Shown here piece by piece: positions 1 to 60,405 of a stretch of 60,405 nucleotides of DNA. Under the pieces are notes generated by a model, which saw only the letters and a list, made by a program, of their open reading frames with translations, searched no databases and was not told where the DNA came from. The translations under genes and the position numbers were made by a program. Origin of the DNA: Flavobacteriaceae bacterium (GTDB lineage Bacteria; Bacteroidota; Bacteroidia; Flavobacteriales; Weeksellaceae); assembly GCA_018260565.1 (NCBI GenBank), contig JAGLAZ010000001.1:194447-254851 (forward strand), in the 5' to 3' direction. Each line of letters starts with the position of its first letter. The stretch's first letter is position 1.

Positions 1-2
1 AA

Positions 3-977
3 TCTAAAAATCCTCTTCTTGTCGCTGGAGACGTGTATCGCCCGGCAGCCGTCAATCAGCTCCAAGTATTAGGAGGCAATATTAATGTACCAGTTTACAC
101 AGAAGAAGGCGCTACAAATCCTACAAGTATAGCAGAAAACGCAATTGCTTTTGCCAAGGAAAATAAACATGATGTAGTCATCATAGATACCGCCGGTCGT
201 TTAGCGGTAGACGAACAGATGATGAATGAAATAAAGGCCGTTCATTACTTTGTTAAACCAGATGAAACCCTATTTGTGGTAGATTCTATGACGGGGCAGG
301 ATGCCGTAAACACTGCAAAAGCCTTTAATGATGCCCTCAATTTTGATGGTGTGGTGCTTACCAAATTAGACGGTGATACCCGTGGTGGAGCTGCCCTTAC
401 CATACGGTCGGTAGTAGAGAAGCCTATTAAATTTATTTCTACAGGAGAAAAAATGGAAGCCCTGGATCTTTTCTATCCGGAAAGGATGGCAGATAGGATT
501 CTAGGGATGGGAGATGTAGTATCTCTAGTGGAGCGTGCCCAGGAGCAATTTGATGAAGAAGAAGCAAAGAAACTTCACAAAAAAATCGCAAAAAATGAAT
601 TTGGTTTTGATGACTTTTTAGTTCAAATAAATCAAATCAAAAAAATGGGTAATATGAAGGATATTCTGGGAATGCTTCCAGGTGTTGGAAAAGCTATCAA
701 GGATGTAGACATTAAGGATGATGCTTTTAAGCATATTGAAGCAATGATTCATAGTATGACTCCCGACGAACGACGTAGACCATCCATCATCAATACCCAA
801 AGAAAAAACAGGATAGCACGAGGAAGTGGCAGGAAAATCGAGGATGTAAATCAGCTCATGAAACAGTTTGAGCAAATGGGAAAAATGATGAAAATGATGC
901 AGGGTCCTCAAGGCAAACAGCTGATGCAAATGATGAGCCAGGGAATGCCAAAAATGCCCGGTGGATTTAAAATGTAG
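3..977 (+). CDS. ffh: Signal recognition particle protein Ffh, C-terminal part (5' end outside window)
   Basis: This is the SRP GTPase, which binds signal peptides of nascent membrane and secreted proteins together with SRP RNA and docks with FtsY. The reading frame is open from base 3, upstream of the first possible start, so the N-terminal NG-domain part lies outside the window. Visible motifs are VAGDVYRPAA, the G3 motif DTAGRL, the G4/G5 region TKLDGDTRGG, and the methionine-rich M domain with RIARGSG followed by a long run of Met and the tail MPKMPGGFKM. The gene ends in a strong terminator. The SRP RNA gene lies about 4.3 kb downstream, so both SRP parts are in this window. Identity is secure. 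Confidence 0.97.
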   Translation, partial: SKNPLLVAGDVYRPAAVNQLQVLGGNINVPVYTEEGATNPTSIAENAIAFAKENKHDVVIIDTAGRLAVDEQMMNEIKAVHYFVKPDETLFVVDSMTGQDAVNTAKAFNDALNFDGVVLTKLDGDTRGGAALTIRSVVEKPIKFISTGEKMEALDLFYPERMADRILGMGDVVSLVERAQEQFDEEEAKKLHKKIAKNEFGFDDFLVQINQIKKMGNMKDILGMLPGVGKAIKDVDIKDDAFKHIEAMIHSMTPDERRRPSIINTQRKNRIARGSGRKIEDVNQLMKQFEQMGKMMKMMQGPQGKQLMQMMSQGMPKMPGGFKM

Positions 978-982
978 AATAA

Positions 983-1016
983 CAAAGAAGCAGGAAATAT
1001 CCTGCTTCTTTGTTTA
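983..1016 (+). terminator. Rho-independent terminator of ffh
   Basis: A 13-bp perfect stem (983-995 pairing with 1000-1012) with a 4-nt loop starts 5 nt after the ffh stop codon, with a short T-rich tail. Confidence 0.9.
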
Positions 1017-1068
1017 ATAGATTTTAGAAAAAATTATTACAAATTTTTTAGTATTAATATTTCCATTT

Positions 1069-1150
1069 GGGCGCCTTTTTCGTCCTCCGTTCCCGCTTTT
1101 TTATATCGTCGTTCCTTCTCATAAAAAGAGCTCCACTTAGGCCGGGGCGC
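1069..1150 (+). repeat. Dispersed intergenic element, copy A (82 bp)
   Basis: This is one of three copies in the window (others at 14522-14603 and 51186-51287). It begins GGGCGCC and ends GGGGCGC. It contains the shared blocks GTCCTCCGTTCCCGC and CTTTTTTATA on the left and CATAAAAAGAGCTCCACT and GGCCGGGGCGC on the right. The inner GCTTTTTTAT and ATAAAAAGAGC arms can pair. It differs from copy B at four positions only. It lies between the convergent 3' ends of ffh and the sugar mutase and is far richer in GC than its surroundings. Confidence 0.9.
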
Positions 1151-1178
1151 ATAGTAACATAGGTAATGTATTTTCTAT

Positions 1179-2915
1179 CTAAAGTTCTAAATCTAAGCGT
1201 ATCTGTTCTATTTTTTCCTCCGCTAAATTAACTTTTTTGTCATATTCTGAGATATCAGATATTTCACTTTTTACAGAAATATAAAATTTTATTTTGGGTT
1301 CAGTTCCTGAAGGACGAGCGCACACTTTAGTACCATCTGCAGTATAAAATACCAATACATTAGATTTTGGAAGGGAATCCATAAGGTGTTCTTTAGATAA
1401 ATCCTCTATGAAATTGTATTCCTTTTGCACTTCATAATCTGTTATTCGGACTACAGCGGAACCACCTAACACCGTGGGAGGATTGTTACGGAATTTTTTC
1501 ATCATAGACAGTATTTCTTCAGCCCCTGATTTTCCTTTTTTGGTAATATTTATCAAGCCTTCGTAATAAAATCCAAGCTCCTTATAAATTTCTATAAGGT
1601 ATTCAAAGAGGCTACTGCCCTTACTTTTACATAATGCAGCTATCTCACAAGCAAGAAGAATTGAGCCGCAGCTATCCTTATCACGAACAAAATCACCAGT
1701 CATAAACCCAAAACTTTCCTCACCACCGCAGATAAATTTTTCTTTACCCTCTGTTTCGGCATCCCGTATCATTTTTCCTATCCACTTAAAACCAGTTAAG
1801 CCTGCCTTGCATTTCACCCCAAATCGTTCTGCAATAGCAAAAAATATATCAGAAGTTACTATGGTACTGGCTATGAATTCATTACCTGTAATTCTTCCCG
1901 CCTTTTTCCATTCATCTAATATGTAGTAGGTAAGGATAGTATTGCATTGATTCCCATTTAGAAGTTGCATTTTCCATGATAAATTACGCACCGCAATTCC
2001 GAGACGGTCACCATCAGGATCCGTCCCAATAACAATGTCAGAATGTAGCATTTCTGCTCTATGCACTGCCATAGACAATGCTTCGGGTTCTTCTGGATTC
2101 GGGGATTCTACTGTAGGGAAATTACCGCTGGGAATCATCTGTTCTTCCACATAATCTACTTTAGTAAAACCAGCTATAGAAAATGCTTTAGGAATAGTAG
2201 TGTAGGTGGTACCGTGGATGGAAGTAAATACTATTTTTAAGTCTTGGTATCCAATTTTGTCCTTTTGATACAAGGAGTTCGTAATGCATGCCGAAATGTA
2301 TCTTTCATCCTGACTATCATCAACATACTCTATTAAACTTTCATTGGCCTTAAATATTATATCCTGATATTCTGTGCGATACACTGCATCTATAATATTT
2401 TTATCATGAGGAGGAACTACTTGTGCACCATCATTCCAATATACCTTATATCCATTGTATTCCGGTGGATTATGAGATGCGGTAAGTACTATTCCTGCAT
2501 GACACTTTTTATCTCGAACAGTAAAACTAAGTTCTGGCGTTGGTCGGTGTTCATGAAACAGCAATGCGCGGATTCCATTTCCGGATAAAACATCAGCTAC
2601 CAATTGCCCAAATTCTCTGGAGTTGTGCCGAACATCATAGGCGATAGCAACTATAATTTCTTCATCCTTATAGCAACTTTTAAGATAAGTTGCCAGTCCT
2701 TGGGTAGCCTGACCAAGAGTATATTTATTTAACCTATTGGTACCTACTCCCATTATCCCACGCATACCTCCTGTTCCAAATTCCAAATTTTTATAAAATC
2801 TATCTTCCAAATCTGGGGCGTTGGTCGCTATAAGATTGGTTACTTCTTCTCTGGTATTCTCATCAAAGGAATCGGACGTCCATAATTTGGCTATATCTAG
2901 ATAATTTTTGGTCAT
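1179..2915 (-). CDS. Phosphoglucomutase/phosphomannomutase (PGM2-like phospho-sugar mutase)
   Basis: A cytosolic alpha-D-phosphohexomutase that interconverts hexose 1- and 6-phosphates. At 578 residues it has the usual length of the long PGM2/PgcA type. The phosphoserine loop TASHNP is at 145-150 (catalytic Ser147), the metal-binding loop GTDPDGDR at 297-304, the sugar-binding loop GGEESFGF near 395, and the phosphate-binding loop RPSGTEP at 534-540, so all four active-site loops are intact. The start lies 1 nt after the stop of the DUF2807 lipoprotein gene, so it is the last gene of the operon DUF4199, glycosyltransferase, DUF2807, mutase. A role in supplying sugar phosphates for envelope glycans is inferred from the glycosyltransferase neighbour; exact substrate preference cannot be read from sequence. 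Confidence 0.95.
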   Translation of the reverse strand: MTKNYLDIAKLWTSDSFDENTREEVTNLIATNAPDLEDRFYKNLEFGTGGMRGIMGVGTNRLNKYTLGQATQGLATYLKSCYKDEEIIVAIAYDVRHNSREFGQLVADVLSGNGIRALLFHEHRPTPELSFTVRDKKCHAGIVLTASHNPPEYNGYKVYWNDGAQVVPPHDKNIIDAVYRTEYQDIIFKANESLIEYVDDSQDERYISACITNSLYQKDKIGYQDLKIVFTSIHGTTYTTIPKAFSIAGFTKVDYVEEQMIPSGNFPTVESPNPEEPEALSMAVHRAEMLHSDIVIGTDPDGDRLGIAVRNLSWKMQLLNGNQCNTILTYYILDEWKKAGRITGNEFIASTIVTSDIFFAIAERFGVKCKAGLTGFKWIGKMIRDAETEGKEKFICGGEESFGFMTGDFVRDKDSCGSILLACEIAALCKSKGSSLFEYLIEIYKELGFYYEGLINITKKGKSGAEEILSMMKKFRNNPPTVLGGSAVVRITDYEVQKEYNFIEDLSKEHLMDSLPKSNVLVFYTADGTKVCARPSGTEPKIKFYISVKSEISDISEYDKKVNLAEEKIEQIRLDLEL

Positions 2916-2916
2916 A

Positions 2917-3636
2917 TTATAAGTCTTTGTGCTGTACGGTTGCTTTAATGTTTATTTTTATTTTTCTTACAGGGTCTCCGTAGTAAATTAATTTTGTAGC
3001 TGGGCCAATAGTCCCTTGAAGAATATTTTCAGCAAAAATCTCTTGATAAGAAACACCTTGAGTATTTATGGTAGCCTCGTTAATAACCAAATATGGAGCA
3101 ATAATCCCGGTAGAATCTTGGGTTTTAAATATTGCTTTATTTGTATAACCTCTAAAATTAGCAGCTGATTTTTGTGCTAAGTTTGCCTCCAAAAAATTAG
3201 ATCGAACGCTTGCTATTATTTTTGAATCGTCAAATAAATGAAGCTGTAAAGAATCCAAATAAAGTACTCCAGAGGTATTAAGTTCTATGGAATCTTTGAG
3301 TCTTATCTGCTTAATTGGATTATTGGAATAAATGTTAATGTTATAAAATGCATACTTGGAATTAGCAACGTCCCTTTTCTCTTTAATGCGCAAAGTATGA
3401 TTATCTTGAGTGATTTTTAAATTGGTAAAAAGGTTTTCAGAGCCTTCAAAAACCAATTCATTTTTATCTGATGGGATATAAAATAATCTAAATTTCCCTT
3501 TAGCTTCTACTCCATATACAGAAGTTAAATTAACTTGTTTTTCAACAATTTTATTTGATGGTTTTACTTTTCCACAACTTATTATTATAATTGAAATTAA
3601 AAATAATAAGGTATAGGTATTAAAATTCTTCTTCAA
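2917..3636 (-). CDS. DUF2807-type (head GIN domain-like) lipoprotein
   Basis: A 239-residue predicted lipoprotein. The N-terminus has a Lys/Asn start, a hydrophobic stretch and a lipobox ending in Cys at about residue 21 (IIISC). The rest is rich in short beta-strand-like segments (for example ELNTSGVLYLDSLQLHLF), which resembles the DUF2807 / putative autotransporter-adhesin head GIN domain common in Bacteroidota. Family assignment is from overall pattern rather than a single motif. The start overlaps the end of the upstream glycosyltransferase gene by 17 nt, and the next gene starts 1 nt after the stop. Function is unknown; a location on a periplasm-facing membrane leaflet is inferred from the signal peptide. 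Confidence 0.75.
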   Translation of the reverse strand: MKKNFNTYTLLFLISIIIISCGKVKPSNKIVEKQVNLTSVYGVEAKGKFRLFYIPSDKNELVFEGSENLFTNLKITQDNHTLRIKEKRDVANSKYAFYNINIYSNNPIKQIRLKDSIELNTSGVLYLDSLQLHLFDDSKIIASVRSNFLEANLAQKSAANFRGYTNKAIFKTQDSTGIIAPYLVINEATINTQGVSYQEIFAENILQGTIGPATKLIYYGDPVRKIKINIKATVQHKDL

Positions 3637-4630
3637 TATGATAGTTTTTATGTTCCCTATTATTTCTTATGACGAGCTCGCCTAAAAAACCTGCAATAAA
3701 TAAAAGTGTACCTAAAATCATTAGAGTAAGCGCAATGAAAAACCAAGGGTTATTGGTAATTAAATGACCATAAATACCTTTAGAGACATCTATTAATTTT
3801 GCAATACCAAGCCAAATTGCAGATAGGAAACCCATCAAAAACATTAAGGTTCCTACTGCCCCAAAAAAGTGCATGGGCCTTGCACCGAAACGGCTTACAA
3901 ACCATAAGGTAATTAAATCCAAAAATCCTCTAACGAATCTTTCAGTACCGAATTTTGAAGTCCCATAAGGACGAGCCTGATGTTTTACCTCTTTTTCACT
4001 TATTCTTCTAAAACCAGCATTGGCGGCTAAAACAGGGATATAGCGATGCATATCTCCATAAACATCTATATTCTGTACCACCTTTTTGCGGTATGCCTTG
4101 AGACCACAGTTAAAATCATGTAAATCAACACCTGAAACCTTCCGTGCTGCTGCATTAAATAATTTTGAAGGTAGATTTTTTGTCAAAACATCATCATATC
4201 GTTTTCGTTTCCACCCAGAAACAATATCTAATTTTTCTGATCGCAATTGTTCTACAAGACCCGGAATTTCTTCAGGAAAGTCCTGCAGATCTGCATCCAT
4301 TGTAATTATAATATCCCCCTTAACCTTGGAAAATGCTGCGTGCAATGCTTGAGACTTTCCATAATTTTTTGCGAATTTTATGGCATGTACTGTCCCTGCT
4401 TGATTTTGTTCTTTTATGAATTGAATAATTTGCCAACTGGAATCTGTGCTTCCATCATCTATAAACCAAACTTCAAAGGGAAATCCGTGAGTATAACAAA
4501 CATCTTTTATTCTAGAAAATAATTGTTCCAAGCTGGCTTCTTCATTTAATAAAGGAATTACAATAGATAGCGAAGGATTTTCCGGCAAATGAAAGGAAGG
4601 AGTGGAAATGTAAGGTAAAGGTTTTTCCAA
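3620..4630 (-). CDS. Family 2 glycosyltransferase, DPM1/GtrB-like, with two C-terminal membrane segments
   Basis: Membrane-anchored GT-A glycosyltransferase of 336 residues, of the type that moves a sugar from a nucleotide donor to a polyprenyl phosphate. The donor-binding motif FIDDGSTDSSW is near residue 56 and the metal-binding DADLQD near 112. The DFNCGLKAYR signature follows near 175. Two hydrophobic helices lie at roughly 256-280 and 297-322, the arrangement seen in polyprenyl-phosphate glycosyltransferases such as GtrB and ArnC. It starts 10 nt after the DUF4199 stop and overlaps the next gene. The sugar donor is not predictable from sequence. Confidence 0.93.
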   Translation of the reverse strand: MEKPLPYISTPSFHLPENPSLSIVIPLLNEEASLEQLFSRIKDVCYTHGFPFEVWFIDDGSTDSSWQIIQFIKEQNQAGTVHAIKFAKNYGKSQALHAAFSKVKGDIIITMDADLQDFPEEIPGLVEQLRSEKLDIVSGWKRKRYDDVLTKNLPSKLFNAAARKVSGVDLHDFNCGLKAYRKKVVQNIDVYGDMHRYIPVLAANAGFRRISEKEVKHQARPYGTSKFGTERFVRGFLDLITLWFVSRFGARPMHFFGAVGTLMFLMGFLSAIWLGIAKLIDVSKGIYGHLITNNPWFFIALTLMILGTLLFIAGFLGELVIRNNREHKNYHIEEEF

Positions 4631-4640
4631 AATTAATTTT

Positions 4641-5216
4641 TTATCTAGGGCTTCTGTTCCTAAAAAATGCTGCGAAAAATAACGAAATTAAGGTGTAAAA
4701 CAAAAGAATTGCAGCCGCATACCGTAAAAAATAGGAAGGAGAAAATATATCGATATGTTTTGTCTGTTCAGGAGTAAAGCTTTGCACACTTTTTTGATAA
4801 TCAGCATCCAACTTTGAAATTTCTTCAGCAGATTTTAGCCGGCCTCGTTCTTTTAGGTATACCGTATCAAGATCATGTTTGTTATTCGCTACAAATTCTG
4901 TATTAAGTTTTTGTTTTGAATAAGGATTTACAAAATTTAAATAGGAAAAAATGACGAAAAGACTTAGGAATCCAGCAATAAATTGTGGTACAAATGATGC
5001 AGAAAATGCTTTTTTAAAATGTAAGAAACCTTTTCGCTTTTCCTGTAATATACTGTAAAGCCCAGCGCCGGCATATAATACAGGCATAATAAAGGAATTA
5101 ACTATTAAACTGGCCTTAAAATAAGCCTTATCAAAGTAAAATGCATAAACCAAAAAAAACAGTACTAGGCTGGTAATTGCGAGAATAGAAGTAATTTTAA
5201 TTTTCTGTGAATTCAT
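4641..5216 (-). CDS. DUF4199 family membrane protein
   Basis: A small integral membrane protein of 191 residues. The longer open frame reaches 5267, but that would run into the SRP RNA gene; the ATG at 5216 (protein start MNSQKIKI) gives a normal first transmembrane helix and sits just downstream of a minus-strand TACATTTG -7 box. Hydrophobic segments are at about 9-28, 35-55, 75-95 and 165-190. The fold and spacing fit DUF4199, a Bacteroidota family with no known function. It is the first gene of a four-gene operon ending in the sugar mutase. Confidence 0.85.
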   Translation of the reverse strand: MNSQKIKITSILAITSLVLFFLVYAFYFDKAYFKASLIVNSFIMPVLYAGAGLYSILQEKRKGFLHFKKAFSASFVPQFIAGFLSLFVIFSYLNFVNPYSKQKLNTEFVANNKHDLDTVYLKERGRLKSAEEISKLDADYQKSVQSFTPEQTKHIDIFSPSYFLRYAAAILLFYTLISLFFAAFFRNRSPR

Positions 5217-5217
5217 A

Positions 5218-5250
5218 TTTGTATTTCCGTGCAAATGTATATATTTGCAC
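5218..5250. promoter_or_regulatory. Overlapping divergent promoters of ffs (+) and the DUF4199 operon (-) in an inverted repeat
   Basis: On the plus strand TTTG (5218-5221), an 18-bp spacer and TATATTTG (5240-5247) match the Bacteroidota housekeeping promoter (TTTG, TAnnTTTG); the ffs 5' stem begins 4-5 nt later. The arms GTGCAAAT (5229-5236) and ATTTGCAC (5243-5250) are perfect 8-bp inverted repeats. Read on the minus strand the left arm supplies a second -7 box, TACATTTG (5239-5232), aimed at the DUF4199 ATG at 5216. I see no good -33 box for the minus promoter. Confidence 0.8.
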
Positions 5251-5352
5251 TGGCAAGTCCTACACAACCAGCTCCTGCAAATCCTCCAGGGTGGGAACGC
5301 AGCAAAGGTAAGTGGTCGTAGCGGTGTGATGTAGGTAGCTTGCCGTTTTTTT
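5251..5352 (+). ncRNA. ffs: Bacterial small signal recognition particle RNA (4.5S-like)
   Basis: The region carries the conserved apical SRP RNA domain: the CAGG strand, a GGGA (GNRA-type) tetraloop and GCAGC on the 3' side, embedded in AGGGTGGGAACGCAGCA. The ends pair: GGCAAG (5252-5257) with CTTGCC (5339-5344), extended by TCCTACA with TGTAGG. A T-run at 5346-5352 acts as terminator. Length of about 95 nt fits the small bacterial class lacking the Alu domain. The RNA scaffolds Ffh, whose gene ends 4.3 kb upstream. The promoter is clearly visible. Confidence 0.95.
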
Positions 5353-6031
5353 ATAATTGTATTTCCTCTCCTAGTTTTGGTAAAATAAGTTCCACATTTC
5401 TTTTGCGGAAACTTTCATACGCTTCTTCGTGATTGATAGTAATAGCTGGAAAAGTATCAAAATGACATCCTATAACTTTAGTACATTTTAACAAATCTGA
5501 GGCTGCAAAAGCAGCTTTATTAGGACACATTGTATAATGTTTTCCTACAGGAAGTATTGCAGTGGTAATTTCTCCATAATAGGGTGTGAAATATGCCATA
5601 TCTGCCATAATTCCTGTATCGCCGGCTAAGTATAAATTTTTACCTTCATACCGAAATATGTAACCACAAGGCTCTCCGCCATAAGATCCATCAGGAAAAC
5701 TAGAGGTATGTGAAGCTGGAACCATAGATATCCTCATCCCATCAAATTTTGCTGAACCTCCAAAATTGATATCCAAAGAGTTTTTATGTTTAAAATAGGC
5801 ACAAATTTCTGGCTGCCCTACTAAAATAACCTCCGGATGAACATCCAATACTTCCTGAACATCTGCAATATGATCCCCATGCGCGTGTGTTACGATAACA
5901 TAATCAATTGCCTGGGAATGAATATCAAATTGGGATTTTTCTTTTTGATAATTATAAAATGGGTCTGATAAAATGGTTTTGTTTTTATAATGAAATAAAA
6001 AACAGTTTTGCCCTAAAAATTGGATTTTCAT
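5351..6031 (-). CDS. UPF0173-type metal-dependent hydrolase (metallo-beta-lactamase fold)
   Basis: A 226-residue protein of the metallo-beta-lactamase superfamily. The zinc-binding signature THAHGDH is at 48-54, followed by a further His in AGDTG near 136 and HFDTFP near 190. It resembles the UPF0173 / YtkL-like group, whose substrates are unknown. The start lies 23 nt after the menA stop, so the two are probably co-transcribed; a role linked to menaquinone synthesis is possible but unsupported. Its 3' end meets the ffs terminator from the other strand. Confidence 0.88.
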   Translation of the reverse strand: MKIQFLGQNCFLFHYKNKTILSDPFYNYQKEKSQFDIHSQAIDYVIVTHAHGDHIADVQEVLDVHPEVILVGQPEICAYFKHKNSLDINFGGSAKFDGMRISMVPASHTSSFPDGSYGGEPCGYIFRYEGKNLYLAGDTGIMADMAYFTPYYGEITTAILPVGKHYTMCPNKAAFAASDLLKCTKVIGCHFDTFPAITINHEEAYESFRKRNVELILPKLGEEIQL

Positions 6032-6054
6032 ACTATAAAATTTGAACTCTAAAT

Positions 6055-6987
6055 TTAACCATAATAATTTAATGTTATTCCTAAAATAAGTGCCATAGCT
6101 AATGTTATAATACCAATTTTTTTTAAAAATGGATCCAGCAATTCAGGATTTTTGGTGGCCAAAATCTTTCTTCGGATCTGCATAAGTGGAAACATCAAAA
6201 TCATTACACTAAAAACTTGATATTTCCCAACTTTGAAAAAGCCTTGTAATCCCAGCCAAATCAAAATTAAAATAAAGGGTAATTGCAGTAAAACCATTTG
6301 GTATATCATAGCAATTTTAAAACCTAAAATAGCTGCAAAAGTTTTTTTATTATGTAAAATATCATTTTCTACATCCCGCATATTATTGAGATTAAGAACA
6401 GCTGTGCTTAATAGTCCTACAGCCATGGCAGGGAGGTAAATATATTCGTTTAAAGATTTGGTAAACAAAAAGTAACTTCCTATAACGGAAACCAAACCAA
6501 AAAATATAAACACCATTATATCTCCTAAACCAAAATAACCATATGGTTTTTTTCCTATAGTATAGCCTATAGCTGCTAAAATACTAGCAAATCCTAGTCC
6601 TATAAAAATCCAAAATTCCCGAGTGAAACCTGGTAAAAACGCTACATATAATAATAAAGCAGTTAAAAGCAATGCCAATATAGTGGTCGATATTATTGCG
6701 ATCTTCATTTGTCTTAAAGTAATTTTACCAGAAGCTATGGTCCGTTTATCTGCGCTGGAAACTCTGTTGGAATCTGTCCCTTTTACAGAATCACCATAAT
6801 CATTTGCAAAATTCGAAAGAACTTGATACAAAAGAGTAACTATCATGGCCAAAGCGAATATGCGCCAATCCCAATCCTTGCCACTATTTTTCAGCTCCCA
6901 TCGAGCTATACAAGAACCTAAAATTATACCGCTCATGGAGAGTGGTAAGGTTCTAAGACGTGCAGCCTGTAGCCAGTTGGAAATCAC
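6055..6987 (-). CDS. menA: 1,4-dihydroxy-2-naphthoate polyprenyltransferase MenA
   Basis: Integral membrane UbiA-family prenyltransferase that attaches the isoprenoid tail to 1,4-dihydroxy-2-naphthoate, giving demethylmenaquinone. The first Asp-rich motif NFANDYGDSVKGTDS is at 59-73 and the second is LNNMRDVENDILHNKKTFA near 200. At least seven hydrophobic segments follow, ending LGITLNYYG. Length 310 is typical. menB lies upstream on the same strand after a 94-nt gap. Confidence 0.95.
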   Translation of the reverse strand: MISNWLQAARLRTLPLSMSGIILGSCIARWELKNSGKDWDWRIFALAMIVTLLYQVLSNFANDYGDSVKGTDSNRVSSADKRTIASGKITLRQMKIAIISTTILALLLTALLLYVAFLPGFTREFWIFIGLGFASILAAIGYTIGKKPYGYFGLGDIMVFIFFGLVSVIGSYFLFTKSLNEYIYLPAMAVGLLSTAVLNLNNMRDVENDILHNKKTFAAILGFKIAMIYQMVLLQLPFILILIWLGLQGFFKVGKYQVFSVMILMFPLMQIRRKILATKNPELLDPFLKKIGIITLAMALILGITLNYYG

Positions 6988-7081
6988 TTTATACTTAAAT
7001 TATATGATGAAGGAAAATTATGAACTGATAATTTTATTACGTTTTAACTTCTTAAAAATTCAGTCAATTCTTTATAAAGGG

Positions 7082-7921
7082 TTAAGAAATCCATGGATTT
7101 TCCCCGAAATTAGGCTTTCTTTTTTCCAAAAATGCATCTCTACCTTCCTTTGCTTCGGCCGTCATATATGCCAAACGTGTTGCTTCACCGGCGAAAACTT
7201 GTTGACCCACCATTCCATCATCAGTAAGATTCATTGCAAATTTTAACATTCTTATAGACATTGGAGATTTCGCTAAAATTTCCTGTGCCCATTCATAAGC
7301 ACGATTCTCAAGCTCGGCGTGAGGGAATACAGCATTTACCATCCCCATTGTTTCTGCTTCGCGAGCTGTGTAATTCCGACCAAGAAAAAAGATTTCTCTC
7401 GCTTTTTTTTGACCCACCAATTTTGCTAAATATGCCGACCCATATCCTCCATCAAAACTTGTTACATCAGCGTCTGTTTGTTTGAAGATGGCATGCTCTT
7501 CACTCGCCAAACTAAGGTCACACACTACATGCAAAGAATGACCCCCTCCTACAGCCCAACCATTCACCACAGCGATAACAATTTTTGGCATAAATCGTAT
7601 AAGCCGCTGAACTTCTAAAATATTTAATCTGTGTCTACCATCCTCACCTACATAACCTTGCTGACCTCTTGCACGCTGATCACCTCCACTACAAAACGCA
7701 TGACCACCGTCTTTGGGGCTTGGACCCTCCCCAGTAAGCAACACCACTCCTATGGAAGAATCTTCATGAACATGATAGAATGCATCATACAATTCTGATG
7801 TTGTCTTAGGACGAAACGCATTACGCACTTCTGGTCTATTAAAGGCTATACGAGCTACTGCTCCTGACTGACGGAATGTTATATCTTCATATTCTTTGAT
7901 GGTAGTCCAAGTTGGATTCAT
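7082..7921 (-). CDS. menB: 1,4-dihydroxy-2-naphthoyl-CoA synthase MenB
   Basis: Crotonase-fold enzyme closing the second ring of the naphthoate nucleus from o-succinylbenzoyl-CoA in menaquinone synthesis. At 279 residues it has the usual size. Diagnostic parts are FCSGGDQRARGQ (CoA and oxyanion region, near 76-87), the second oxyanion segment WAVGGGHSLHVVCD (near 122-135), and TSFDGGYGSAYLAKLVGQKKAREIF with the MenB-specific SFDGG. The tail GENPWIS matches family members. The distinction from other enoyl-CoA hydratases rests on the SFDGG region and the menA neighbour. Confidence 0.95.
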   Translation of the reverse strand: MNPTWTTIKEYEDITFRQSGAVARIAFNRPEVRNAFRPKTTSELYDAFYHVHEDSSIGVVLLTGEGPSPKDGGHAFCSGGDQRARGQQGYVGEDGRHRLNILEVQRLIRFMPKIVIAVVNGWAVGGGHSLHVVCDLSLASEEHAIFKQTDADVTSFDGGYGSAYLAKLVGQKKAREIFFLGRNYTAREAETMGMVNAVFPHAELENRAYEWAQEILAKSPMSIRMLKFAMNLTDDGMVGQQVFAGEATRLAYMTAEAKEGRDAFLEKRKPNFGENPWIS

Positions 7922-8084
7922 AATTATAAAATGGGTAATTTTATTTACAACTTAAATTTGATGAAGCTGTATTTAATTGTTATTTGAAAGGTAAAGTTTG
8001 CCAACGAGAAGATTAAAAATCTTTTCTAAGGATATAAATTTATTACAAGTTATGCGAGAGTAATTATCAATATTTTCACAAGAA
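7922..8084. other. Intergenic region between menB and the broken MFS gene
   Basis: 163 bp of AT-rich DNA upstream of menB. It contains a weak 6-bp inverted repeat (AAGATT/AATCTT near 7993-8010) but no clear TAnnTTTG box facing menB, no RNA gene and no coding remnant that I can recognise. Confidence 0.5.
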
Positions 8085-9569
8085 TTAAATGTCGGACTGG
8101 GTTTTCATTTTCATCTTTAAGATATGAATGCATATAAAACCTAACACAAAGAATATTACCATAGAAATTGCAGCGATGCGCATATCTCGAAATTGTTCAA
8201 TAATGATTGAAAATATAGAGGTTCCTAAAATAATGGAAAGCTTTTCCAAAACATCATAAAAGCTAAAATAGGTGGTATTTTCATGGCTGTCTTTTGGAAG
8301 AATTTTCGAATAAGTGGATCTGGACATGGATTGCAATCCCCCCATTACTAAACCAATAACTCCCGCAATAGCAAAAAATTTATATTCCACTAATGGATCA
8401 TTTCGATCTAAAAAATAAGCACCAATACAAGCACCAATCCATAAAATAATATTGATATTAATAACGTTTGGGTTTCCTATTTTCTTACTGAGATTAGAGA
8501 AGAATAATGCACCTCCAATGGCTACTACTTGTATTACCAATAAGGTAATAATCAGCTTTCCTGTATCTAGATTGATTTAATTTTTACCAAATAAAGGAGC
8601 CATTAGAAAAATGGTTTGCATACCAATACTGTATAAAAAAAAGCCTGTAAGAAAAGATTTTTGAAGGGGGTTTTTAAACAGTTTCCTTGCAGTTTTACCA
8701 AGTTCTCGGAATGCTTCTCGAGTTATATCTTTATAAAATGATATGTTTGAAGTAATAACCTTTGCTAAACCTCCGTTCATTTCATGATCCTTGAAAATGT
8801 TTTTATAGTTGAGCAGGACCAAATCTTTTGGCAATTGTCCTTTTACCATTCCAAACTGTGGTAAATATCTAAAAGTATATTGTGAAAATCCAAACCACCA
8901 GGCACCTGTTAGCAAGAAGGATAAACGAGTATAAAGCAAGGTTTCCTCCTTAGTATTTGCCACACCTTTAATTAAATATAAACAAATGAGTACTAAAATT
9001 ACTGAACCAATGTAACCAGTTACAAATCCCTTAGCAGAAAGACCATCCTGCTTATCCACTGTAGCTATATCAGGAAGGAAAGAGTTATAAAATACCAAAC
9101 TTCCCCAAAATCCCACACTGGCTGTTATGCTGAATAATAAGCCTAAATACACATTGTTCATACTGGTAAACATCGCTAATCCCATACAAGAAATTGATCC
9201 CATATAACAGAAAAATTGCATAAAGGATTTTTTATTTCCAATGGTATCTGCAAGGCTGCTTAATATAGGAGATAGAAAGAATACTATTATGAACGCTAAG
9301 GTGAGACTAAATCCGTAAATAGTATCCGGATGGTAAGATTCTCCCAAAAACTTAATAGGTATACGGATAGGATCTTCTACTATCTTTCCTGTGGCTTCTA
9401 CCATTCTTTTAGAATATCCAGAAGTAGTAATCTCAGAAAAATAAATAGGAAATATAGTAGTAGTAATTACCAAAGAATACACAGAATTGGCCCAATCATA
9501 AAAGGACCAAGCATTCATTATGCGCGGATTGTTTTTTTCAAAAACTTTAAGGGTAGGTTGATTTTCCAC
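8085..9569 (-). pseudogene. Atg22-like MFS transporter interrupted by an in-frame TAA stop
   Basis: A twelve-helix major facilitator of the vacuole-effluxer Atg22-like group, as shown by the N-terminal signature SFYDWANSVYSLVITTTIFP. Residues 1-330 end at a TAA (8577-8579) after MAPLFGKN. The next codons in the same frame read INLDTGKLIITLLVIQVVAIGG and run on without interruption to 8085, giving the last helices. So a single nonsense codon, not a frameshift, splits a gene that would be about 494 residues long. Either it is a recent pseudogene, a readthrough case, or a sequencing error. Substrate is unknown. There is no overlap with the thiolase upstream; the two are separated by a terminator. 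Confidence 0.88.
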
Positions 9570-9585
9570 GAGATATTAAAATAAG

Positions 9586-9616
9586 TAAATAAAAAGGGCT
9601 TACCAGAGATAAGCCC
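9586..9616 (-). terminator. Rho-independent terminator of the thiolase gene
   Basis: On the minus strand GGGCTTA and TAAGCCC (plus positions 9610-9616 and 9596-9602) form a 7-bp stem followed by TTTTTATTTA. It lies 14 nt after the thiolase stop. Confidence 0.85.
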
Positions 9617-9629
9617 AATAGTAAGGATT

Positions 9630-10811
9630 TTATAGAAGATTTTCAATAATAACGGCCGAAGCACCTCCACCTCCATTACAGATGGCCGCTGCACCATATT
9701 TGGCTTTATTTTGCTGAAGAACATGGACCAATGTAACGATAATTCGGCTTCCAGAATTTCCCAGTGGATGACCTAATGAAACTGCGCCTCCATTTACATT
9801 AACTTTCTCCGGATCTAAACCTAAAAGTTTATTATTGGCAATTCCTACAACGGAAAATGCTTCGTTAATTTCAAAATAATCAATATCAGAAATCTGAAGA
9901 TTAGCCTTTTTTAATGCGATAGGTAATGCTTTAGCAGGAGCAGTTGTAAAATTTTCAGGAGCTTGAGCAGCATCAGCGTAGGAGATAATCTTGGCAATAG
10001 GTTTAAGACCTAATTCTTTTACCTTTTCTCCAGACATTAATACTAATGCAGATGCTCCGTCGTTTAAATTGCTTGCATTGGCTGCCGTAACAGTTCCGTT
10101 TTCCTTTTTAAATACGGTTGGTAGTGTAGCCATTTTTTCAAATTTTACCGTTTTATATTCTTCATCTTCTGTAAATGCGATCGGTTCGCCTTTTCTTTGA
10201 GGAATCAAAACTGGAACGATTTCTTCCTTAAAATTACCATCAGCCCACGCCTTTGCACTTCTCTCATAAGATTGTTTTGCAAAAGAATCTTGTTCTTCAC
10301 GGGAGATATTATAATCTTCAGCACATTTTTCAGCGCAAACGCCCATATGCACTTTATTATAAACATCCGTAAGACCATCATATAATATACCGTCATTCAG
10401 CTTAAGGTCACCAAGCTTTGTCCCAGTTCGTGCAGCAGTATAGTGTGGTACTAGAGACATATTTTCCATTCCTCCGGCAATCACAGCATCCACATCATCA
10501 CATTTAATTGCTTGGGCTGCCATCATTACAGCTTTCATCCCGGAAGCACATACTTTATTTACCGTAGTACAAGGAACAGTGTCGGGTAGGCCAGCATTTA
10601 AAGCAGCTTGTCGAGCCGGAGCCTGCCCCTCTCCTGCTTGCAACACATTCCCCATATAAACTTCCTGGATTATTTCCGGAGCAAGATTAATTTTATCTAA
10701 ACTTGCTTTTATAGCAGTAGCTCCTAATTGTGTTGCAGGAACGGTAGATAGACTTCCCAAAAAACTACCAATAGGTGTACGAGCTGTAGAAACTATGAAT
10801 ACTTCTTTCAT
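9630..10811 (-). CDS. Acetyl-CoA C-acetyltransferase (thiolase)
   Basis: Thiolase that condenses two acetyl-CoA or cleaves 3-ketoacyl-CoA. Length 393 is standard. The nucleophile is Cys88 in VNKVCASGMKAV; the NEAF motif (near 318), the catalytic His in GHPLGNSG (near 349) and the second Cys in CNGGGGASA (near 379) are all present. The sequence is closer to biosynthetic AtoB/PhaA-type enzymes than to FadA, but the direction of reaction in the cell cannot be fixed. It lies 13 nt downstream of the nucleoside-type MFS gene and ends in a terminator. The Etf genes nearby also belong to acyl-CoA metabolism. Confidence 0.94.
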   Translation of the reverse strand: MKEVFIVSTARTPIGSFLGSLSTVPATQLGATAIKASLDKINLAPEIIQEVYMGNVLQAGEGQAPARQAALNAGLPDTVPCTTVNKVCASGMKAVMMAAQAIKCDDVDAVIAGGMENMSLVPHYTAARTGTKLGDLKLNDGILYDGLTDVYNKVHMGVCAEKCAEDYNISREEQDSFAKQSYERSAKAWADGNFKEEIVPVLIPQRKGEPIAFTEDEEYKTVKFEKMATLPTVFKKENGTVTAANASNLNDGASALVLMSGEKVKELGLKPIAKIISYADAAQAPENFTTAPAKALPIALKKANLQISDIDYFEINEAFSVVGIANNKLLGLDPEKVNVNGGAVSLGHPLGNSGSRIIVTLVHVLQQNKAKYGAAAICNGGGGASAVIIENLL

Positions 10812-10824
10812 ATTTTATTTATTA

Positions 10825-12147
10825 TTAATGTGTAATATCCTGTATAGTAGCAGGATTATGTTTTTGTTTGAAAAATAGGGCAAAGAGAACAGTGATTACT
10901 GCAGCATATATTGCAAAAGTGGTCCAGATTCCTTGCCAATCACGAAATCCAGAGGCATCTACAAAATAACGTTGAATAACAATACCACTAATATAGCTAC
11001 CTAAAATGGCTCCAAAACCATTAGTCATCATCATAAACAAGCCTTGAGCTGACGCTCTCAATTTAGGGTCCGTAGAAGATTCCACAAATAAAGAACCGGA
11101 AATGTTAAAGAAATCAAAGGCTAATCCATAAATAATATTGGATAAAATAATGGCTAAAATTCCTATACCTTCTGGAGCTCCTATGGAAAAGAGGCCAAAT
11201 CTTAAAACCCAGGCAAACATACTGAGTAGCATCACTTTTTTTATACCATAACGCCTGAGAAAAAATGGAATAGTGAGGATAAATACAGTTTCTGAAATTT
11301 GAGAAATTGAAATTATCATAGTAGAATACCGAACCATAAATGAATCGGCATATGCCGGTATTTTAGCATAGTCTTTTAAAAAACCATCACCATACATATT
11401 GGTTAACTGTAAGGCTGCACCTAAAAATAGAGAAAAAAGGAAAAAGAGAGCAATGTTCTTATTTTTAAATAATGAAAAAGAATTAAAGCCTAACCTCTCA
11501 GCAAAGTTCCCTGAGGAATTTTCTCTTAAAGGAGGAACTGCGGGTAGTGTAAATGAATATAAACCAAGAAGGATAGCGAAAAATCCACCAATATAAAATT
11601 GATTGGCACTTATGATATTACCTGTAAAAGCAGCAAGATTTCTACCAATTTGTAGTCCCCATTCAAAGGGAGGTTTTTCATCACTTATTATATTAGTAAT
11701 CCACATGGCAGCAATGAAACCTATGGTGCCCCAAACACGAATTTTGGGAAAATCTTTAACAATGTTAAAATTAAACTTCTTTAAAATACTATATGACAAT
11801 GAGTTATACAAAGATAAAGTAGGCATATAAAACATCATTCCAACTAATAAAACCCAAAAAAATGTGCTAGGATCATCAATTTTAGCCAAATAAAATAACG
11901 TGCAACCGTATAGAATATGAAGGATGCCATACAATTTTTCTGAATTCATATATCTATCTGCGATAGCTCCTATAATAGGTGGCATTAGAATGGAGGCTAT
12001 CCCTAAAGTCATAAATACCGCCCCAAATTCTTCATTGGTCCATTTTTTAATTCCAAACCCATATGTACCTAAAGTAGTAAGCCATGCGCCCCAAACAAAT
12101 AATTGCATGAAAGCTATTATGGTAAGACGTAATGAAATATTTTTCAT
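10825..12147 (-). CDS. MFS transporter of the nucleoside:H+ symporter (NupG-like) type
   Basis: A 440-residue polytopic membrane protein with about 12 hydrophobic segments. The start LRLTIIAFMQLFVWGAWL and the following TLGTYGF are typical of nucleoside:H+ symporter-family (NupG/XapB-like) members in Bacteroidota. A short polar insert around 210-225 separates the two six-helix halves. It begins 2 nt after the stop of the bifunctional-nuclease gene, so the two are likely co-transcribed from the promoter in front of that gene. Nucleoside transport is a family-based inference. Confidence 0.82.
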   Translation of the reverse strand: MKNISLRLTIIAFMQLFVWGAWLTTLGTYGFGIKKWTNEEFGAVFMTLGIASILMPPIIGAIADRYMNSEKLYGILHILYGCTLFYLAKIDDPSTFFWVLLVGMMFYMPTLSLYNSLSYSILKKFNFNIVKDFPKIRVWGTIGFIAAMWITNIISDEKPPFEWGLQIGRNLAAFTGNIISANQFYIGGFFAILLGLYSFTLPAVPPLRENSSGNFAERLGFNSFSLFKNKNIALFFLFSLFLGAALQLTNMYGDGFLKDYAKIPAYADSFMVRYSTMIISISQISETVFILTIPFFLRRYGIKKVMLLSMFAWVLRFGLFSIGAPEGIGILAIILSNIIYGLAFDFFNISGSLFVESSTDPKLRASAQGLFMMMTNGFGAILGSYISGIVIQRYFVDASGFRDWQGIWTTFAIYAAVITVLFALFFKQKHNPATIQDITH

Positions 12148-12149
12148 CT

Positions 12150-12839
12150 TTAATCTTGTTTAGGAAAGCGGTTAATAAGCTCTTCCTGTAACTCGATAGC
12201 TAAATCAAAATTTTCATTTTGTACTGCCATAGAAAGATATAAATTGAGTTGGTCTTCAGATAAATCAGGAATTTTAATACCCATTTCAGCAGAACTTTTA
12301 GTAAAATCCATTATTTCAAGCGTTACATCATCTTGGTCATTCTCCGGCAGGGTATTATCTTCATTAATATTTTTTACTGATTCTCCTTCCAAAGATTCAT
12401 CTGAAACAGAACCAGATTCTGGAGATAAATCCATTTTAATCCCAGCTATTTCCAACACTTCAGATGTGGTAAAAACATCAGCATCAAAACGGATAGCAAG
12501 AGATACGGCATCACTTGTACGGGCATCCATCACAATCTTTTCCTCGCCATTTTCAAAATGAATTTCGCTATAAAAAATACCATCCTTTATACTATGAATA
12601 AGCACGGATGAAACTTTGTAGTGCATTTTCTTAATAAAGGAAGTAAATAAATCATGGGTAAGTGGTCTGGGTGCTTTTAGATCTTTTTCCACAGCTATAG
12701 TAATACTTTGCGCTTCTGCACTGCCAATGACTACAGGAAGTTTCGTCTTCGTTATGATTTCCTCAAGAATAAGCGCATAGGCTCCAGAACGAGTGATACT
12801 GTGAGATATTCCTTGGATGCTAAGTTTTAGAATGTCCAT
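12150..12839 (-). CDS. Bifunctional nuclease family (DUF151) protein with UVR-like C-terminus
   Basis: A 229-residue protein. Residues 1-130 match DUF151/BFN, with the family pattern LPVVIGSAEAQSI and ARTSDAVSLAIRF. A low-complexity acidic linker (about 140-175, many Glu, Ser and Asp) follows. The C-terminus (about 195-229) has a UvrB/UvrC-motif-like helix pair, AVQNENFDLAIELQEEL. Some plant and bacterial DUF151 proteins have nuclease activity, but the role here is unknown. A TATATTTG box ends 4 nt before the ATG, which suggests a leaderless mRNA. Confidence 0.88.
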   Translation of the reverse strand: MDILKLSIQGISHSITRSGAYALILEEIITKTKLPVVIGSAEAQSITIAVEKDLKAPRPLTHDLFTSFIKKMHYKVSSVLIHSIKDGIFYSEIHFENGEEKIVMDARTSDAVSLAIRFDADVFTTSEVLEIAGIKMDLSPESGSVSDESLEGESVKNINEDNTLPENDQDDVTLEIMDFTKSSAEMGIKIPDLSEDQLNLYLSMAVQNENFDLAIELQEELINRFPKQD

Positions 12840-12851
12840 TGTACAAATATA
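12840..12851 (-). promoter_or_regulatory. -7 promoter box directly in front of the DUF151 gene
   Basis: TATATTTG (minus strand, 12851-12844) lies 4 nt before the ATG at 12839. By the spacing seen at ffs, the start of transcription would fall on or beside the start codon. No convincing -33 box is seen. Confidence 0.65.
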
Positions 12852-12919
12852 AGCTATTGATGCAATTTATACATTTTTCTATTAAAGATACTTTTTCCAT
12901 CCTTGAAGAAGGAATTAAT

Positions 12920-12927
12920 TAAATTTG
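12920..12927 (+). promoter_or_regulatory. -7 promoter box for the SLC4-like transporter
   Basis: TAAATTTG matches TAnnTTTG and lies 16 nt before the ATG at 12944. The -33 region is not recognisable. Confidence 0.6.
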
Positions 12928-12943
12928 TCCTATATTAAATTGA

Positions 12944-14509
12944 ATGAATAAGCAAGAAATTAAGTACACTGGCAAATTTGCGGGTGGCTTAAAGAATGAT
13001 ATCCAAAAAAAGCTGAAATTTTACATTTCCGATTTTAAAGACGGGATGCATAGTAGTGTTTTGGGCACAACCCTATTTATGTTTTTTGCAGCTCTTGCAA
13101 ATGCTATAGCCTTTGGAGCCCTTAATAGCCATGTTACAGGGAATGAAATGGGTATTGTGGAAATGATAGTGGTAACAGCCATTGGAGGTATCATTTTTTC
13201 TTTGTTTTCTGGGCAGCCGCTTATTATTTTAGGTGGAACAGGGCCTATTGTTATTTTTACAGGACTTCTTTATAGTCTTTGCAAAAGCAATGGTATAGAA
13301 TTTATGCCCACCTATGCATGGGTAGGAATTTGGTCCGGAATTTTTCTTCTCATTGGTGCGTTTTTGGACGCTTCCTATTTAATAAAATTTTTCACTCGTT
13401 TTACTGATGAAATTTTTGCAGCATTAATATCTGTAATTTTCATTGTAGAAGCGGTGAAAAACATCGCAAAATCCTTTGAGGCTACTAAGCTAAATGCTGC
13501 GGGAAGCACAGATGTACTTTCCAGTGGATTTTTAACAATTATTTTGGCTTTAGGAACATTTATGCTGGCATCCCGCCTTAAGAAATTTTCTAAAACGCAT
13601 TATATGAGTTTGCGTTTTAGGAATTTTATAAGCGATTTTGGACCCAGTATCGCAATAGGAATAATGACGGCAGTAGCCTTTTATTTTTCAGATGTTAAAA
13701 TTGAAGTTCCCAAAGTTCCCAGTACGATAAGTACAACTACAGGGAGACCGTGGTTGGTAGATTTATTGAGTGTCCCAGTATGGGTGATTTTCGGTAGTAT
13801 CATTCCAGCAATTTTAGTTACTATACTTTTATTTTTAGACCAAAATATAACTTCCAGAATTGCCAACTCCCCAGATTTTAAGTTGAAAAAAGATTATGGC
13901 TATCATTTAGACTTATTAGTAGTATCTGTAATTACTATAGTGGCAAGCTTTTTTGGCTTACCATGGATAGTGGCTGCCACTGTTCACTCCCTAAATCATA
14001 ATAAAAGTTTGGCGACTACAGAAATAATAATTCAACCGGACGGCTCTAAAAAGGAGGTTATCACTGGCGTACGAGAAAATCGGGTTTCCGGTCTTATGAT
14101 CCATCTCTTAATAGGCGGAAGTTTATTCTTATTAAGTTATTTCGGGAGTATACCTATGGCCGTTTTATTTGGTTTATTTTTATATATGGGATTCGTTTCA
14201 TTGGGTGGGAATCAATTTTATGACCGCATAATTCTTTGGTTTACAGATAAGGAACTTATACCTGATAACCATTACACACGGATAGTACCAATGAAAAATA
14301 TTAAAAAATTTACCCTAATCCAGTTAGCTTGTTTCATTGGCTTATGGGTTTTAAAAAGTAGTAAAATTGGTATTTTATTTCCATTATTTATTGCAGCATT
14401 GGTCCCAATAAATAATTGGATAAATACACTTTTTCCTAAAGAACAAATAAATGCTATAATGTCTGAAGATAAACTAGAAGAGGAAGAAGATGATCATTAT
14501 TTAGGCTAA
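12944..14509 (+). CDS. SLC4-like bicarbonate/anion transporter
   Basis: A 521-residue integral membrane protein with 10-14 hydrophobic segments. The stretch LANAIAFGALNSHVTGNEMG and FSGQPLIILGGTGPIVIFTG match the membrane domain of the SLC4 (HCO3 cotransporter / anion exchanger) family, which has a SLC26-like UraA fold; GQPLxILGxTGP is the core signature. It lacks the large cytoplasmic N-domain of animal SLC4 proteins, as bacterial members do. The C-terminus is acidic (EDKLEEEEDDHYLG). The likely role is bicarbonate or other anion transport for pH or carbon supply; transported ion and coupling are inferred. It is transcribed alone and followed 13 nt later by repeat copy B. Confidence 0.87.
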   Translation: MNKQEIKYTGKFAGGLKNDIQKKLKFYISDFKDGMHSSVLGTTLFMFFAALANAIAFGALNSHVTGNEMGIVEMIVVTAIGGIIFSLFSGQPLIILGGTGPIVIFTGLLYSLCKSNGIEFMPTYAWVGIWSGIFLLIGAFLDASYLIKFFTRFTDEIFAALISVIFIVEAVKNIAKSFEATKLNAAGSTDVLSSGFLTIILALGTFMLASRLKKFSKTHYMSLRFRNFISDFGPSIAIGIMTAVAFYFSDVKIEVPKVPSTISTTTGRPWLVDLLSVPVWVIFGSIIPAILVTILLFLDQNITSRIANSPDFKLKKDYGYHLDLLVVSVITIVASFFGLPWIVAATVHSLNHNKSLATTEIIIQPDGSKKEVITGVRENRVSGLMIHLLIGGSLFLLSYFGSIPMAVLFGLFLYMGFVSLGGNQFYDRIILWFTDKELIPDNHYTRIVPMKNIKKFTLIQLACFIGLWVLKSSKIGILFPLFIAALVPINNWINTLFPKEQINAIMSEDKLEEEEDDHYLG

Positions 14510-14521
14510 AATTTTTCATTT

Positions 14522-14603
14522 GGGCGCCTTATCCGTCCTCCGTTCCCGCTTTTTTATATCGTCGTTCCTCCTCATAAAAAGAGCTCCACTCAGGCCGGGG
14601 CGC
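14522..14603 (+). repeat. Dispersed intergenic element, copy B (82 bp)
   Basis: Same length and orientation as copy A with only four substitutions (offsets 10, 12, 48 and 69). It begins 13 nt after the SLC4-like gene. No other terminator is visible for that gene, so the hairpin-forming inner arms might also end transcription; that is inference. Confidence 0.9.
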
Positions 14604-14729
14604 TAAGTCTTAAAGTTGAGAAAAGCCACTACTTTTCAATTATTTAACATTTTAAATTAAAATAAAAATTAATGTCCCTTATTTTATTTAAATACTAAAT
14701 TTACTTTAGGAGTATCTAGATAAATTGTT
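14604..14729. other. Upstream region of the DUF2306 gene
   Basis: 126 bp of very AT-rich DNA. I see no matching TAnnTTTG box, no hairpin and no RNA gene. Confidence 0.5.
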
Positions 14730-15368
14730 ATGTTTTCTTCTATAAACTTTTTAAAAAAAATTGGATATATCATAGCAATATTGACATTTGGATATTTTTT
14801 TTGTTTAATGTTACTTCTTACATTAGAATACATCCCTATTAGGTCTGATGCATCCTTTTTAATGATAAAACAAACTGAAGTTACGGAAAGACCGAAATAT
14901 CTGAGCATTTTTTATACTCACGTTTACTCGTCCATTGTAGTACTTTTAACAGGTTTTTTGGCCATTCTTCGCCCAAAATTTTTAGGCTCTAAGTTTCATA
15001 TTTTTACCGGTACAACATACATAGTAGTAGTATTACTTTTATCAGCTCCTAGTGGAATATACATAGGACTTTTCGCAAATGGTGGATTCCTAACGAAATT
15101 TTCATTTATTATTTTAGGAATTTTATGGTGGTTTTGCACATTCAAAGCATATCAATATATTAAAAAGCGTAAGCTTACTTTGCATAAACAATGGATGTGG
15201 AGAAGCTTTGCTTTAGCACTTTCTGCCATTACCCTACGGATATGGAAGGTGGTCATCGTTCATTATACTGGAATGAGTCCTATGGATGTCTACCAAATTA
15301 TAGCATGGTTGGGATGGGTTCCCAATTTATTAATAGTAGAATATTTAATTAAACAAAAAGTGTTATGA
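14730..15368 (+). CDS. DUF2306 family membrane protein
   Basis: A 212-residue protein with about six hydrophobic segments (for example 10-32, 65-85, 95-112, 122-142, 155-172 and 185-205). The pattern HVYSSIVVLLTGFLAI, then HKQWMWRSFALALSAITLR, with conserved His and Arg, fits DUF2306, a family of four to six helix proteins of unknown function. The stop overlaps the start of the next gene by 4 nt (ATGA), so the two are translationally linked. No function can be assigned. Confidence 0.8.
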   Translation: MFSSINFLKKIGYIIAILTFGYFFCLMLLLTLEYIPIRSDASFLMIKQTEVTERPKYLSIFYTHVYSSIVVLLTGFLAILRPKFLGSKFHIFTGTTYIVVVLLLSAPSGIYIGLFANGGFLTKFSFIILGILWWFCTFKAYQYIKKRKLTLHKQWMWRSFALALSAITLRIWKVVIVHYTGMSPMDVYQIIAWLGWVPNLLIVEYLIKQKVL

Positions 15369-16283
15369 GAGTTTCAAAGTTCCTAGCTGCTGTCTTGCTA
15401 TTATTTGCGCTCTATTCTTGTAAAAAGAAAACTGAGATAAACTTACCTAAAGGGAAAAACCTTAGTCTGAAAAATCCAGCAAAACAGCTGGGACAGGAAG
15501 TACACCAAGAATTATACGGTATTTACACCGGAGAATTTATTGGAAGGGAAATGATTGAGTCTGAAGACAACTCGGAAATCGAATTTGATAATTCTACTAA
15601 AATATCTGTAAAGATTAATAGAATTACTAAAGACAGTGTATATGGACATAGCATCGTAAAAGGAAAACAGCGCAAGTTTCGTGGAATTTATGATCCAGGT
15701 GTTAAGAATTTTGTTTTAGATGAACCAGGAACAGATAAAACAGACGGGAGGTTTAATGTAAGCTTGAAGGGAGATAGCATAGTTGGAAGTTGGCTTGCCT
15801 ACAACAATTCATCAGTAAAATCCCCAAATAAAAAATTAAAATTAGTAAAGTCAAATTTTGTTTATAATCCTAATTTTATGCTGGATAACACTTCGGATCT
15901 TATGGATTATGAAAATTCCAAAATAGTTAAAGAACAATACACAGACTCTGAAACTAATCAAACGGAAATATTTACAGTGAAGAAAGTTCGCTCAGCCTCC
16001 ACCGAGATTTTTAAATTAAACGCCTCAACGAATAAACTTTCTGAGAAACAACTGAAAAATCTTCGTAAAATAGATTTGGAAATAATTAAAAATACTATAT
16101 GCCCGCCACGGATATTCATTTAAGAAAAAAACATTCCGAAATTTCTTTGAGAATACAGATTGGTATATCCCTGTTTCGGATAATGTAGATGCAGAACTTA
16201 CAGCATTAGAAAAAGAAAATATAGCGCTTTTATCGCGATTTGAAAAATATGCGGTTGATCATTACGATACTTTTGGAAGGTAA
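15365..16283 (+). pseudogene. YARHG-domain lipoprotein with a frameshift near its 3' end
   Basis: The first frame (15365-16123) encodes a lipoprotein with signal peptide and lipobox at Cys19 (ALYSC) and then a domain of about 200 residues without recognisable family. It ends out of frame as NTICPPRIFI. From 16098 the next frame reads YARHGYSFKKKTFRNFF, later TDWYIPVSDNV and LTALEKENIALL, and stops at 16283. This is the YARHG domain (the Tyr-Ala-Arg-His-Gly signature, WYxP, and ExxNIxLL), which normally ends such lipoproteins. Restoring an AT pair in ACTATATGCC at 16095-16102 would join both parts. Therefore the gene is frameshifted there (or the assembly has an error). It overlaps the DUF2306 gene by 4 nt. 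Confidence 0.88.
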
Positions 16284-16411
16284 TATTACCTCATAGTTAT
16301 TGAACCACAAATTAAATGGTAAAGTATAAATTTTAATCCTTGATCTAAAAATATTTTTAATCTTTAAAGAACACTTGGTAATCATAAAAATCTGAAACAG
16401 TTTTACTGATA

Positions 16412-16556
16412 AAGCCCCGTGTAGAGCGGATATCCTTTGGAGCAGCGTGGGCTGTAGCGGCAACGAAGGAAAAGAGCGACCAGCGGAAGCTCCTTTTACG
16501 AAACTGTCCGCTGCCCACGCTGCTCCACAGATAGAAGCGGCACACGGAATAGGCTC
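16412..16556. repeat. Large imperfect palindrome, about 140 bp
   Basis: Perfect 14-bp arms GGAGCAGCGTGGGC (16439-16452) and GCCCACGCTGCTCC (16513-16526) are extended inward by AGCGG/CCGCT and outward by CCGTGT/ACACGG and GCC/GGC. The loop region is about 45 bp and also partly self-complementary (GGAAAAGAGC against GCTCCTTTTACG). The GC content is far above the surroundings. It is unrelated in sequence to copies A-C. It lies between the 3' ends of the YARHG gene and etfA. No coding potential was found in it. Confidence 0.88.
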
Positions 16557-16560
16557 CAAA

Positions 16561-16590
16561 AAAAAGGTTGCCAAAATTGACAACCTTTTT
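16561..16590. terminator. Bidirectional terminator beyond etfA
   Basis: AAAAAGGTTG (16561-16570) and CAACCTTTTT (16581-16590) form a perfect 10-bp stem with a 10-nt loop and A/T tails on both sides. It lies 18 nt after the etfA stop. Confidence 0.88.
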
Positions 16591-16608
16591 CATACGTTTA
16601 AAGAGAAT

Positions 16609-17556
16609 TTATCCTTTTAAAGCCTTTATTTTCTCAGTAAGCTGAGGAATTACCTGTAATGCATCCCCTACTACTCCATAATCAGCAGATTTGAAGAACG
16701 GAGCTTCCGGATCATTGTTTACTACCACAATAGTTTTACTACCATTCACTCCAGCAAGGTGCTGAATTGCTCCAGATATGCCCACAGCAATATATAATTT
16801 TGGTGCTATGGCTTTACCAGTTTGTCCTACGTGTTCAGAGTGAGGCCTCCATCCAATATCCGAAACTGGTTTGCTACAAGCAGTGGCAGCTCCTAGCAAT
16901 TGTGCAAGATCTTCTATCATTCCCCAGTTTTCTGGACCTTTCATACCTCTACCCGCTGAAACTACTATTTCCGCATCTTTTAAATCTAAGGTACCAGATT
17001 TAACCTCGTGAGAAAGCACTTGAACATCATTCCCAGAAACAGATACTGATGCAGCTTCTTCTGATCCTTGCACTGGATTATCTTTTAATCCGTACGCATT
17101 TTGTGAAATAGCAACAACTGTCTTATCACTGTTGGACTGCGCCGTCATAATTCCTTTACCTGAAAATGCTTTACGCTCTACCGTAAATGGTGATAACTGA
17201 GTAGGCGCCGCAAGAACATTTGTGTGAAGTGCTGCACCTACCTTACCAGCGAAGTAAGGTGCCAATGATAGGCCTTCGTTGGAGCCAGGAAAAACAAATA
17301 TATCTCCTGTAAATAGTGAGCTAAGTGCTTCTGCGTACGCTTTGGCACTAAAGGATTTCAGAGAATCATTGGTGATCTTTAAAACTTTTGTTGCTCCGTA
17401 GGTATATAATTTTTCAGATGAATCTGTAGCATTTACAGAAATAGCGATAACATCCGTCCCAGCTAAATCTGCCACAGTTTTGGCATAAGATACAGCTTCT
17501 AGCGCGGATTTTTTGTAAGTGCCTTCTGCGCACTCTGCATATACAAATATTGACAT
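16609..17556 (-). CDS. etfA: Electron transfer flavoprotein alpha subunit
   Basis: FAD-binding subunit of Etf, which carries electrons from acyl-CoA dehydrogenases to the quinone pool via Etf-quinone oxidoreductase. Length 315 is typical. The C-terminal FAD domain is clear: VVSAGRGMKGPENWG, CSKPVSDIGWRPHSEHVGQTG, YIAVGISGAIQHLAG and NNDPEAPFFKSADYGVVGD. It starts 17 nt after the etfB stop and ends in a strong terminator. Confidence 0.97.
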   Translation of the reverse strand: MSIFVYAECAEGTYKKSALEAVSYAKTVADLAGTDVIAISVNATDSSEKLYTYGATKVLKITNDSLKSFSAKAYAEALSSLFTGDIFVFPGSNEGLSLAPYFAGKVGAALHTNVLAAPTQLSPFTVERKAFSGKGIMTAQSNSDKTVVAISQNAYGLKDNPVQGSEEAASVSVSGNDVQVLSHEVKSGTLDLKDAEIVVSAGRGMKGPENWGMIEDLAQLLGAATACSKPVSDIGWRPHSEHVGQTGKAIAPKLYIAVGISGAIQHLAGVNGSKTIVVVNNDPEAPFFKSADYGVVGDALQVIPQLTEKIKALKG

Positions 17557-17573
17557 TGATTTATGTTTATTAA

Positions 17574-18317
17574 TTAAATAACTTTTGCATCTTCATGCAA
17601 CATTCTTACAAGTTCGTCCAAGTTGGAAGCATCTACCAATTTTACAGCACCTCTACCGGGAGTATTTTGGAATTGAACAGAATTCACTTTTGCTGATGAG
17701 CTGCTTGCTTCTTTTACAGTTAAAGGTTTGGTACGAGCGCTCATAATCCCTCTCATATTAGGTATAATAAGTTCATTTTCTTCTACAAGTCCTTTTTGAC
17801 CTGCTATTACTGCAGGAAGAGAAACCGATATTTTTTCTTTTCCACCATCTATTTCACGCGTACAGTTAGCTGTGTTTCCCTGAACTTCCATTCCTATACA
17901 AGCATTTACAAATGGGTACTCTAGCATAGATGCTACCAATCCTGGTACTGCATTTCCGTTATAATCTAAAGATTCTTTACCACATAAGATTAAGTCATAT
18001 CCATTTTCTTTTACTAATGCAACTATTTCTTCAGCAACTGTATAGCTATCTTGAGGGTTTGCATTAATTCTTATAGCATCATTGGCACCTATTGCAAGAG
18101 CTTTACGCATAACAGGCTCTACAATTGTCTCTCCTACTGTAGCTATGGTAACTTGGGCTCCACTGGCTTGTAACTGAACAGCTTTCGTTAAAGCAAATTC
18201 ATCTAATGGATTTATAACCCATTGAATACCTGTGGTATCAAAGGATTTTTGGTCGGCGGTAAAGCTTATTTTAGAAGTGGTATCTGGAACACTACTGATA
18301 CAAACTAATATCTTCAT
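17574..18317 (-). CDS. etfB: Electron transfer flavoprotein beta subunit
   Basis: AMP-binding subunit of Etf, 247 residues. Typical parts are MKILVCISSVPDTTSKISF at the N-terminus, NPLDEFALTKAVQL, the AMP-binding CGKESLDYNGNAVPGLVA, and PAVIAGQKGLVEE. It is the first gene of an etfB-etfA operon and diverges from parE over a 150-bp gap. Confidence 0.97.
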   Translation of the reverse strand: MKILVCISSVPDTTSKISFTADQKSFDTTGIQWVINPLDEFALTKAVQLQASGAQVTIATVGETIVEPVMRKALAIGANDAIRINANPQDSYTVAEEIVALVKENGYDLILCGKESLDYNGNAVPGLVASMLEYPFVNACIGMEVQGNTANCTREIDGGKEKISVSLPAVIAGQKGLVEENELIIPNMRGIMSARTKPLTVKEASSSSAKVNSVQFQNTPGRGAVKLVDASNLDELVRMLHEDAKVI

Positions 18318-18469
18318 ATTTACTAAATTATTGTTGTAAAAATACTAAAATACTATGCAAGCATACTATTTTTATTTCATATTTGTTATTCTGACCATAA
18401 TAAGTTATCCCTTAATTACTATTTGATACGCCACCACATTTTCTTATATTGCATTCCTACCTTTGTAGT
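18318..18469. promoter_or_regulatory. Divergent control region of etfB (-) and parE (+)
   Basis: AT-rich spacer. On the plus strand TACCTTTG (18458-18465) matches TAnnTTTG and ends 4 nt before the parE ATG at 18470, so parE may be leaderless. A short inverted repeat, TATGC-AA-GCATA, lies near 18355-18366. No clear -7 box faces etfB. Confidence 0.6.
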
Positions 18470-20413
18470 ATGCCAGAACAAAATAAAGAAAGCCCTATTC
18501 CAATAGATAAAAATAAAGAAGTCACCCCTATTAAAACTAAAGATACAGGATCTGGAAGTACATATACTGCAGATAATATACGCACCTTAGAATGGAACGA
18601 ACACATACGGCATCGCCCGGGAATGTATATTGGTAAGGTAGGTGATGGATCTGCTTCAGACGATGGAATTTATATTTTGTTAAAAGAAATTATTGATAAT
18701 TCTATTGATGAGTTTCGTGAAAAACAAGGCAAAAAAATCGAAATTTCTATAGAAAATGGCAGCGTAACTGTTCGCGATTATGGCCGTGGAATTCCATTGG
18801 AGAAGATGGTAGACGCTGTATCTCGAATGAATACTGGAGGTAAATATGATTCTCAAGCATTTAAAAAATCTGTTGGGCTAAACGGTGTAGGAACCAAGGC
18901 CGTAAATGCCTTATCCTCGTTTTTTCATGTAAAATCTGTGCGGGATGGACATGAAAAGATGGCTACTTTTTCTCGTGGTGTCCTTACTGAAGAATTTCCT
19001 ATAAGTCCTAGCAGTGCAAGGCAAGGTACCGAAACAAAGTTTGTCCCAGATGATGAAATTTTTACCAATTTCAGGTTTAGGTGGGAACTTGTAGAAAAAA
19101 TGCTCCAAAAATATGCTTACCTTAATCCTGGCCTAAAAATTATATGCAATGGAACTACTTTCTTTTCAGAGAACGGACTTAAGGACTTATTACAAGACGA
19201 ATTAGAAGAAGAACCTCTATATCCTATTATTCACCTAAAATCTGAAGACATAGAGATAGCTATTACTCACACCAGTAAATCTTATACAGAAACTTATCAT
19301 TCATTTGTAAATGGGCAAAATACTATTCAAGGTGGAACTCACCTAAATGCTTTTAGGGAATCTTTGGTAAAAACTGTTAGAGAGTTTTACAATAAAAATT
19401 TTGAAGCTGCAGATATCCGTAAATCCATTTTAGCAGCAGTCTCTATAAGCGTGCAGGAACCTATTTTTGAGTCTCAAACAAAAACTAAACTTGGATCCTC
19501 CGATATGGGGCCTGATGGACCTTCGATTCGATCATTTTTTAATGATTTTTTTAAAACCGTATTTGATAATTACCTTCATAAAAATCCAGAAACCGCAGAA
19601 GCTATTTTGAAAAAAATATTAGTTTCTGAGCATGAAAGAAAAGAGTTAAGCGGTATACAAAAATTAGCTAGAGAAAGCGCTAAAAAAGTATCGCTCCATA
19701 ATAAAAAACTTAGAGATTGTCGCCAACATTTTAATGATCAAAAAGCTGCGAGAAAAGTAGAATCCACTATTTTTATAACGGAAGGAGATTCTGCCTCAGG
19801 TTCCATTACAAGTACCCGAGATGTAGAAACACAGGCTGTATTTTCTCTTAAAGGGAAACCGCTGAACTGCTATGGTCTTAGTAAAAAAATAGTGTATGAA
19901 AATGAGGAATTTAATCTGCTCCAGGCTGCACTAAATATTGAAAATTCTTTGGAAGATTTGCGATATAATCGAGTAATCATCGCTACGGATGCGGATGTAG
20001 ATGGAATGCACATACGCTTACTTATGATTACTTTTTTTCTACAATTTTTTCCGGATTTAATTAGAAATGGACATCTTTATATTTTACAAACACCTCTTTT
20101 CCGTGTGCGAAATAAAAAAGAGACTCGATACTGCTATAGCGAGCCAGAAAGGATTATAGCGCTCCAAGAATTAGGAAAAAACCCTGAAATTACAAGGTTT
20201 AAAGGTTTAGGGGAAATAGATGCTAAAGAATTTGTTCATTTCATAGGTAAAGATATGCGCCTAGAACCCGTAATTTTAGGTAAAGATCAAACTGTAAGCG
20301 AAATACTAGAATTTTACATGGGAAAAAACACACCAGATAGGCAGAAATTTATTTTAGAAAACCTGGTAGTAGAAGACCCTTATATTGACAAAAAAGAAGC
20401 TTTGCAAGAGTAA
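18470..20413 (+). CDS. parE: DNA topoisomerase IV subunit B (ParE-like)
   Basis: ATPase subunit of a type IIA topoisomerase, 647 residues from this ATG. A TTG start 21 nt earlier is possible but would lie upstream of the predicted start of transcription. Motifs: GHKL ATP site [10 protein letters not shown] and [36 protein letters not shown] and [10 protein letters not shown], and the C-terminal [13 protein letters not shown]. It is assigned to topoisomerase IV rather than gyrase because parC follows and gyrA ends elsewhere in the window (60131). Function: decatenation of daughter chromosomes. Confidence 0.93.
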
Positions 20414-20446
20414 GAATGAAAAAGTTTTTTATTAAAATACTATACG

Positions 20447-23059
20447 ATGGATAATAATCCAGAGAAAAAAATAACAAAAGTATCTGGGCTATACAGAGAA
20501 TGGTTTCTAGATTATGCCTCTTATGTAATTCTTGATAGGGCTATTCCTTCTGTATATGATGGTTTTAAACCAGTACAGCGACGGATTCTCCATTCTATGA
20601 AGGAGTTAGAGGATGGCCGGTATAATAAAGTGGCAAACATTGTAGGCAATACCATGAAATATCATCCACACGGAGATGCTTCAATTACGGATGCCATGGT
20701 ACAACTGGGGCAAAAGAACCTTCTGATAGACACGCAAGGAAATTGGGGAAATATTCTTACTGGGGATTCCGCAGCGGCTGCAAGGTATATTGAAGCGCGA
20801 CTCACACCATTCGCGCTGGAGGTAGTATTTAATCCTAAAACCACCCATTGGGCCAAATCTTACGATGGAAGGAATGAGGAACCCGTAGATTTCCCTGTAA
20901 AATTTCCTATGCTACTTGCTCTAGGGGTGGAAGGTATAGGGGTAGGATTATCCACCAAAGTAGTTCCTCATAATTTTATTGAACTTATTGATGCGAGTAT
21001 CGCATGCTTAAATCATCAAGAATTCCAATTGTTTCCTGACTTTCAAATTGGAGGGCTGGTAGATGTTTCAGAGTATCAGGATGGTAGCCGAGGCGGAAGA
21101 CTTAGATGCCGTGCAAGAATCATTCAGAAAGATAAAAATACGCTGTGCATTACAGAATTACCATTTGGGAAAACAACGGATGAACTGAAAGACTCCATAG
21201 TAAAAGCAACTGAAAGGAATAAGATCAAGGTAAAAAAAATAGAAGATAATACTTCGGGTACAGTAGAAATACTCATACATCTTTTCCCTGATACCAATGC
21301 CGACCGTACAATAGATGCCCTCTATGCTTTCACGGACTGTCAAACTTCTATTTCCCCTAATGCTTGTGTGATTATTGGAGATACTCCAGCATTTCTTTCC
21401 ATAAGTGATATTTTAAAAATTAATACCAAGCATACCAAAGAACTACTTAAAAGAGAACTGGAAATTGAGTTGGGTGAATTAGAAGAATCCTGGCACTTCA
21501 CTTCGTTAGAGAGAATTTTTATTGAAAATAGAATCTACCGTGATATTGAAGAAATAAAGACTTGGGAAGAAGTTTTATTGACTATTAGAAATGGATTAAA
21601 ACCCTTTGAGAATCAACTTAATAGGGAGATAACACCAGAGGATATCATTAGGCTTACAGAAATTAGAATTAAAAGGATTTCTCGCTTTGATTTAGATAAA
21701 TTTAAACAAAACATTGCGGAACTTGAAAAGAAAATAGCTACTTGCAAATCCAATCTCAAAAACCTTACTGCATACGCTGTTCGATATTATGAAAATTTAA
21801 AGAAAAAATACGGAGAAGGTAGAGAAAGGAAAACCGAAATTCGAGTATTTGATACCATAAATATGGCTAAAGTAGCTGTAGCAAATGAAAAACTGTATAT
21901 TAATAAAGAAGAAGGATTTGTAGGAACCTCTCTCAAAAAGGATGAATACATTGGTGATTGTTCGCTTCTTGATGATGTGATTAGTTTTAGAAAGGATGGA
22001 ATCATGAAGGTAACCAAGGTGGAGGCCAAGACTTTTATTGGTAAAAATATCATTTATGCAGAGGTATTTAAAAAAGGAGATGACCGAACCATTTATAACA
22101 TGGTATACCGTGAAGGTAAGGATGGACCAGTATACATCAAAAGATTTTCGGTAACAGGGGTTACGAGAGCAGCAGAATATCCTTTAGCAAGCAGTCTTCC
22201 AGGGAGTGAAGTGCTCTATTTTTCGGCAAATCCCAATGGTGAAGCAGAACGAATTAATATTCATCTAAAATCAAATCCGAGGTTGAAAAAACTTAAAATT
22301 GAGTTAGATTTTGCAGATATTCTTATAAAAGGGCGTGGCAGTAAAGGTAATATGATCACCCGATATCCTGTGAAACGTGTGGAGCTTAGGGAGGCAGGGA
22401 TAAGTACGCTTTCGACAAGAAAAATCTGGTATGATGATACGGTACGCCGCCTTAATATAGAAGGTAGAGGTAAGTATTTAGGAAGTTTTCAGGGTGATGA
22501 CAAAATCGTAGTACTCAATACAAATGCAGAATTAAAACTTATCAATTTTGATCTACAAAATAGATTTGATGATGAGTACCTTTTGCTAGAAAAATTTGAT
22601 ATTGAAAAGCCTTTTACTTGTATTTATTACGACGGCGAAAAAAAATTGGAATATATTAAAAGGTTTATTCCGGAAAATACTTCTGCTGTCCAAAATAATC
22701 TTCCTAATGAGCATCCTGATACCAAGATCCTATACATTACTTCCTCCCAAGGTGTAAAGGCACATATACAAGCACCACCAGATAAACGCGGTAACGAACG
22801 GCAGGAAGAAATACTGATTTTAGATGAAATGATTGCTGTTAAAGGATATAAATCCATTGGTAAACAATTTTTAAAATTCCCTGAAAGTACATACCATTTC
22901 GAAGAACCGCCTATAGTAGAGACTCCAGCAGATACATTGGAAGGTGCGCCCGCCAAAATTTTAGAGGTTACAGAAGGACATATTAGCATATCTAATGAAG
23001 ATTCTGATAAACCAGACTCTCCCGAACAAGAAGGGGGAACAATACCTAGCCTATTTTAA
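20447..23059 (+). CDS. parC: DNA topoisomerase IV subunit A (ParC-like)
   Basis: DNA-breaking subunit paired with ParE; starts 33 nt after it. Length 870. The N-terminal region has DGFKPVQRRILHSM, KYHPHGDASITDAMV and the catalytic Tyr114 in AAARYIEARLTPFA. A coiled coil follows at about 400-460. The C-terminal half is beta-propeller-like, and the last 60 residues are Pro/Glu-rich and probably disordered. I see no GyrA-box (QRRGGKG), which supports ParC over GyrA. Confidence 0.93.
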   Translation: MDNNPEKKITKVSGLYREWFLDYASYVILDRAIPSVYDGFKPVQRRILHSMKELEDGRYNKVANIVGNTMKYHPHGDASITDAMVQLGQKNLLIDTQGNWGNILTGDSAAAARYIEARLTPFALEVVFNPKTTHWAKSYDGRNEEPVDFPVKFPMLLALGVEGIGVGLSTKVVPHNFIELIDASIACLNHQEFQLFPDFQIGGLVDVSEYQDGSRGGRLRCRARIIQKDKNTLCITELPFGKTTDELKDSIVKATERNKIKVKKIEDNTSGTVEILIHLFPDTNADRTIDALYAFTDCQTSISPNACVIIGDTPAFLSISDILKINTKHTKELLKRELEIELGELEESWHFTSLERIFIENRIYRDIEEIKTWEEVLLTIRNGLKPFENQLNREITPEDIIRLTEIRIKRISRFDLDKFKQNIAELEKKIATCKSNLKNLTAYAVRYYENLKKKYGEGRERKTEIRVFDTINMAKVAVANEKLYINKEEGFVGTSLKKDEYIGDCSLLDDVISFRKDGIMKVTKVEAKTFIGKNIIYAEVFKKGDDRTIYNMVYREGKDGPVYIKRFSVTGVTRAAEYPLASSLPGSEVLYFSANPNGEAERINIHLKSNPRLKKLKIELDFADILIKGRGSKGNMITRYPVKRVELREAGISTLSTRKIWYDDTVRRLNIEGRGKYLGSFQGDDKIVVLNTNAELKLINFDLQNRFDDEYLLLEKFDIEKPFTCIYYDGEKKLEYIKRFIPENTSAVQNNLPNEHPDTKILYITSSQGVKAHIQAPPDKRGNERQEEILILDEMIAVKGYKSIGKQFLKFPESTYHFEEPPIVETPADTLEGAPAKILEVTEGHISISNEDSDKPDSPEQEGGTIPSLF

Positions 23060-23067
23060 ATTATTTT

Positions 23068-23712
23068 ATGAATCCAACTTTCATTATCTGGGGACTTATC
23101 CTCATCACAAGCTTAATTTCCTTTTTAGGCCTTCAAAAAGGAAAAATTTTTGAACAGTATAAATACAATGTAGGAGCTGTTAAAAACGGTGAATACTACA
23201 GATTGCTTAGTTCTGGCTTTTTGCACGGCGATTTTATGCACCTATTTTTTAATATGTTTTCTTTGTATTTGTTTTCGGGAGTAATATTTCATTATTTTTC
23301 AACAACTGAATTTTTATTGATATATTTTGGATCTGTTTTAGCGGGAAATATATTCACACAATTTATTTTTAAAAATAAAAATTATTATTCCGCAATTGGA
23401 GCCAGCGGAGGTGTGGCAGGAATTATTTTTGCCTCTGTAATGCTTGATCCTGCTGCTGTAAATATTAATTTTCTCCCAGGTTATTTATTTGGCGCTTTAT
23501 ACTTTGGTTATTCTGTATATATGCTTACTAAAAACGGAATCGGCGATGGTATAGGTCATGCTGCTCACCTTGGAGGAGCAATTTTTGGGATGCTTTATTG
23601 TGTAGCACTTAAGTTTAATATTGTGGCATCAAACGCTATATATACAGGGATAATGTCTATTCCCCTGGTATACTTAGCCTATTTAATCTTTATTAAAAAG
23701 AAGCAATTTTAA
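23068..23712 (+). CDS. Rhomboid family intramembrane serine protease
   Basis: A six-helix membrane protease of 214 residues. The catalytic dyad is Ser113 in GASGG (111-115) and His167 in HAAHLGGAIFG. The oxyanion-supporting region HLFFNMFSLYLF is near 58-69. It starts 8 nt after the parC stop, so it is probably co-transcribed. Its last 4 nt overlap the 3' end of prmC on the other strand. Substrates are unknown. Confidence 0.92.
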   Translation: MNPTFIIWGLILITSLISFLGLQKGKIFEQYKYNVGAVKNGEYYRLLSSGFLHGDFMHLFFNMFSLYLFSGVIFHYFSTTEFLLIYFGSVLAGNIFTQFIFKNKNYYSAIGASGGVAGIIFASVMLDPAAVNINFLPGYLFGALYFGYSVYMLTKNGIGDGIGHAAHLGGAIFGMLYCVALKFNIVASNAIYTGIMSIPLVYLAYLIFIKKKQF

Positions 23713-24509
23713 AGTAATTCCGCTACTAAAAATCTTTTTTTCATTTGAAGGTCGGGAATAATCTCGACCTTATATTTTGATTCAAAAAGCGAAGCTGTTT
23801 CTTCGGCCAATAATGGATTCAATTCTAAAAAAATAAATCTGGGTGGGGTTTTAGTTTTCAATGCGTCGGTAGCTATTTTTTGATAAAAAGTTAAAGGGTT
23901 TTTATTCTCAGGAAACAATGCGCTTTGTGGCTCGTATTCCAGCACATTTGCATCCATATTAGCTTTTTCAAATTCTGCTATATAAGGTGGATTACTTACC
24001 ACAATATCAGCTTGTATTTCTTCAATAATATTAGAATGCAAATAATCTTCTTGAAAAAATGAAATGAAAAGTTGCTGTTGTACCGCATTTCGTTTTGCAA
24101 CTTGTAATGCACTGGGTGAAATATCAATAGCATTGACTGTTGCCGTTGGAAATTTCCACTTCAAATATATTGCTATAGCACCAGAACCTGTTCCAATATC
24201 AATAAAATTACCATTAAAATCGCCATTTATTCTTTGATGAATTATAAAACACAATTCTTCTGTTTCCGGTCTGGGAATTAAAACTGAAGGAGTAACATTT
24301 AAAATAAATGGTCCAAAAACTGCCTCCTCTGTGATATATTGGATAGGTTTGTGAAAATTAAGTTCGGTAATTATTTTTCTAATCTGTTCTTCAGATACAG
24401 AATTCCTGAATTTTTTTGATTTAGTGATTTCTCGCCAAATGGCCTTAAGTTCGTTCTCTTCATGAGAAATTCCCCAATTAGGATGATTTTTAAATTCCAG
24501 AAATTCCAT
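23709..24509 (-). CDS. prmC: Peptide chain release factor N5-glutamine methyltransferase PrmC
   Basis: SAM-dependent methyltransferase that modifies the Gln of the GGQ motif in release factors RF1/RF2. Length 266. Conserved features: IPRPETEEL (78-86) for substrate contact, DIGTGSGAI (104-112) for SAM binding, and the catalytic NPPYI (173-177). It starts 5 nt after the tsaC stop in the same operon. Confidence 0.95.
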   Translation of the reverse strand: MEFLEFKNHPNWGISHEENELKAIWREITKSKKFRNSVSEEQIRKIITELNFHKPIQYITEEAVFGPFILNVTPSVLIPRPETEELCFIIHQRINGDFNGNFIDIGTGSGAIAIYLKWKFPTATVNAIDISPSALQVAKRNAVQQQLFISFFQEDYLHSNIIEEIQADIVVSNPPYIAEFEKANMDANVLEYEPQSALFPENKNPLTFYQKIATDALKTKTPPRFIFLELNPLLAEETASLFESKYKVEIIPDLQMKKRFLVAELL

Positions 24510-24514
24510 AATAA

Positions 24515-25129
24515 TTACAAAATCCCCTTCCCTTGGCGAAGTATTATTGGTTCGCTATCTGTAACATCTACAACTGTGGATGCAGTATGTCCTAAAATTC
24601 CAGAATCTATTACAAGATCCACCTGACCATCAAATCGTTCAGCAATTAGTTCAGGATCTGTACAGTATTCTACTATTTCATCTTCATCATAAATACTGGT
24701 ACTTGCTAAAGGTTCACCACAAGCAGTTATTAATGCCGAAGTTACGCCATGATCTGGCACGCGGATTCCAATAGTTTTATTATTTTTATAAAAATTGGGA
24801 AGCTGTTTACCTGCGGGTAATATAAAAGTAAATGGTCCAGGAAGATGCTGCTTTAAAAGTCTGAAAACGCTGGTATCCAGCGGTTTGGTAAGTTGAGATA
24901 AATGGCTTAAACTATCACAAACAATAGAAAAATGTGCTTTATCTGGGCTGATATTTTTAAATCTTGCTAAGCGTTCCATAGCTTTATTATCTGATATTTT
25001 AGCACCTGCAGCATATACGGTATCAGATGGATAGATTATAAGCCCACCTTTATTTAGCACTTCTACAACTTCCTGAATAAGCTTTGGTTGGGGATTGTCA
25101 GGATAAATTTTGAGAATCTTGGTTTTCAT
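24515..25129 (-). CDS. tsaC: Threonylcarbamoyl-AMP synthase, TsaC/Sua5/YrdC family
   Basis: Makes threonylcarbamoyl-AMP from Thr, bicarbonate and ATP for the t6A37 modification of tRNAs. Length 204 covers only the YrdC domain, without the Sua5 C-terminal domain. Signature residues include KGGLIIYPSDTVYAAGA (near 28-44), LPGPFTFIL (near 90) and IGIRVPDHGV (near 117). The ATG lies directly after the T-run of the ppa terminator hairpin. Confidence 0.92.
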   Translation of the reverse strand: MKTKILKIYPDNPQPKLIQEVVEVLNKGGLIIYPSDTVYAAGAKISDNKAMERLARFKNISPDKAHFSIVCDSLSHLSQLTKPLDTSVFRLLKQHLPGPFTFILPAGKQLPNFYKNNKTIGIRVPDHGVTSALITACGEPLASTSIYDEDEIVEYCTDPELIAERFDGQVDLVIDSGILGHTASTVVDVTDSEPIILRQGKGIL

Positions 25130-25150
25130 AAAAAAAGCTTCCGAAGAAGC
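25130..25150 (-). terminator. UUCG-loop terminator between ppa and tsaC, abutting the tsaC ATG
   Basis: On the minus strand GCTTC-TTCG-GAAGC (25150-25137) is followed by seven T, and the next three bases are the tsaC start codon. The stem is short but capped by a UUCG tetraloop. Confidence 0.8.
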
Positions 25151-25158
25151 ATTATAAA

Positions 25159-25782
25159 TTATATTTCTACCGTACTTGGGTAATTGGTAATGTAGTCTTC
25201 TTGCGATGCAATAATGACTTGGTGAGCGTGTGCTGCATCATATATTTCATCAATTCTACATTTAGCTGGTTCTCCTGGTAGATTTTTATAGGTTAAAAAG
25301 TAATGCATAAGTCTTTCTATTTCTCCCTTAGGTAGCTCTGATATGTCTTTAAAATGACCAAACATATGGTCTCCAGGCATTACAGCTATAATTTTATCAT
25401 CTGCCTCACCTTTATCTATCATTTTAAAGCCACCAATAGGTATTGCCTCCATAATAAAATCCCCTGAAGATATAAAATGACTACTTAGGACACAAATATC
25501 AAGTGGATCCAGATCTCCCATACTTACGTCGGTTGAACCACTTTCAACAGCTAGATTCTTAACACGATCATGGCAAAATGTCCTTGGAATAAACCCGTAT
25601 AAAGCTGGTATGATATTGCTAAATTTCTGAGGTCGATCTACCTTAAGGAAACCGGATTCTTTATCTATTTCATATTTTATGGTATCCGTAGGTACTATCT
25701 CTACAAAGACATTTACTACATTAGGTGCTTTTTCACCGGCAGATATTCCATGCCACGGATGCGCTTTAAAGTTTGGGATCAT
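25159..25782 (-). CDS. ppa: Inorganic pyrophosphatase, family I
   Basis: Hydrolyses the pyrophosphate released in biosynthesis; cytosolic and Mg-dependent. Length 207. The active-site region is seen as DKESGFLKVDR, then YGFIPRTFC and the metal-binding core GDLDPLDICVLS (near 108-119); KGEADDKIIAV carries further acidic ligands. It starts 9 nt after the stop of an unknown membrane-anchored protein gene. Confidence 0.95.
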   Translation of the reverse strand: MIPNFKAHPWHGISAGEKAPNVVNVFVEIVPTDTIKYEIDKESGFLKVDRPQKFSNIIPALYGFIPRTFCHDRVKNLAVESGSTDVSMGDLDPLDICVLSSHFISSGDFIMEAIPIGGFKMIDKGEADDKIIAVMPGDHMFGHFKDISELPKGEIERLMHYFLTYKNLPGEPAKCRIDEIYDAAHAHQVIIASQEDYITNYPSTVEI

Positions 25783-25791
25783 AGTTGGTAA

Positions 25792-26292
25792 TTATTCTAT
25801 TGCAAATGCATCTTTCCTCAATTGCAAGATCGCCTCGCTTATTAAATCTTCGGCATTTACATAATTAATGAGCGCAAAGGTCTTAAAATCTTGTGAATTT
25901 TCATAATCTTTCATTCCCATTGCCGTACTTTCTAAAATTCGCAGTACATTTTCTTTGGAGGAGGCAATTAATTCCCACGTATTTTTACTGATATACAACT
26001 GAGAACCCAAGTTAAATTCCCATTCTGCTTGTACTTTTTTTTGTATTAAAAATAATGTTTCGGTAATAGTGAGCGAAGGACCTAATTCCTTAAAAAGAGA
26101 AACGGGCTTAATCCTTTCTAAGAAAACAAGCATTCTTTCATGTGCCTGTAATCTTGCAGTCATAAATCCTGAATCTGTATTCCCAGGATTAGACTTTTCT
26201 CTAGATAAATAGGCAAAAACAAATTTTTTGAATAAAAATAGGAATGGTAAATATAAAACGAGTTGAAATGCTAAAGGATAATATTGTTCCAT
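25792..26292 (-). CDS. Conserved membrane-anchored protein of unknown function
   Basis: A 166-residue protein with one N-terminal hydrophobic segment (about 7-30) followed by a mostly helical soluble part with charged and polar residues (ARLQAHERMLVFLERI, QKKVQAEWEFNLGSQLYIS). I think it belongs to a Bacteroidota-specific domain of unknown function but cannot name it with confidence. It lies in a run of minus-strand genes between a polytopic membrane protein and ppa, spaced 9 nt on both sides, so it is likely in the same transcript. Confidence 0.75.
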   Translation of the reverse strand: MEQYYPLAFQLVLYLPFLFLFKKFVFAYLSREKSNPGNTDSGFMTARLQAHERMLVFLERIKPVSLFKELGPSLTITETLFLIQKKVQAEWEFNLGSQLYISKNTWELIASSKENVLRILESTAMGMKDYENSQDFKTFALINYVNAEDLISEAILQLRKDAFAIE

Positions 26293-26301
26293 TATAAAAT
26301 T

Positions 26302-27429
26302 CTAGTGAATTAAGATTTTATTTTTAGTATAAAGTAGAGCTAGTACAAGAAACCACGAAAGATACATAAAGAGCATCATACGGCCAGAAAAGGAAGGGAA
26401 AAATGCAAAATGCAAGTATATATTTGCTAATAATCCAGAAATTACTAAACAAGTATAATATCTTTTTCTTATAAAACTAAAAATGCAATAAGCAAAACTT
26501 AGAAAACTAATACCTAAAACTGGACTGTGTAAAATGTTCCCAGGAAGCTGATGGAGCATAAAATTAATATAAATTTCGACTGGCGTTATCATAGGTGCAG
26601 ATTCTATATAAAGTACAGGCTGAAAGAATTGATTTGTAATCAATGTATTCCAAGATATCGTATTAAAATATTGAATTAAGGCATAGAAAAATAGAGGCAA
26701 AAGCGTGAATAAAGCATTTCGTTTTAAAACTTTTAAACTTACAGGTTTAGGAATTACCAATAGTAGAAATAGTACAAAAAATATATAATCTGGCCGACAT
26801 AAAATTACTAATACTGCTTCCCACGCCGCTTCCCATCGCCATTTATTAAGCACAAAATAAAGGAACATCATTCCGAATCCGCAACTTAGCATATCCGGCG
26901 ATACATTATATAAAGCTTGTGATGGAAGAAAATATATTAAAACAATCAGAATTAAAATGAATTGTAAATAGAAACTCTTAACAATATTTTTTAAGATTTT
27001 CATAAAATAAACTGTGCCCAAATAGGCTCCAATTGTATTTACAAGTATAAAAACATTCGATATTGAAAATCCCAATTTATATAATAATAACACCATGCCT
27101 TGATATGCAGGTTTGACATTAAACAAGGCTAATTCCTCTTTAAATATCAATGGGCTCGTGAGGATATAACTGTAATAATTTTTAAGGTTGGGTATTTTAG
27201 TTTGAGGAGGAATATCAAATCGTTTAGGAGGCGCCAAGTGAGTAAATATTTGCATAGTTTCCTGGTGAAGTTTAAAAATATTCCATTCAGGATGCGCAGA
27301 TTGAAGCATAAGGCCCAAATAAGCCTCCGTATCCCAATTCCAATAAATATTTAGTTGAGTTAATTTAAATAATAGTAGTAAAAATATAATATTAATTAGC
27401 AGTAAATAAGTTCGATTTTTTACATCCAT
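26302..27429 (-). CDS. Polytopic membrane protein, possibly a GT-C-fold glycosyltransferase
   Basis: A 375-residue protein with about ten hydrophobic helices. After the first helix comes a polar loop (about 30-95), the layout of polyprenyl-phosphate-dependent GT-C enzymes such as the ArnT/PMT group, but I do not see a clear catalytic Asp-Glu/Asp pair and the assignment is tentative. The start overlaps the end of the acyltransferase-like gene by 10 nt. Base composition is typical of its neighbours. Confidence 0.65.
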   Translation of the reverse strand: MDVKNRTYLLLINIIFLLLLFKLTQLNIYWNWDTEAYLGLMLQSAHPEWNIFKLHQETMQIFTHLAPPKRFDIPPQTKIPNLKNYYSYILTSPLIFKEELALFNVKPAYQGMVLLLYKLGFSISNVFILVNTIGAYLGTVYFMKILKNIVKSFYLQFILILIVLIYFLPSQALYNVSPDMLSCGFGMMFLYFVLNKWRWEAAWEAVLVILCRPDYIFFVLFLLLVIPKPVSLKVLKRNALFTLLPLFFYALIQYFNTISWNTLITNQFFQPVLYIESAPMITPVEIYINFMLHQLPGNILHSPVLGISFLSFAYCIFSFIRKRYYTCLVISGLLANIYLHFAFFPSFSGRMMLFMYLSWFLVLALLYTKNKILIH

Positions 27430-28346
27430 TCTTGTAAAAATTTCTTTCCCAATTCTATATTACTTTGCACGATCATCGGATATTTGCTTATTACAGGGGA
27501 AAACCCTGAGAAAAATTCCGCAACTGATGGAATATCGGAACCTTCAAAATCCATCACAAAATTGGCTGCATACAGTTCAATACAATTCCAAATCCCTACA
27601 CTTGCAGCCTGCATCCTATATCCTTCTGGAGACGAGGCATTCACGATTAAAATTTTTCTATTTTGTAGGCTTAATAAACCACAAATTTGAACTATCTCCT
27701 CCAATTCATCGCCTTTTTTACAAGCATAAAATTGTAAATATCCGGAGGTACTTAAATTTTGCATAGTTTTAAAAAGTTCATATTTTTTAGATTTGGTAAG
27801 CCCGATAAAGAGCATATTTTTTTCTAAAAATCTAAAAGCTATTGGTGATGAAACTGTAGTAAAATTGAGAAAATTATTCCATTTTTTAATCTTATTTCTG
27901 CGCTGTGCTTTTAATGAATCCCAAATTGTACTTGGCTCTTGAATAGGGATATACATATTGGTTCTACGCCTGAAATTTTCAATGATTTCTTCGCAGAAAT
28001 CCATATCACATTCAGAAAAAGCATAAGAACGAATAATAGTATTTGAAATAAATGTAGATATGAACTTTTTTGTATATAAAGTGTCTTTTTCTGAAAGCCA
28101 TAAACCCAATTGCTGGCAGAAATGGGGCTGGAAAACCCAAATTTTTCTACCAAAAATTTGGTACGCAAAGGGCAAAACAATAGTATGCGCCGAATCTGTG
28201 TAAACACCCCATTGGTATCCCAGCAAAATATCTAACAATGACAGATTACAATAGACTGAAATCTTATCTGATGTTTTGCTGTAGTATTCTAATTTTGAAA
28301 TTAAACCATGTGAAAAATCTTTCCTACGTATGAATTGAAATTTCAT
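27420..28346 (-). CDS. Possible FemAB/GNAT-type acyltransferase
   Basis: A 308-residue soluble protein. The segment WVFQPHFCQQLGLWL (near 72-86) is like the QQ-L-G stretch in Bacteroidota proteins with a double GNAT (FemAB-like) fold, and AQRRNKIKKW (near 150) is like their conserved basic motif. The C-terminal part, NRKILIVNASSPEGYRMQAA with DFEGSDIPSVAEFFSGF, fits the end of such a fold. The substrate is unknown. Overlaps the membrane-protein gene by 10 nt and lies 5 nt after radC. Confidence 0.6.
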   Translation of the reverse strand: MKFQFIRRKDFSHGLISKLEYYSKTSDKISVYCNLSLLDILLGYQWGVYTDSAHTIVLPFAYQIFGRKIWVFQPHFCQQLGLWLSEKDTLYTKKFISTFISNTIIRSYAFSECDMDFCEEIIENFRRRTNMYIPIQEPSTIWDSLKAQRRNKIKKWNNFLNFTTVSSPIAFRFLEKNMLFIGLTKSKKYELFKTMQNLSTSGYLQFYACKKGDELEEIVQICGLLSLQNRKILIVNASSPEGYRMQAASVGIWNCIELYAANFVMDFEGSDIPSVAEFFSGFSPVISKYPMIVQSNIELGKKFLQEWM

Positions 28347-28351
28347 ATAAT

Positions 28352-29029
28352 TTAAATTAAACCAGAATCTGCAAAACTGAAATAACCCCCTTTGTAAACA
28401 ATGATATGATCCAAAACAGAGATGTCCAGAAGTTTTCCTGCTTCCACACTTTTTTTAGTTATATCTAAATCTTGCTGACTGGGTTTGGGGTTGTCTGAAG
28501 GATGATTATGGCAGAGAATAATAGCAGTGGCTAGATGTTCTAATGCTCTTTTAAAAACAGGTCTCAAATCCACCGAGGAACTGGAAATTCCGCCCCGTGT
28601 GAATTGTTCCTTATGAAGCACTTTGTTAGAATTATTTAAAAATATTACCCAAAACTCTTCTGTTTTAAGATCTTCAAGATAAAATTTTACAATACTATAT
28701 GCATCGGAACTGCTGCTTATTTTGGGGCGTTCTATAGGTATTTGTGCAGCTTTTCTTTTTGAAATTTCCATAGTAGCGGCTATTTTAACAGCCTTAGCAA
28801 TCCCAATTCCTTTAAATTTTTGGAGCTCTGTAAGGCTCAATTGTGCGAGAATATTCCAGTCACGCTTGCATTCATCAAGAATTATTTGGGCAAGTTCCAT
28901 AGCACTGTGTTCTCTACTCCCATTTTCAATTATTAAGGCTAATAATTCGGAATCACTAAGTGCATGTCTGCCTTTCTGTTCAAATTTTTCTCGCGGTTTA
29001 TCGTCATCCGCTAAATGCCGGATTGCCAT
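28352..29029 (-). CDS. radC: RadC-like JAB-domain protein
   Basis: A 225-residue protein with an N-terminal helix-hairpin-helix region (LQKFKGIGIAKAVKI) and a C-terminal JAB/MPN metalloprotein domain with the motif HNHPSDNPKPSQQD (near 172-185), which holds the His, Ser and Asp zinc ligands. The name implies DNA repair, but its biochemical role is not established. It starts 1 nt after the ABC ATPase stop and shows normal length for the family. Confidence 0.95.
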   Translation of the reverse strand: MAIRHLADDDKPREKFEQKGRHALSDSELLALIIENGSREHSAMELAQIILDECKRDWNILAQLSLTELQKFKGIGIAKAVKIAATMEISKRKAAQIPIERPKISSSSDAYSIVKFYLEDLKTEEFWVIFLNNSNKVLHKEQFTRGGISSSSVDLRPVFKRALEHLATAIILCHNHPSDNPKPSQQDLDITKKSVEAGKLLDISVLDHIIVYKGGYFSFADSGLI

Positions 29030-29030
29030 A

Positions 29031-29699
29031 TTAGTTGGTGATAAGACCGTCGTACATTTTTAATTTCCTATCTGTAAGATCGGCAAGTTTATTATTATGG
29101 GTAACAATTACAAACGTTTGATTGTATTTATCTCTAAGCCTAAAAAACAAGTCATGCAGATCATCAGCATTTTTAGAGTCAAGATTACCAGTAGGTTCAT
29201 CTGCAAAAATAACTTTGGGCTGATGAATGAGGGCTCTTGCTACAGCTACTCTTTGTGCCTCACCTCCAGATAGCTGTCTTGGCTTATGTTGCATTCTGAG
29301 GCTTATATTAAGATCTTTAAATAATTCGTGAGCTCTATCTTCAAAGTCCTTTATTGGTAATTTGGCAATCCGAATAGGAATCATAACATTCTCCCAAGCA
29401 GTGAATTCTGGTAAGAGATTATGATATTGAAAAATAAAACCTATATTTTTATTTCTAAAGTTACTCAGATTTTTATCATTTAATTGTGCATATTCTGCAC
29501 CATCCATTGTTACACTGGTATGGTATTTTTTAGGATCTGTCGGTCTATCCAGACTTCCCAGTATTTGTAATAAAGTTGATTTTCCTGCACCACTCTCTCC
29601 TACTATGGAGACTACTTCGCCTTGCATAATTTTTAAATCCACCCCTTTTAGTACATGAAGGTTTCCATAAAATTTATGTACATTTTTTGCCTCGATCAT
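29031..29699 (-). CDS. ABC transporter ATP-binding protein, LolD/MacB-type
   Basis: A 222-residue ATPase. Walker A GESGAGKSTLLQ is at 35-46, the signature LSGGEAQRVAVARAL near 143, and Walker B VIFADEPTGNLDSKN near 163. The sequence is typical of LolD-like lipoprotein-export or MacB-type ATPases. No permease gene is nearby, so it must work with one encoded elsewhere. It follows the E2 gene but is separated by a terminator. Confidence 0.92.
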   Translation of the reverse strand: MIEAKNVHKFYGNLHVLKGVDLKIMQGEVVSIVGESGAGKSTLLQILGSLDRPTDPKKYHTSVTMDGAEYAQLNDKNLSNFRNKNIGFIFQYHNLLPEFTAWENVMIPIRIAKLPIKDFEDRAHELFKDLNISLRMQHKPRQLSGGEAQRVAVARALIHQPKVIFADEPTGNLDSKNADDLHDLFFRLRDKYNQTFVIVTHNNKLADLTDRKLKMYDGLITN

Positions 29700-29730
29700 T
29701 TGCCAAAAATATTGAATTGAAAATAAATTA

Positions 29731-29750
29731 AAAACCCTGCCGAAGCAGGG
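29731..29750 (-). terminator. UUCG-loop terminator after the pyruvate dehydrogenase E2 gene
   Basis: On the minus strand CCCTGC-TTCG-GCAGGG is followed by TTTTTAATTT. It lies 5 nt after the E2 stop. Confidence 0.88.
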
Positions 29751-29755
29751 ATATT

Positions 29756-31393
29756 TTAAAGTAAAAGGCTTAAAGGCTGTTCCAAATACGTGCGTAATGT
29801 TTTCAAGAATTCCGCGCCTGTAGCGCCATCTATTACTCTATGATCACAGGCCATACTTAGTTTCATTGTATTACCTACTACTATTTGTCCATCTTTAACA
29901 ATTGGTTTTTCTAAAATTGCTCCTACTGAAAGAATAGCGGAGTTGGGTTGATTAATAATAGAAGTGAATGTCTCAATACCAAACATACCTAAGTTGGAAA
30001 TAGAAAAGGTGCTACCTTCCATTTCATTCGCTTTTAATTTTTTATCTCTAGCTCTGCTTGCCAAGTCTTTTACGGATTGTGAAATTTCTGTATAAGACAT
30101 GGTATCTGTATTTTTCAAAACAGGCACTACTAAACCATCGGTAACAGCGACTGCCACACCAATATGGATTCCACCGTGATGAATGATTTTATCTCCTGCC
30201 CAGCTGCTGTTTACCTGAGGATGTTTCCTTAGTGCCTTAGCCACCGCTTTAATTAACATATCATTAAAAGATATTTTAGTATCCGGCATGCTATTAATTT
30301 CGGTACGGGCCTGTATAGCTTTATCCATATCGATTTCTACCATAAGATAGTAGTGAGGCGCAGTAAATTTACTTTCCGATAATCGTTTAGCTATCAGGGT
30401 GCGAATTTGGGAATTAGGAGTTTCAGAATCCTCCAAAGAAGTTTGAATAGGAGTATACTTCTCTATTTTTTCTTTCTCTTGGTTTGAAGTTGTGTTAGTT
30501 GCAATGTTTTCAATGTCCTTTTTTACTATTCTACCATTTTCTCCAGATCCGTGAATAGTATGAATATCAAGACCTTTTTCTTCAGCCAATTTTTTCGCTA
30601 AAGGAGAAATAAAGATTCTTTCTTGTGAACTTCCAGTCTCTGTAGAATTATTATTACTTACATTTTGTGTGGTATCCACTTTGGGTACGCTATCCTGTTC
30701 ATTAGCATTAGTACTATTTTGCATATTATTTCCACCTGAAACAATGCTGGAAACAGCAGTACCCGCAGGACCAATAATTGCCAATACAGAATCAACTGGC
30801 GCTGAAGCACCATTTTCTACACCTTGAAACAATAAAACTCCATCAAATTCTGATTCAAAGTCCTGAACGGCTTTATCAGTTTCAATTTCGGCCAATAATT
30901 CTCCTTTCTTAACGGTTTCTCCAACTTTTTTTAGCCAATTCGCTACTTTACCATCTGTCATAGTATCAGATAGCCTAGGCATAGTAATTACATGAACATT
31001 TTCTGGAAGAGTATCTGAACTAATACTTTCAGTAGGAGTTTGTTTTTTACTTTCTGAAGCTTGTTCTGCAGAAATTTCAGTTTCTTTTTCTAAAGTTTTA
31101 TTATCCGGTTCTTCTTTTGTGATACCACCAGAAACGTAAGAACTTATATCTTCATTAGCATCTCCAATTATTGCCAAAATACTATCCACAGGTGCTGCGT
31201 CACCTTCTTGAGTTCCTACGAACAATAACGTACCCGAAAATTCTGATTCAAAATCTTGAATTGCTTTATCGGTTTCTATTTCGGCAAGAATATCACCTTC
31301 TTTTACGGTATCTCCTACCTTTTTATGCCATACAGCTACTTTTCCTTCCGTCATCGTATCAGAAAGTCGCGGCATGTTTATTATTTCGGCCAT
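29756..31393 (-). CDS. Pyruvate dehydrogenase complex E2, dihydrolipoyl acetyltransferase
   Basis: Core of the pyruvate dehydrogenase complex, passing acetyl groups from E1 to CoA. Length 545. There are two lipoyl domains with lipoylated Lys43 and Lys174 in ETDKA motifs, a Glu/Ser/Thr/Asn-rich linker, the peripheral subunit-binding domain (about 262-296, FISPLAKKLAEEKG), and the catalytic domain (about 315-545) with His518 and Asp522 in DHRVIDGA. The E1-alpha gene lies 50 nt upstream. E3 (lpd) lies about 7 kb away and E1-beta is not in the window. Confidence 0.95.
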   Translation of the reverse strand: MAEIINMPRLSDTMTEGKVAVWHKKVGDTVKEGDILAEIETDKAIQDFESEFSGTLLFVGTQEGDAAPVDSILAIIGDANEDISSYVSGGITKEEPDNKTLEKETEISAEQASESKKQTPTESISSDTLPENVHVITMPRLSDTMTDGKVANWLKKVGETVKKGELLAEIETDKAVQDFESEFDGVLLFQGVENGASAPVDSVLAIIGPAGTAVSSIVSGGNNMQNSTNANEQDSVPKVDTTQNVSNNNSTETGSSQERIFISPLAKKLAEEKGLDIHTIHGSGENGRIVKKDIENIATNTTSNQEKEKIEKYTPIQTSLEDSETPNSQIRTLIAKRLSESKFTAPHYYLMVEIDMDKAIQARTEINSMPDTKISFNDMLIKAVAKALRKHPQVNSSWAGDKIIHHGGIHIGVAVAVTDGLVVPVLKNTDTMSYTEISQSVKDLASRARDKKLKANEMEGSTFSISNLGMFGIETFTSIINQPNSAILSVGAILEKPIVKDGQIVVGNTMKLSMACDHRVIDGATGAEFLKTLRTYLEQPLSLLL

Positions 31394-31443
31394 TTAGTTT
31401 ATATTAAATATCTTCTTTAATTACAGTTAAGTAAAAATGAAAT

Positions 31444-32454
31444 TTATTTTGTAGAATTTTCATATTTATCAATGAACGGATAGTCATTTTGAGCATAAAT
31501 GTATTCATACAGTTTTTCTTTATCTGGGAAAGGAGAATTTTCAGCAAATTCTACACATTCTTCAACAAAGTTTTTGGATTTTTCCTCCAAAGCGTCAAGA
31601 TCTTCCTCTGTTGCCCAAGAATTAGAAAGAATTTCATGTCTTACCCAAAGAATAGGATCTTGTTTTTTGTGTTCTGTAACTTCATCCTTCGTACGATATG
31701 GCTCAGCATCCGACATGGAATGACCTCTATATCTATAAGTACGAGCTTCAATAAAAGTAGGTCCATCCCCTCTTCTGGCACGCTCTATAGCTTCGAATGC
31801 ACCCTCCGCTACAGAAATAGGATTGGTAGCATCTATAGGGTAGCATGGCATCTCATATCCTAATCCAAGTTTATAAATATCCTCGTGATTAGCGGTTCTT
31901 TTAACGGAAGTCCCCATAGCATATTGATTGTTTTCACAAACAAAAACTACCGGTAATTTCCAATTCATTGCCATATTAAAAGTTTCATGAAGGGAACCTT
32001 GGCGCACTGCACCATCACCCATAAAACAAATATTGACAGCTTCCCTATTAAAATATTTATTTGCAAAAGCTATCCCAGCACCGAGAGGAATTTGACCGCC
32101 TACTATACCATGACCACCATAAAACCGGTGTTCTCTGCTAAAAATATGCATACTTCCACCCATTCCGCCACTCGTTCCAGTAGCTTTTCCACATAGTTCA
32201 GCCATAATTCTGCGAGGATCTACACCCATTGCCATTGGAAGGATGTGACACCTGTAAGCAGTTATCATACTATCCTTAGTCATATCCATTGCGTGGACAA
32301 ATCCAGCTGGTATGGCTTCCTGACCATTATAAAGATGTAAAAAACCTCTAATTTTTTGTTTTAAATAGAGCGATCGACATTTATCCTCAAATCTTCGCCA
32401 CATGGACATTTGCTCATACCATTGTAGGTAAACCTCCGGAGTGTATTCTTTCAT
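31444..32454 (-). CDS. pdhA: Pyruvate dehydrogenase E1 component, alpha subunit
   Basis: Thiamine-diphosphate-dependent subunit that decarboxylates pyruvate with E1-beta. The ATG at 32454 (MKEYTPEVYLQWY) is preferred over one 21 nt earlier because it gives the usual N-terminus. Features: RRFEDKCRSLYLKQKIRGF, GGMGGSMHIF, the TPP motif GDGAVRQGSLHE to VCENNQYAMGT, and the phosphorylation-loop-like RYRGHSMSDAEPYR. E2 follows after 50 nt. Confidence 0.96.
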   Translation of the reverse strand: MKEYTPEVYLQWYEQMSMWRRFEDKCRSLYLKQKIRGFLHLYNGQEAIPAGFVHAMDMTKDSMITAYRCHILPMAMGVDPRRIMAELCGKATGTSGGMGGSMHIFSREHRFYGGHGIVGGQIPLGAGIAFANKYFNREAVNICFMGDGAVRQGSLHETFNMAMNWKLPVVFVCENNQYAMGTSVKRTANHEDIYKLGLGYEMPCYPIDATNPISVAEGAFEAIERARRGDGPTFIEARTYRYRGHSMSDAEPYRTKDEVTEHKKQDPILWVRHEILSNSWATEEDLDALEEKSKNFVEECVEFAENSPFPDKEKLYEYIYAQNDYPFIDKYENSTK

Positions 32455-32543
32455 TAAAGCGTATAATAAGCACAAATTAACGAAAAAAGCATGTAAATTA
32501 TAGTATGCGTATAGATTAAAAATTAGTCCTTAATTTTGAAGAT
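32455..32543. promoter_or_regulatory. Divergent region between pdhA (-) and PAP2 gene (+)
   Basis: On the plus strand TAATTTTG (32531-32538) matches TAnnTTTG and ends 5 nt before the ATG at 32544, so the PAP2 mRNA may be leaderless. Facing pdhA there is only the imperfect TTAATTTG (minus strand, near 32480-32473). Confidence 0.6.
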
Positions 32544-33131
32544 ATGATAGAGAATAAAACTCCTGCCTATTCGTTTTGGAAAATAATTTCTGATGTATTT
32601 AATCCTGCGACGGCTCTTACATTATATTTCGCTTATGCTAATTTTTCAGCATATCCTTATGATAAGGCTATAAACAGGCTTTTACTTTTATTGGGTGTTG
32701 TGGTATTACCAGTTTTTGGATTTATACTATATAAAGTAAAAAAGGGGAAATTTACCAATATTGATGTATCTGATAGAAAACAAAGAAAAATACTTTATAT
32801 ATTTATTCTTGTCTTCGTTATGCTCTACACTGGTCTAGACAGATTATTGGTGGCACATTATGATACAGCAATTATATGTGGGCTCAGTCTCTTAATCATT
32901 CTTCAAATCAGTAATTTTTTTATTAAAAGTTCCATGCATACAGCTTTTAATGTGTTTACTTGTTTTCTTTGGTTTAAGGAACATAATCAGATATTTTATT
33001 TATGGGTTTTAATTACATTAATGGTGGGGGTAAGCCGATATTACTTAAAACGTCATAGTATTTCTGAAATAATATCAGGTGCAGGAATTGCTATACTGTT
33101 AGGTGGTATTTATTTAGTTTCAAAAGTTTAA
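32544..33131 (+). CDS. PAP2-like membrane phosphatase homologue
   Basis: A 195-residue protein with about six hydrophobic segments. It shows the second and third PAP2 motifs in altered form, KSSMHTAFN (near 134-142) and SRYYLKRHSISEI (near 168-180), with the catalytic His pair kept but Glu in place of the usual Asp. The first motif, KX6RP, is not evident; DRKQRK may replace it. It may act on undecaprenyl pyrophosphate or lipids, or be inactive. The BlaI-like gene starts 1 nt after the stop. Confidence 0.7.
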   Translation: MIENKTPAYSFWKIISDVFNPATALTLYFAYANFSAYPYDKAINRLLLLLGVVVLPVFGFILYKVKKGKFTNIDVSDRKQRKILYIFILVFVMLYTGLDRLLVAHYDTAIICGLSLLIILQISNFFIKSSMHTAFNVFTCFLWFKEHNQIFYLWVLITLMVGVSRYYLKRHSISEIISGAGIAILLGGIYLVSKV

Positions 33132-33132
33132 T

Positions 33133-33459
33133 ATGAATTATTTAACAGATAAGGAGGAAGAGATTATGCTCTGTATATGGGAATTAGGGGGTGGTTATAT
33201 GAAAGATATCCACGAAAAACTTGATCCTGAAAAAATCCACCGAAATACTCTTAGCACCTATTTAAAAATATTGGTTGAAAAAGGATTCATCCGACCAGAG
33301 AAGCACTTAAGGATTCATTTTTATCAAATAGAAATAGGAAAAGAAGATTATGCAATACAATATCTTATAAGGTTTGCAGATAGATATTATAAAAAGGATA
33401 AAAATTTAGCCAAAAAGATAGCCAAAAATAAAAAAATAAAAAAGCATTTTCACTTATAA
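33133..33459 (+). CDS. BlaI/MecI/CopY-family transcriptional regulator
   Basis: A 108-residue winged-helix DNA-binding protein. The N-terminal helix NYLTDKEEEIMLCIWELGGGYMKDIHEKL and the recognition segment NTLSTYLKILVEKGFI fit the family. There is no BlaR1-type sensor protease gene nearby; it is short and ends with a Lys-rich tail (KKIAKNKKIKKHF). It is transcribed with the PAP2-like gene. What it represses is unknown. Confidence 0.85.
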   Translation: MNYLTDKEEEIMLCIWELGGGYMKDIHEKLDPEKIHRNTLSTYLKILVEKGFIRPEKHLRIHFYQIEIGKEDYAIQYLIRFADRYYKKDKNLAKKIAKNKKIKKHFHL

Positions 33460-33460
33460 A

Positions 33461-34087
33461 TCATTCAGCACCACTAACATAGAAAATTACAGCTTGTACT
33501 CTTGCTAAAATTTCTCTTACATGATTTCTATAAAAACTTTCATTAGATTCTATATCTTGAGCATCATATCCTAAAGCGTTTAGACCTATATTTCGAGCAT
33601 AAAACAAAGCTCTGAGGTTATGGTAACCTTGCGAGACTATGATAATATTTTTTTGTTTGTAAACAGATTTTGCCCGCTGAATACTGCTGGCAGTACTAAA
33701 TCCTTTACTATCCATAAGAATGGCTTCCTCTGGAACACCATTTTCTTTAACTAAAAAATTTTTCATAGCTAATGGTTCGTCATAATAGGGAGATTTTTCA
33801 CCAGATACGATGATTTTCTTAACTTTATAATGATGATATAACAGTGCGGCGGCAGCCATTCTACTAATGAAGTAAGGATTTGCCCTCCCTCCCCTTGTTT
33901 TGGGTGATGTGCCTAAAACCAAAGCCACTTCTCTTGGCGGAACTTTACTTATTTTAGTAAATGTAGCATTCCGTGTAACTTCATATACCCAGATATTGCA
34001 AACAACCACGAATATTATGGTCAATTCAGCGAGTACCAACCCGGGTTTTACAATAGATATAAGCTTTTTAGCTTTATTGTTCATCAA
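33461..34087 (-). CDS. SanA/YdcF-like DUF218 membrane protein
   Basis: A 208-residue protein with one N-terminal membrane helix (about 14-34) and a DUF218 domain: VALVLGTSPKTRGGRANPYF, IIVSGEKSPYYDEPLAMKNFL, FSTASSIQRA and IIVSQGYHNLRALFYARNIG. SanA-type proteins affect envelope permeability to vancomycin at high temperature in enterobacteria; function here is inferred. The start overlaps the reductase gene by 14 nt. Confidence 0.88.
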   Translation of the reverse strand: MMNNKAKKLISIVKPGLVLAELTIIFVVVCNIWVYEVTRNATFTKISKVPPREVALVLGTSPKTRGGRANPYFISRMAAAALLYHHYKVKKIIVSGEKSPYYDEPLAMKNFLVKENGVPEEAILMDSKGFSTASSIQRAKSVYKQKNIIIVSQGYHNLRALFYARNIGLNALGYDAQDIESNESFYRNHVREILARVQAVIFYVSGAE

Positions 34088-35162
34088 ATGAGATTACTAT
34101 ATTAGAAGATATAGGATAAGCTCTGCAAACGAGAATTTTTCCAGATTTTTCTTCATTTGCAGTAAGATACTCATTTTCCTCAGAATATACAGTTCCAGAT
34201 AGCAGTTGGCAACTACAATTGCCACAAATCCCGGATCTGCAAGAATACGGAACGCTTATATTTTGTTCCAAAAGACTATCTAAAATAGAATAGGGTGAAT
34301 GTAATTCTGTACGAATTGTTTCATTTCTAATTCTTAATAGAAGAGAGGTGATTGTACTTTTTTCTACTTCTGACTTGTTTTTTACATCTCTAGCAAGAAG
34401 AACGCGTATATGATCCTCCACTATAATACTCTGCTCTGGAATTCCAAATTCCAATAATGCATTATGCATTTCTAGCACCATGGTTTCATGTCCAGAAATC
34501 AGTGCTGCATCCACCGCATCAAAAATGGTAGATTCATCATCTTGAGGATCTGTATGTAAAACTTGATTTATAAGTAAATATAGTTTTTGCCTTGTCAATC
34601 GTCCTGTATAAAGAGGAGAAATATTTTGGTAAAAATTATTATTCTCTGGTTTGCTAAAGATATAGTGAAGATGGATTCTGCCAGGAAATTGTTGCATCAG
34701 CATTTTCATTTCAGATTTTAAATAGCAGGAGGCATCATTGCTAACTCCATGAAAAATATAAAATCTCGTTCTATTTTCCTTTTGTACTAAATCCTTAATA
34801 ATACTGTATATGGATGTTATTCCTATACCTGTGGCAAAAGCTAAAATAGTACGAAATTCTGCAGGCTTTGGTGGTAAAAGAAATTCTCCTTGAGGAGGAG
34901 ATATTAAACAAGTACTCCCTACTTTAAAGATTTCCCTAGAATTATTTTTATAATTTTTAATATAAAATTTTAGAAAATTGTCATCTGTTGCGGATACCAA
35001 AGAATACGCTCTATTTTTATCTTCAGCATTTTCCTTAATATATAAAAATTGCCCTGGAAGATAGGAGGAAAAGCTCTTAGGTTTCTCTAAAATCAGACAT
35101 TCAATTTCTTCCCCATCGGCTAAAGGGAATTTTTGTGTTATTTTTACTTCGAAATAATTCAT
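34074..35162 (-). CDS. Ferredoxin-type FAD/NAD reductase with C-terminal 2Fe-2S domain (PaaE-like)
   Basis: A 362-residue electron-transfer protein. The FAD-binding domain comes first (RAYSLVSATDD near 53), then the NAD(P)-binding part (FATGIGITSIYSII near 112) and a plant-type [2Fe-2S] domain with Cys308, Cys313, Cys316 and Cys346. This order is like PaaE and HCP reductases. Its partner oxygenase is not in the window and the phenylacetate role cannot be assumed. It diverges from the TlpA-like gene with only 4 nt between the annotated starts. Confidence 0.85.
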   Translation of the reverse strand: MNYFEVKITQKFPLADGEEIECLILEKPKSFSSYLPGQFLYIKENAEDKNRAYSLVSATDDNFLKFYIKNYKNNSREIFKVGSTCLISPPQGEFLLPPKPAEFRTILAFATGIGITSIYSIIKDLVQKENRTRFYIFHGVSNDASCYLKSEMKMLMQQFPGRIHLHYIFSKPENNNFYQNISPLYTGRLTRQKLYLLINQVLHTDPQDDESTIFDAVDAALISGHETMVLEMHNALLEFGIPEQSIIVEDHIRVLLARDVKNKSEVEKSTITSLLLRIRNETIRTELHSPYSILDSLLEQNISVPYSCRSGICGNCSCQLLSGTVYSEENEYLTANEEKSGKILVCRAYPISSNIVISFDEQ

Positions 35163-35166
35163 TCCA

Positions 35167-35772
35167 GTGATGGTAGGACAAATAAGCTTGAAAAATACAA
35201 AATTTCTGACTATAAGCAGTTGGATTCTACTCTACCTGTTGTTTTCTTGTAATAAACATCCTGTAGATCCTAACCCTCAACCTAAAATCGCTCAAAATAA
35301 ACCTGTATTTAAAGAGGAAACAGAAGGTCTAAGAAATGAACCTGTTTCATTGGAAATATTGACTACCAAAAGAATACAAGAAGTCATGAATCCAAAAAAC
35401 CCTACTGATTCACTTTTTGTTTATAATTATTTTGCAACCTGGTGCCCTCCTTGCGTTGAAGAAATCCCTCATTTTAAAAATGAAAAGGAGAAAAGAAAAG
35501 GAGAAAAAATAAAGTTTGTATTCATTAGCGTAGATGAAAAGGCTACGTGGAATACCATTTTACCGAACTTTGTTAAAGAAAAAGGTATCGCATTAAGCAC
35601 AAAGATCGCCCCGCAAAATTTATTAAATCCTACGTTTTTTGCCTCAAATTTTAAAGAGATCCAAGGTGGAAATATACCATTTACTAAAATTTGCAAAAAT
35701 GGAAAATGTAAAGAATATGTAGGAGGAATTTCTGAAGATCAATTAAAATTAGAAATTGATAGTTTCCAATAA
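35167..35772 (+). CDS. TlpA-like thioredoxin-fold lipoprotein
   Basis: A 201-residue exported thiol-disulfide protein. The active site FATWCPPCVEEI has Cys93 and Cys96. The start is unsure: from the ATG the lipobox is at Cys28 (YLLFSC), but a TTG at 35188 (reading MKNTKFLTISSWILLY) would give a more classical signal peptide of 20 residues. Two Met codons at 35167 and 35170 are alternatives. The FecCD permease gene follows 10 nt later. It may reduce periplasmic disulfides or serve in cytochrome or metal handling. Confidence 0.85.
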   Translation: MMVGQISLKNTKFLTISSWILLYLLFSCNKHPVDPNPQPKIAQNKPVFKEETEGLRNEPVSLEILTTKRIQEVMNPKNPTDSLFVYNYFATWCPPCVEEIPHFKNEKEKRKGEKIKFVFISVDEKATWNTILPNFVKEKGIALSTKIAPQNLLNPTFFASNFKEIQGGNIPFTKICKNGKCKEYVGGISEDQLKLEIDSFQ

Positions 35773-35782
35773 AGTGAAAAAG

Positions 35783-36745
35783 ATGGGTAAATTATTTCTC
35801 ATCATTATTGGAATTTCGATACTGTATTTAAATTTTATTTCTTCTTCTACGGATATATGTTCGGAATTTAAGTTCAAATTATCCTCATTAGATGGCGCTG
35901 TTTTAGAATTAAGATTCCTACGTGTAGCGAGTATGTTGCTATCTGGTTGTGCACTTTCTGTGGCTGGATTTCTTTTACAAGACTATTTTAAAAATCCACT
36001 GGCTGGCCCATCGGTAGTGGGAATTACTCCTATTGCAGCTTTAATCAGTGTAAGTTTTGGTATATTCCTACGGCCTTATATAGTAGATTTTCCCTTTGCA
36101 AGTTTTGGGCTGGGATTATGGAGTTGTCTTATTACATTCGGTGTATTTCTTCTTCTTCAAAACGTATTGTTAAGAAATTCTAATGTATATTTTCTTATTA
36201 TTTTAGGGTTTTTATTAAATTCATTATGTGCTGCAATTCTTTCCCTTTTACAAATGTGGGGAACTGATGGAAATTTAAGATCTTTAGTACTTTGGGAACT
36301 AGGAAGTACTTCTGTCCATAGTCTGTCCGATTTAGGTGCCTTATTTTTATTTGTGCTAATTGGATTTATTTTGGCAAAAAGAAACCTACCATTTTTATAT
36401 TCTCGACAGTTAGGCGCTGAATACGCTGTAGCACAAGGCTATTATGAAATAATTGAAAGTAGGAGAATTATTTTAAGCTGTTGTTTATTAGCAGCTTCAG
36501 TAACAAGTTATATAGGACCAATAGCTTTTCTCGGCGTTATTGTTCCTCATTTTGTAAGGCAATTTTTAAAATCCGGAAATTTCGGTCATATAGTGTTGTG
36601 GAATATGTTCATGGGAAGCATATTACTTTCTTTATTTTCAGCTCTATCGGAGATATTAAAACTACCTATCAATTTGGTAGCTACTTTGGCGGGCATCCCT
36701 ATAATAGCAATAATTTTACTCAAGTCTGTTCCAACTTATGATTAA
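35783..36745 (+). CDS. FecCD-type iron-siderophore/heme ABC permease
   Basis: A 320-residue polytopic permease with 9-10 hydrophobic segments. The start MGKLFLIIIG is chosen because the longer frame from 35756 overlaps the previous gene. Typical BtuC/FecC patterns: RLLRVASMLLSGCALSVAGFLLQ (written RFLRVASMLLSG), NPLAGPSVVGITPIAAL, and GPIAFLGVIVPHFVRQFL. No ATP-binding or substrate-binding gene is adjacent, although those usually are. Substrate (siderophore, heme or cobalamin) is unknown. Confidence 0.9.
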   Translation: MGKLFLIIIGISILYLNFISSSTDICSEFKFKLSSLDGAVLELRFLRVASMLLSGCALSVAGFLLQDYFKNPLAGPSVVGITPIAALISVSFGIFLRPYIVDFPFASFGLGLWSCLITFGVFLLLQNVLLRNSNVYFLIILGFLLNSLCAAILSLLQMWGTDGNLRSLVLWELGSTSVHSLSDLGALFLFVLIGFILAKRNLPFLYSRQLGAEYAVAQGYYEIIESRRIILSCCLLAASVTSYIGPIAFLGVIVPHFVRQFLKSGNFGHIVLWNMFMGSILLSLFSALSEILKLPINLVATLAGIPIIAIILLKSVPTYD

Positions 36746-36814
36746 TATTTAAGTGATATTAAAAGGATTGAAAAAAAATTAAGCTCAATAGAATCTCTTT
36801 CAATTATTACTAGA

Positions 36815-37507
36815 TTAAGCCTTATCTGCACTTTGAATTTTGTTACTGGAATTCCAATAGGAAATGGCGAGAATGATATCAATAAGTACAAATAGGGATA
36901 CCGCCCTAAAACCAAATTGTACGTATAGTAAAGTGCCCAAGAAAGCTCCTAAAATGAAAGTTATAACATTCGTTAAAGATTTAGTAATTGCTTTACAGCT
37001 GCTATCATGTTTTCCACTTAAAAAATCCGCCATTTCAATACCAAGGGATGTTACATTCCCTGTCATTACAGTACTGGGTGCCATATCTTTTAGGAGAGTT
37101 TTGCCACTGGTATTGCGAATAGCGAGCGCTGTAAGTCCTATATAGGCGGTTATTGCAAGTTTTGGGGCGCCAGCATTTTTAAATGGTTCAAAGTAAATAC
37201 CTGCTACCATGAATAAAAATAATAACAGGGCTTCCAGCAAAAATATAGAGGAAACAAGATGGTTGTTTTGAAGTAATTTCGAACCTTTATCTATAAGTAA
37301 TTTGCATACTAAAACAGATAGGAAGAAGATGGGTATTGCCATTAGCTTAATCCATAAACCCGGATCGCCTTCCACCCAGCTAGCACCTGCAACAACTAAA
37401 TTCCCCGTTACATGTGCGGTAAAAAAGCCAAACAACGCTATATAGCCTATGGCATCTATTCCTCCGCCGACTGAATTTAGTAATGCTGATTTAAGGTACG
37501 TATTCAA
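36815..37507 (-). CDS. YoaK family (DUF1275) membrane protein
   Basis: A 230-residue membrane protein with six or more hydrophobic segments. The motif GGGIDAIGYIALFGFFTAHVTGNLVV near the N-terminus and APSTVMTGNVTSLG in the middle are characteristic of DUF1275. Function unknown. It is transcribed alone; FecCD is convergent on the other side. Confidence 0.88.
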   Translation of the reverse strand: MNTYLKSALLNSVGGGIDAIGYIALFGFFTAHVTGNLVVAGASWVEGDPGLWIKLMAIPIFFLSVLVCKLLIDKGSKLLQNNHLVSSIFLLEALLLFLFMVAGIYFEPFKNAGAPKLAITAYIGLTALAIRNTSGKTLLKDMAPSTVMTGNVTSLGIEMADFLSGKHDSSCKAITKSLTNVITFILGAFLGTLLYVQFGFRAVSLFVLIDIILAISYWNSSNKIQSADKA

Positions 37508-37554
37508 GTTAAAATGTTAAAAAATTACTAAAATCCTTTAAAGTCAAGTATATA

Positions 37555-38220
37555 TTATTTTAAGAAACTATCTACCAAAGGTTTATAGGCTGGAATGTTT
37601 CTTTTAAAAAACTCCATATATCCTGGCATATCTTCTCGCCAATCTCTTCTTAATTCATTAGCTATAGCAAACCAATTTAAAAGCTGAGCGCCTGCATTTT
37701 GCATTCTTAGCCAAGCCGCATTCCTCGTAATTTCATTAAATGTTCCAGAAGCATCTACTGCTACAAAAACCTGATACCCTGCCTCTAAAAGGGAAAATGT
37801 AGGAAATGCTACACAAACTTCTGTAACAATCCCAGCAATGATTATTTGTTTGCGACCACTTTTTTCTATTGCCTTTACTACCTCCTCGTTATCCCAAGCA
37901 TTAATTTCTCCGGGACGATCAATAATTTTAGACTTTGGGAATTTGTCCTTTAATTCAGGCATTATAGGTCCATTAGGACTCTTTTGTATACTCGCAGTAA
38001 GGATAGTGGGCAAATCAAAATAATCAGCTAAATCTGCAAGCGCTAAAATATTTGTCTTAAATTCCACAGGATCAATGTCTCTTACCAGCGATAATAAACC
38101 AGTCTGGTGATCCACGAATAATACCAAAGCTTCATTTTTATTAAGTCTGTTATACCGAAATGAATTGCTTTCTGGGAGGGGTTGATTATTTTCTTCGCTA
38201 TGTTTTTTAGATCCAAACAT
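37555..38220 (-). CDS. Isochorismatase-family (YcaC-like) hydrolase
   Basis: A 221-residue cysteine hydrolase. Catalytic residues expected for the family are visible: Asp in LFVDHQTG (near 37), Lys in FPKSKIIDR (near 96) and Cys in GIVTEVCVAF (near 131). The pattern AWLRMQNAGAQL is like the YcaC subgroup, whose substrate is unknown. It is single-gene, with an AT-rich upstream region lacking a clear promoter box. Confidence 0.9.
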   Translation of the reverse strand: MFGSKKHSEENNQPLPESNSFRYNRLNKNEALVLFVDHQTGLLSLVRDIDPVEFKTNILALADLADYFDLPTILTASIQKSPNGPIMPELKDKFPKSKIIDRPGEINAWDNEEVVKAIEKSGRKQIIIAGIVTEVCVAFPTFSLLEAGYQVFVAVDASGTFNEITRNAAWLRMQNAGAQLLNWFAIANELRRDWREDMPGYMEFFKRNIPAYKPLVDSFLK

Positions 38221-38395
38221 GTAATTAAGGTTTTTGTAAATTTAATACTAATTGTTACCAACACTAAAAAAAATAAAAAATTTTGATATTTACTATAAGA
38301 TATAATGGTGTATTTAATGTTTTTACTTACTAAGTTTTATTTTAAAAATATACTCTAAATAATGAACATAATTTAAATTTATTAACAAAGAGCAT
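38221..38395. other. AT-rich intergenic region before the isochorismatase gene
   Basis: About 175 bp at very high AT. No TAnnTTTG box facing the isochorismatase gene, no RNA and no remnant was recognised. Confidence 0.5.
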
Positions 38396-38423
38396 AAAAA
38401 AACTCCCAAATTTTTCGGGAGTT
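38396..38423 (-). terminator. Rho-independent terminator of lpd
   Basis: On the minus strand AACTCCC and GGGAGTT (plus 38417-38423 and 38401-38407) pair around a 9-nt loop and are followed by seven T. It lies 22 nt after the lpd stop. Confidence 0.88.
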
Positions 38424-38445
38424 GATGAAATTTAAATATAAGTTG

Positions 38446-39834
38446 TTAAATGTGAATTGCTTCACCGTATGCAACAGCAACAGCTTCCATAACTGCTTCG
38501 CTTATAGTAGGATGCGGATGAACGGATTTTAAAATCTCATGACCCGTAGTTTCTAATTTTCTACCTAATACTGCTTCTGCAATCATATCGGTAACACCAT
38601 CACCTACCATATGGCAGCCTAGCCATTCGCCATATTTTTTGTCGAATATTACTTTAATAAACCCTTCAGTATTACCATTAGCGGTTGCTTTTCCACTAGC
38701 TGATAAGGGAAATTTTCCTACAAGTATATCCAAACCTTTTTCTTTAGCTTGTTTTTCTGTAATCCCAACAGAGGCTACTTCCGGCGAGCAGTAGGTACAT
38801 CCTGGAATATTACCATAATCAATAGGTTCTATATGCAGACCTGCAATTTTTTCGACGCATGTGATTCCCTCAGCAGAAGCTACGTGCGCTAATGCTTGGG
38901 TAGGTAAAATATCGCCTATAGCATAGTATCCTTCAACATTTGTTTTATAGAAACTATCTACAATGATTCGTCCTTTTTCTGTAGAAATACCCAGTTTTTC
39001 CAGTCCAATATTTTCTGTATTTGGATTGATACCCACTGCGGATAATAGCACATCTGCTTCTAAGGTCTGCATACCTGCGGAAGTTTTTACTTGCGCAACT
39101 ACCCTATCTCCAGATACTTGAACGGATTCAACTGAGGAATTGGTCATAATGGAAATACCTGATTTCTTTAAGCTTTTTTCCATGTGCTTACTCACTTCCT
39201 CATCTTCCAATGGCAATATTACAGGTTGAAATTCTACGATAGTCACTTTAGTACCAAGACTATTGTAAACATCCGCAAATTCCACCCCTATAGCACCAGA
39301 ACCTACAACAATCATTTCTTTTGGTTGTTCAGGAAGTGTCATGGCCTCCCGATATCCAATTATTTTTTTTCCATCTTGTGGAATATTCGGTAATTGTCTT
39401 GAACGAGCACCAGTAGCGATAATAATATGCTTTGCTGTATATTCTTTAGTACCAGATTCTTCTTTTACTGTAATCTTTTTATTGGGTTCCAATTCGGCAG
39501 TTCCCATGATGACATCAATTTTATTTTTTTTCATTAAAAATTCGATGCCTTTGCTCATTTTACTAGCTACTCCTCTACTTCTAGAAATAATATTTCCAAA
39601 TTCAAAACTGGGTTTTACTTCATTTAAACCATAATCTTGCGCATGGGATAAATATTGAAATACATGTGCAGATTTTAATAGGGCTTTAGTTGGAATACAT
39701 CCCCAGTTTAGACAGATACCTCCCAAACTTTCTTTTTCTACAATGGCGGTTTTAAAACCAAGTTGAGAAGCGCGGATGGCAGTAACATATCCACCGGGAC
39801 CGCTTCCAATAATAATTATATCGTAGTTGTTCAT
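38446..39834 (-). CDS. lpdA: Dihydrolipoyl dehydrogenase (E3)
   Basis: FAD disulfide oxidoreductase that re-oxidises dihydrolipoyl groups of 2-oxoacid dehydrogenase complexes. Length 462. FAD-binding GSGPGGY starts at 10, the redox-active pair is Cys41 and Cys46 in GGICLNWGCIPTK, NAD-binding GSGAIGVEFA is near 178, and the C-terminal catalytic HPHPTISE near 442. Which complex it serves is not shown; the E2 and E1-alpha genes of pyruvate dehydrogenase are 7 kb away. It starts 12 nt after the M20 dipeptidase stop. Confidence 0.96.
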   Translation of the reverse strand: MNNYDIIIIGSGPGGYVTAIRASQLGFKTAIVEKESLGGICLNWGCIPTKALLKSAHVFQYLSHAQDYGLNEVKPSFEFGNIISRSRGVASKMSKGIEFLMKKNKIDVIMGTAELEPNKKITVKEESGTKEYTAKHIIIATGARSRQLPNIPQDGKKIIGYREAMTLPEQPKEMIVVGSGAIGVEFADVYNSLGTKVTIVEFQPVILPLEDEEVSKHMEKSLKKSGISIMTNSSVESVQVSGDRVVAQVKTSAGMQTLEADVLLSAVGINPNTENIGLEKLGISTEKGRIIVDSFYKTNVEGYYAIGDILPTQALAHVASAEGITCVEKIAGLHIEPIDYGNIPGCTYCSPEVASVGITEKQAKEKGLDILVGKFPLSASGKATANGNTEGFIKVIFDKKYGEWLGCHMVGDGVTDMIAEAVLGRKLETTGHEILKSVHPHPTISEAVMEAVAVAYGEAIHI

Positions 39835-39846
39835 TATATTATTCTA

Positions 39847-41226
39847 TTATTTACAATATTCCTCAAAAAAGTATGGGATACTTTCTATACCTAAAAAATA
39901 ATTTGAAATTCCAAAATGTTCATTAGGGGAATGAATAGCATCTGTATCCATCCCGAATCCCATAAGAACACATTTACTACTTAGTTCTTTTTCAAACATA
40001 GAGGTTATTGGGATGCTTCCACCGCTTCTGTAAGGATAAACTTTTTTGCCAAAAGCTTTTTCCATTGCTCGCTGAGCAGCTAAAAATTCTTTGGTATCAC
40101 TTTTTAAAACATAAGGAAGACCGCCATGGTGAGGTTTTACCTGAACATGTACAGTATTGGGTGCTATTTTTTTAAAATACTGAGTAAACTTTTCCGTAAT
40201 TTCTTCAACTGTCTGATTAGGTACCAGGCGCATTGATATTTTGGCAAAAGCTTGTGATGGTATCACAGTTTTAGCCCCTTCTCCGATGTATCCACCCCAT
40301 ATTCCATTACAATCTAAAGTAGGACGTATTCCTATTCTTTCTAATGTAGTGTAACCTTTTTCACCCTGAACTTCTCGAAGAGAAATACTGTTTTTGAAAT
40401 TTTCTGGATCATCCTTTAGCTCGTTCATCAAGCTTCTTTCTTCTGGACTTAATTCCTCTACATTATCATAAAAACCATCAATTGTAATATGTCCTTCATC
40501 GTCTATTAAAGATGCAATCATTTTTGATAAAACATGAATAGGGTTTGGCACTGCTCCTCCGTATAATCCGCTGTGAAGATCTCTACCTGGCCCTGTAACA
40601 GAGACTTCCACATAGCTAAGGCCGCGTAAACCCGTAGTTACACTTGGCTGTTCTTTGCTATAGATGTGAGTATCTGAAATAAGTATAACATCATTTTTTA
40701 GTTTGTCATGGTTATTTTTCACGAAGTCCTCTAAATGAGCTGATCCTACTTCCTCTTCCCCTTCAATCAAGAACTTAACATTACAGGTCAAGCTGTTATT
40801 GGCCTTCATGGCTTCAAATGCTTTTACATGCATAAAAAACTGACCCTTATCATCCGCGGATCCTCGACCGAAAATAGCACCTTCAGGATGTACTTCAGTA
40901 GGAGCAATATAAGGTTCGAAAGGTGGTTTTAACCATAAATTTAATGGATCTGGCGGCTGAACATCATAATGACCATAAATGAGAATGGTAGGAAGATTAG
41001 GATCTATAATATGAGTTCCGAATACTATCGGATGACCTTCCGTAGGTAAAATTTCAACCTCTTGAACGCCAACTTTTCGCAGTGATTCCGCTACTACTTC
41101 CGCACAATTCGCAACATCCTTTTTATATGCAGGATCTGCACTTATTGATGGAATGCGGATAATTTCTAAAAGTTCTTCAATAAATCTTTCTTTGTTATCC
41201 GTAATGTATTGCTTTATATTACTCAT
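39847..41226 (-). CDS. M20 family dipeptidase
   Basis: A 459-residue zinc peptidase. Metal ligands are visible: His in YGHYDVQPPD (near 84), Asp in GRGSADDKGQF (near 120), Glu in IEGEEEVGS (catalytic Glu and ligand near 153). The dimerisation/lid segment lies between about 195 and 360. No signal peptide, so probably cytosolic. It overlaps the end of the lipoprotein gene by 8 nt. Confidence 0.93.
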   Translation of the reverse strand: MSNIKQYITDNKERFIEELLEIIRIPSISADPAYKKDVANCAEVVAESLRKVGVQEVEILPTEGHPIVFGTHIIDPNLPTILIYGHYDVQPPDPLNLWLKPPFEPYIAPTEVHPEGAIFGRGSADDKGQFFMHVKAFEAMKANNSLTCNVKFLIEGEEEVGSAHLEDFVKNNHDKLKNDVILISDTHIYSKEQPSVTTGLRGLSYVEVSVTGPGRDLHSGLYGGAVPNPIHVLSKMIASLIDDEGHITIDGFYDNVEELSPEERSLMNELKDDPENFKNSISLREVQGEKGYTTLERIGIRPTLDCNGIWGGYIGEGAKTVIPSQAFAKISMRLVPNQTVEEITEKFTQYFKKIAPNTVHVQVKPHHGGLPYVLKSDTKEFLAAQRAMEKAFGKKVYPYRSGGSIPITSMFEKELSSKCVLMGFGMDTDAIHSPNEHFGISNYFLGIESIPYFFEEYCK

Positions 41227-41560
41227 GTGTAGGACTTGTACTAGTGCCAGCCGTGGTGGCAGGAGTAGTTTTATTAGCAGGTTTTACTTCAGGAGTGGAT
41301 GTTACAGTAGATGCAGTCCCAGATGTTGGTGCAGGCTGAGTAGGTGTGGTAACTTGAGTACCTGTGCCTACTAATTCCGTAGTAGGTTTAGTATCTTCCT
41401 TCTTTACCTCACCCTCGTATTTTGTTCGTGCATCATCCGAGTAATGAGGAACAGTTTCATCTCTTTTAAGAATTGAAGTATTACCTCCGGGAGCTACTTT
41501 TTTACATCCGGTAAGTGCCATAGCAGAAACTACTATAATTGCAAGAGCTTTGAATTTCAT
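41219..41560 (-). CDS. Small Thr/Pro-rich lipoprotein
   Basis: A 113-residue protein with signal peptide and lipobox at Cys19 (LTGC). The mature part is polar and low in complexity, rich in Thr, Pro and Ala (for example TQPAPTSGTAST), and looks disordered. I do not recognise a family. It overlaps the dipeptidase gene by 8 nt, and may form an operon with it. Confidence 0.75.
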   Translation of the reverse strand: MKFKALAIIVVSAMALTGCKKVAPGGNTSILKRDETVPHYSDDARTKYEGEVKKEDTKPTTELVGTGTQVTTPTQPAPTSGTASTVTSTPEVKPANKTTPATTAGTSTSPTHE

Positions 41561-41594
41561 GTTTTTAATTTACACAAAATTAAGAAATTAAGTC

Positions 41595-42809
41595 CTATCT
41601 TTTTATTTCTATCGCCTCCAAAATAGCATAAGAATTTATGTCTTGGGTAAAAATCAGGCTTTTGGATCCTTTTATCTTTAATTTAAACTTTTTTACAATC
41701 TCTTCTGGTGTCATTCCGTAATTTTTACTTATTATCTGAGAATATTCTTGTTTTAGGATGATTCTTCCTTCTATTTTTTCAACTTTAAACACTCTGCCTG
41801 GAAAATTATTTTGAGGTGTACTGGATGTAAATAAGTGTGTATTAGGATGAATTTTATGAATATCAAATTGTTCTAATAATTTGGGTTGGAAATATTGAAT
41901 CGCTTTTAACACAGAAGAATTGGGTATATACACATACTCTTTGATTTCTGAGTACTCTCGCGTTTCATATTTTTTACTATGAGTAAAATCTAGCGTTCTC
42001 AGTTTTGTACTTAGCCTCGAAGGAGGAAATATTTCATGTGCTGTACATAGAAAATCTTGATTCAATTGATCAAAATCTAAAATAACGCAAATTTCTTTCA
42101 GTTCATTTTTATAAGAGATTAAATGAACTTCCGTTACAAATTCTAATTTGCTTACACTTTCACTAAGATTCATCATTGGAGAAAACTTACAAATAAGTTT
42201 TTTGCATCTCTTTTTTATATGAGGTAGTAATTCTATCACATTTGGACTTAAATCCTCTATCTCGTAACTTTTTTGATGAAAACCATCTCTTCTGGATGGA
42301 TCAATAAGTGCAACATCAAAAATTTCATCAGAAAAATATGTATTAAAATAGTTTTCTAAAGTATCGTTTACAATTGAAATTACTTTTTTACCAAATAATG
42401 ATTTAGCATTAAGTTTTAAAATGGAACAGAGAGTTTCATTTGGTTCTAAAAGTAAGCTTTGATCCGCATTATGGGACATCCAAAATGCATCCACTCCAAA
42501 TCCGGCCGTAAAATCTGCGAAAGATTTAAACATCTCAGGAAAAAGAGATTTTCTATACTTTGCAACTGTTTCGGCTGTGCTTTGTTCTAAATTTAAATGG
42601 GGAGGATAAATGATATCCGTCCTAGTAAAAAAGCTTGGAAATTTAGATTTTGCAAGCTTTTTACCCAATATTTGGTCACCAAATATTGTATTAGGAATGT
42701 TTGGAAATGGATTTTTTAGAATCAGGTTGGGAATATTTTCCTGATAATTCTTATTTAGAAAAACTTGAAATTTTTCAGATAGTATAAATTCTATAATTAC
42801 CTTATTCAT
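41595..42809 (-). CDS. SAM-dependent methyltransferase with THUMP-like C-terminal domain
   Basis: A 404-residue protein. The central domain is a class I methyltransferase: SAM-binding FADFTAGFGVDAFWMS (about 106-121) and the catalytic-site-like ALIDPSRRD. The C-terminal part (about 330-404) fits the THUMP-like domain found in RsmD-type and tRNA-related enzymes in Bacteroidota. An RNA substrate is likely but not identified. The ATG at 42809 is preferred over 42821. It overlaps the mutA stop by 8 nt. Confidence 0.85.
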   Translation of the reverse strand: MNKVIIEFILSEKFQVFLNKNYQENIPNLILKNPFPNIPNTIFGDQILGKKLAKSKFPSFFTRTDIIYPPHLNLEQSTAETVAKYRKSLFPEMFKSFADFTAGFGVDAFWMSHNADQSLLLEPNETLCSILKLNAKSLFGKKVISIVNDTLENYFNTYFSDEIFDVALIDPSRRDGFHQKSYEIEDLSPNVIELLPHIKKRCKKLICKFSPMMNLSESVSKLEFVTEVHLISYKNELKEICVILDFDQLNQDFLCTAHEIFPPSRLSTKLRTLDFTHSKKYETREYSEIKEYVYIPNSSVLKAIQYFQPKLLEQFDIHKIHPNTHLFTSSTPQNNFPGRVFKVEKIEGRIILKQEYSQIISKNYGMTPEEIVKKFKLKIKGSKSLIFTQDINSYAILEAIEIKR

Positions 42810-43968
42810 AAAGATCTTCAATCCTATGAGGCTCTAATTTGAATTCTTTTTTTGAAATAAGTTCTCGGGATGTAATAGTAATCAAATTTTTTGGATATAA
42901 GTTTACCCCTATTAGGGATGATGTATTATGTTCGTATTGTTCCAAGTGAGATATGGCATCTTTTTCCAAAGACTCCTCAAAAAAACTAATAACTTCCTCT
43001 GAGGATTTGGTTCTATTGTTTAATAAGGTTTCCCAAGCATTTTTTGCAAATATTAGGGTAGTATTTTCTATCAAACCTGATCCAGAAAGAGGGTCTTTGC
43101 ATGCATCTAATAAGCTTTCAAAAGCCAAAATAAGAATCTGCCGAAACACTACATCAGTAGCTGCATCCGTATTTTCATGTTCCAATGCATAAATAGCCCC
43201 ATCGGGTAAGACGGCATCGGAACTCCCTAGAATTGCAGCGGAAAATTCTAATGAACTGCGGATAAGATTATTTTCCTTATCGGTAATTGTAGAATATAAC
43301 CGGCAGGCTTCACTTACTATAATAAGTTGTGCATTTATACCAAAATCTTTGGACAGTTGCATAAAGAGAACTCTAAACGCTCGTATTTTGGCAACTTCTT
43401 CAAAGTAATGAATTACAGAAGCTTGTTTTAGCAAAATGATACAAGACTCCCCACTAAAATTTTGAAATATAGTGTACAACTTTTCAATAAAAATTTCCAA
43501 TTGAAGTGATAATGACGCCCCCGCATTGGCCCAAACGGAAATATCTATAGAGTGTGTATTTACAAATCCGTTATCATTTTCTTGATACCTAAAATAAGAA
43601 GCAATTTCCTCCTTAAACTCATAATTTGGAATGTGATATAAAGAATTATCTTTTAATTTTACTAAGTCTTCTTGTTTAAATTTTTTAGTAAAAATATGTT
43701 TACCTTCTAACCCTAAAACACAGTCTAAAGCATCTGCATAGTAGGAAAAGTATTCGTTTTTATCTTGAGGAGCTCCTTTGGCAAGTATTTCACAGTTCGG
43801 GAAATAGGTTTTAAGTTTGGAAAGGCTATAATCTGTATTTAAAGGATAAATAGGTAAATATGTTTCATCAGAAGTTTTATTTTTTAATTCACGCAATGTA
43901 CCTATAGGATCATTATTTTTAAGAGTTTTAGATGCAACCGCTTCCCAAATTTCTAAATCTTTTTTCAT
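42802..43968 (-). CDS. mutA: Methylmalonyl-CoA mutase small-subunit-like protein (MutA)
   Basis: A 388-residue homologue of the non-catalytic beta subunit of adenosylcobalamin-dependent methylmalonyl-CoA mutase, shown by the TIM-barrel pattern SIDISVWANAGASLSLQLE and RAFRVLFMQLSKDFGI, followed by LEHENTDAATDVVFRQI (a barrel segment usually seen as DPxxGSYYVE in active chains). It is shorter than usual for mutA (about 450-620), mainly at the N-terminus, and lacks the C-terminal B12-binding domain, as is normal for this subunit. The large subunit gene is not adjacent. Confidence 0.85.
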   Translation of the reverse strand: MKKDLEIWEAVASKTLKNNDPIGTLRELKNKTSDETYLPIYPLNTDYSLSKLKTYFPNCEILAKGAPQDKNEYFSYYADALDCVLGLEGKHIFTKKFKQEDLVKLKDNSLYHIPNYEFKEEIASYFRYQENDNGFVNTHSIDISVWANAGASLSLQLEIFIEKLYTIFQNFSGESCIILLKQASVIHYFEEVAKIRAFRVLFMQLSKDFGINAQLIIVSEACRLYSTITDKENNLIRSSLEFSAAILGSSDAVLPDGAIYALEHENTDAATDVVFRQILILAFESLLDACKDPLSGSGLIENTTLIFAKNAWETLLNNRTKSSEEVISFFEESLEKDAISHLEQYEHNTSSLIGVNLYPKNLITITSRELISKKEFKLEPHRIEDLYE

Positions 43969-43969
43969 A

Positions 43970-44323
43970 TTATTTTTTATGCTTTGATAGCGTATCTACC
44001 ACTAAAATAAATATTTCTTCCTCTCTTTTTTTCATAAAATAATTTTCCCTTGCAAATTTTTCACGCTCTTCCTTATTATTCATGAGTTTTTGATATATAT
44101 TATTATTTTTTTCATATTCATTTTGATAAAAACTAAGTTGGTCCTTTATCTTATTCTCCTCTTCACTAAGTTCTTTTAATACTAAAAATGAACTGTTATC
44201 AAAGAATGTCATCCATACCAAAAATGCCAAAATGGCGATTACATATTTATTAAGGATCTTTTTGGACCAAAAAAGCAAAGGTTTATTTGGCTTAATGTCT
44301 TTAATTAATTCCTCTTTAAGCAT
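43970..44323 (-). CDS. FtsB/DivIC-type septum formation initiator
   Basis: A 117-residue bitopic protein with one membrane helix (about 28-45) and a coiled coil (about 48-85) followed by REKFARENYFMKKREEEIFI, the typical FtsB/DivIC ending. Acts in the divisome by linking FtsL and FtsQ. It sits between mutA (1 nt spacing) and udk (8-nt overlap) in an operon. Confidence 0.88.
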   Translation of the reverse strand: MLKEELIKDIKPNKPLLFWSKKILNKYVIAILAFLVWMTFFDNSSFLVLKELSEEENKIKDQLSFYQNEYEKNNNIYQKLMNNKEEREKFARENYFMKKREEEIFILVVDTLSKHKK

Positions 44324-44933
44324 TACGAACTGTTTTTTGAATTAATGCGGAGAGGAAATCTGCAGCTACTTCGTTGGATTTCATGTTGGGTATAATAATA
44401 TCTGCGTGAGTTTTGGATGGTTCTATAAATTGCTCATGCATAGGTTTCAGTGTTGTACGATACCTGTGTAAAACTTCTTCTAAACTGCGCCCTCTTTCAG
44501 CAGTGTCTCTATTGATTCTTCGGATAAGTCTCTCATCCGCATCCGCATGAACAAATATTTTAACAGAATATAATTTTAATAATTCAATATCAGTAAATAC
44601 CAAAATACCCTCTACAATTAAAACCTTTTTTGGATATACCTTAAGTGTTTGGTCTGTTCTAGCATGATGCACAAAAGAATATACAGGCTGAATAATACTT
44701 TCACCCCTTTGTAAAGCAGAAATATGATTTTTTAATAAGGGAAAATCTATTGAATTAGGATGATCATAATTAAGTGATTCCCGTTCGGAGAAACTTAAAT
44801 CTGGATGATTTTTATAATAGTTATCTTGTGAAAGTACTACAACCTCATCTGGGTGATTTTCCCGAACAAGACGCTCCACGACAGTAGTTTTCCCCGATCC
44901 TGTACCTCCCGCAATTCCTATTATTAGCATCAT
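44316..44933 (-). CDS. udk: Uridine kinase
   Basis: Phosphorylates uridine and cytidine in pyrimidine salvage. A 205-residue P-loop kinase with Walker A GIAGGTGSGKTTVVERL at 6-22, DNYYKNHPDLS (acceptor-site region near 41), NYDHPNSIDF (near 59) and DADERLIRRINRDTAERGR (lid region near 135). Met1 and Met2 are alternative starts. It is the first gene of a minus-strand run through lpd. Confidence 0.95.
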   Translation of the reverse strand: MMLIIGIAGGTGSGKTTVVERLVRENHPDEVVVLSQDNYYKNHPDLSFSERESLNYDHPNSIDFPLLKNHISALQRGESIIQPVYSFVHHARTDQTLKVYPKKVLIVEGILVFTDIELLKLYSVKIFVHADADERLIRRINRDTAERGRSLEEVLHRYRTTLKPMHEQFIEPSKTHADIIIPNMKSNEVAADFLSALIQKTVRNA

Positions 44934-45006
44934 TACAATTTGAGCCTAAAAATATTAAAATATATGCCTAATTATGCAAAAACCTTAAAACATTTATTTT
45001 AAACCT

Positions 45007-45702
45007 ATGGACAAACAAAAGCTCATCGTCTTTACAGGATCTGGAATATCCGCAGAAAGTGGCATCCCCACATTCAGAGCAAGTGACGGCTTATGGGAAA
45101 AGTTTAAAATAGAAGAAATTGCAAGCCCTGAAGGTTTTAAAAAAAATCCTGAACTCGTACTACAATTTTATAATGACAGAAGAAGGCAAATTTTACAGGC
45201 AAAACCTAATAATGCACATCTTTTATTAGCAAAATTGGAATCTGTTTATGATGTTAAAATTATAACTCAAAATATTGACGATTTACATGAACGAGCAGGA
45301 TCTACCAAAATTATTCATCTTCACGGCGAAATTTTAAAAGCAAGATCTTGTAGCAACCAAAATGAAATATATCCATGGAAAAATGATATCCAACTCGGTG
45401 ACAAAACCCCAGATGGCAGTCAATTAAGACCTCATATCGTATGGTTTGGTGAGGAAGTTGTGGAAATGGATAATGCAATCAATTGCGTAAGAACTGCAGA
45501 TATTTTTGTAGTAATAGGCACTAGTTTGCAAGTCTATCCTGCAGCCGGACTATCCAATTATGCGCCAGAACATGCAAAAAAATTCATTATTGATCCCAAT
45601 GCGGAACAAATCAGCCATAGTAATAAACACTTTACAGTATTCGCCAAAATCGCTACTGAAGGAATGATTGAACTAGCTACCCTTTTAAACCAAAATTTAT
45701 GA
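45007..45702 (+). CDS. cobB: NAD-dependent protein deacylase, sirtuin (CobB-like)
   Basis: Class III sirtuin of 231 residues. NAD-binding GSGISAESGIPTFR is at 11-24, QNIDDLHERAG near 89-99, catalytic His106 in HLHGE. Tyr55 and Arg58 in FYNDRRRQ are the acyl-recognition pair that gives desuccinylase/demalonylase activity in CobB and SIRT5. The zinc module is missing: only one Cys (Cys115) is in the segment that normally holds four. PLPHP follows with a 4-nt overlap. Confidence 0.9.
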   Translation: MDKQKLIVFTGSGISAESGIPTFRASDGLWEKFKIEEIASPEGFKKNPELVLQFYNDRRRQILQAKPNNAHLLLAKLESVYDVKIITQNIDDLHERAGSTKIIHLHGEILKARSCSNQNEIYPWKNDIQLGDKTPDGSQLRPHIVWFGEEVVEMDNAINCVRTADIFVVIGTSLQVYPAAGLSNYAPEHAKKFIIDPNAEQISHSNKHFTVFAKIATEGMIELATLLNQNL

Positions 45703-46370
45703 TAAATACTGAATTTTATTCTCACTTACAAAAAGAAATTCCATCAACAGTAGATATTGTGGCCGTTTCTAAAATGCAACCGGATCCAAAATTACTTGAA
45801 CTGTATAATTTGGGACAAAGACAATTTGGAGAAAATAAAGTACAGGAACTCGTTCGTAAGGCCCAATTATTCCCAGACGATATAAAATGGCATATATTAG
45901 GTCATTTGCAAACCAATAAAGTAAAACAGGTTTTACCATTTGTTTATCTTATCCAATCTGTGGATTCCATCAAATTGCTCAAAGAAATACAAAAGGAGGC
46001 AATTAAATTGGATAAAATTATTAATGTTTTACTACAGATTAAAATAGCAAAAGAGGAACAAAAATTCGGATGTTCTGTAAAAGAACTAGATGAAATTAAA
46101 TTATTGGCAAACCAAAACACCTTTCCTAATATACATTTTAAGGGCTATATGGGAATTGCAACATTTACTGATAACAATAACCTCATAGGGTCAGAGTTTT
46201 CTTTATTAAAATCAATTGCTGATGAAAATGTGGACTGGATTCCGGATCCCATTATAAGTATGGGAATGAGTGACGATTATGCTATTGCAATTGCCGCAGG
46301 TAGCAATATGCTTCGCATAGGCTCGGCAATTTTTGGAGCCAGAAATTATAATACTGATTCAAAGGAATAA
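45699..46370 (+). CDS. PLP homeostasis protein (YggS/PLPHP family)
   Basis: A 223-residue TIM-barrel protein that binds pyridoxal phosphate and buffers vitamin B6 in the cell without known catalysis. The PLP Lys is in VAVSKMQP (near 24); GQRQFGENKVQEL, WHILGHLQTNKV and MGMSDDYAIAIAAGSNMLRIGSAIFG are all typical. Translationally linked to the sirtuin by an ATGA overlap. Confidence 0.94.
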   Translation: MINTEFYSHLQKEIPSTVDIVAVSKMQPDPKLLELYNLGQRQFGENKVQELVRKAQLFPDDIKWHILGHLQTNKVKQVLPFVYLIQSVDSIKLLKEIQKEAIKLDKIINVLLQIKIAKEEQKFGCSVKELDEIKLLANQNTFPNIHFKGYMGIATFTDNNNLIGSEFSLLKSIADENVDWIPDPIISMGMSDDYAIAIAAGSNMLRIGSAIFGARNYNTDSKE

Positions 46371-46399
46371 TTTTTGCTACACCCAATCAAAATGTATGT

Positions 46400-47584
46400 A
46401 TGAACAAAATTCTTATTATAGAAGATAACCTTTCAATTGCCAATACGCTACAAGAGATTATTTCTGAGGAGATTAAAGACCACACGGTAGAAATTGCTGA
46501 AAATGGAATGGAGGGTTTTAAAAACATCGAAAAAACTGATTATCAACTTATTATTTGTGATTTAAAAATGCCTAAGATGTCAGGATCGGAGGTGTTAAGT
46601 AAAAGTATGGAAATAAAACCGGAATCTAATTTTATTATGATATCTGGTCATGCTGATGTGGAAGTTGCAGTAAATTGTTTAAAAAATGGTGCTTATGATT
46701 TTATAGAAAAACCTATAGAATTTAATAGACTCATTACAGCAGTTAAAAATGCATTAAATAGAAACCAGCTCCACTCTGAAAACAAAAATTTAAAATCTGA
46801 AAATTCTCAACTTCGCAAAAAAATATCCAAAAAATACGTGATGGTTGGGAATTCTGAAGCCTTGGCTGGTATTCAAGACATTATAGGTAAAGTTGCTTCA
46901 TCAGATGCCAGAGTGCTAATTACAGGGCCTAATGGTGCAGGTAAAGAATTGGTTGCTCATGCTATCCATGAAAAAAGTGATAGAAATACGGGACCATTGG
47001 TTGAAGTTAATTGTGCTGCAATACCATCAGAACTTATTGAAAGTGAATTATTTGGACACATAAAGGGTAGTTTTACCGGTGCTATAAAAAACAAACAAGG
47101 AAAATTCGAATTAGCTGATAAAGGCACCTTATTTTTGGATGAGATAGGTGATATGAGCCTTATGGCACAAGCGAAAGTTCTTAGAGCATTACAAGAAAAA
47201 AGAATTGCTCCAGTAGGCGGTGATAAAGAAATTGCTATTGACGTTCGTGTAATTGCAGCTACCAATAAGGATATGAAATCCGAGATTGCAGCAGGAAGAT
47301 TTCGTGAGGATTTATACCATAGACTCTCTGTAATTGAAATTTCTGTACCCTCTCTTGCCGAAAGAAAATCTGATATTCCCATCTTAGTAGAATATTTCAT
47401 TAATAATATTTCAAACGAACAAGGGATGCAGAAAAAGGAATTTTCACCACAAGCGATAGCTGCGCTCCAAGATTTTCCTTGGCCAGGGAATATCCGAGAA
47501 TTACGAAATGTTGTGGAACGTCTACTTATTTTGGGTAACAACCCTATTTCTGCTGATGATGTTGAAAAATTTGTAAAAAAGTAA
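46400..47584 (+). CDS. Sigma-54-dependent response regulator without C-terminal DNA-binding domain
   Basis: A 394-residue NtrC-type activator. The receiver domain (1-120) has the phosphoacceptor Asp54 in ICDLKMPKMSG. The AAA+ domain (about 145-375) has Walker A GPNGAGKE, the sigma-54 contact loop as GSFTGA in place of GAFTGA, and LFLDEIGDMSLMAQ. The chain stops at FVKK, right after the AAA+ lid, and lacks the Fis-type helix-turn-helix found in most NtrC proteins. No histidine kinase is adjacent. Starts 29 nt after the PLPHP gene. Confidence 0.9.
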   Translation: MNKILIIEDNLSIANTLQEIISEEIKDHTVEIAENGMEGFKNIEKTDYQLIICDLKMPKMSGSEVLSKSMEIKPESNFIMISGHADVEVAVNCLKNGAYDFIEKPIEFNRLITAVKNALNRNQLHSENKNLKSENSQLRKKISKKYVMVGNSEALAGIQDIIGKVASSDARVLITGPNGAGKELVAHAIHEKSDRNTGPLVEVNCAAIPSELIESELFGHIKGSFTGAIKNKQGKFELADKGTLFLDEIGDMSLMAQAKVLRALQEKRIAPVGGDKEIAIDVRVIAATNKDMKSEIAAGRFREDLYHRLSVIEISVPSLAERKSDIPILVEYFINNISNEQGMQKKEFSPQAIAALQDFPWPGNIRELRNVVERLLILGNNPISADDVEKFVKK

Positions 47585-47627
47585 TCCTTAATGGCTTTTT
47601 ATAGAGGGGAATAATCTATTATAATCG

Positions 47628-47671
47628 TACTTTTGCATACCGGACAGATAATTATAATGTCCGGTTTTTTT
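47628..47671 (+). terminator. Promoter-like box followed by hairpin and T-run just before the MATE ATG
   Basis: TACTTTTG (47628-47635) fits TAnnTTTG. It is followed by ACCGGACA (47639-47646) and TGTCCGGT (47658-47665), a perfect 8-bp stem with an 11-nt loop, and a T-run to 47671. The MATE ATG is at 47672. It can act as terminator of the regulator gene and/or as a structured 5' end of the MATE mRNA. Confidence 0.8.
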
Positions 47672-49060
47672 ATGGCTGCATTCATTAATTTAAAATATAC
47701 TTCCCAAACTTTACGCCTCGCTTTACCAGTCATGATTACTCAGCTGGGACAGGTCTCTGTAAATATTTTTGATAATATTATAGTTGGAAAAATGTTAGGG
47801 GCAGATGCTTTGGCCTCAGTGGCACTGGCAAATTCTGTATTTTTCACTATCGTGGTATGCATTATGGGGTTTTCACTTGCTATGCCACCCTTAATTTCGG
47901 AAGCAGATGCCAAAAAGGATTCATCATACATCAGTACTATCTTCCAGCATGGGATGGTGATTAATGTTGCATTAGGGATCCTAAGCAGTATTCTATTATT
48001 ACTTGGACTACCTCTTTTATTTGAGCTGAAACAGCCACCACACATTATTCCTGATACCTTAAAATTTTTAGAAATAAGTGCCTACACTATTATCCCATTT
48101 ATGATTTTTCAGACATACAGGGAAACTGCGGAAGGCTTAGGCTGCACTGCACAGGTAACTAAAGCAACTATTTTAGGAAATATTATCAATATATTATTAA
48201 ATTATACGTTCATCAAAGGATTATTTGGGTTAACACCAATGGGAGTCCAGGGTTCATCTCTGGCCACCTTCATTAGCAGAATTTTAATGTTAGTATTTTT
48301 AGTGATAATCCTATTAAAACATCCTAAAGTGAAAAACTATATTCAAGTTTTCTCTTTTAAAGTCAAAGATTATAGCAAAAGTACTTTTAAAAGACTTTTG
48401 GGTTTAGGCTTTCCCACTGCAATGCAAATGTTATTTGAAGTTTCAGCCTTTGCCGGAGCATCATTCATCTGCGGTTTGGTGTCCAGTAGAGATATTGCAG
48501 CTCATCAAATTGCTCTAAGTGTAGCTAGTGCCACCTTTAATTTAGGTATAGGTTTTAGTGTAGCATCTACTATTATGGTAGGAAATAAATTGGGTGAAAA
48601 AGATTTTAATGGATTGCGACAGGTGGGAATAAACAACCTCAAAATTGTTTTTTTATTTATGGCTTTATGTGGTTTAGGAATTATTTTAGCCAGAAAAATA
48701 CTCCCTGAATATTTTACTCAAACTAAAGATATTGGTGTCGTTTTAATTGCAACCAAATTATTAATTGTTGCTGCACTTTTTCAGTTATCAGATGGTTTAC
48801 AAGTGACCGTATTAGGTTGTCTTAGAGGAATTCAAGATGTTAAGATTCCGAGTATCATTACAGGTGTTGCATATTGGCTTATAGCAATTCCTTTAGGCTA
48901 TTTTCTCTGTATAACTATGGGTATGGGAACTTTGGGAATGTGGATAGCATTAGGAATAGGACTAACTCTATCTGCGAGCCTTTTAATTGTTAGATTCTTG
49001 AAAAAGAGTAAATCCAATTTGACAGAGCAAGACATATTAACAAATAAGAAATTTATTTAA
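47672..49060 (+). CDS. MATE family multidrug efflux transporter
   Basis: A 462-residue, 12-helix Na+/H+-drug antiporter. The ATG at 47672 is chosen because the longer frame (from 47633) lies in the hairpin. Features: LALPVMITQLGQVSVNIFDNIIVGKML in helix 1, GADALASVALANS, and NIINILLNYTFIKG with internal repeat. No drug specificity can be read from the sequence. Confidence 0.92.
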   Translation: MAAFINLKYTSQTLRLALPVMITQLGQVSVNIFDNIIVGKMLGADALASVALANSVFFTIVVCIMGFSLAMPPLISEADAKKDSSYISTIFQHGMVINVALGILSSILLLLGLPLLFELKQPPHIIPDTLKFLEISAYTIIPFMIFQTYRETAEGLGCTAQVTKATILGNIINILLNYTFIKGLFGLTPMGVQGSSLATFISRILMLVFLVIILLKHPKVKNYIQVFSFKVKDYSKSTFKRLLGLGFPTAMQMLFEVSAFAGASFICGLVSSRDIAAHQIALSVASATFNLGIGFSVASTIMVGNKLGEKDFNGLRQVGINNLKIVFLFMALCGLGIILARKILPEYFTQTKDIGVVLIATKLLIVAALFQLSDGLQVTVLGCLRGIQDVKIPSIITGVAYWLIAIPLGYFLCITMGMGTLGMWIALGIGLTLSASLLIVRFLKKSKSNLTEQDILTNKKFI

Positions 49061-49134
49061 ACTGCCAATTTAACCGATAACAGGATATGGCATATTCTAT
49101 GAGTATTGCTGAGGAGACAAATAAATTTAAAAAT

Positions 49135-49413
49135 ATGACTGTAAAATTCAAACCGCTTGCAGATAGAGTTCTTATTGAGCCTACTGCAGCTGAGACTAAA
49201 ACTGCATCCGGACTTATTATTCCGGACACAGCAAAAGAAAAACCTATGGAAGGTACTGTAGTTGCTGTAGGACCAGGAAAAACAGACGAACCTATGACAG
49301 TTACAGTTGGTAGTAAGGTTCTTTATGGTAAATATTCAGGTACTGAAATTAAATTAGATGGAAAAGATTATTTAATTGTAAAAGAGAGTGATCTTTTCGG
49401 TATTGTAGGATAA
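49135..49413 (+). CDS. groES: Co-chaperonin GroES
   Basis: 10-kDa lid of the GroEL chamber. The ATG at 49135 ([16 protein letters not shown]) gives 92 residues, the standard length; the frame extends to 49087 but the extra 16 residues have no family match. The mobile loop [14 protein letters not shown] (about 16-29) and the end [17 protein letters not shown] are typical. groEL follows after 81 bp. No CIRCE operator is visible upstream. Confidence 0.96.
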
Positions 49414-49491
49414 TTGATGTTCTAAAAACCTTAAAACTTAATTTAATACTAATAATATAACTGCGTAATCACGCTGTTAATAACAAAATAA

Positions 49492-51123
<1,632 letters not shown>

Positions 51124-51155
51124 TAGCTAAGCTATAAATAATAAAATATTAATAC

Positions 51156-51185
51156 AAATCGCCCTTTATCGGGGCGATTTTTTTT
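51156..51185 (+). terminator. Rho-independent terminator of groESL
   Basis: AAATCGCCC (51156-51164) and GGGCGATTT (51172-51180) form a 9-bp stem with a 7-nt loop, followed by T-run to 51185, where repeat copy C begins. Confidence 0.9.
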
Positions 51186-51287
51186 GGCGCCTATTCCGTC
51201 CTCCGTTCCCGCTTTTTTATAGGGCGGGCGGTCGGCTAACGCCTCCGAGCCCGCCCCATAAAAAGAGCTCCACTCAGGCCGGGGCGC
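51186..51287 (+). repeat. Dispersed intergenic element, copy C (102 bp, with extended hairpin)
   Basis: Same outer blocks as copies A and B, but the central segment is replaced by a GC-rich hairpin: GGGCGGGC and GCCCGCCC (near 51222-51229 and 51249-51256) around a 19-nt loop. It looks like the full-length form, with A and B having a shorter, non-palindromic centre. Confidence 0.9.
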
Positions 51288-51426
51288 TCCACCTACTCGG
51301 TATCACATAAAAAAGTGATGTAGTGACATCTTTAAAAAAAAGGTATCGTTATTATTGTTAGTTCTTCCTATTTACTAGGAAAGTTCATTAGATTAAATAT
51401 TTTTACCTTACAGAAAATTTATTTAT
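51288..51426. promoter_or_regulatory. Upstream region of aqpZ with a short inverted repeat
   Basis: AT-rich. TTCCTA (51365-51370) and TAGGAA (51376-51381) form an inverted repeat with 5-nt spacing, about 45 nt before the ATG; ATCAC/GTGAT near 51302-51319 is a second. These could be operators or chance. No clear TAnnTTTG box. Confidence 0.4.
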
Positions 51427-52146
51427 ATGAATACAAACTTTACTTCAAAATTCATCGCAGAGATGATAGGAACCATGGTACTCGTCCTAATGGGATGTGG
51501 GAGTGCTGTAATTGCCGGCGCCGACGGACAAACTGGCGTAGGTTTACTTGGAATTTCATTTGCATTCGGGCTTAGTGTTATTGCAATGGCCTATGCTATA
51601 GGGCATATTTCAGGTTGCCATATAAATCCTGCCATCTCCATTTCTATGGCAGTAGCTGGAAGAATGAGTTGGAAAGAGGCAGGAGTTTACATCGTGGCAC
51701 AGATTCTTGGCGCAATCATAGGTGCTGGAATATTATATCTCATCGCAAGCGGAAAACCAGGATATGATCTTATTAACAATGGCTTAGGACAAAATGGATA
51801 TGCTGATTTATCTCCTCAGAAATATAGTCTTATTTCAGGAGCGGTGGCAGAATTTGTATTTACTTTCATATTCTTATTGGTTATTTTAGGCTCTACATCT
51901 ACTAAAAATATACACGGTGGATTTGCAGGCCTGGCTATTGGTCTAAGTCTAGTACTTATCCATATTGTAGGAATTCCTGTAACTGGTGTATCTGTAAATC
52001 CTGCAAGATCTATAGGGCCTGCCTTATTTATGGGTGGAGGATCTATCTCCCAATTGTGGATGTTTATCTTAATGCCAATCTTAGGTGGAGCTGCTGCTGC
52101 TGGAGTATATAACTTCCTGATAGAAAGACCAGAACTGAGAAAGTAA
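51427..52146 (+). CDS. aqpZ: Aquaporin (AqpZ-like)
   Basis: Six-helix water channel, 239 residues. Both NPA motifs are present: GCHINPAISIS (near 68) and SVNPARSIGPAL (near 193), the second with the selectivity Arg. His in HIVG (near 180) and Phe near 48 are consistent with the narrow ar/R filter of aquaporins rather than glyceroporins. Transcribed alone with its own terminator. Confidence 0.95.
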   Translation: MNTNFTSKFIAEMIGTMVLVLMGCGSAVIAGADGQTGVGLLGISFAFGLSVIAMAYAIGHISGCHINPAISISMAVAGRMSWKEAGVYIVAQILGAIIGAGILYLIASGKPGYDLINNGLGQNGYADLSPQKYSLISGAVAEFVFTFIFLLVILGSTSTKNIHGGFAGLAIGLSLVLIHIVGIPVTGVSVNPARSIGPALFMGGGSISQLWMFILMPILGGAAAAGVYNFLIERPELRK

Positions 52147-52165
52147 CATATATTATATAATTAGC

Positions 52166-52194
52166 AAAAAATCCCGGTATATCCGGGATTTTTA
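52166..52194 (+). terminator. Rho-independent terminator of aqpZ
   Basis: AAAAATCCCGG and CCGGGATTTTT arms surround a 5-nt loop, with a T-run. Starts about 20 nt after the aqpZ stop. Confidence 0.9.
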
Positions 52195-52224
52195 TTTGAA
52201 TTTTTAAATTTAATATTACATTTG
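52195..52224 (+). promoter_or_regulatory. Complete Bacteroidota promoter of the small lipoprotein gene
   Basis: TTTG (52195-52198), an 18-bp spacer and TACATTTG (52217-52224); the ATG is 14 nt further. The spacing equals that of the ffs promoter, so the two together support both calls. Confidence 0.8.
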
Positions 52225-52238
52225 TTTAAATTTTAATC

Positions 52239-52481
52239 ATGAAAAAAATTGTCCTACCTGTTATCATACTCTCTGGGCTAGGTTTTTTTGCATATTGCTG
52301 CACGCCAAAAGCCGCCATAAGCAACAGAGCCAAAACAATTGTGGATACTGCCATCGTTGATTCGGATTCTATAGCTGTTTCCTATGATTTAGATACTATA
52401 CAAGATTCGGATTATAATTCATCGCAGTATGATATGGATACCACTATGGTAATAGATACTGTAGAAACGGAAGTTTTATAA
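52239..52481 (+). CDS. Small acidic lipoprotein-like protein
   Basis: An 80-residue protein with N-terminal signal-like helix and two Cys (AYCCTP, residues 20-21) that can act as lipobox. The rest is Asp/Ser/Thr-rich (TIVDTAIVDSDSIAVSYD, with repeats of DT and DS). No recognised family. The clear promoter supports it as a real gene. Its 3' end overlaps by 6 nt with the SDR gene on the other strand. Confidence 0.7.
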   Translation: MKKIVLPVIILSGLGFFAYCCTPKAAISNRAKTIVDTAIVDSDSIAVSYDLDTIQDSDYNSSQYDMDTTMVIDTVETEVL

Positions 52482-53921
52482 CTTTTTCTGTTCTTTTTTT
52501 TCCTTTACTAATGCATTTATCATCCCATTAAATATAAAATAATGGAAAGGCAGCACAGCATACCAATATAGCCTACCCGCTATTCCATGTGGCCGAAATG
52601 TAGCAGTTTGATATAATATTCCATCCTCAATTTTCCATTCAAGCCAGGCTTCACCAGGAAGTTTCATTTCTGCAAATAATAATAATCTTTTTTCCTGCTT
52701 ATTGGAATATAAAACGCGCCAAAAATCTAGGGAATCTCCCGCAGAAATTTCATTGGAATTTCTTCTACCTCTTCTAAGTCCTACTCCACCCACCATTTTA
52801 TCAGACAAGCCTCGGATTTTCCACAAAAAATTTGCGTAATACCATCCATTGTTGCCTCCTATACTGAAAATCTGGTTTATAGTGTAGGCTTCATCCACTA
52901 CTTTTCGTTGTTTTTTATCGGAGAATGTTCCCATTTCTGGTACTTCCACATATTGCCATATATTTTTTTGATGAAATGGATTGCTAAAACTGTCATACCA
53001 GCTGGATAATACGTCATTTTGTTTGATTTTATCAAATGCCTGCTGGATACTCTCTTCGTATGAATAAAGTTGTATTCCCAGTTGGCTCGCCAATTCATTG
53101 GGTCTAGCAATTACTTCAATTTTCATACTATCCACTAAATGCACGGCTAAAGAATAAGACGTAGAAGTAATAAAATATAGCCAATAGGATGAAAATTTGG
53201 GTGTCATCACTGGGACAGTATAAATATATCTACGCAGGTTTCTTACATGGGCATATCCCATCAGCATTTGCTTGTAAGTAAGTATATCACCACCTGATAT
53301 ATCATAAATTTGATTATAGGTAAATTCTTTCCCTAATACTCCTATCAGAAACTGTATGACATTCCGGATTCCTATAGGCGAACATTTGGTGCGTAGCCAT
53401 ACAGGAGCTATCATTACAGGTAATTTTTCTACTAAATCCCGTATTATTTCAAACGAAGCACTCCCAGAACCTACTACGATTCCGGCACGCAAGGATGTTA
53501 GCGCGTAAGACGAACTTTGCAGCGTATCTTCTACAGTTTTTCTGGATTTTAAATGATCAGAAAGTATTTCTTCGTTTACAATTCCTGTAAGAAAGATTAC
53601 CTGACGGCAATTTGTCTTTTCCAAAGCAAGTTTAAAATTTTCTGCAGAAATTTTTTCCTTATCCATAAAATTACCATCGGAGGACATAGAATGCACGAGG
53701 TAATATGCAGCATCTATTTCTACCGGAATGTTATCCAAACTTTTAGGATCTAAAAAATCATTTTGTAGCACTCGGATTTTATGCGCTTGATTTTTAAATA
53801 AACTCAAATCTAAACGATGAACATCACGAACGGAACAATACACAACATGATCATATTCTAATAATGCTATTAAAACTCTTTTCCCTATATAACCAGTAAC
53901 TCCGGTAAGTAAAATATTCAT
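52476..53921 (-). CDS. SDR-type NAD(P)-binding protein with C-terminal DUF2867
   Basis: A 481-residue protein. N-terminal Rossmann fold of the atypical SDR type with GVTGYIGKRV at 7-16. The C-terminal part (about 320-480) matches DUF2867, with GVGLRRGRRNSNEISAGDSLDFWRV and a final region ending GRLYWYAVLPFHYFIF. Function unknown. It lies 8 nt after a second SDR gene on the same strand. Confidence 0.88.
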   Translation of the reverse strand: MNILLTGVTGYIGKRVLIALLEYDHVVYCSVRDVHRLDLSLFKNQAHKIRVLQNDFLDPKSLDNIPVEIDAAYYLVHSMSSDGNFMDKEKISAENFKLALEKTNCRQVIFLTGIVNEEILSDHLKSRKTVEDTLQSSSYALTSLRAGIVVGSGSASFEIIRDLVEKLPVMIAPVWLRTKCSPIGIRNVIQFLIGVLGKEFTYNQIYDISGGDILTYKQMLMGYAHVRNLRRYIYTVPVMTPKFSSYWLYFITSTSYSLAVHLVDSMKIEVIARPNELASQLGIQLYSYEESIQQAFDKIKQNDVLSSWYDSFSNPFHQKNIWQYVEVPEMGTFSDKKQRKVVDEAYTINQIFSIGGNNGWYYANFLWKIRGLSDKMVGGVGLRRGRRNSNEISAGDSLDFWRVLYSNKQEKRLLLFAEMKLPGEAWLEWKIEDGILYQTATFRPHGIAGRLYWYAVLPFHYFIFNGMINALVKEKKEQKKL

Positions 53922-53929
53922 ATAAAAAA

Positions 53930-54610
53930 TTATAAAGTAGAAGCTCCACCATCAATATGGAAAACTTGGCCTGTTACCCAGCTTGCTTTATCGGAAAGCA
54001 AATATTCAATTGCATGGGCGATATCATCAGGCTGACCTAAGCGTTTCATAGGATTAGAATCTCGAAACTTTTGAATTTTTTCTTCCGTATTTAAAATTCC
54101 GGAAGAAAGTGGAGTTTGAGTTAATGACGGTGCTATACAATTTACTCTTACCTTGGGAGCAAATTCCGCAGATAGAGCGAGAGTGAGGCCCTCTAAAGCA
54201 GCTTTATGAGTAGAAATAAGACTGTGAAAGCCGAAGCCCTTTTGTGCAGCTATGCTTGAAAATAAAATAATGGACGCGGAGGCAGATTTTTTCAGTTGGG
54301 GAAGTGCATATTGGATAATTTTTACAGCACCCAAGACCTGAAGCTCATAGTCCTTTCTAAAATCATCTTCAGAAAAACGTGAAAATGGTTTTAAACTAAT
54401 ATTTCCAGGACAATATACTAATCCATCTAACTCATCTGGAAGGCTAAAACTAATATGATCTTCTAAAACATTGAATTGAAAAGATGATATATCTGGATTT
54501 GTTATAGGATTTTCGTTGTATGTGGCTATTACCTTATTATCCTTAGCAAGTTTTTCTGCCGCAGCCTTACCTATTCCGGATGATCCACCAATAATTAAAA
54601 TATTTTTCAT
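53930..54610 (-). CDS. Short-chain dehydrogenase/reductase
   Basis: A 226-residue classical SDR. NAD(P)-binding GGSSGIGKAAAEKL is at 8-21, YCPGNIS replaces the NNAG motif, catalytic Ser is in LFSSIAAQKG (near 117), and the STHKAALEGL segment holds Lys but has His in place of the usual Tyr (position T-H-K against Y-x-x-x-K), so activity is uncertain. C-terminal GQVFHIDGGAS is typical. Confidence 0.88.
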   Translation of the reverse strand: MKNILIIGGSSGIGKAAAEKLAKDNKVIATYNENPITNPDISSFQFNVLEDHISFSLPDELDGLVYCPGNISLKPFSRFSEDDFRKDYELQVLGAVKIIQYALPQLKKSASASIILFSSIAAQKGFGFHSLISTHKAALEGLTLALSAEFAPKVRVNCIAPSLTQTPLSSGILNTEEKIQKFRDSNPMKRLGQPDDIAHAIEYLLSDKASWVTGQVFHIDGGASTL

Positions 54611-54735
54611 GAAGAAAATTAAAGAAAATAAATATTATATATCCAAAAAGTTTAGAAATACAGTTTGCTTAAATTTAATAAAAAAAAGTTTATCTACCAC
54701 CATTGTTAGCCCTAACAAAAACAAAAATAAGCCTT

Positions 54736-54743
54736 TATATTTG
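54736..54743 (+). promoter_or_regulatory. -7 promoter box of the cupin-like gene
   Basis: TATATTTG fits TAnnTTTG. Its position downstream of the far-upstream alternative start at 54703 favours the ATG at 54775. No -33 box is clear. Confidence 0.6.
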
Positions 54744-54774
54744 TATAGCTTTTAAAAACAAGAAGCAAACAATT

Positions 54775-55170
54775 ATGAGATTTCGAAAAGAGAAGATGAA
54801 CCACATCTTCACGAAACACCACATCAGTGGATTGCCATTCCCAGCTGTAATACATCATTTTATGGCCAAAGATGAAAATGAGCATATCCATGATCATCCC
54901 TTTTCTTTTACCTCCCATATTCTTTGGGGAAATTATACAGAACGAATATGGCATATGGATGGGTCTTATGATGATGTAGAGCGGCATAGTGGCACAGTAC
55001 ATCATGTAAAAGCGCATACCATACACGAAATCATACACGTTTCTGAAGGTGGGTGTTATACTTTAATAATCCCTGAAGCCTGGGAACGGCATCCAGGATT
55101 TTACAAATTTGAGGATGGAAAAATAATGTACCGTCGCTGGAATCAGCGGAAGTTTCGGGAATTGGAATAA
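54775..55170 (+). CDS. Cupin-like protein
   Basis: A 131-residue protein from the preferred start (MRFRKEKMNHIFTKHH). Many His residues are placed like a cupin metal site: EHIHDHPFSFTSHIL (near 41-55) and HHVKAHTIHEIIHV (near 82-95), ending in RWNQRKFRELE. The HDHP...SHIL pattern is common in small cupin-like proteins of phages and bacteria. Substrate unknown. A convergent terminator separates it from the DUF4142 gene. Confidence 0.7.
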   Translation: MRFRKEKMNHIFTKHHISGLPFPAVIHHFMAKDENEHIHDHPFSFTSHILWGNYTERIWHMDGSYDDVERHSGTVHHVKAHTIHEIIHVSEGGCYTLIIPEAWERHPGFYKFEDGKIMYRRWNQRKFRELE

Positions 55171-55190
55171 AGTAAAGTATAGTAGAAATA

Positions 55191-55218
55191 AAAAATCCCA
55201 AGAAAACTTGGGATTTTT
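55191..55218. terminator. Bidirectional terminator
   Basis: AAAAATCCCAAG (55191-55202) and CTTGGGATTTTT (55207-55218) form a 12-bp stem around AAAA. It lies between the convergent cupin and DUF4142 genes. Confidence 0.92.
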
Positions 55219-55233
55219 ATAAATGGTTTAGTA

Positions 55234-55818
55234 TTACTTAACTGCTTTTTGAGCTTCTTCAGCCATTGTTAAATGGTGCTCTAATGCAGGTAAAGTTTTT
55301 TGAGCAAATGCTTTAAGAGCTGCATTTTGACCTTCAGCAGCTTCCTTTTTGAATTCAGCGATATCTGCCTTATGATCACTTACCATCAGTTCTGCATATG
55401 CTTTATCAAACTCAGCACCTTTCTTAGCTTTTAATTCTTTTACTTTAGCCTCTTTTTCAGCATCTAAAGCTGTTGCAGGAACCAAACCTTCTTTTGTAGC
55501 GATGGCTTTTAGCTCATCATTAGCTTTTTTATGGTCTGTAATAATATGCTGACTAAGTTCTTTTACTTTTGCATGAGTACCATTGGCCTGAGCATATTCT
55601 CCTAGCTCAACCTCAAACAATCCACCAATAGAAGCCTTTTTAACGAATTCTTGATCTTGTACACTTCCTGTAGCAGGAGTAGTAGTAGTTGCAGGCGTTT
55701 CTGTACCAACCACTTTTGTGGTATCACTTACTTGGGTAGTTTCTTGAGTAACTTGTTCTTTTTTTTGGCATGCTGTGATAGATAATATCACGGCAGCTAA
55801 AACTATTGTCTTTTTCAT
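55234..55818 (-). CDS. DUF4142 lipoprotein
   Basis: A 194-residue lipoprotein. Signal peptide with lipobox at Cys17 (SITAC), Thr-rich linker (about 25-52), then a four-helix DUF4142 domain: FVKKASIGGLFEVELGEYA, HIITDHKKANDELKAIA and a C-terminal HHLTMAEEAQKA. Ferritin-like fold is known for related domains; function unknown. TACCTTTA in front of the ATG is a weak -7 box. Confidence 0.9.
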   Translation of the reverse strand: MKKTIVLAAVILSITACQKKEQVTQETTQVSDTTKVVGTETPATTTTPATGSVQDQEFVKKASIGGLFEVELGEYAQANGTHAKVKELSQHIITDHKKANDELKAIATKEGLVPATALDAEKEAKVKELKAKKGAEFDKAYAELMVSDHKADIAEFKKEAAEGQNAALKAFAQKTLPALEHHLTMAEEAQKAVK

Positions 55819-56284
55819 ATGAAAGGGTTTATGATAGGATAAAGGTAGAAATTATTTTCCAATTTTATTACTACTAATTGTATTAAATAATTGAAAACTT
55901 ATTGTAAAATAAAAATTAGAATTTAAATCTAACTAATCTGTATTTTCATAGTTAGGCAGCAAAAAACTTTATACATTTTATTAAAAATTCTATTCATATC
56001 AGACGTATCATTTTAATCGAAAGATAACTTAAAATGATTTTATGAGAACTATTCTGGATATTACTTTAATTGCCTTAAAAATTTGGTATATATTAATAAT
56101 TTGATCTTTTATAACTTTAAGTAAATCAAATTATTAATTTAAAAATAGTTAAATAAAGTTTTATAAGGCTAAAGAAGAAATTATTGACCCATTTTATCAG
56201 GAGCCTATTGAAATAAGTAAAGCCCTTATTAAACTGGAAATAATAGTCAAAATGATTTTCTTACTGAAATTAAAGCTTTAAAAT
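55819..56284. other. AT-rich intergenic region, possibly with a degraded gene
   Basis: About 465 bp with no intact gene. The best open stretch on the plus strand is from about 56163 to 56281, reading KAKEEIIDPFYQEPIEISK and on, without a start codon at its beginning. It has normal codon character but no family match I can name, so it may be the end of a decayed gene. No RNA or repeat was seen. Confidence 0.5.
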
Positions 56285-56320
56285 AAGGTTGGACATTGGC
56301 AATCGCAATCTTCCAACCTT
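56285..56320. terminator. Terminator beyond ytxJ
   Basis: AAGGTTGGA (56285-56293) and TCCAACCTT (56312-56320) pair across an 18-nt loop. It lies 6 nt after the ytxJ stop on the minus strand, with an A/T-rich tail. Confidence 0.75.
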
Positions 56321-56326
56321 TCTCTC

Positions 56327-56695
56327 TTAAATATACTCTAAACTTATTCCTTCGTGTGAAAAGTCTTTTATAGCCTTTCCATCTTTGATGACAATCAGTT
56401 GAGGGCTTTGATGGGTAACATTAAATTCTTCAGCGATTTGGTTAGAAAGATCACGGTGTTTAAGGAGATCTAAAAAGTAGAAAGAAACGTCTGCCTGTGA
56501 GTTTGCCACCTCATTTTCAAAATTTCGCAAAACTGTTTTGCTGATAAAACAACTTGTAGAATGTTTGAATATGGCCACCTTTTTTTCAAAAGACTCTGTT
56601 TTCGCAGCCTCTATATCTTCTTTTGACCTTATCAATTTCCAAAATGTTTTTTCCGAATTTTCCTTTGATGAAAATAAGTCTTTAAAAATTCCCAT
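56327..56695 (-). CDS. ytxJ: YtxJ-like bacillithiol-system thioredoxin-fold protein
   Basis: A 122-residue thioredoxin-fold protein, cytosolic. The single active-site Cys is Cys49 in KHSTSCFIS, which corresponds to the STRCxIS motif of YtxJ monothiol bacilliredoxins. Bacillithiol synthesis genes are known in Flavobacteriia, but none is in this window. Follows the DUF1569 remnant after 6 nt. Confidence 0.88.
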   Translation of the reverse strand: MGIFKDLFSSKENSEKTFWKLIRSKEDIEAAKTESFEKKVAIFKHSTSCFISKTVLRNFENEVANSQADVSFYFLDLLKHRDLSNQIAEEFNVTHQSPQLIVIKDGKAIKDFSHEGISLEYI

Positions 56696-56701
56696 ACTAT
56701 T

Positions 56702-57022
56702 TTAAATTTTAAATTGTTTTAAATGGTGATCTAAATGCAGGAACTCCATAAATCCCCAATCTTCTTGTGTGATTTCCCCGAATAGGACGTGAGAATCCGG
56801 CAATGTTCCAGCCTGAAAAGTTAATAAATACTCTTGAATTGTGTCAACAAAATATTGTTTTGATTCGACGACATTATATTTGTCCTTTGCGATTACTTCG
56901 GAGAAAGTCGGCATATTTTTAGGAATACCGTTCAGAGCAAGACGAAGTTCATATTTGGCAGAGACTCCGATTAAATAAATTATTTTCCAAGGTTTTCTTT
57001 GCCCTGTTACCAACACTTGCAC
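56702..57022 (-). pseudogene. DUF1569-like gene, truncated at the 5' end
   Basis: A 106-codon frame starting at GTG. From about residue 15 it reads like the middle and end of a DUF1569 (DinB-related) protein: RLALNGIPKNMPTFSE, VESKQYFVDTIQEYL, and the C-terminal FGEITQEDWGFMEFLHLDHHLKQF. The family is normally about 150 residues, so the N-terminal third is missing, and residues 1-14 overlap in another frame with a type I restriction-like segment. It is probably a deletion product. Confidence 0.72.
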
Positions 57023-57059
57023 GGATTACACGACGGATTTCTTCTACCAGTTCGGCTTT
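57000..57059 (-). pseudogene. Possible C-terminal scrap of a type I restriction subunit
   Basis: The minus frame reads KAELVEEIRRVIRASVGNRA, then KKTLE, and is out of frame with the DUF1569 remnant. The pattern EEIRRVIRAS-GNRAK resembles C-terminal segments of HsdR-like proteins as I remember them; there is no start codon nearby. Read with the hsdM scrap next to it, this suggests a deleted restriction-modification locus. Confidence 0.45.
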
Positions 57060-57103
57060 ATTCTTTGTTATTTTATTATGTTTTAATATTAATTCTAGAA
57101 CAT

Positions 57104-57169
57104 CTAAACTTCATTGGCTATATTCCATAATTGATTATGCAATTCTGCTCTTTGATGTGTGCTTGTCAT
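57104..57169 (-). pseudogene. Start of a type I methyltransferase gene (hsdM), truncated after 21 codons
   Basis: ATG at 57169 on the minus strand followed by TSTHQRAELHNQLWNIANEV and then a TAG. This matches the N-terminus of HsdM subunits (pattern T-QRAEL...IW-IANEVRG). The rest of the gene is absent. The following 40 bp contain several stops. Confidence 0.72.
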
Positions 57170-57240
57170 GCTTATATACTCGTATATATTTTAAATAAAC
57201 TTAGTGGTTCACTTTGCAATATACTATTATTTCAAGAGTT

Positions 57241-58686
57241 TTACTTTCCGATACAGAACCTTCCGAAAATATTGCCTAAAATTTCATCATTGGTGAATTC
57301 ACCTGATATTTCTCCGAGATGTTCCAATGCGTGCCGAAGTTCATATGCTAATAGTTCTGTTTGGATTTTATTAGTAATGGCAACTTTTACCTTAAGAATA
57401 GAGTCTCGAGATTTTTTAAGAGCTTCGTAATGACGCTGATTTGTGATGACTGTGCCTTCCGAGGTTTTTAGATTTTCGACATATTCCGTAAGTTCATGTT
57501 TTATCATATCTATATTAGTTTTTTCCTTTGCAGATATCCCTAAATAGGATTGTACATATGCTGGCATCAAAGCAGATTTTATGGCTTCAATATATAGATT
57601 ATCTACTCCCTGAATGGTGTCTATTTTATTTTGTAAGAGGATAATTTTTAAATCTTTTCTCCAATATTCCTTTACAAAGCTGATAATTTCATCTGGTGAG
57701 CTGTCTTGCTCATCAAATATATACAGGATGATTTTGGCGGATGCTATTTTATCTTTGGCTCTTTTCACCCCTATTTCCTCAATAACATCACGAGTTTCTC
57801 GGATTCCTGCTGTATCTACAAATCTAAAGGCGGAGCCATTAATATGTAAAACTTCTTCGATAGTATCACGGGTGGTACCGGCAATATCGGAAACAATAGC
57901 TCGTTCCTCTTTTAACAATGCATTTAATAGGGTTGATTTCCCAGCATTGGGTTTTCCTATAATGGCCACCTCTATTCCATTTTTAACAGCATTTCCATAT
58001 GTAAAACTATCCAATAGACTTGTTAATTTGGATTCAAGATTTGATACTAAAGAAATTAAAGCACTTCTATCGGCAAATTCAACATCCTCTTCAGCAAAAT
58101 CCAATTCTAGTTCCAGTAGCGAGGTGAAATTTAAAAGATCATCTCGTAAAGTCGTAATCTCATCGGAAATATCACCTTTTAGATGGTTAAGAGCCAACTG
58201 GCGAGAGGCTTCATTTTCCGCAGCAATAAGATCCGCAATTGATTCAGCTTGGGCTAAATCTATTCTTCCATTAATGAAGGCTCTCATAGTAAACTCCCCC
58301 GGGGAAGCCATTCTAGCACCCTTATGCATAAGTACTTCCAGAATCTTTTCGGCAATGTAGGGAGAACCATGATGTGAAATTTCTACACTATTTTCTGTAG
58401 TGAAACTCTTTGGAGCGTGAAATACCGTAACCATTACCTCGTCAATGAGGGTATTGTTATGTGAATTAAGAGGTTTGTTACTTGATATTTCCTCCGTAAA
58501 AACTTGAGATTCATCTAAGATAAAACCATAATGCACGGTATGACTAGGAACTTGATTTAAGTTTTTCCCCTGAAAACAGGAATTAACTATTGAAATAGCA
58601 TCTTTCCCAGAAACTCTGATAATACCTATAGCGCTGGTTCCGTTGGCAGTGGCTGGAGCACATATAGTGTCAAACATGTTTTTCAT
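57241..58686 (-). CDS. mnmE: tRNA uridine-5-carboxymethylaminomethyl modification GTPase MnmE
   Basis: GTPase that works with MnmG to modify the wobble uridine of tRNAs. The ATG at 58686 is chosen (protein start MKNMFDTICAPATANG), as the longer frame would begin inside the terminator hairpin. 481 residues. N-terminal folate-binding domain, central helices, then G domain with GKPNAGKSTLLN (G1), DIAGTTRDTI (G2), DTAGI (G3) and QNKID (G4). The C-terminal FCIGK keeps the catalytic Cys. A terminator separates it from the TPR gene upstream. Confidence 0.97.
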   Translation of the reverse strand: MKNMFDTICAPATANGTSAIGIIRVSGKDAISIVNSCFQGKNLNQVPSHTVHYGFILDESQVFTEEISSNKPLNSHNNTLIDEVMVTVFHAPKSFTTENSVEISHHGSPYIAEKILEVLMHKGARMASPGEFTMRAFINGRIDLAQAESIADLIAAENEASRQLALNHLKGDISDEITTLRDDLLNFTSLLELELDFAEEDVEFADRSALISLVSNLESKLTSLLDSFTYGNAVKNGIEVAIIGKPNAGKSTLLNALLKEERAIVSDIAGTTRDTIEEVLHINGSAFRFVDTAGIRETRDVIEEIGVKRAKDKIASAKIILYIFDEQDSSPDEIISFVKEYWRKDLKIILLQNKIDTIQGVDNLYIEAIKSALMPAYVQSYLGISAKEKTNIDMIKHELTEYVENLKTSEGTVITNQRHYEALKKSRDSILKVKVAITNKIQTELLAYELRHALEHLGEISGEFTNDEILGNIFGRFCIGK

Positions 58687-58700
58687 AGCTGTGTAAAATA

Positions 58701-58728
58701 AAAAAGCCGGTAAAAACACCGGCTTTTA
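58701..58728 (-). terminator. Terminator between TPR gene and mnmE
   Basis: AAAAAGCCGG (58701-58710) and CCGGCTTTT (58719-58727) form a 9-bp stem; on the minus strand it is followed by TTTTTATTTTA. It lies 16 nt after the TPR gene stop and 15 nt before the mnmE ATG. Confidence 0.9.
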
Positions 58729-58743
58729 GATAGGAATTTCTAT

Positions 58744-60099
58744 TTAGTTATCTAATGCCTTCAATTTATCATTCATTTTTAAGGCACGGTAAATTTCTCC
58801 TAAGAAATTTTTTGCATCCGAACTTTTATTACTTGCCAAATACCATTTTTCCGCATAAGGAAGCGCCGTTTGGAATCTAACCTTTCTCTTTTCTAATATT
58901 TTATCAGCCTGATCAAATTTCTTAGCGTCTGCTAAATCTTTATAGGATTTTACTGCTGCAGCATCATCACCAATAATCATGAAAACTAAATTTTGCCAAG
59001 CATCAGAATATTTTGGATCTAATTCTACTGCTTTAAGGAAAGCTGATTTAGCTTTTTCCGTTTGTGCCGGATCTTTGGATAAAACTACACCTAGATTATA
59101 CCAATTCTGTTTATTTGAAGGATCAGTTTTTAGCTGTTGCTCTAAGATTTGCGCAAATTCTGTACTTCTTCCAGTGTTATAATAGGCTACACCTTTTGCA
59201 CTTATTATTTCACTATTTCCAGGAAATTTAGCTTCCATCACAGGTGAAAAAGCAATTATTTCATTGTATTTTTTCTGTTGTTGTAGAGTGCTTAGATAAG
59301 TAAGGTAAATATCTTTTTGGATACCGGTTGTATTTTCAACTTTAAAATCAGAATAGCCCGATGTGGCACCAGCTTTTTTAAACAAGTCCCAAGAAGATTT
59401 GTCTAAGAGAGTTGTTTTTCCTTTAGCATCTTTCGCTGTATAGTTTGTTTCCTTTCCAGTAAGATCATTATCTATCATATACTTTAATATCTCCTCTGCT
59501 TTTGCGAATTTTTTGGCAGAAATATGGGATAGTGCAGCATTCTGTAGACTTTGTACGCTAGGAGATCCTACAGCTTTTGTAAGATAATATAGACTTTCGA
59601 AATTTTTAGCCGCTTCGGAATAATTTTTAGCATCATAACTCGCCATAGCTGCCTTTTCCGTATCGGTAATTTTTTTTCCAATTTGTTCACGAATTACAGC
59701 ATCTTGAGAAGCTACAAATGACACAGGCTTAGCATCTGCAAATCCAGCTTTTACAGCCGCATCCTTGCCCACATAATACACCTTATTCTTTTTCGCATCC
59801 TTTGCCATAAATATACCTTTAGATTGCATATCGTGAGCATTGGCAAACATTTGTGCTGCTTGTGCCTCTTGACCTGTCTGTAAAAGTGATGCACCTTTTA
59901 CCACATAGTATTTTTCCAATACTTCTGGTTCCAGCGATTGAAGATTATTGTTTAAGATGCTTTCCGCAGCTGCCAACTCAGTTTTTAGCGCTGCAGGGTT
60001 TTTACCCACCAATGCAGTATAGGCCTTTTCAATTTCTTTTTTCTGACCTGAAAGTCCTAGGCTAATTATACCTGCTAGGAGTAAACTGGATTTTTTCAT
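58744..60099 (-). CDS. Exported TPR-repeat protein
   Basis: A 451-residue protein with an N-terminal signal peptide (MKKSSLLLAGIISLGLSG) and tetratricopeptide repeats, seen best at 150-175, 180-215, and 325-385 (KQNWYNLGVVLSKDP, YSDAWQNLVFMIIGDD). Lacks a Cys lipobox. Likely a periplasmic scaffold; partner unknown. It lies 31 nt downstream of gyrA and is probably co-transcribed with it. Confidence 0.85.
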   Translation of the reverse strand: MKKSSLLLAGIISLGLSGQKKEIEKAYTALVGKNPAALKTELAAAESILNNNLQSLEPEVLEKYYVVKGASLLQTGQEAQAAQMFANAHDMQSKGIFMAKDAKKNKVYYVGKDAAVKAGFADAKPVSFVASQDAVIREQIGKKITDTEKAAMASYDAKNYSEAAKNFESLYYLTKAVGSPSVQSLQNAALSHISAKKFAKAEEILKYMIDNDLTGKETNYTAKDAKGKTTLLDKSSWDLFKKAGATSGYSDFKVENTTGIQKDIYLTYLSTLQQQKKYNEIIAFSPVMEAKFPGNSEIISAKGVAYYNTGRSTEFAQILEQQLKTDPSNKQNWYNLGVVLSKDPAQTEKAKSAFLKAVELDPKYSDAWQNLVFMIIGDDAAAVKSYKDLADAKKFDQADKILEKRKVRFQTALPYAEKWYLASNKSSDAKNFLGEIYRALKMNDKLKALDN

Positions 60100-60130
60100 T
60101 ATTGAAAGTTTAATTTTAATAAGTTTAAGT

Positions 60131-60405
60131 TTATTCTTCAGAAGAATCTTCAGAATTATTTGTAAGGTTTTCGTTTCTTTTAGCTTCTTCCTCTTCTATC
60201 TTTCGGAGTTCCTCTTCGTCGCCTACTGTTGTAACACTATTATCACCCGTTTTAGGGACTGGAGAAAATTCAGGATCATTACTGTCGGCAATAGGGATAG
60301 TTTTTAGTTTGTTTTCTTCATCTTCGCTACCTTCCACCTCTTCCACTATTTCTTCTATTTCCTCCTTTTGAATTTTGGCAATAGCCGCTATTTCATCATT
60401 TGATT
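60131..60405 (-). CDS. gyrA: DNA gyrase subunit A, C-terminal acidic tail (5' end outside window)
   Basis: The last 90 codons of a gene whose start lies beyond 60405. The visible part begins SNDEIAAIAKIQKEE and continues with a very acidic tail (many Glu and Asp, ending NNSEDSSEE). The first 8-10 residues fit the last beta-propeller blade of GyrA (DSIAAIAKV-like), and gyrA followed by a TPR gene is what I expect for this group. The call depends on the short overlap, so ParC is not fully excluded, but parC is already found at 20447. Confidence 0.75.
   Translation of the reverse strand, partial: SNDEIAAIAKIQKEEIEEIVEEVEGSEDEENKLKTIPIADSNDPEFSPVPKTGDNSVTTVGDEEELRKIEEEEAKRNENLTNNSEDSSEE

Follow-up and report, generated by a model that had tools for sequence, protein, structure and literature searches.

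Bidirectional promoters are described in Escherichia coli, where opposed housekeeping promoters lie within one short symmetric stretch of DNA and share a -10 element. The excerpted text of Warman et al. 2026 (PMC12825309) states that simultaneous polymerase binding is sterically excluded at such promoters, with transcription start sites 18, 10 or 23 bp apart. The same excerpts report basal activity too low for competition at five of five promoters tested, and possible repression of one direction by strong activation of the other. Sigma-A promoters of Bacteroidota carry TAnnTTTG at -12 to -5 (the -7 box) and TTTG near -33, according to the partial texts of two accounts (PMC7366714, PMC9723704). 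In these parts of the two accounts we found no divergent or bidirectional promoter pair, and at the level of titles and abstracts we found no published report of a bidirectional promoter in Bacteroidota or of the ffs neighbourhood.

The locus described here lies in a Flavobacteriaceae genome, upstream of ffs, the gene of the small SRP RNA. The window is the whole stretch of DNA that was analysed (60,405 nucleotides), and the features concerned are the following.

5229-5250, no strand: inverted repeat GTGCAAAT-GTATAT-ATTTGCAC, exact match, 10 of 11 pairs symmetric
5244-5349, plus strand: ffs, small SRP RNA gene (Rfam RF04183, 98.2 bits, cut-off 55.2; span of the model)
5240-5247, plus strand: ffs -7 box TATATTTG; TAnnTTTG present there in 143 of 144 distinct upstreams
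5218-5221, plus strand: ffs -33 box TTTG, 18-bp spacer
5252, plus strand: predicted ffs transcription start, the G of GGCAAG
5232-5239, minus strand: TACATTTG, the -7 box for the DUF4199 operon; it adjoins the ffs box and is 15 nt from the ATG
5227, minus strand: predicted start of the DUF4199 operon, leader of 11 nt
4641-5216, minus strand: DUF4199 protein (PF13858, E 2.5e-13), ATG at 5216
3623-4630, minus strand: family 2 glycosyltransferase (PF00535, E 7.9e-32)
2917-3636, minus strand: DUF2807 protein (PF10988)
1179-2915, minus strand: phosphoglucomutase/phosphomannomutase (PF02878-PF02880)
5351-6031, minus strand: metallo-beta-lactamase-fold protein (PF12706), on the DUF4199 strand

The 22-bp sequence GTGCAAATNNNNNNATTTGCAC matches perfectly at 5229-5250 and is a pair of Bacteroidota sigma-A -7 boxes that face apart, TATATTTG and TACATTTG, the latter reading from 5239 down to 5232. 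The initial annotation had described a perfect palindrome with one -7 box on each strand, and both boxes are located there. It placed them 1 bp apart; across the junction CAAATGTA|TATATTTG the opposed boxes touch, with a gap of 0, within one short symmetric stretch. We consider it likely that the locus is a lineage-specific bidirectional promoter, with two sigma-A promoters back to back, mutually exclusive polymerase binding and dominance of ffs. The right arm would be the long-conserved -7 box of ffs, and the left arm a lineage-specific box for the DUF4199-glycosyltransferase-DUF2807-mutase operon. With the -7 boxes placed at -12 to -5 (as given in the partial text of PMC9723704), the predicted starts at 5252 (plus) and 5227 (minus) are 25 bp apart and both outside the repeat, so that neither RNA would carry the palindrome, which would act as DNA alone. 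RNA polymerase would bind in one orientation at a time. The ffs promoter, with its -33 box, should win, and the operon promoter, lacking one, should fire less, in the gaps between ffs firing. We infer both starts, the polymerase exclusion and the ffs dominance; what we observe directly is the boxes, how far each is conserved and how they are spaced to the start codons.

As in the excerpts on E. coli (PMC12825309), opposed housekeeping promoters thus appear within one short symmetric stretch, with a predicted start distance of 25 bp here compared with 10, 18 or 23 bp there. Unlike the shared -10 element of E. coli in those excerpts, the locus has Bacteroidota -7 boxes that abut. It further differs in that one product is a stable RNA. 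That only one polymerase at a time could use the two promoters, as had been proposed for this DNA, is sound by geometry, and the available portion of PMC12825309 states the steric point for E. coli. Since ffs is expected to be strong, some throttling of the operon by its firing is plausible, and competition between the two promoters is possible.

The ffs side carries both sigma-A elements, and both are conserved. The TAnnTTTG is followed by CA in 140 of 143 upstreams, and TTTG stands at a spacer of 17-20 in 88 of 142 upstreams, as compared with 17 of 142 when a displaced window is taken as control. The TTTG at 18 bp from the plus box had been correctly noted before. As far as the partial accounts describe Bacteroidota sigma-A promoters (PMC7366714, PMC9723704), the ffs side fits them, and the minus promoter departs from them in having no -33 motif. 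Expression of ffs is expected to be strong because its -7 and -33 elements are conserved. The mature RNA probably begins at 5252, inside the Rfam span that starts at 5244. RF04183 was detected in 292 of 296 genomes of the family, and ffs-anchored -7 matches occur in 277 of 395 genomes of the class, though some of these matches are not ffs. The right arm is thus an old promoter element, conserved class-wide. The T-run of ffs overlaps the stop codon of the metallo-beta-lactamase-fold gene. The window also encodes, at 33-977 on the plus strand and about 4.3 kb from ffs, the C-terminal part of Ffh (SRP54), the protein that partners ffs RNA; in the 80 named relatives no Ffh gene was found up to 3.5 kb from the glycosyltransferase gene, a flank that barely passes the mutase gene.

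On the minus strand, AGGA and not TTTG stands at the 18-bp spacer, in agreement with the initial annotation. The position of the box was compared with a survey of TAnnTTTG within 120 nt of the ATG, covering 254,851 bases of the same genome and 218 ORFs. Boxes 0-29 nt before the ATG made up 48 of 66 in the sense orientation versus 10 of 39 in the antisense control (Fisher p 5e-6). The fullest class was 10-19 nt, with 25 sense and 4 antisense boxes, and the DUF4199 box at 15 nt falls into it. Because boxes pile up 0-29 nt before start codons, the minus box is probably a working promoter, and it looks like the usual promoter of a short-leader genome. Alternatively, the left box could be a chance match and the operon could be read through from the UbiA and metallo-beta-lactamase genes, antisense to ffs. 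All genes concerned are on the minus strand in an order kept in many relatives, 111 of 131 distinct ffs-DUF4199 intergenic regions (the window counted) have no strict minus box, and a box would fall within 13 offsets by chance with a probability of 0.9-2.8%. We regard this as rather unlikely for the window, where the box sits at the commonest ATG distance of its own genome and where antisense passage over a highly expressed stable RNA gene would be expected to collide with ffs transcription. Read-through from the upstream minus-strand genes may serve the operon here. Most relatives, lacking a strict minus box, must express the operon otherwise, either from weaker boxes or by read-through from the metallo-beta-lactamase and UbiA genes beyond ffs. 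When the minus box was relaxed to 5 of 6 positions, 77 of 130 relatives had one 4-26 nt ahead of the DUF4199 ATG; this count is uncontrolled, and AT-rich DNA yields many such matches. In the window, ffs lies antisense within a conserved minus-strand row of UbiA, metallo-beta-lactamase fold, DUF4199 and glycosyltransferase (5252-6987).

Conservation was assessed at 171 loci, comprising the window, 90 loci from a family search (30 picked by score, 60 to spread over genera) and 80 named relatives. The named relatives came from a glycosyltransferase search and are mostly Chryseobacterium and other genera that we take to belong to Weeksellaceae. One locus without an ffs anchor (L106) was dropped, and the remaining 170 gave 144 distinct upstreams of 60 bp. 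The window's genus is represented by a single genome in the collection, and a DUF4199 scan of genome contigs gave no closer relatives. A divergent DUF4199 homologue lies at most 320 nt from ffs at 142 of 170 loci. The initial annotation had named conservation of the palindrome upstream of ffs as a check, with lack of conservation of the left arm as the refuting result, and that result was obtained. Of 143 distinct upstreams, only that of the window has the exact left arm GTGCAAAT; one has 2 mismatches to it, four have 3 and 137 at least 4. Thus none of the 142 others has it exactly, and the 10 of 11 symmetric pairs of the window compare with at most 7 elsewhere. A conserved palindrome was rejected on these counts. 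The left arm appears to be new and lineage-specific, and the right arm old.

A strict minus box was found in 20 of 131 intergenic regions, namely in the window, in nine regions at 4 nt, in one at 29 nt and in nine at 92-102 nt before the ATG. In none of the other 19 does it abut the ffs box. At L003, L005, L007, L010, L013, L014, L016, L019 and L038, 4 nt separate the end of the box from the DUF4199 ATG; the predicted start would then be the A of the ATG, giving a leaderless mRNA in this group of relatives. At L057, L064, L085, L089, L121, L138 and L161, a minus-strand TAAATTTG precedes the ffs box by about 12 bp, at 101-102 nt from the ATG of DUF4199. Across the class, 10 of 395 genomes (9 of them ffs-like) have a minus box at most 12 bp upstream of the ffs one, with a gap of 0 in the window only. 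The rate of close pairs at ffs is about 3% of the 277 genomes with an ffs-anchored box, close to the chance level of 0.9-2.8%. An evolved switch is disfavoured because the geometry is absent in relatives, and the suggestion of reciprocal control as a conserved function finds no support in a left arm that lacks conservation. The locus looks like an ordinary bidirectional promoter and not like a conserved switch.

The palindrome as a bare inverted repeat is unexceptional and stands out solely by its location. Perfect repeats whose arms measure at least 8 and whose spacers do not exceed 10 number 20 in the window and 13-28 in 12 dinucleotide shuffles. The right arm consists of the ffs -7 box and the CAC that often follows it, CAC after a -7 box having a chance of about 2%. 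These outer three symmetric bases are not needed by the box, and some symmetry remains unexplained. The palindrome had also been put forward as an operator, which would mean a dimeric repressor or activator governing both promoters. Its length of 22 bp, its centre between the two starts and a symmetry beyond the needs of the boxes (outer CAC/GTG) would suit such a site. We nevertheless consider this very unlikely given that the 1.87 Mb genome has a single exact copy of the 22-mer pattern, no other copy at 0-1 mismatch and one site at 2 mismatches, which lies within an ORF. The 17 sites with at most 3 mismatches are near the expectation from window shuffles (0.51 per 60.4 kb), although the reversed-pattern control gave 2; the left arm is missing from 142 of 142 other distinct upstreams, and no transcription factor was found among the window genes given to Pfam (33 to 6987). 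An operator regulon was rejected, as no other genome site has 0-1 mismatch. It is extremely improbable that the palindrome is a terminator or an RNA structure in a leftward transcript; it folds at -9.3 kcal/mol (z -3.1), but no U run follows it on the minus strand and it lies in neither predicted transcript.

Back-to-back -7 boxes were also searched elsewhere. Across 60 family genomes, CAAANNTATANNTTTG has 88 sites versus 45 for the reversed pattern, about 1.5 per genome; with so weak an excess, a general class of back-to-back -7 palindromes was rejected. The window's own genome has 20 sites with gaps of 0-10 (reversed control 9), four of them with gap 0 and three with gap 1. Among these seven, only the ffs site and a tRNA-Arg site clearly lie between two divergent genes, and a site on contig C29 had no ORF listed. 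The tRNA-Arg pair, with boxes 1 bp apart, sits on the ffs contig between tRNA-Arg (minus) and a 352-aa ORF (plus), at L174:4064-4080 (C16:44064-44080).

Minus-strand gene order around ffs is kept in many relatives. We picked 40 ffs loci by hand from the ffs-anchored boxes listed for the class, spread over its families; at 11 of them a glycosyltransferase homologue (E at most 2e-95) lies within 1.9 kb upstream of ffs in divergent orientation. Four further loci from the close-pair search (L217, L223, L224, L226) show the same arrangement. Divergent ffs, DUF4199 (not always present) and glycosyltransferase 2 are thus found in ten other families of the class, at L217, L223, L224, L226, L228-L230, L237, L240, L244, L254, L256, L259, L262 and L263. 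All ten scanned proteins between ffs and the glycosyltransferase are DUF4199 by Pfam; the eleventh, at L230, was outside the scan. At L217, L228, L240 and L262 the glycosyltransferase itself adjoins ffs. Among the 296 ORF segments of contig C16 the glycosyltransferase query matched no gene but its own, so the probability of chance adjacency is small. DUF4199 and glycosyltransferase genes also stand side by side in Porphyromonas gingivalis, according to the part of PMC10434189 that describes them. The divergent neighbourhood of ffs, DUF4199 and glycosyltransferase 2 is far older than the palindrome.

A more far-reaching scenario is that strong, growth-linked firing of ffs keeps polymerase off the abutting promoter, and SRP RNA output would thereby throttle the membrane glycosyltransferase operon. 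The class-wide neighbourhood would then reflect an old coupling of protein export and the assembly of envelope glycans, tightened in this lineage to a bidirectional promoter. We consider this quite unlikely. The initial observation itself was right and well read, and the predicted bidirectional promoter probably works in this lineage. If transcription is confirmed, bidirectional promoters would be extended to the distinctive -7 box of Bacteroidota. Competition between polymerases could then also be tested cleanly at the locus, since one of its sides is a stable RNA gene for which strong transcription is expected. The neighbourhood of ffs, DUF4199 and glycosyltransferase provides a lead on the function of DUF4199, an uncharacterised membrane protein family.
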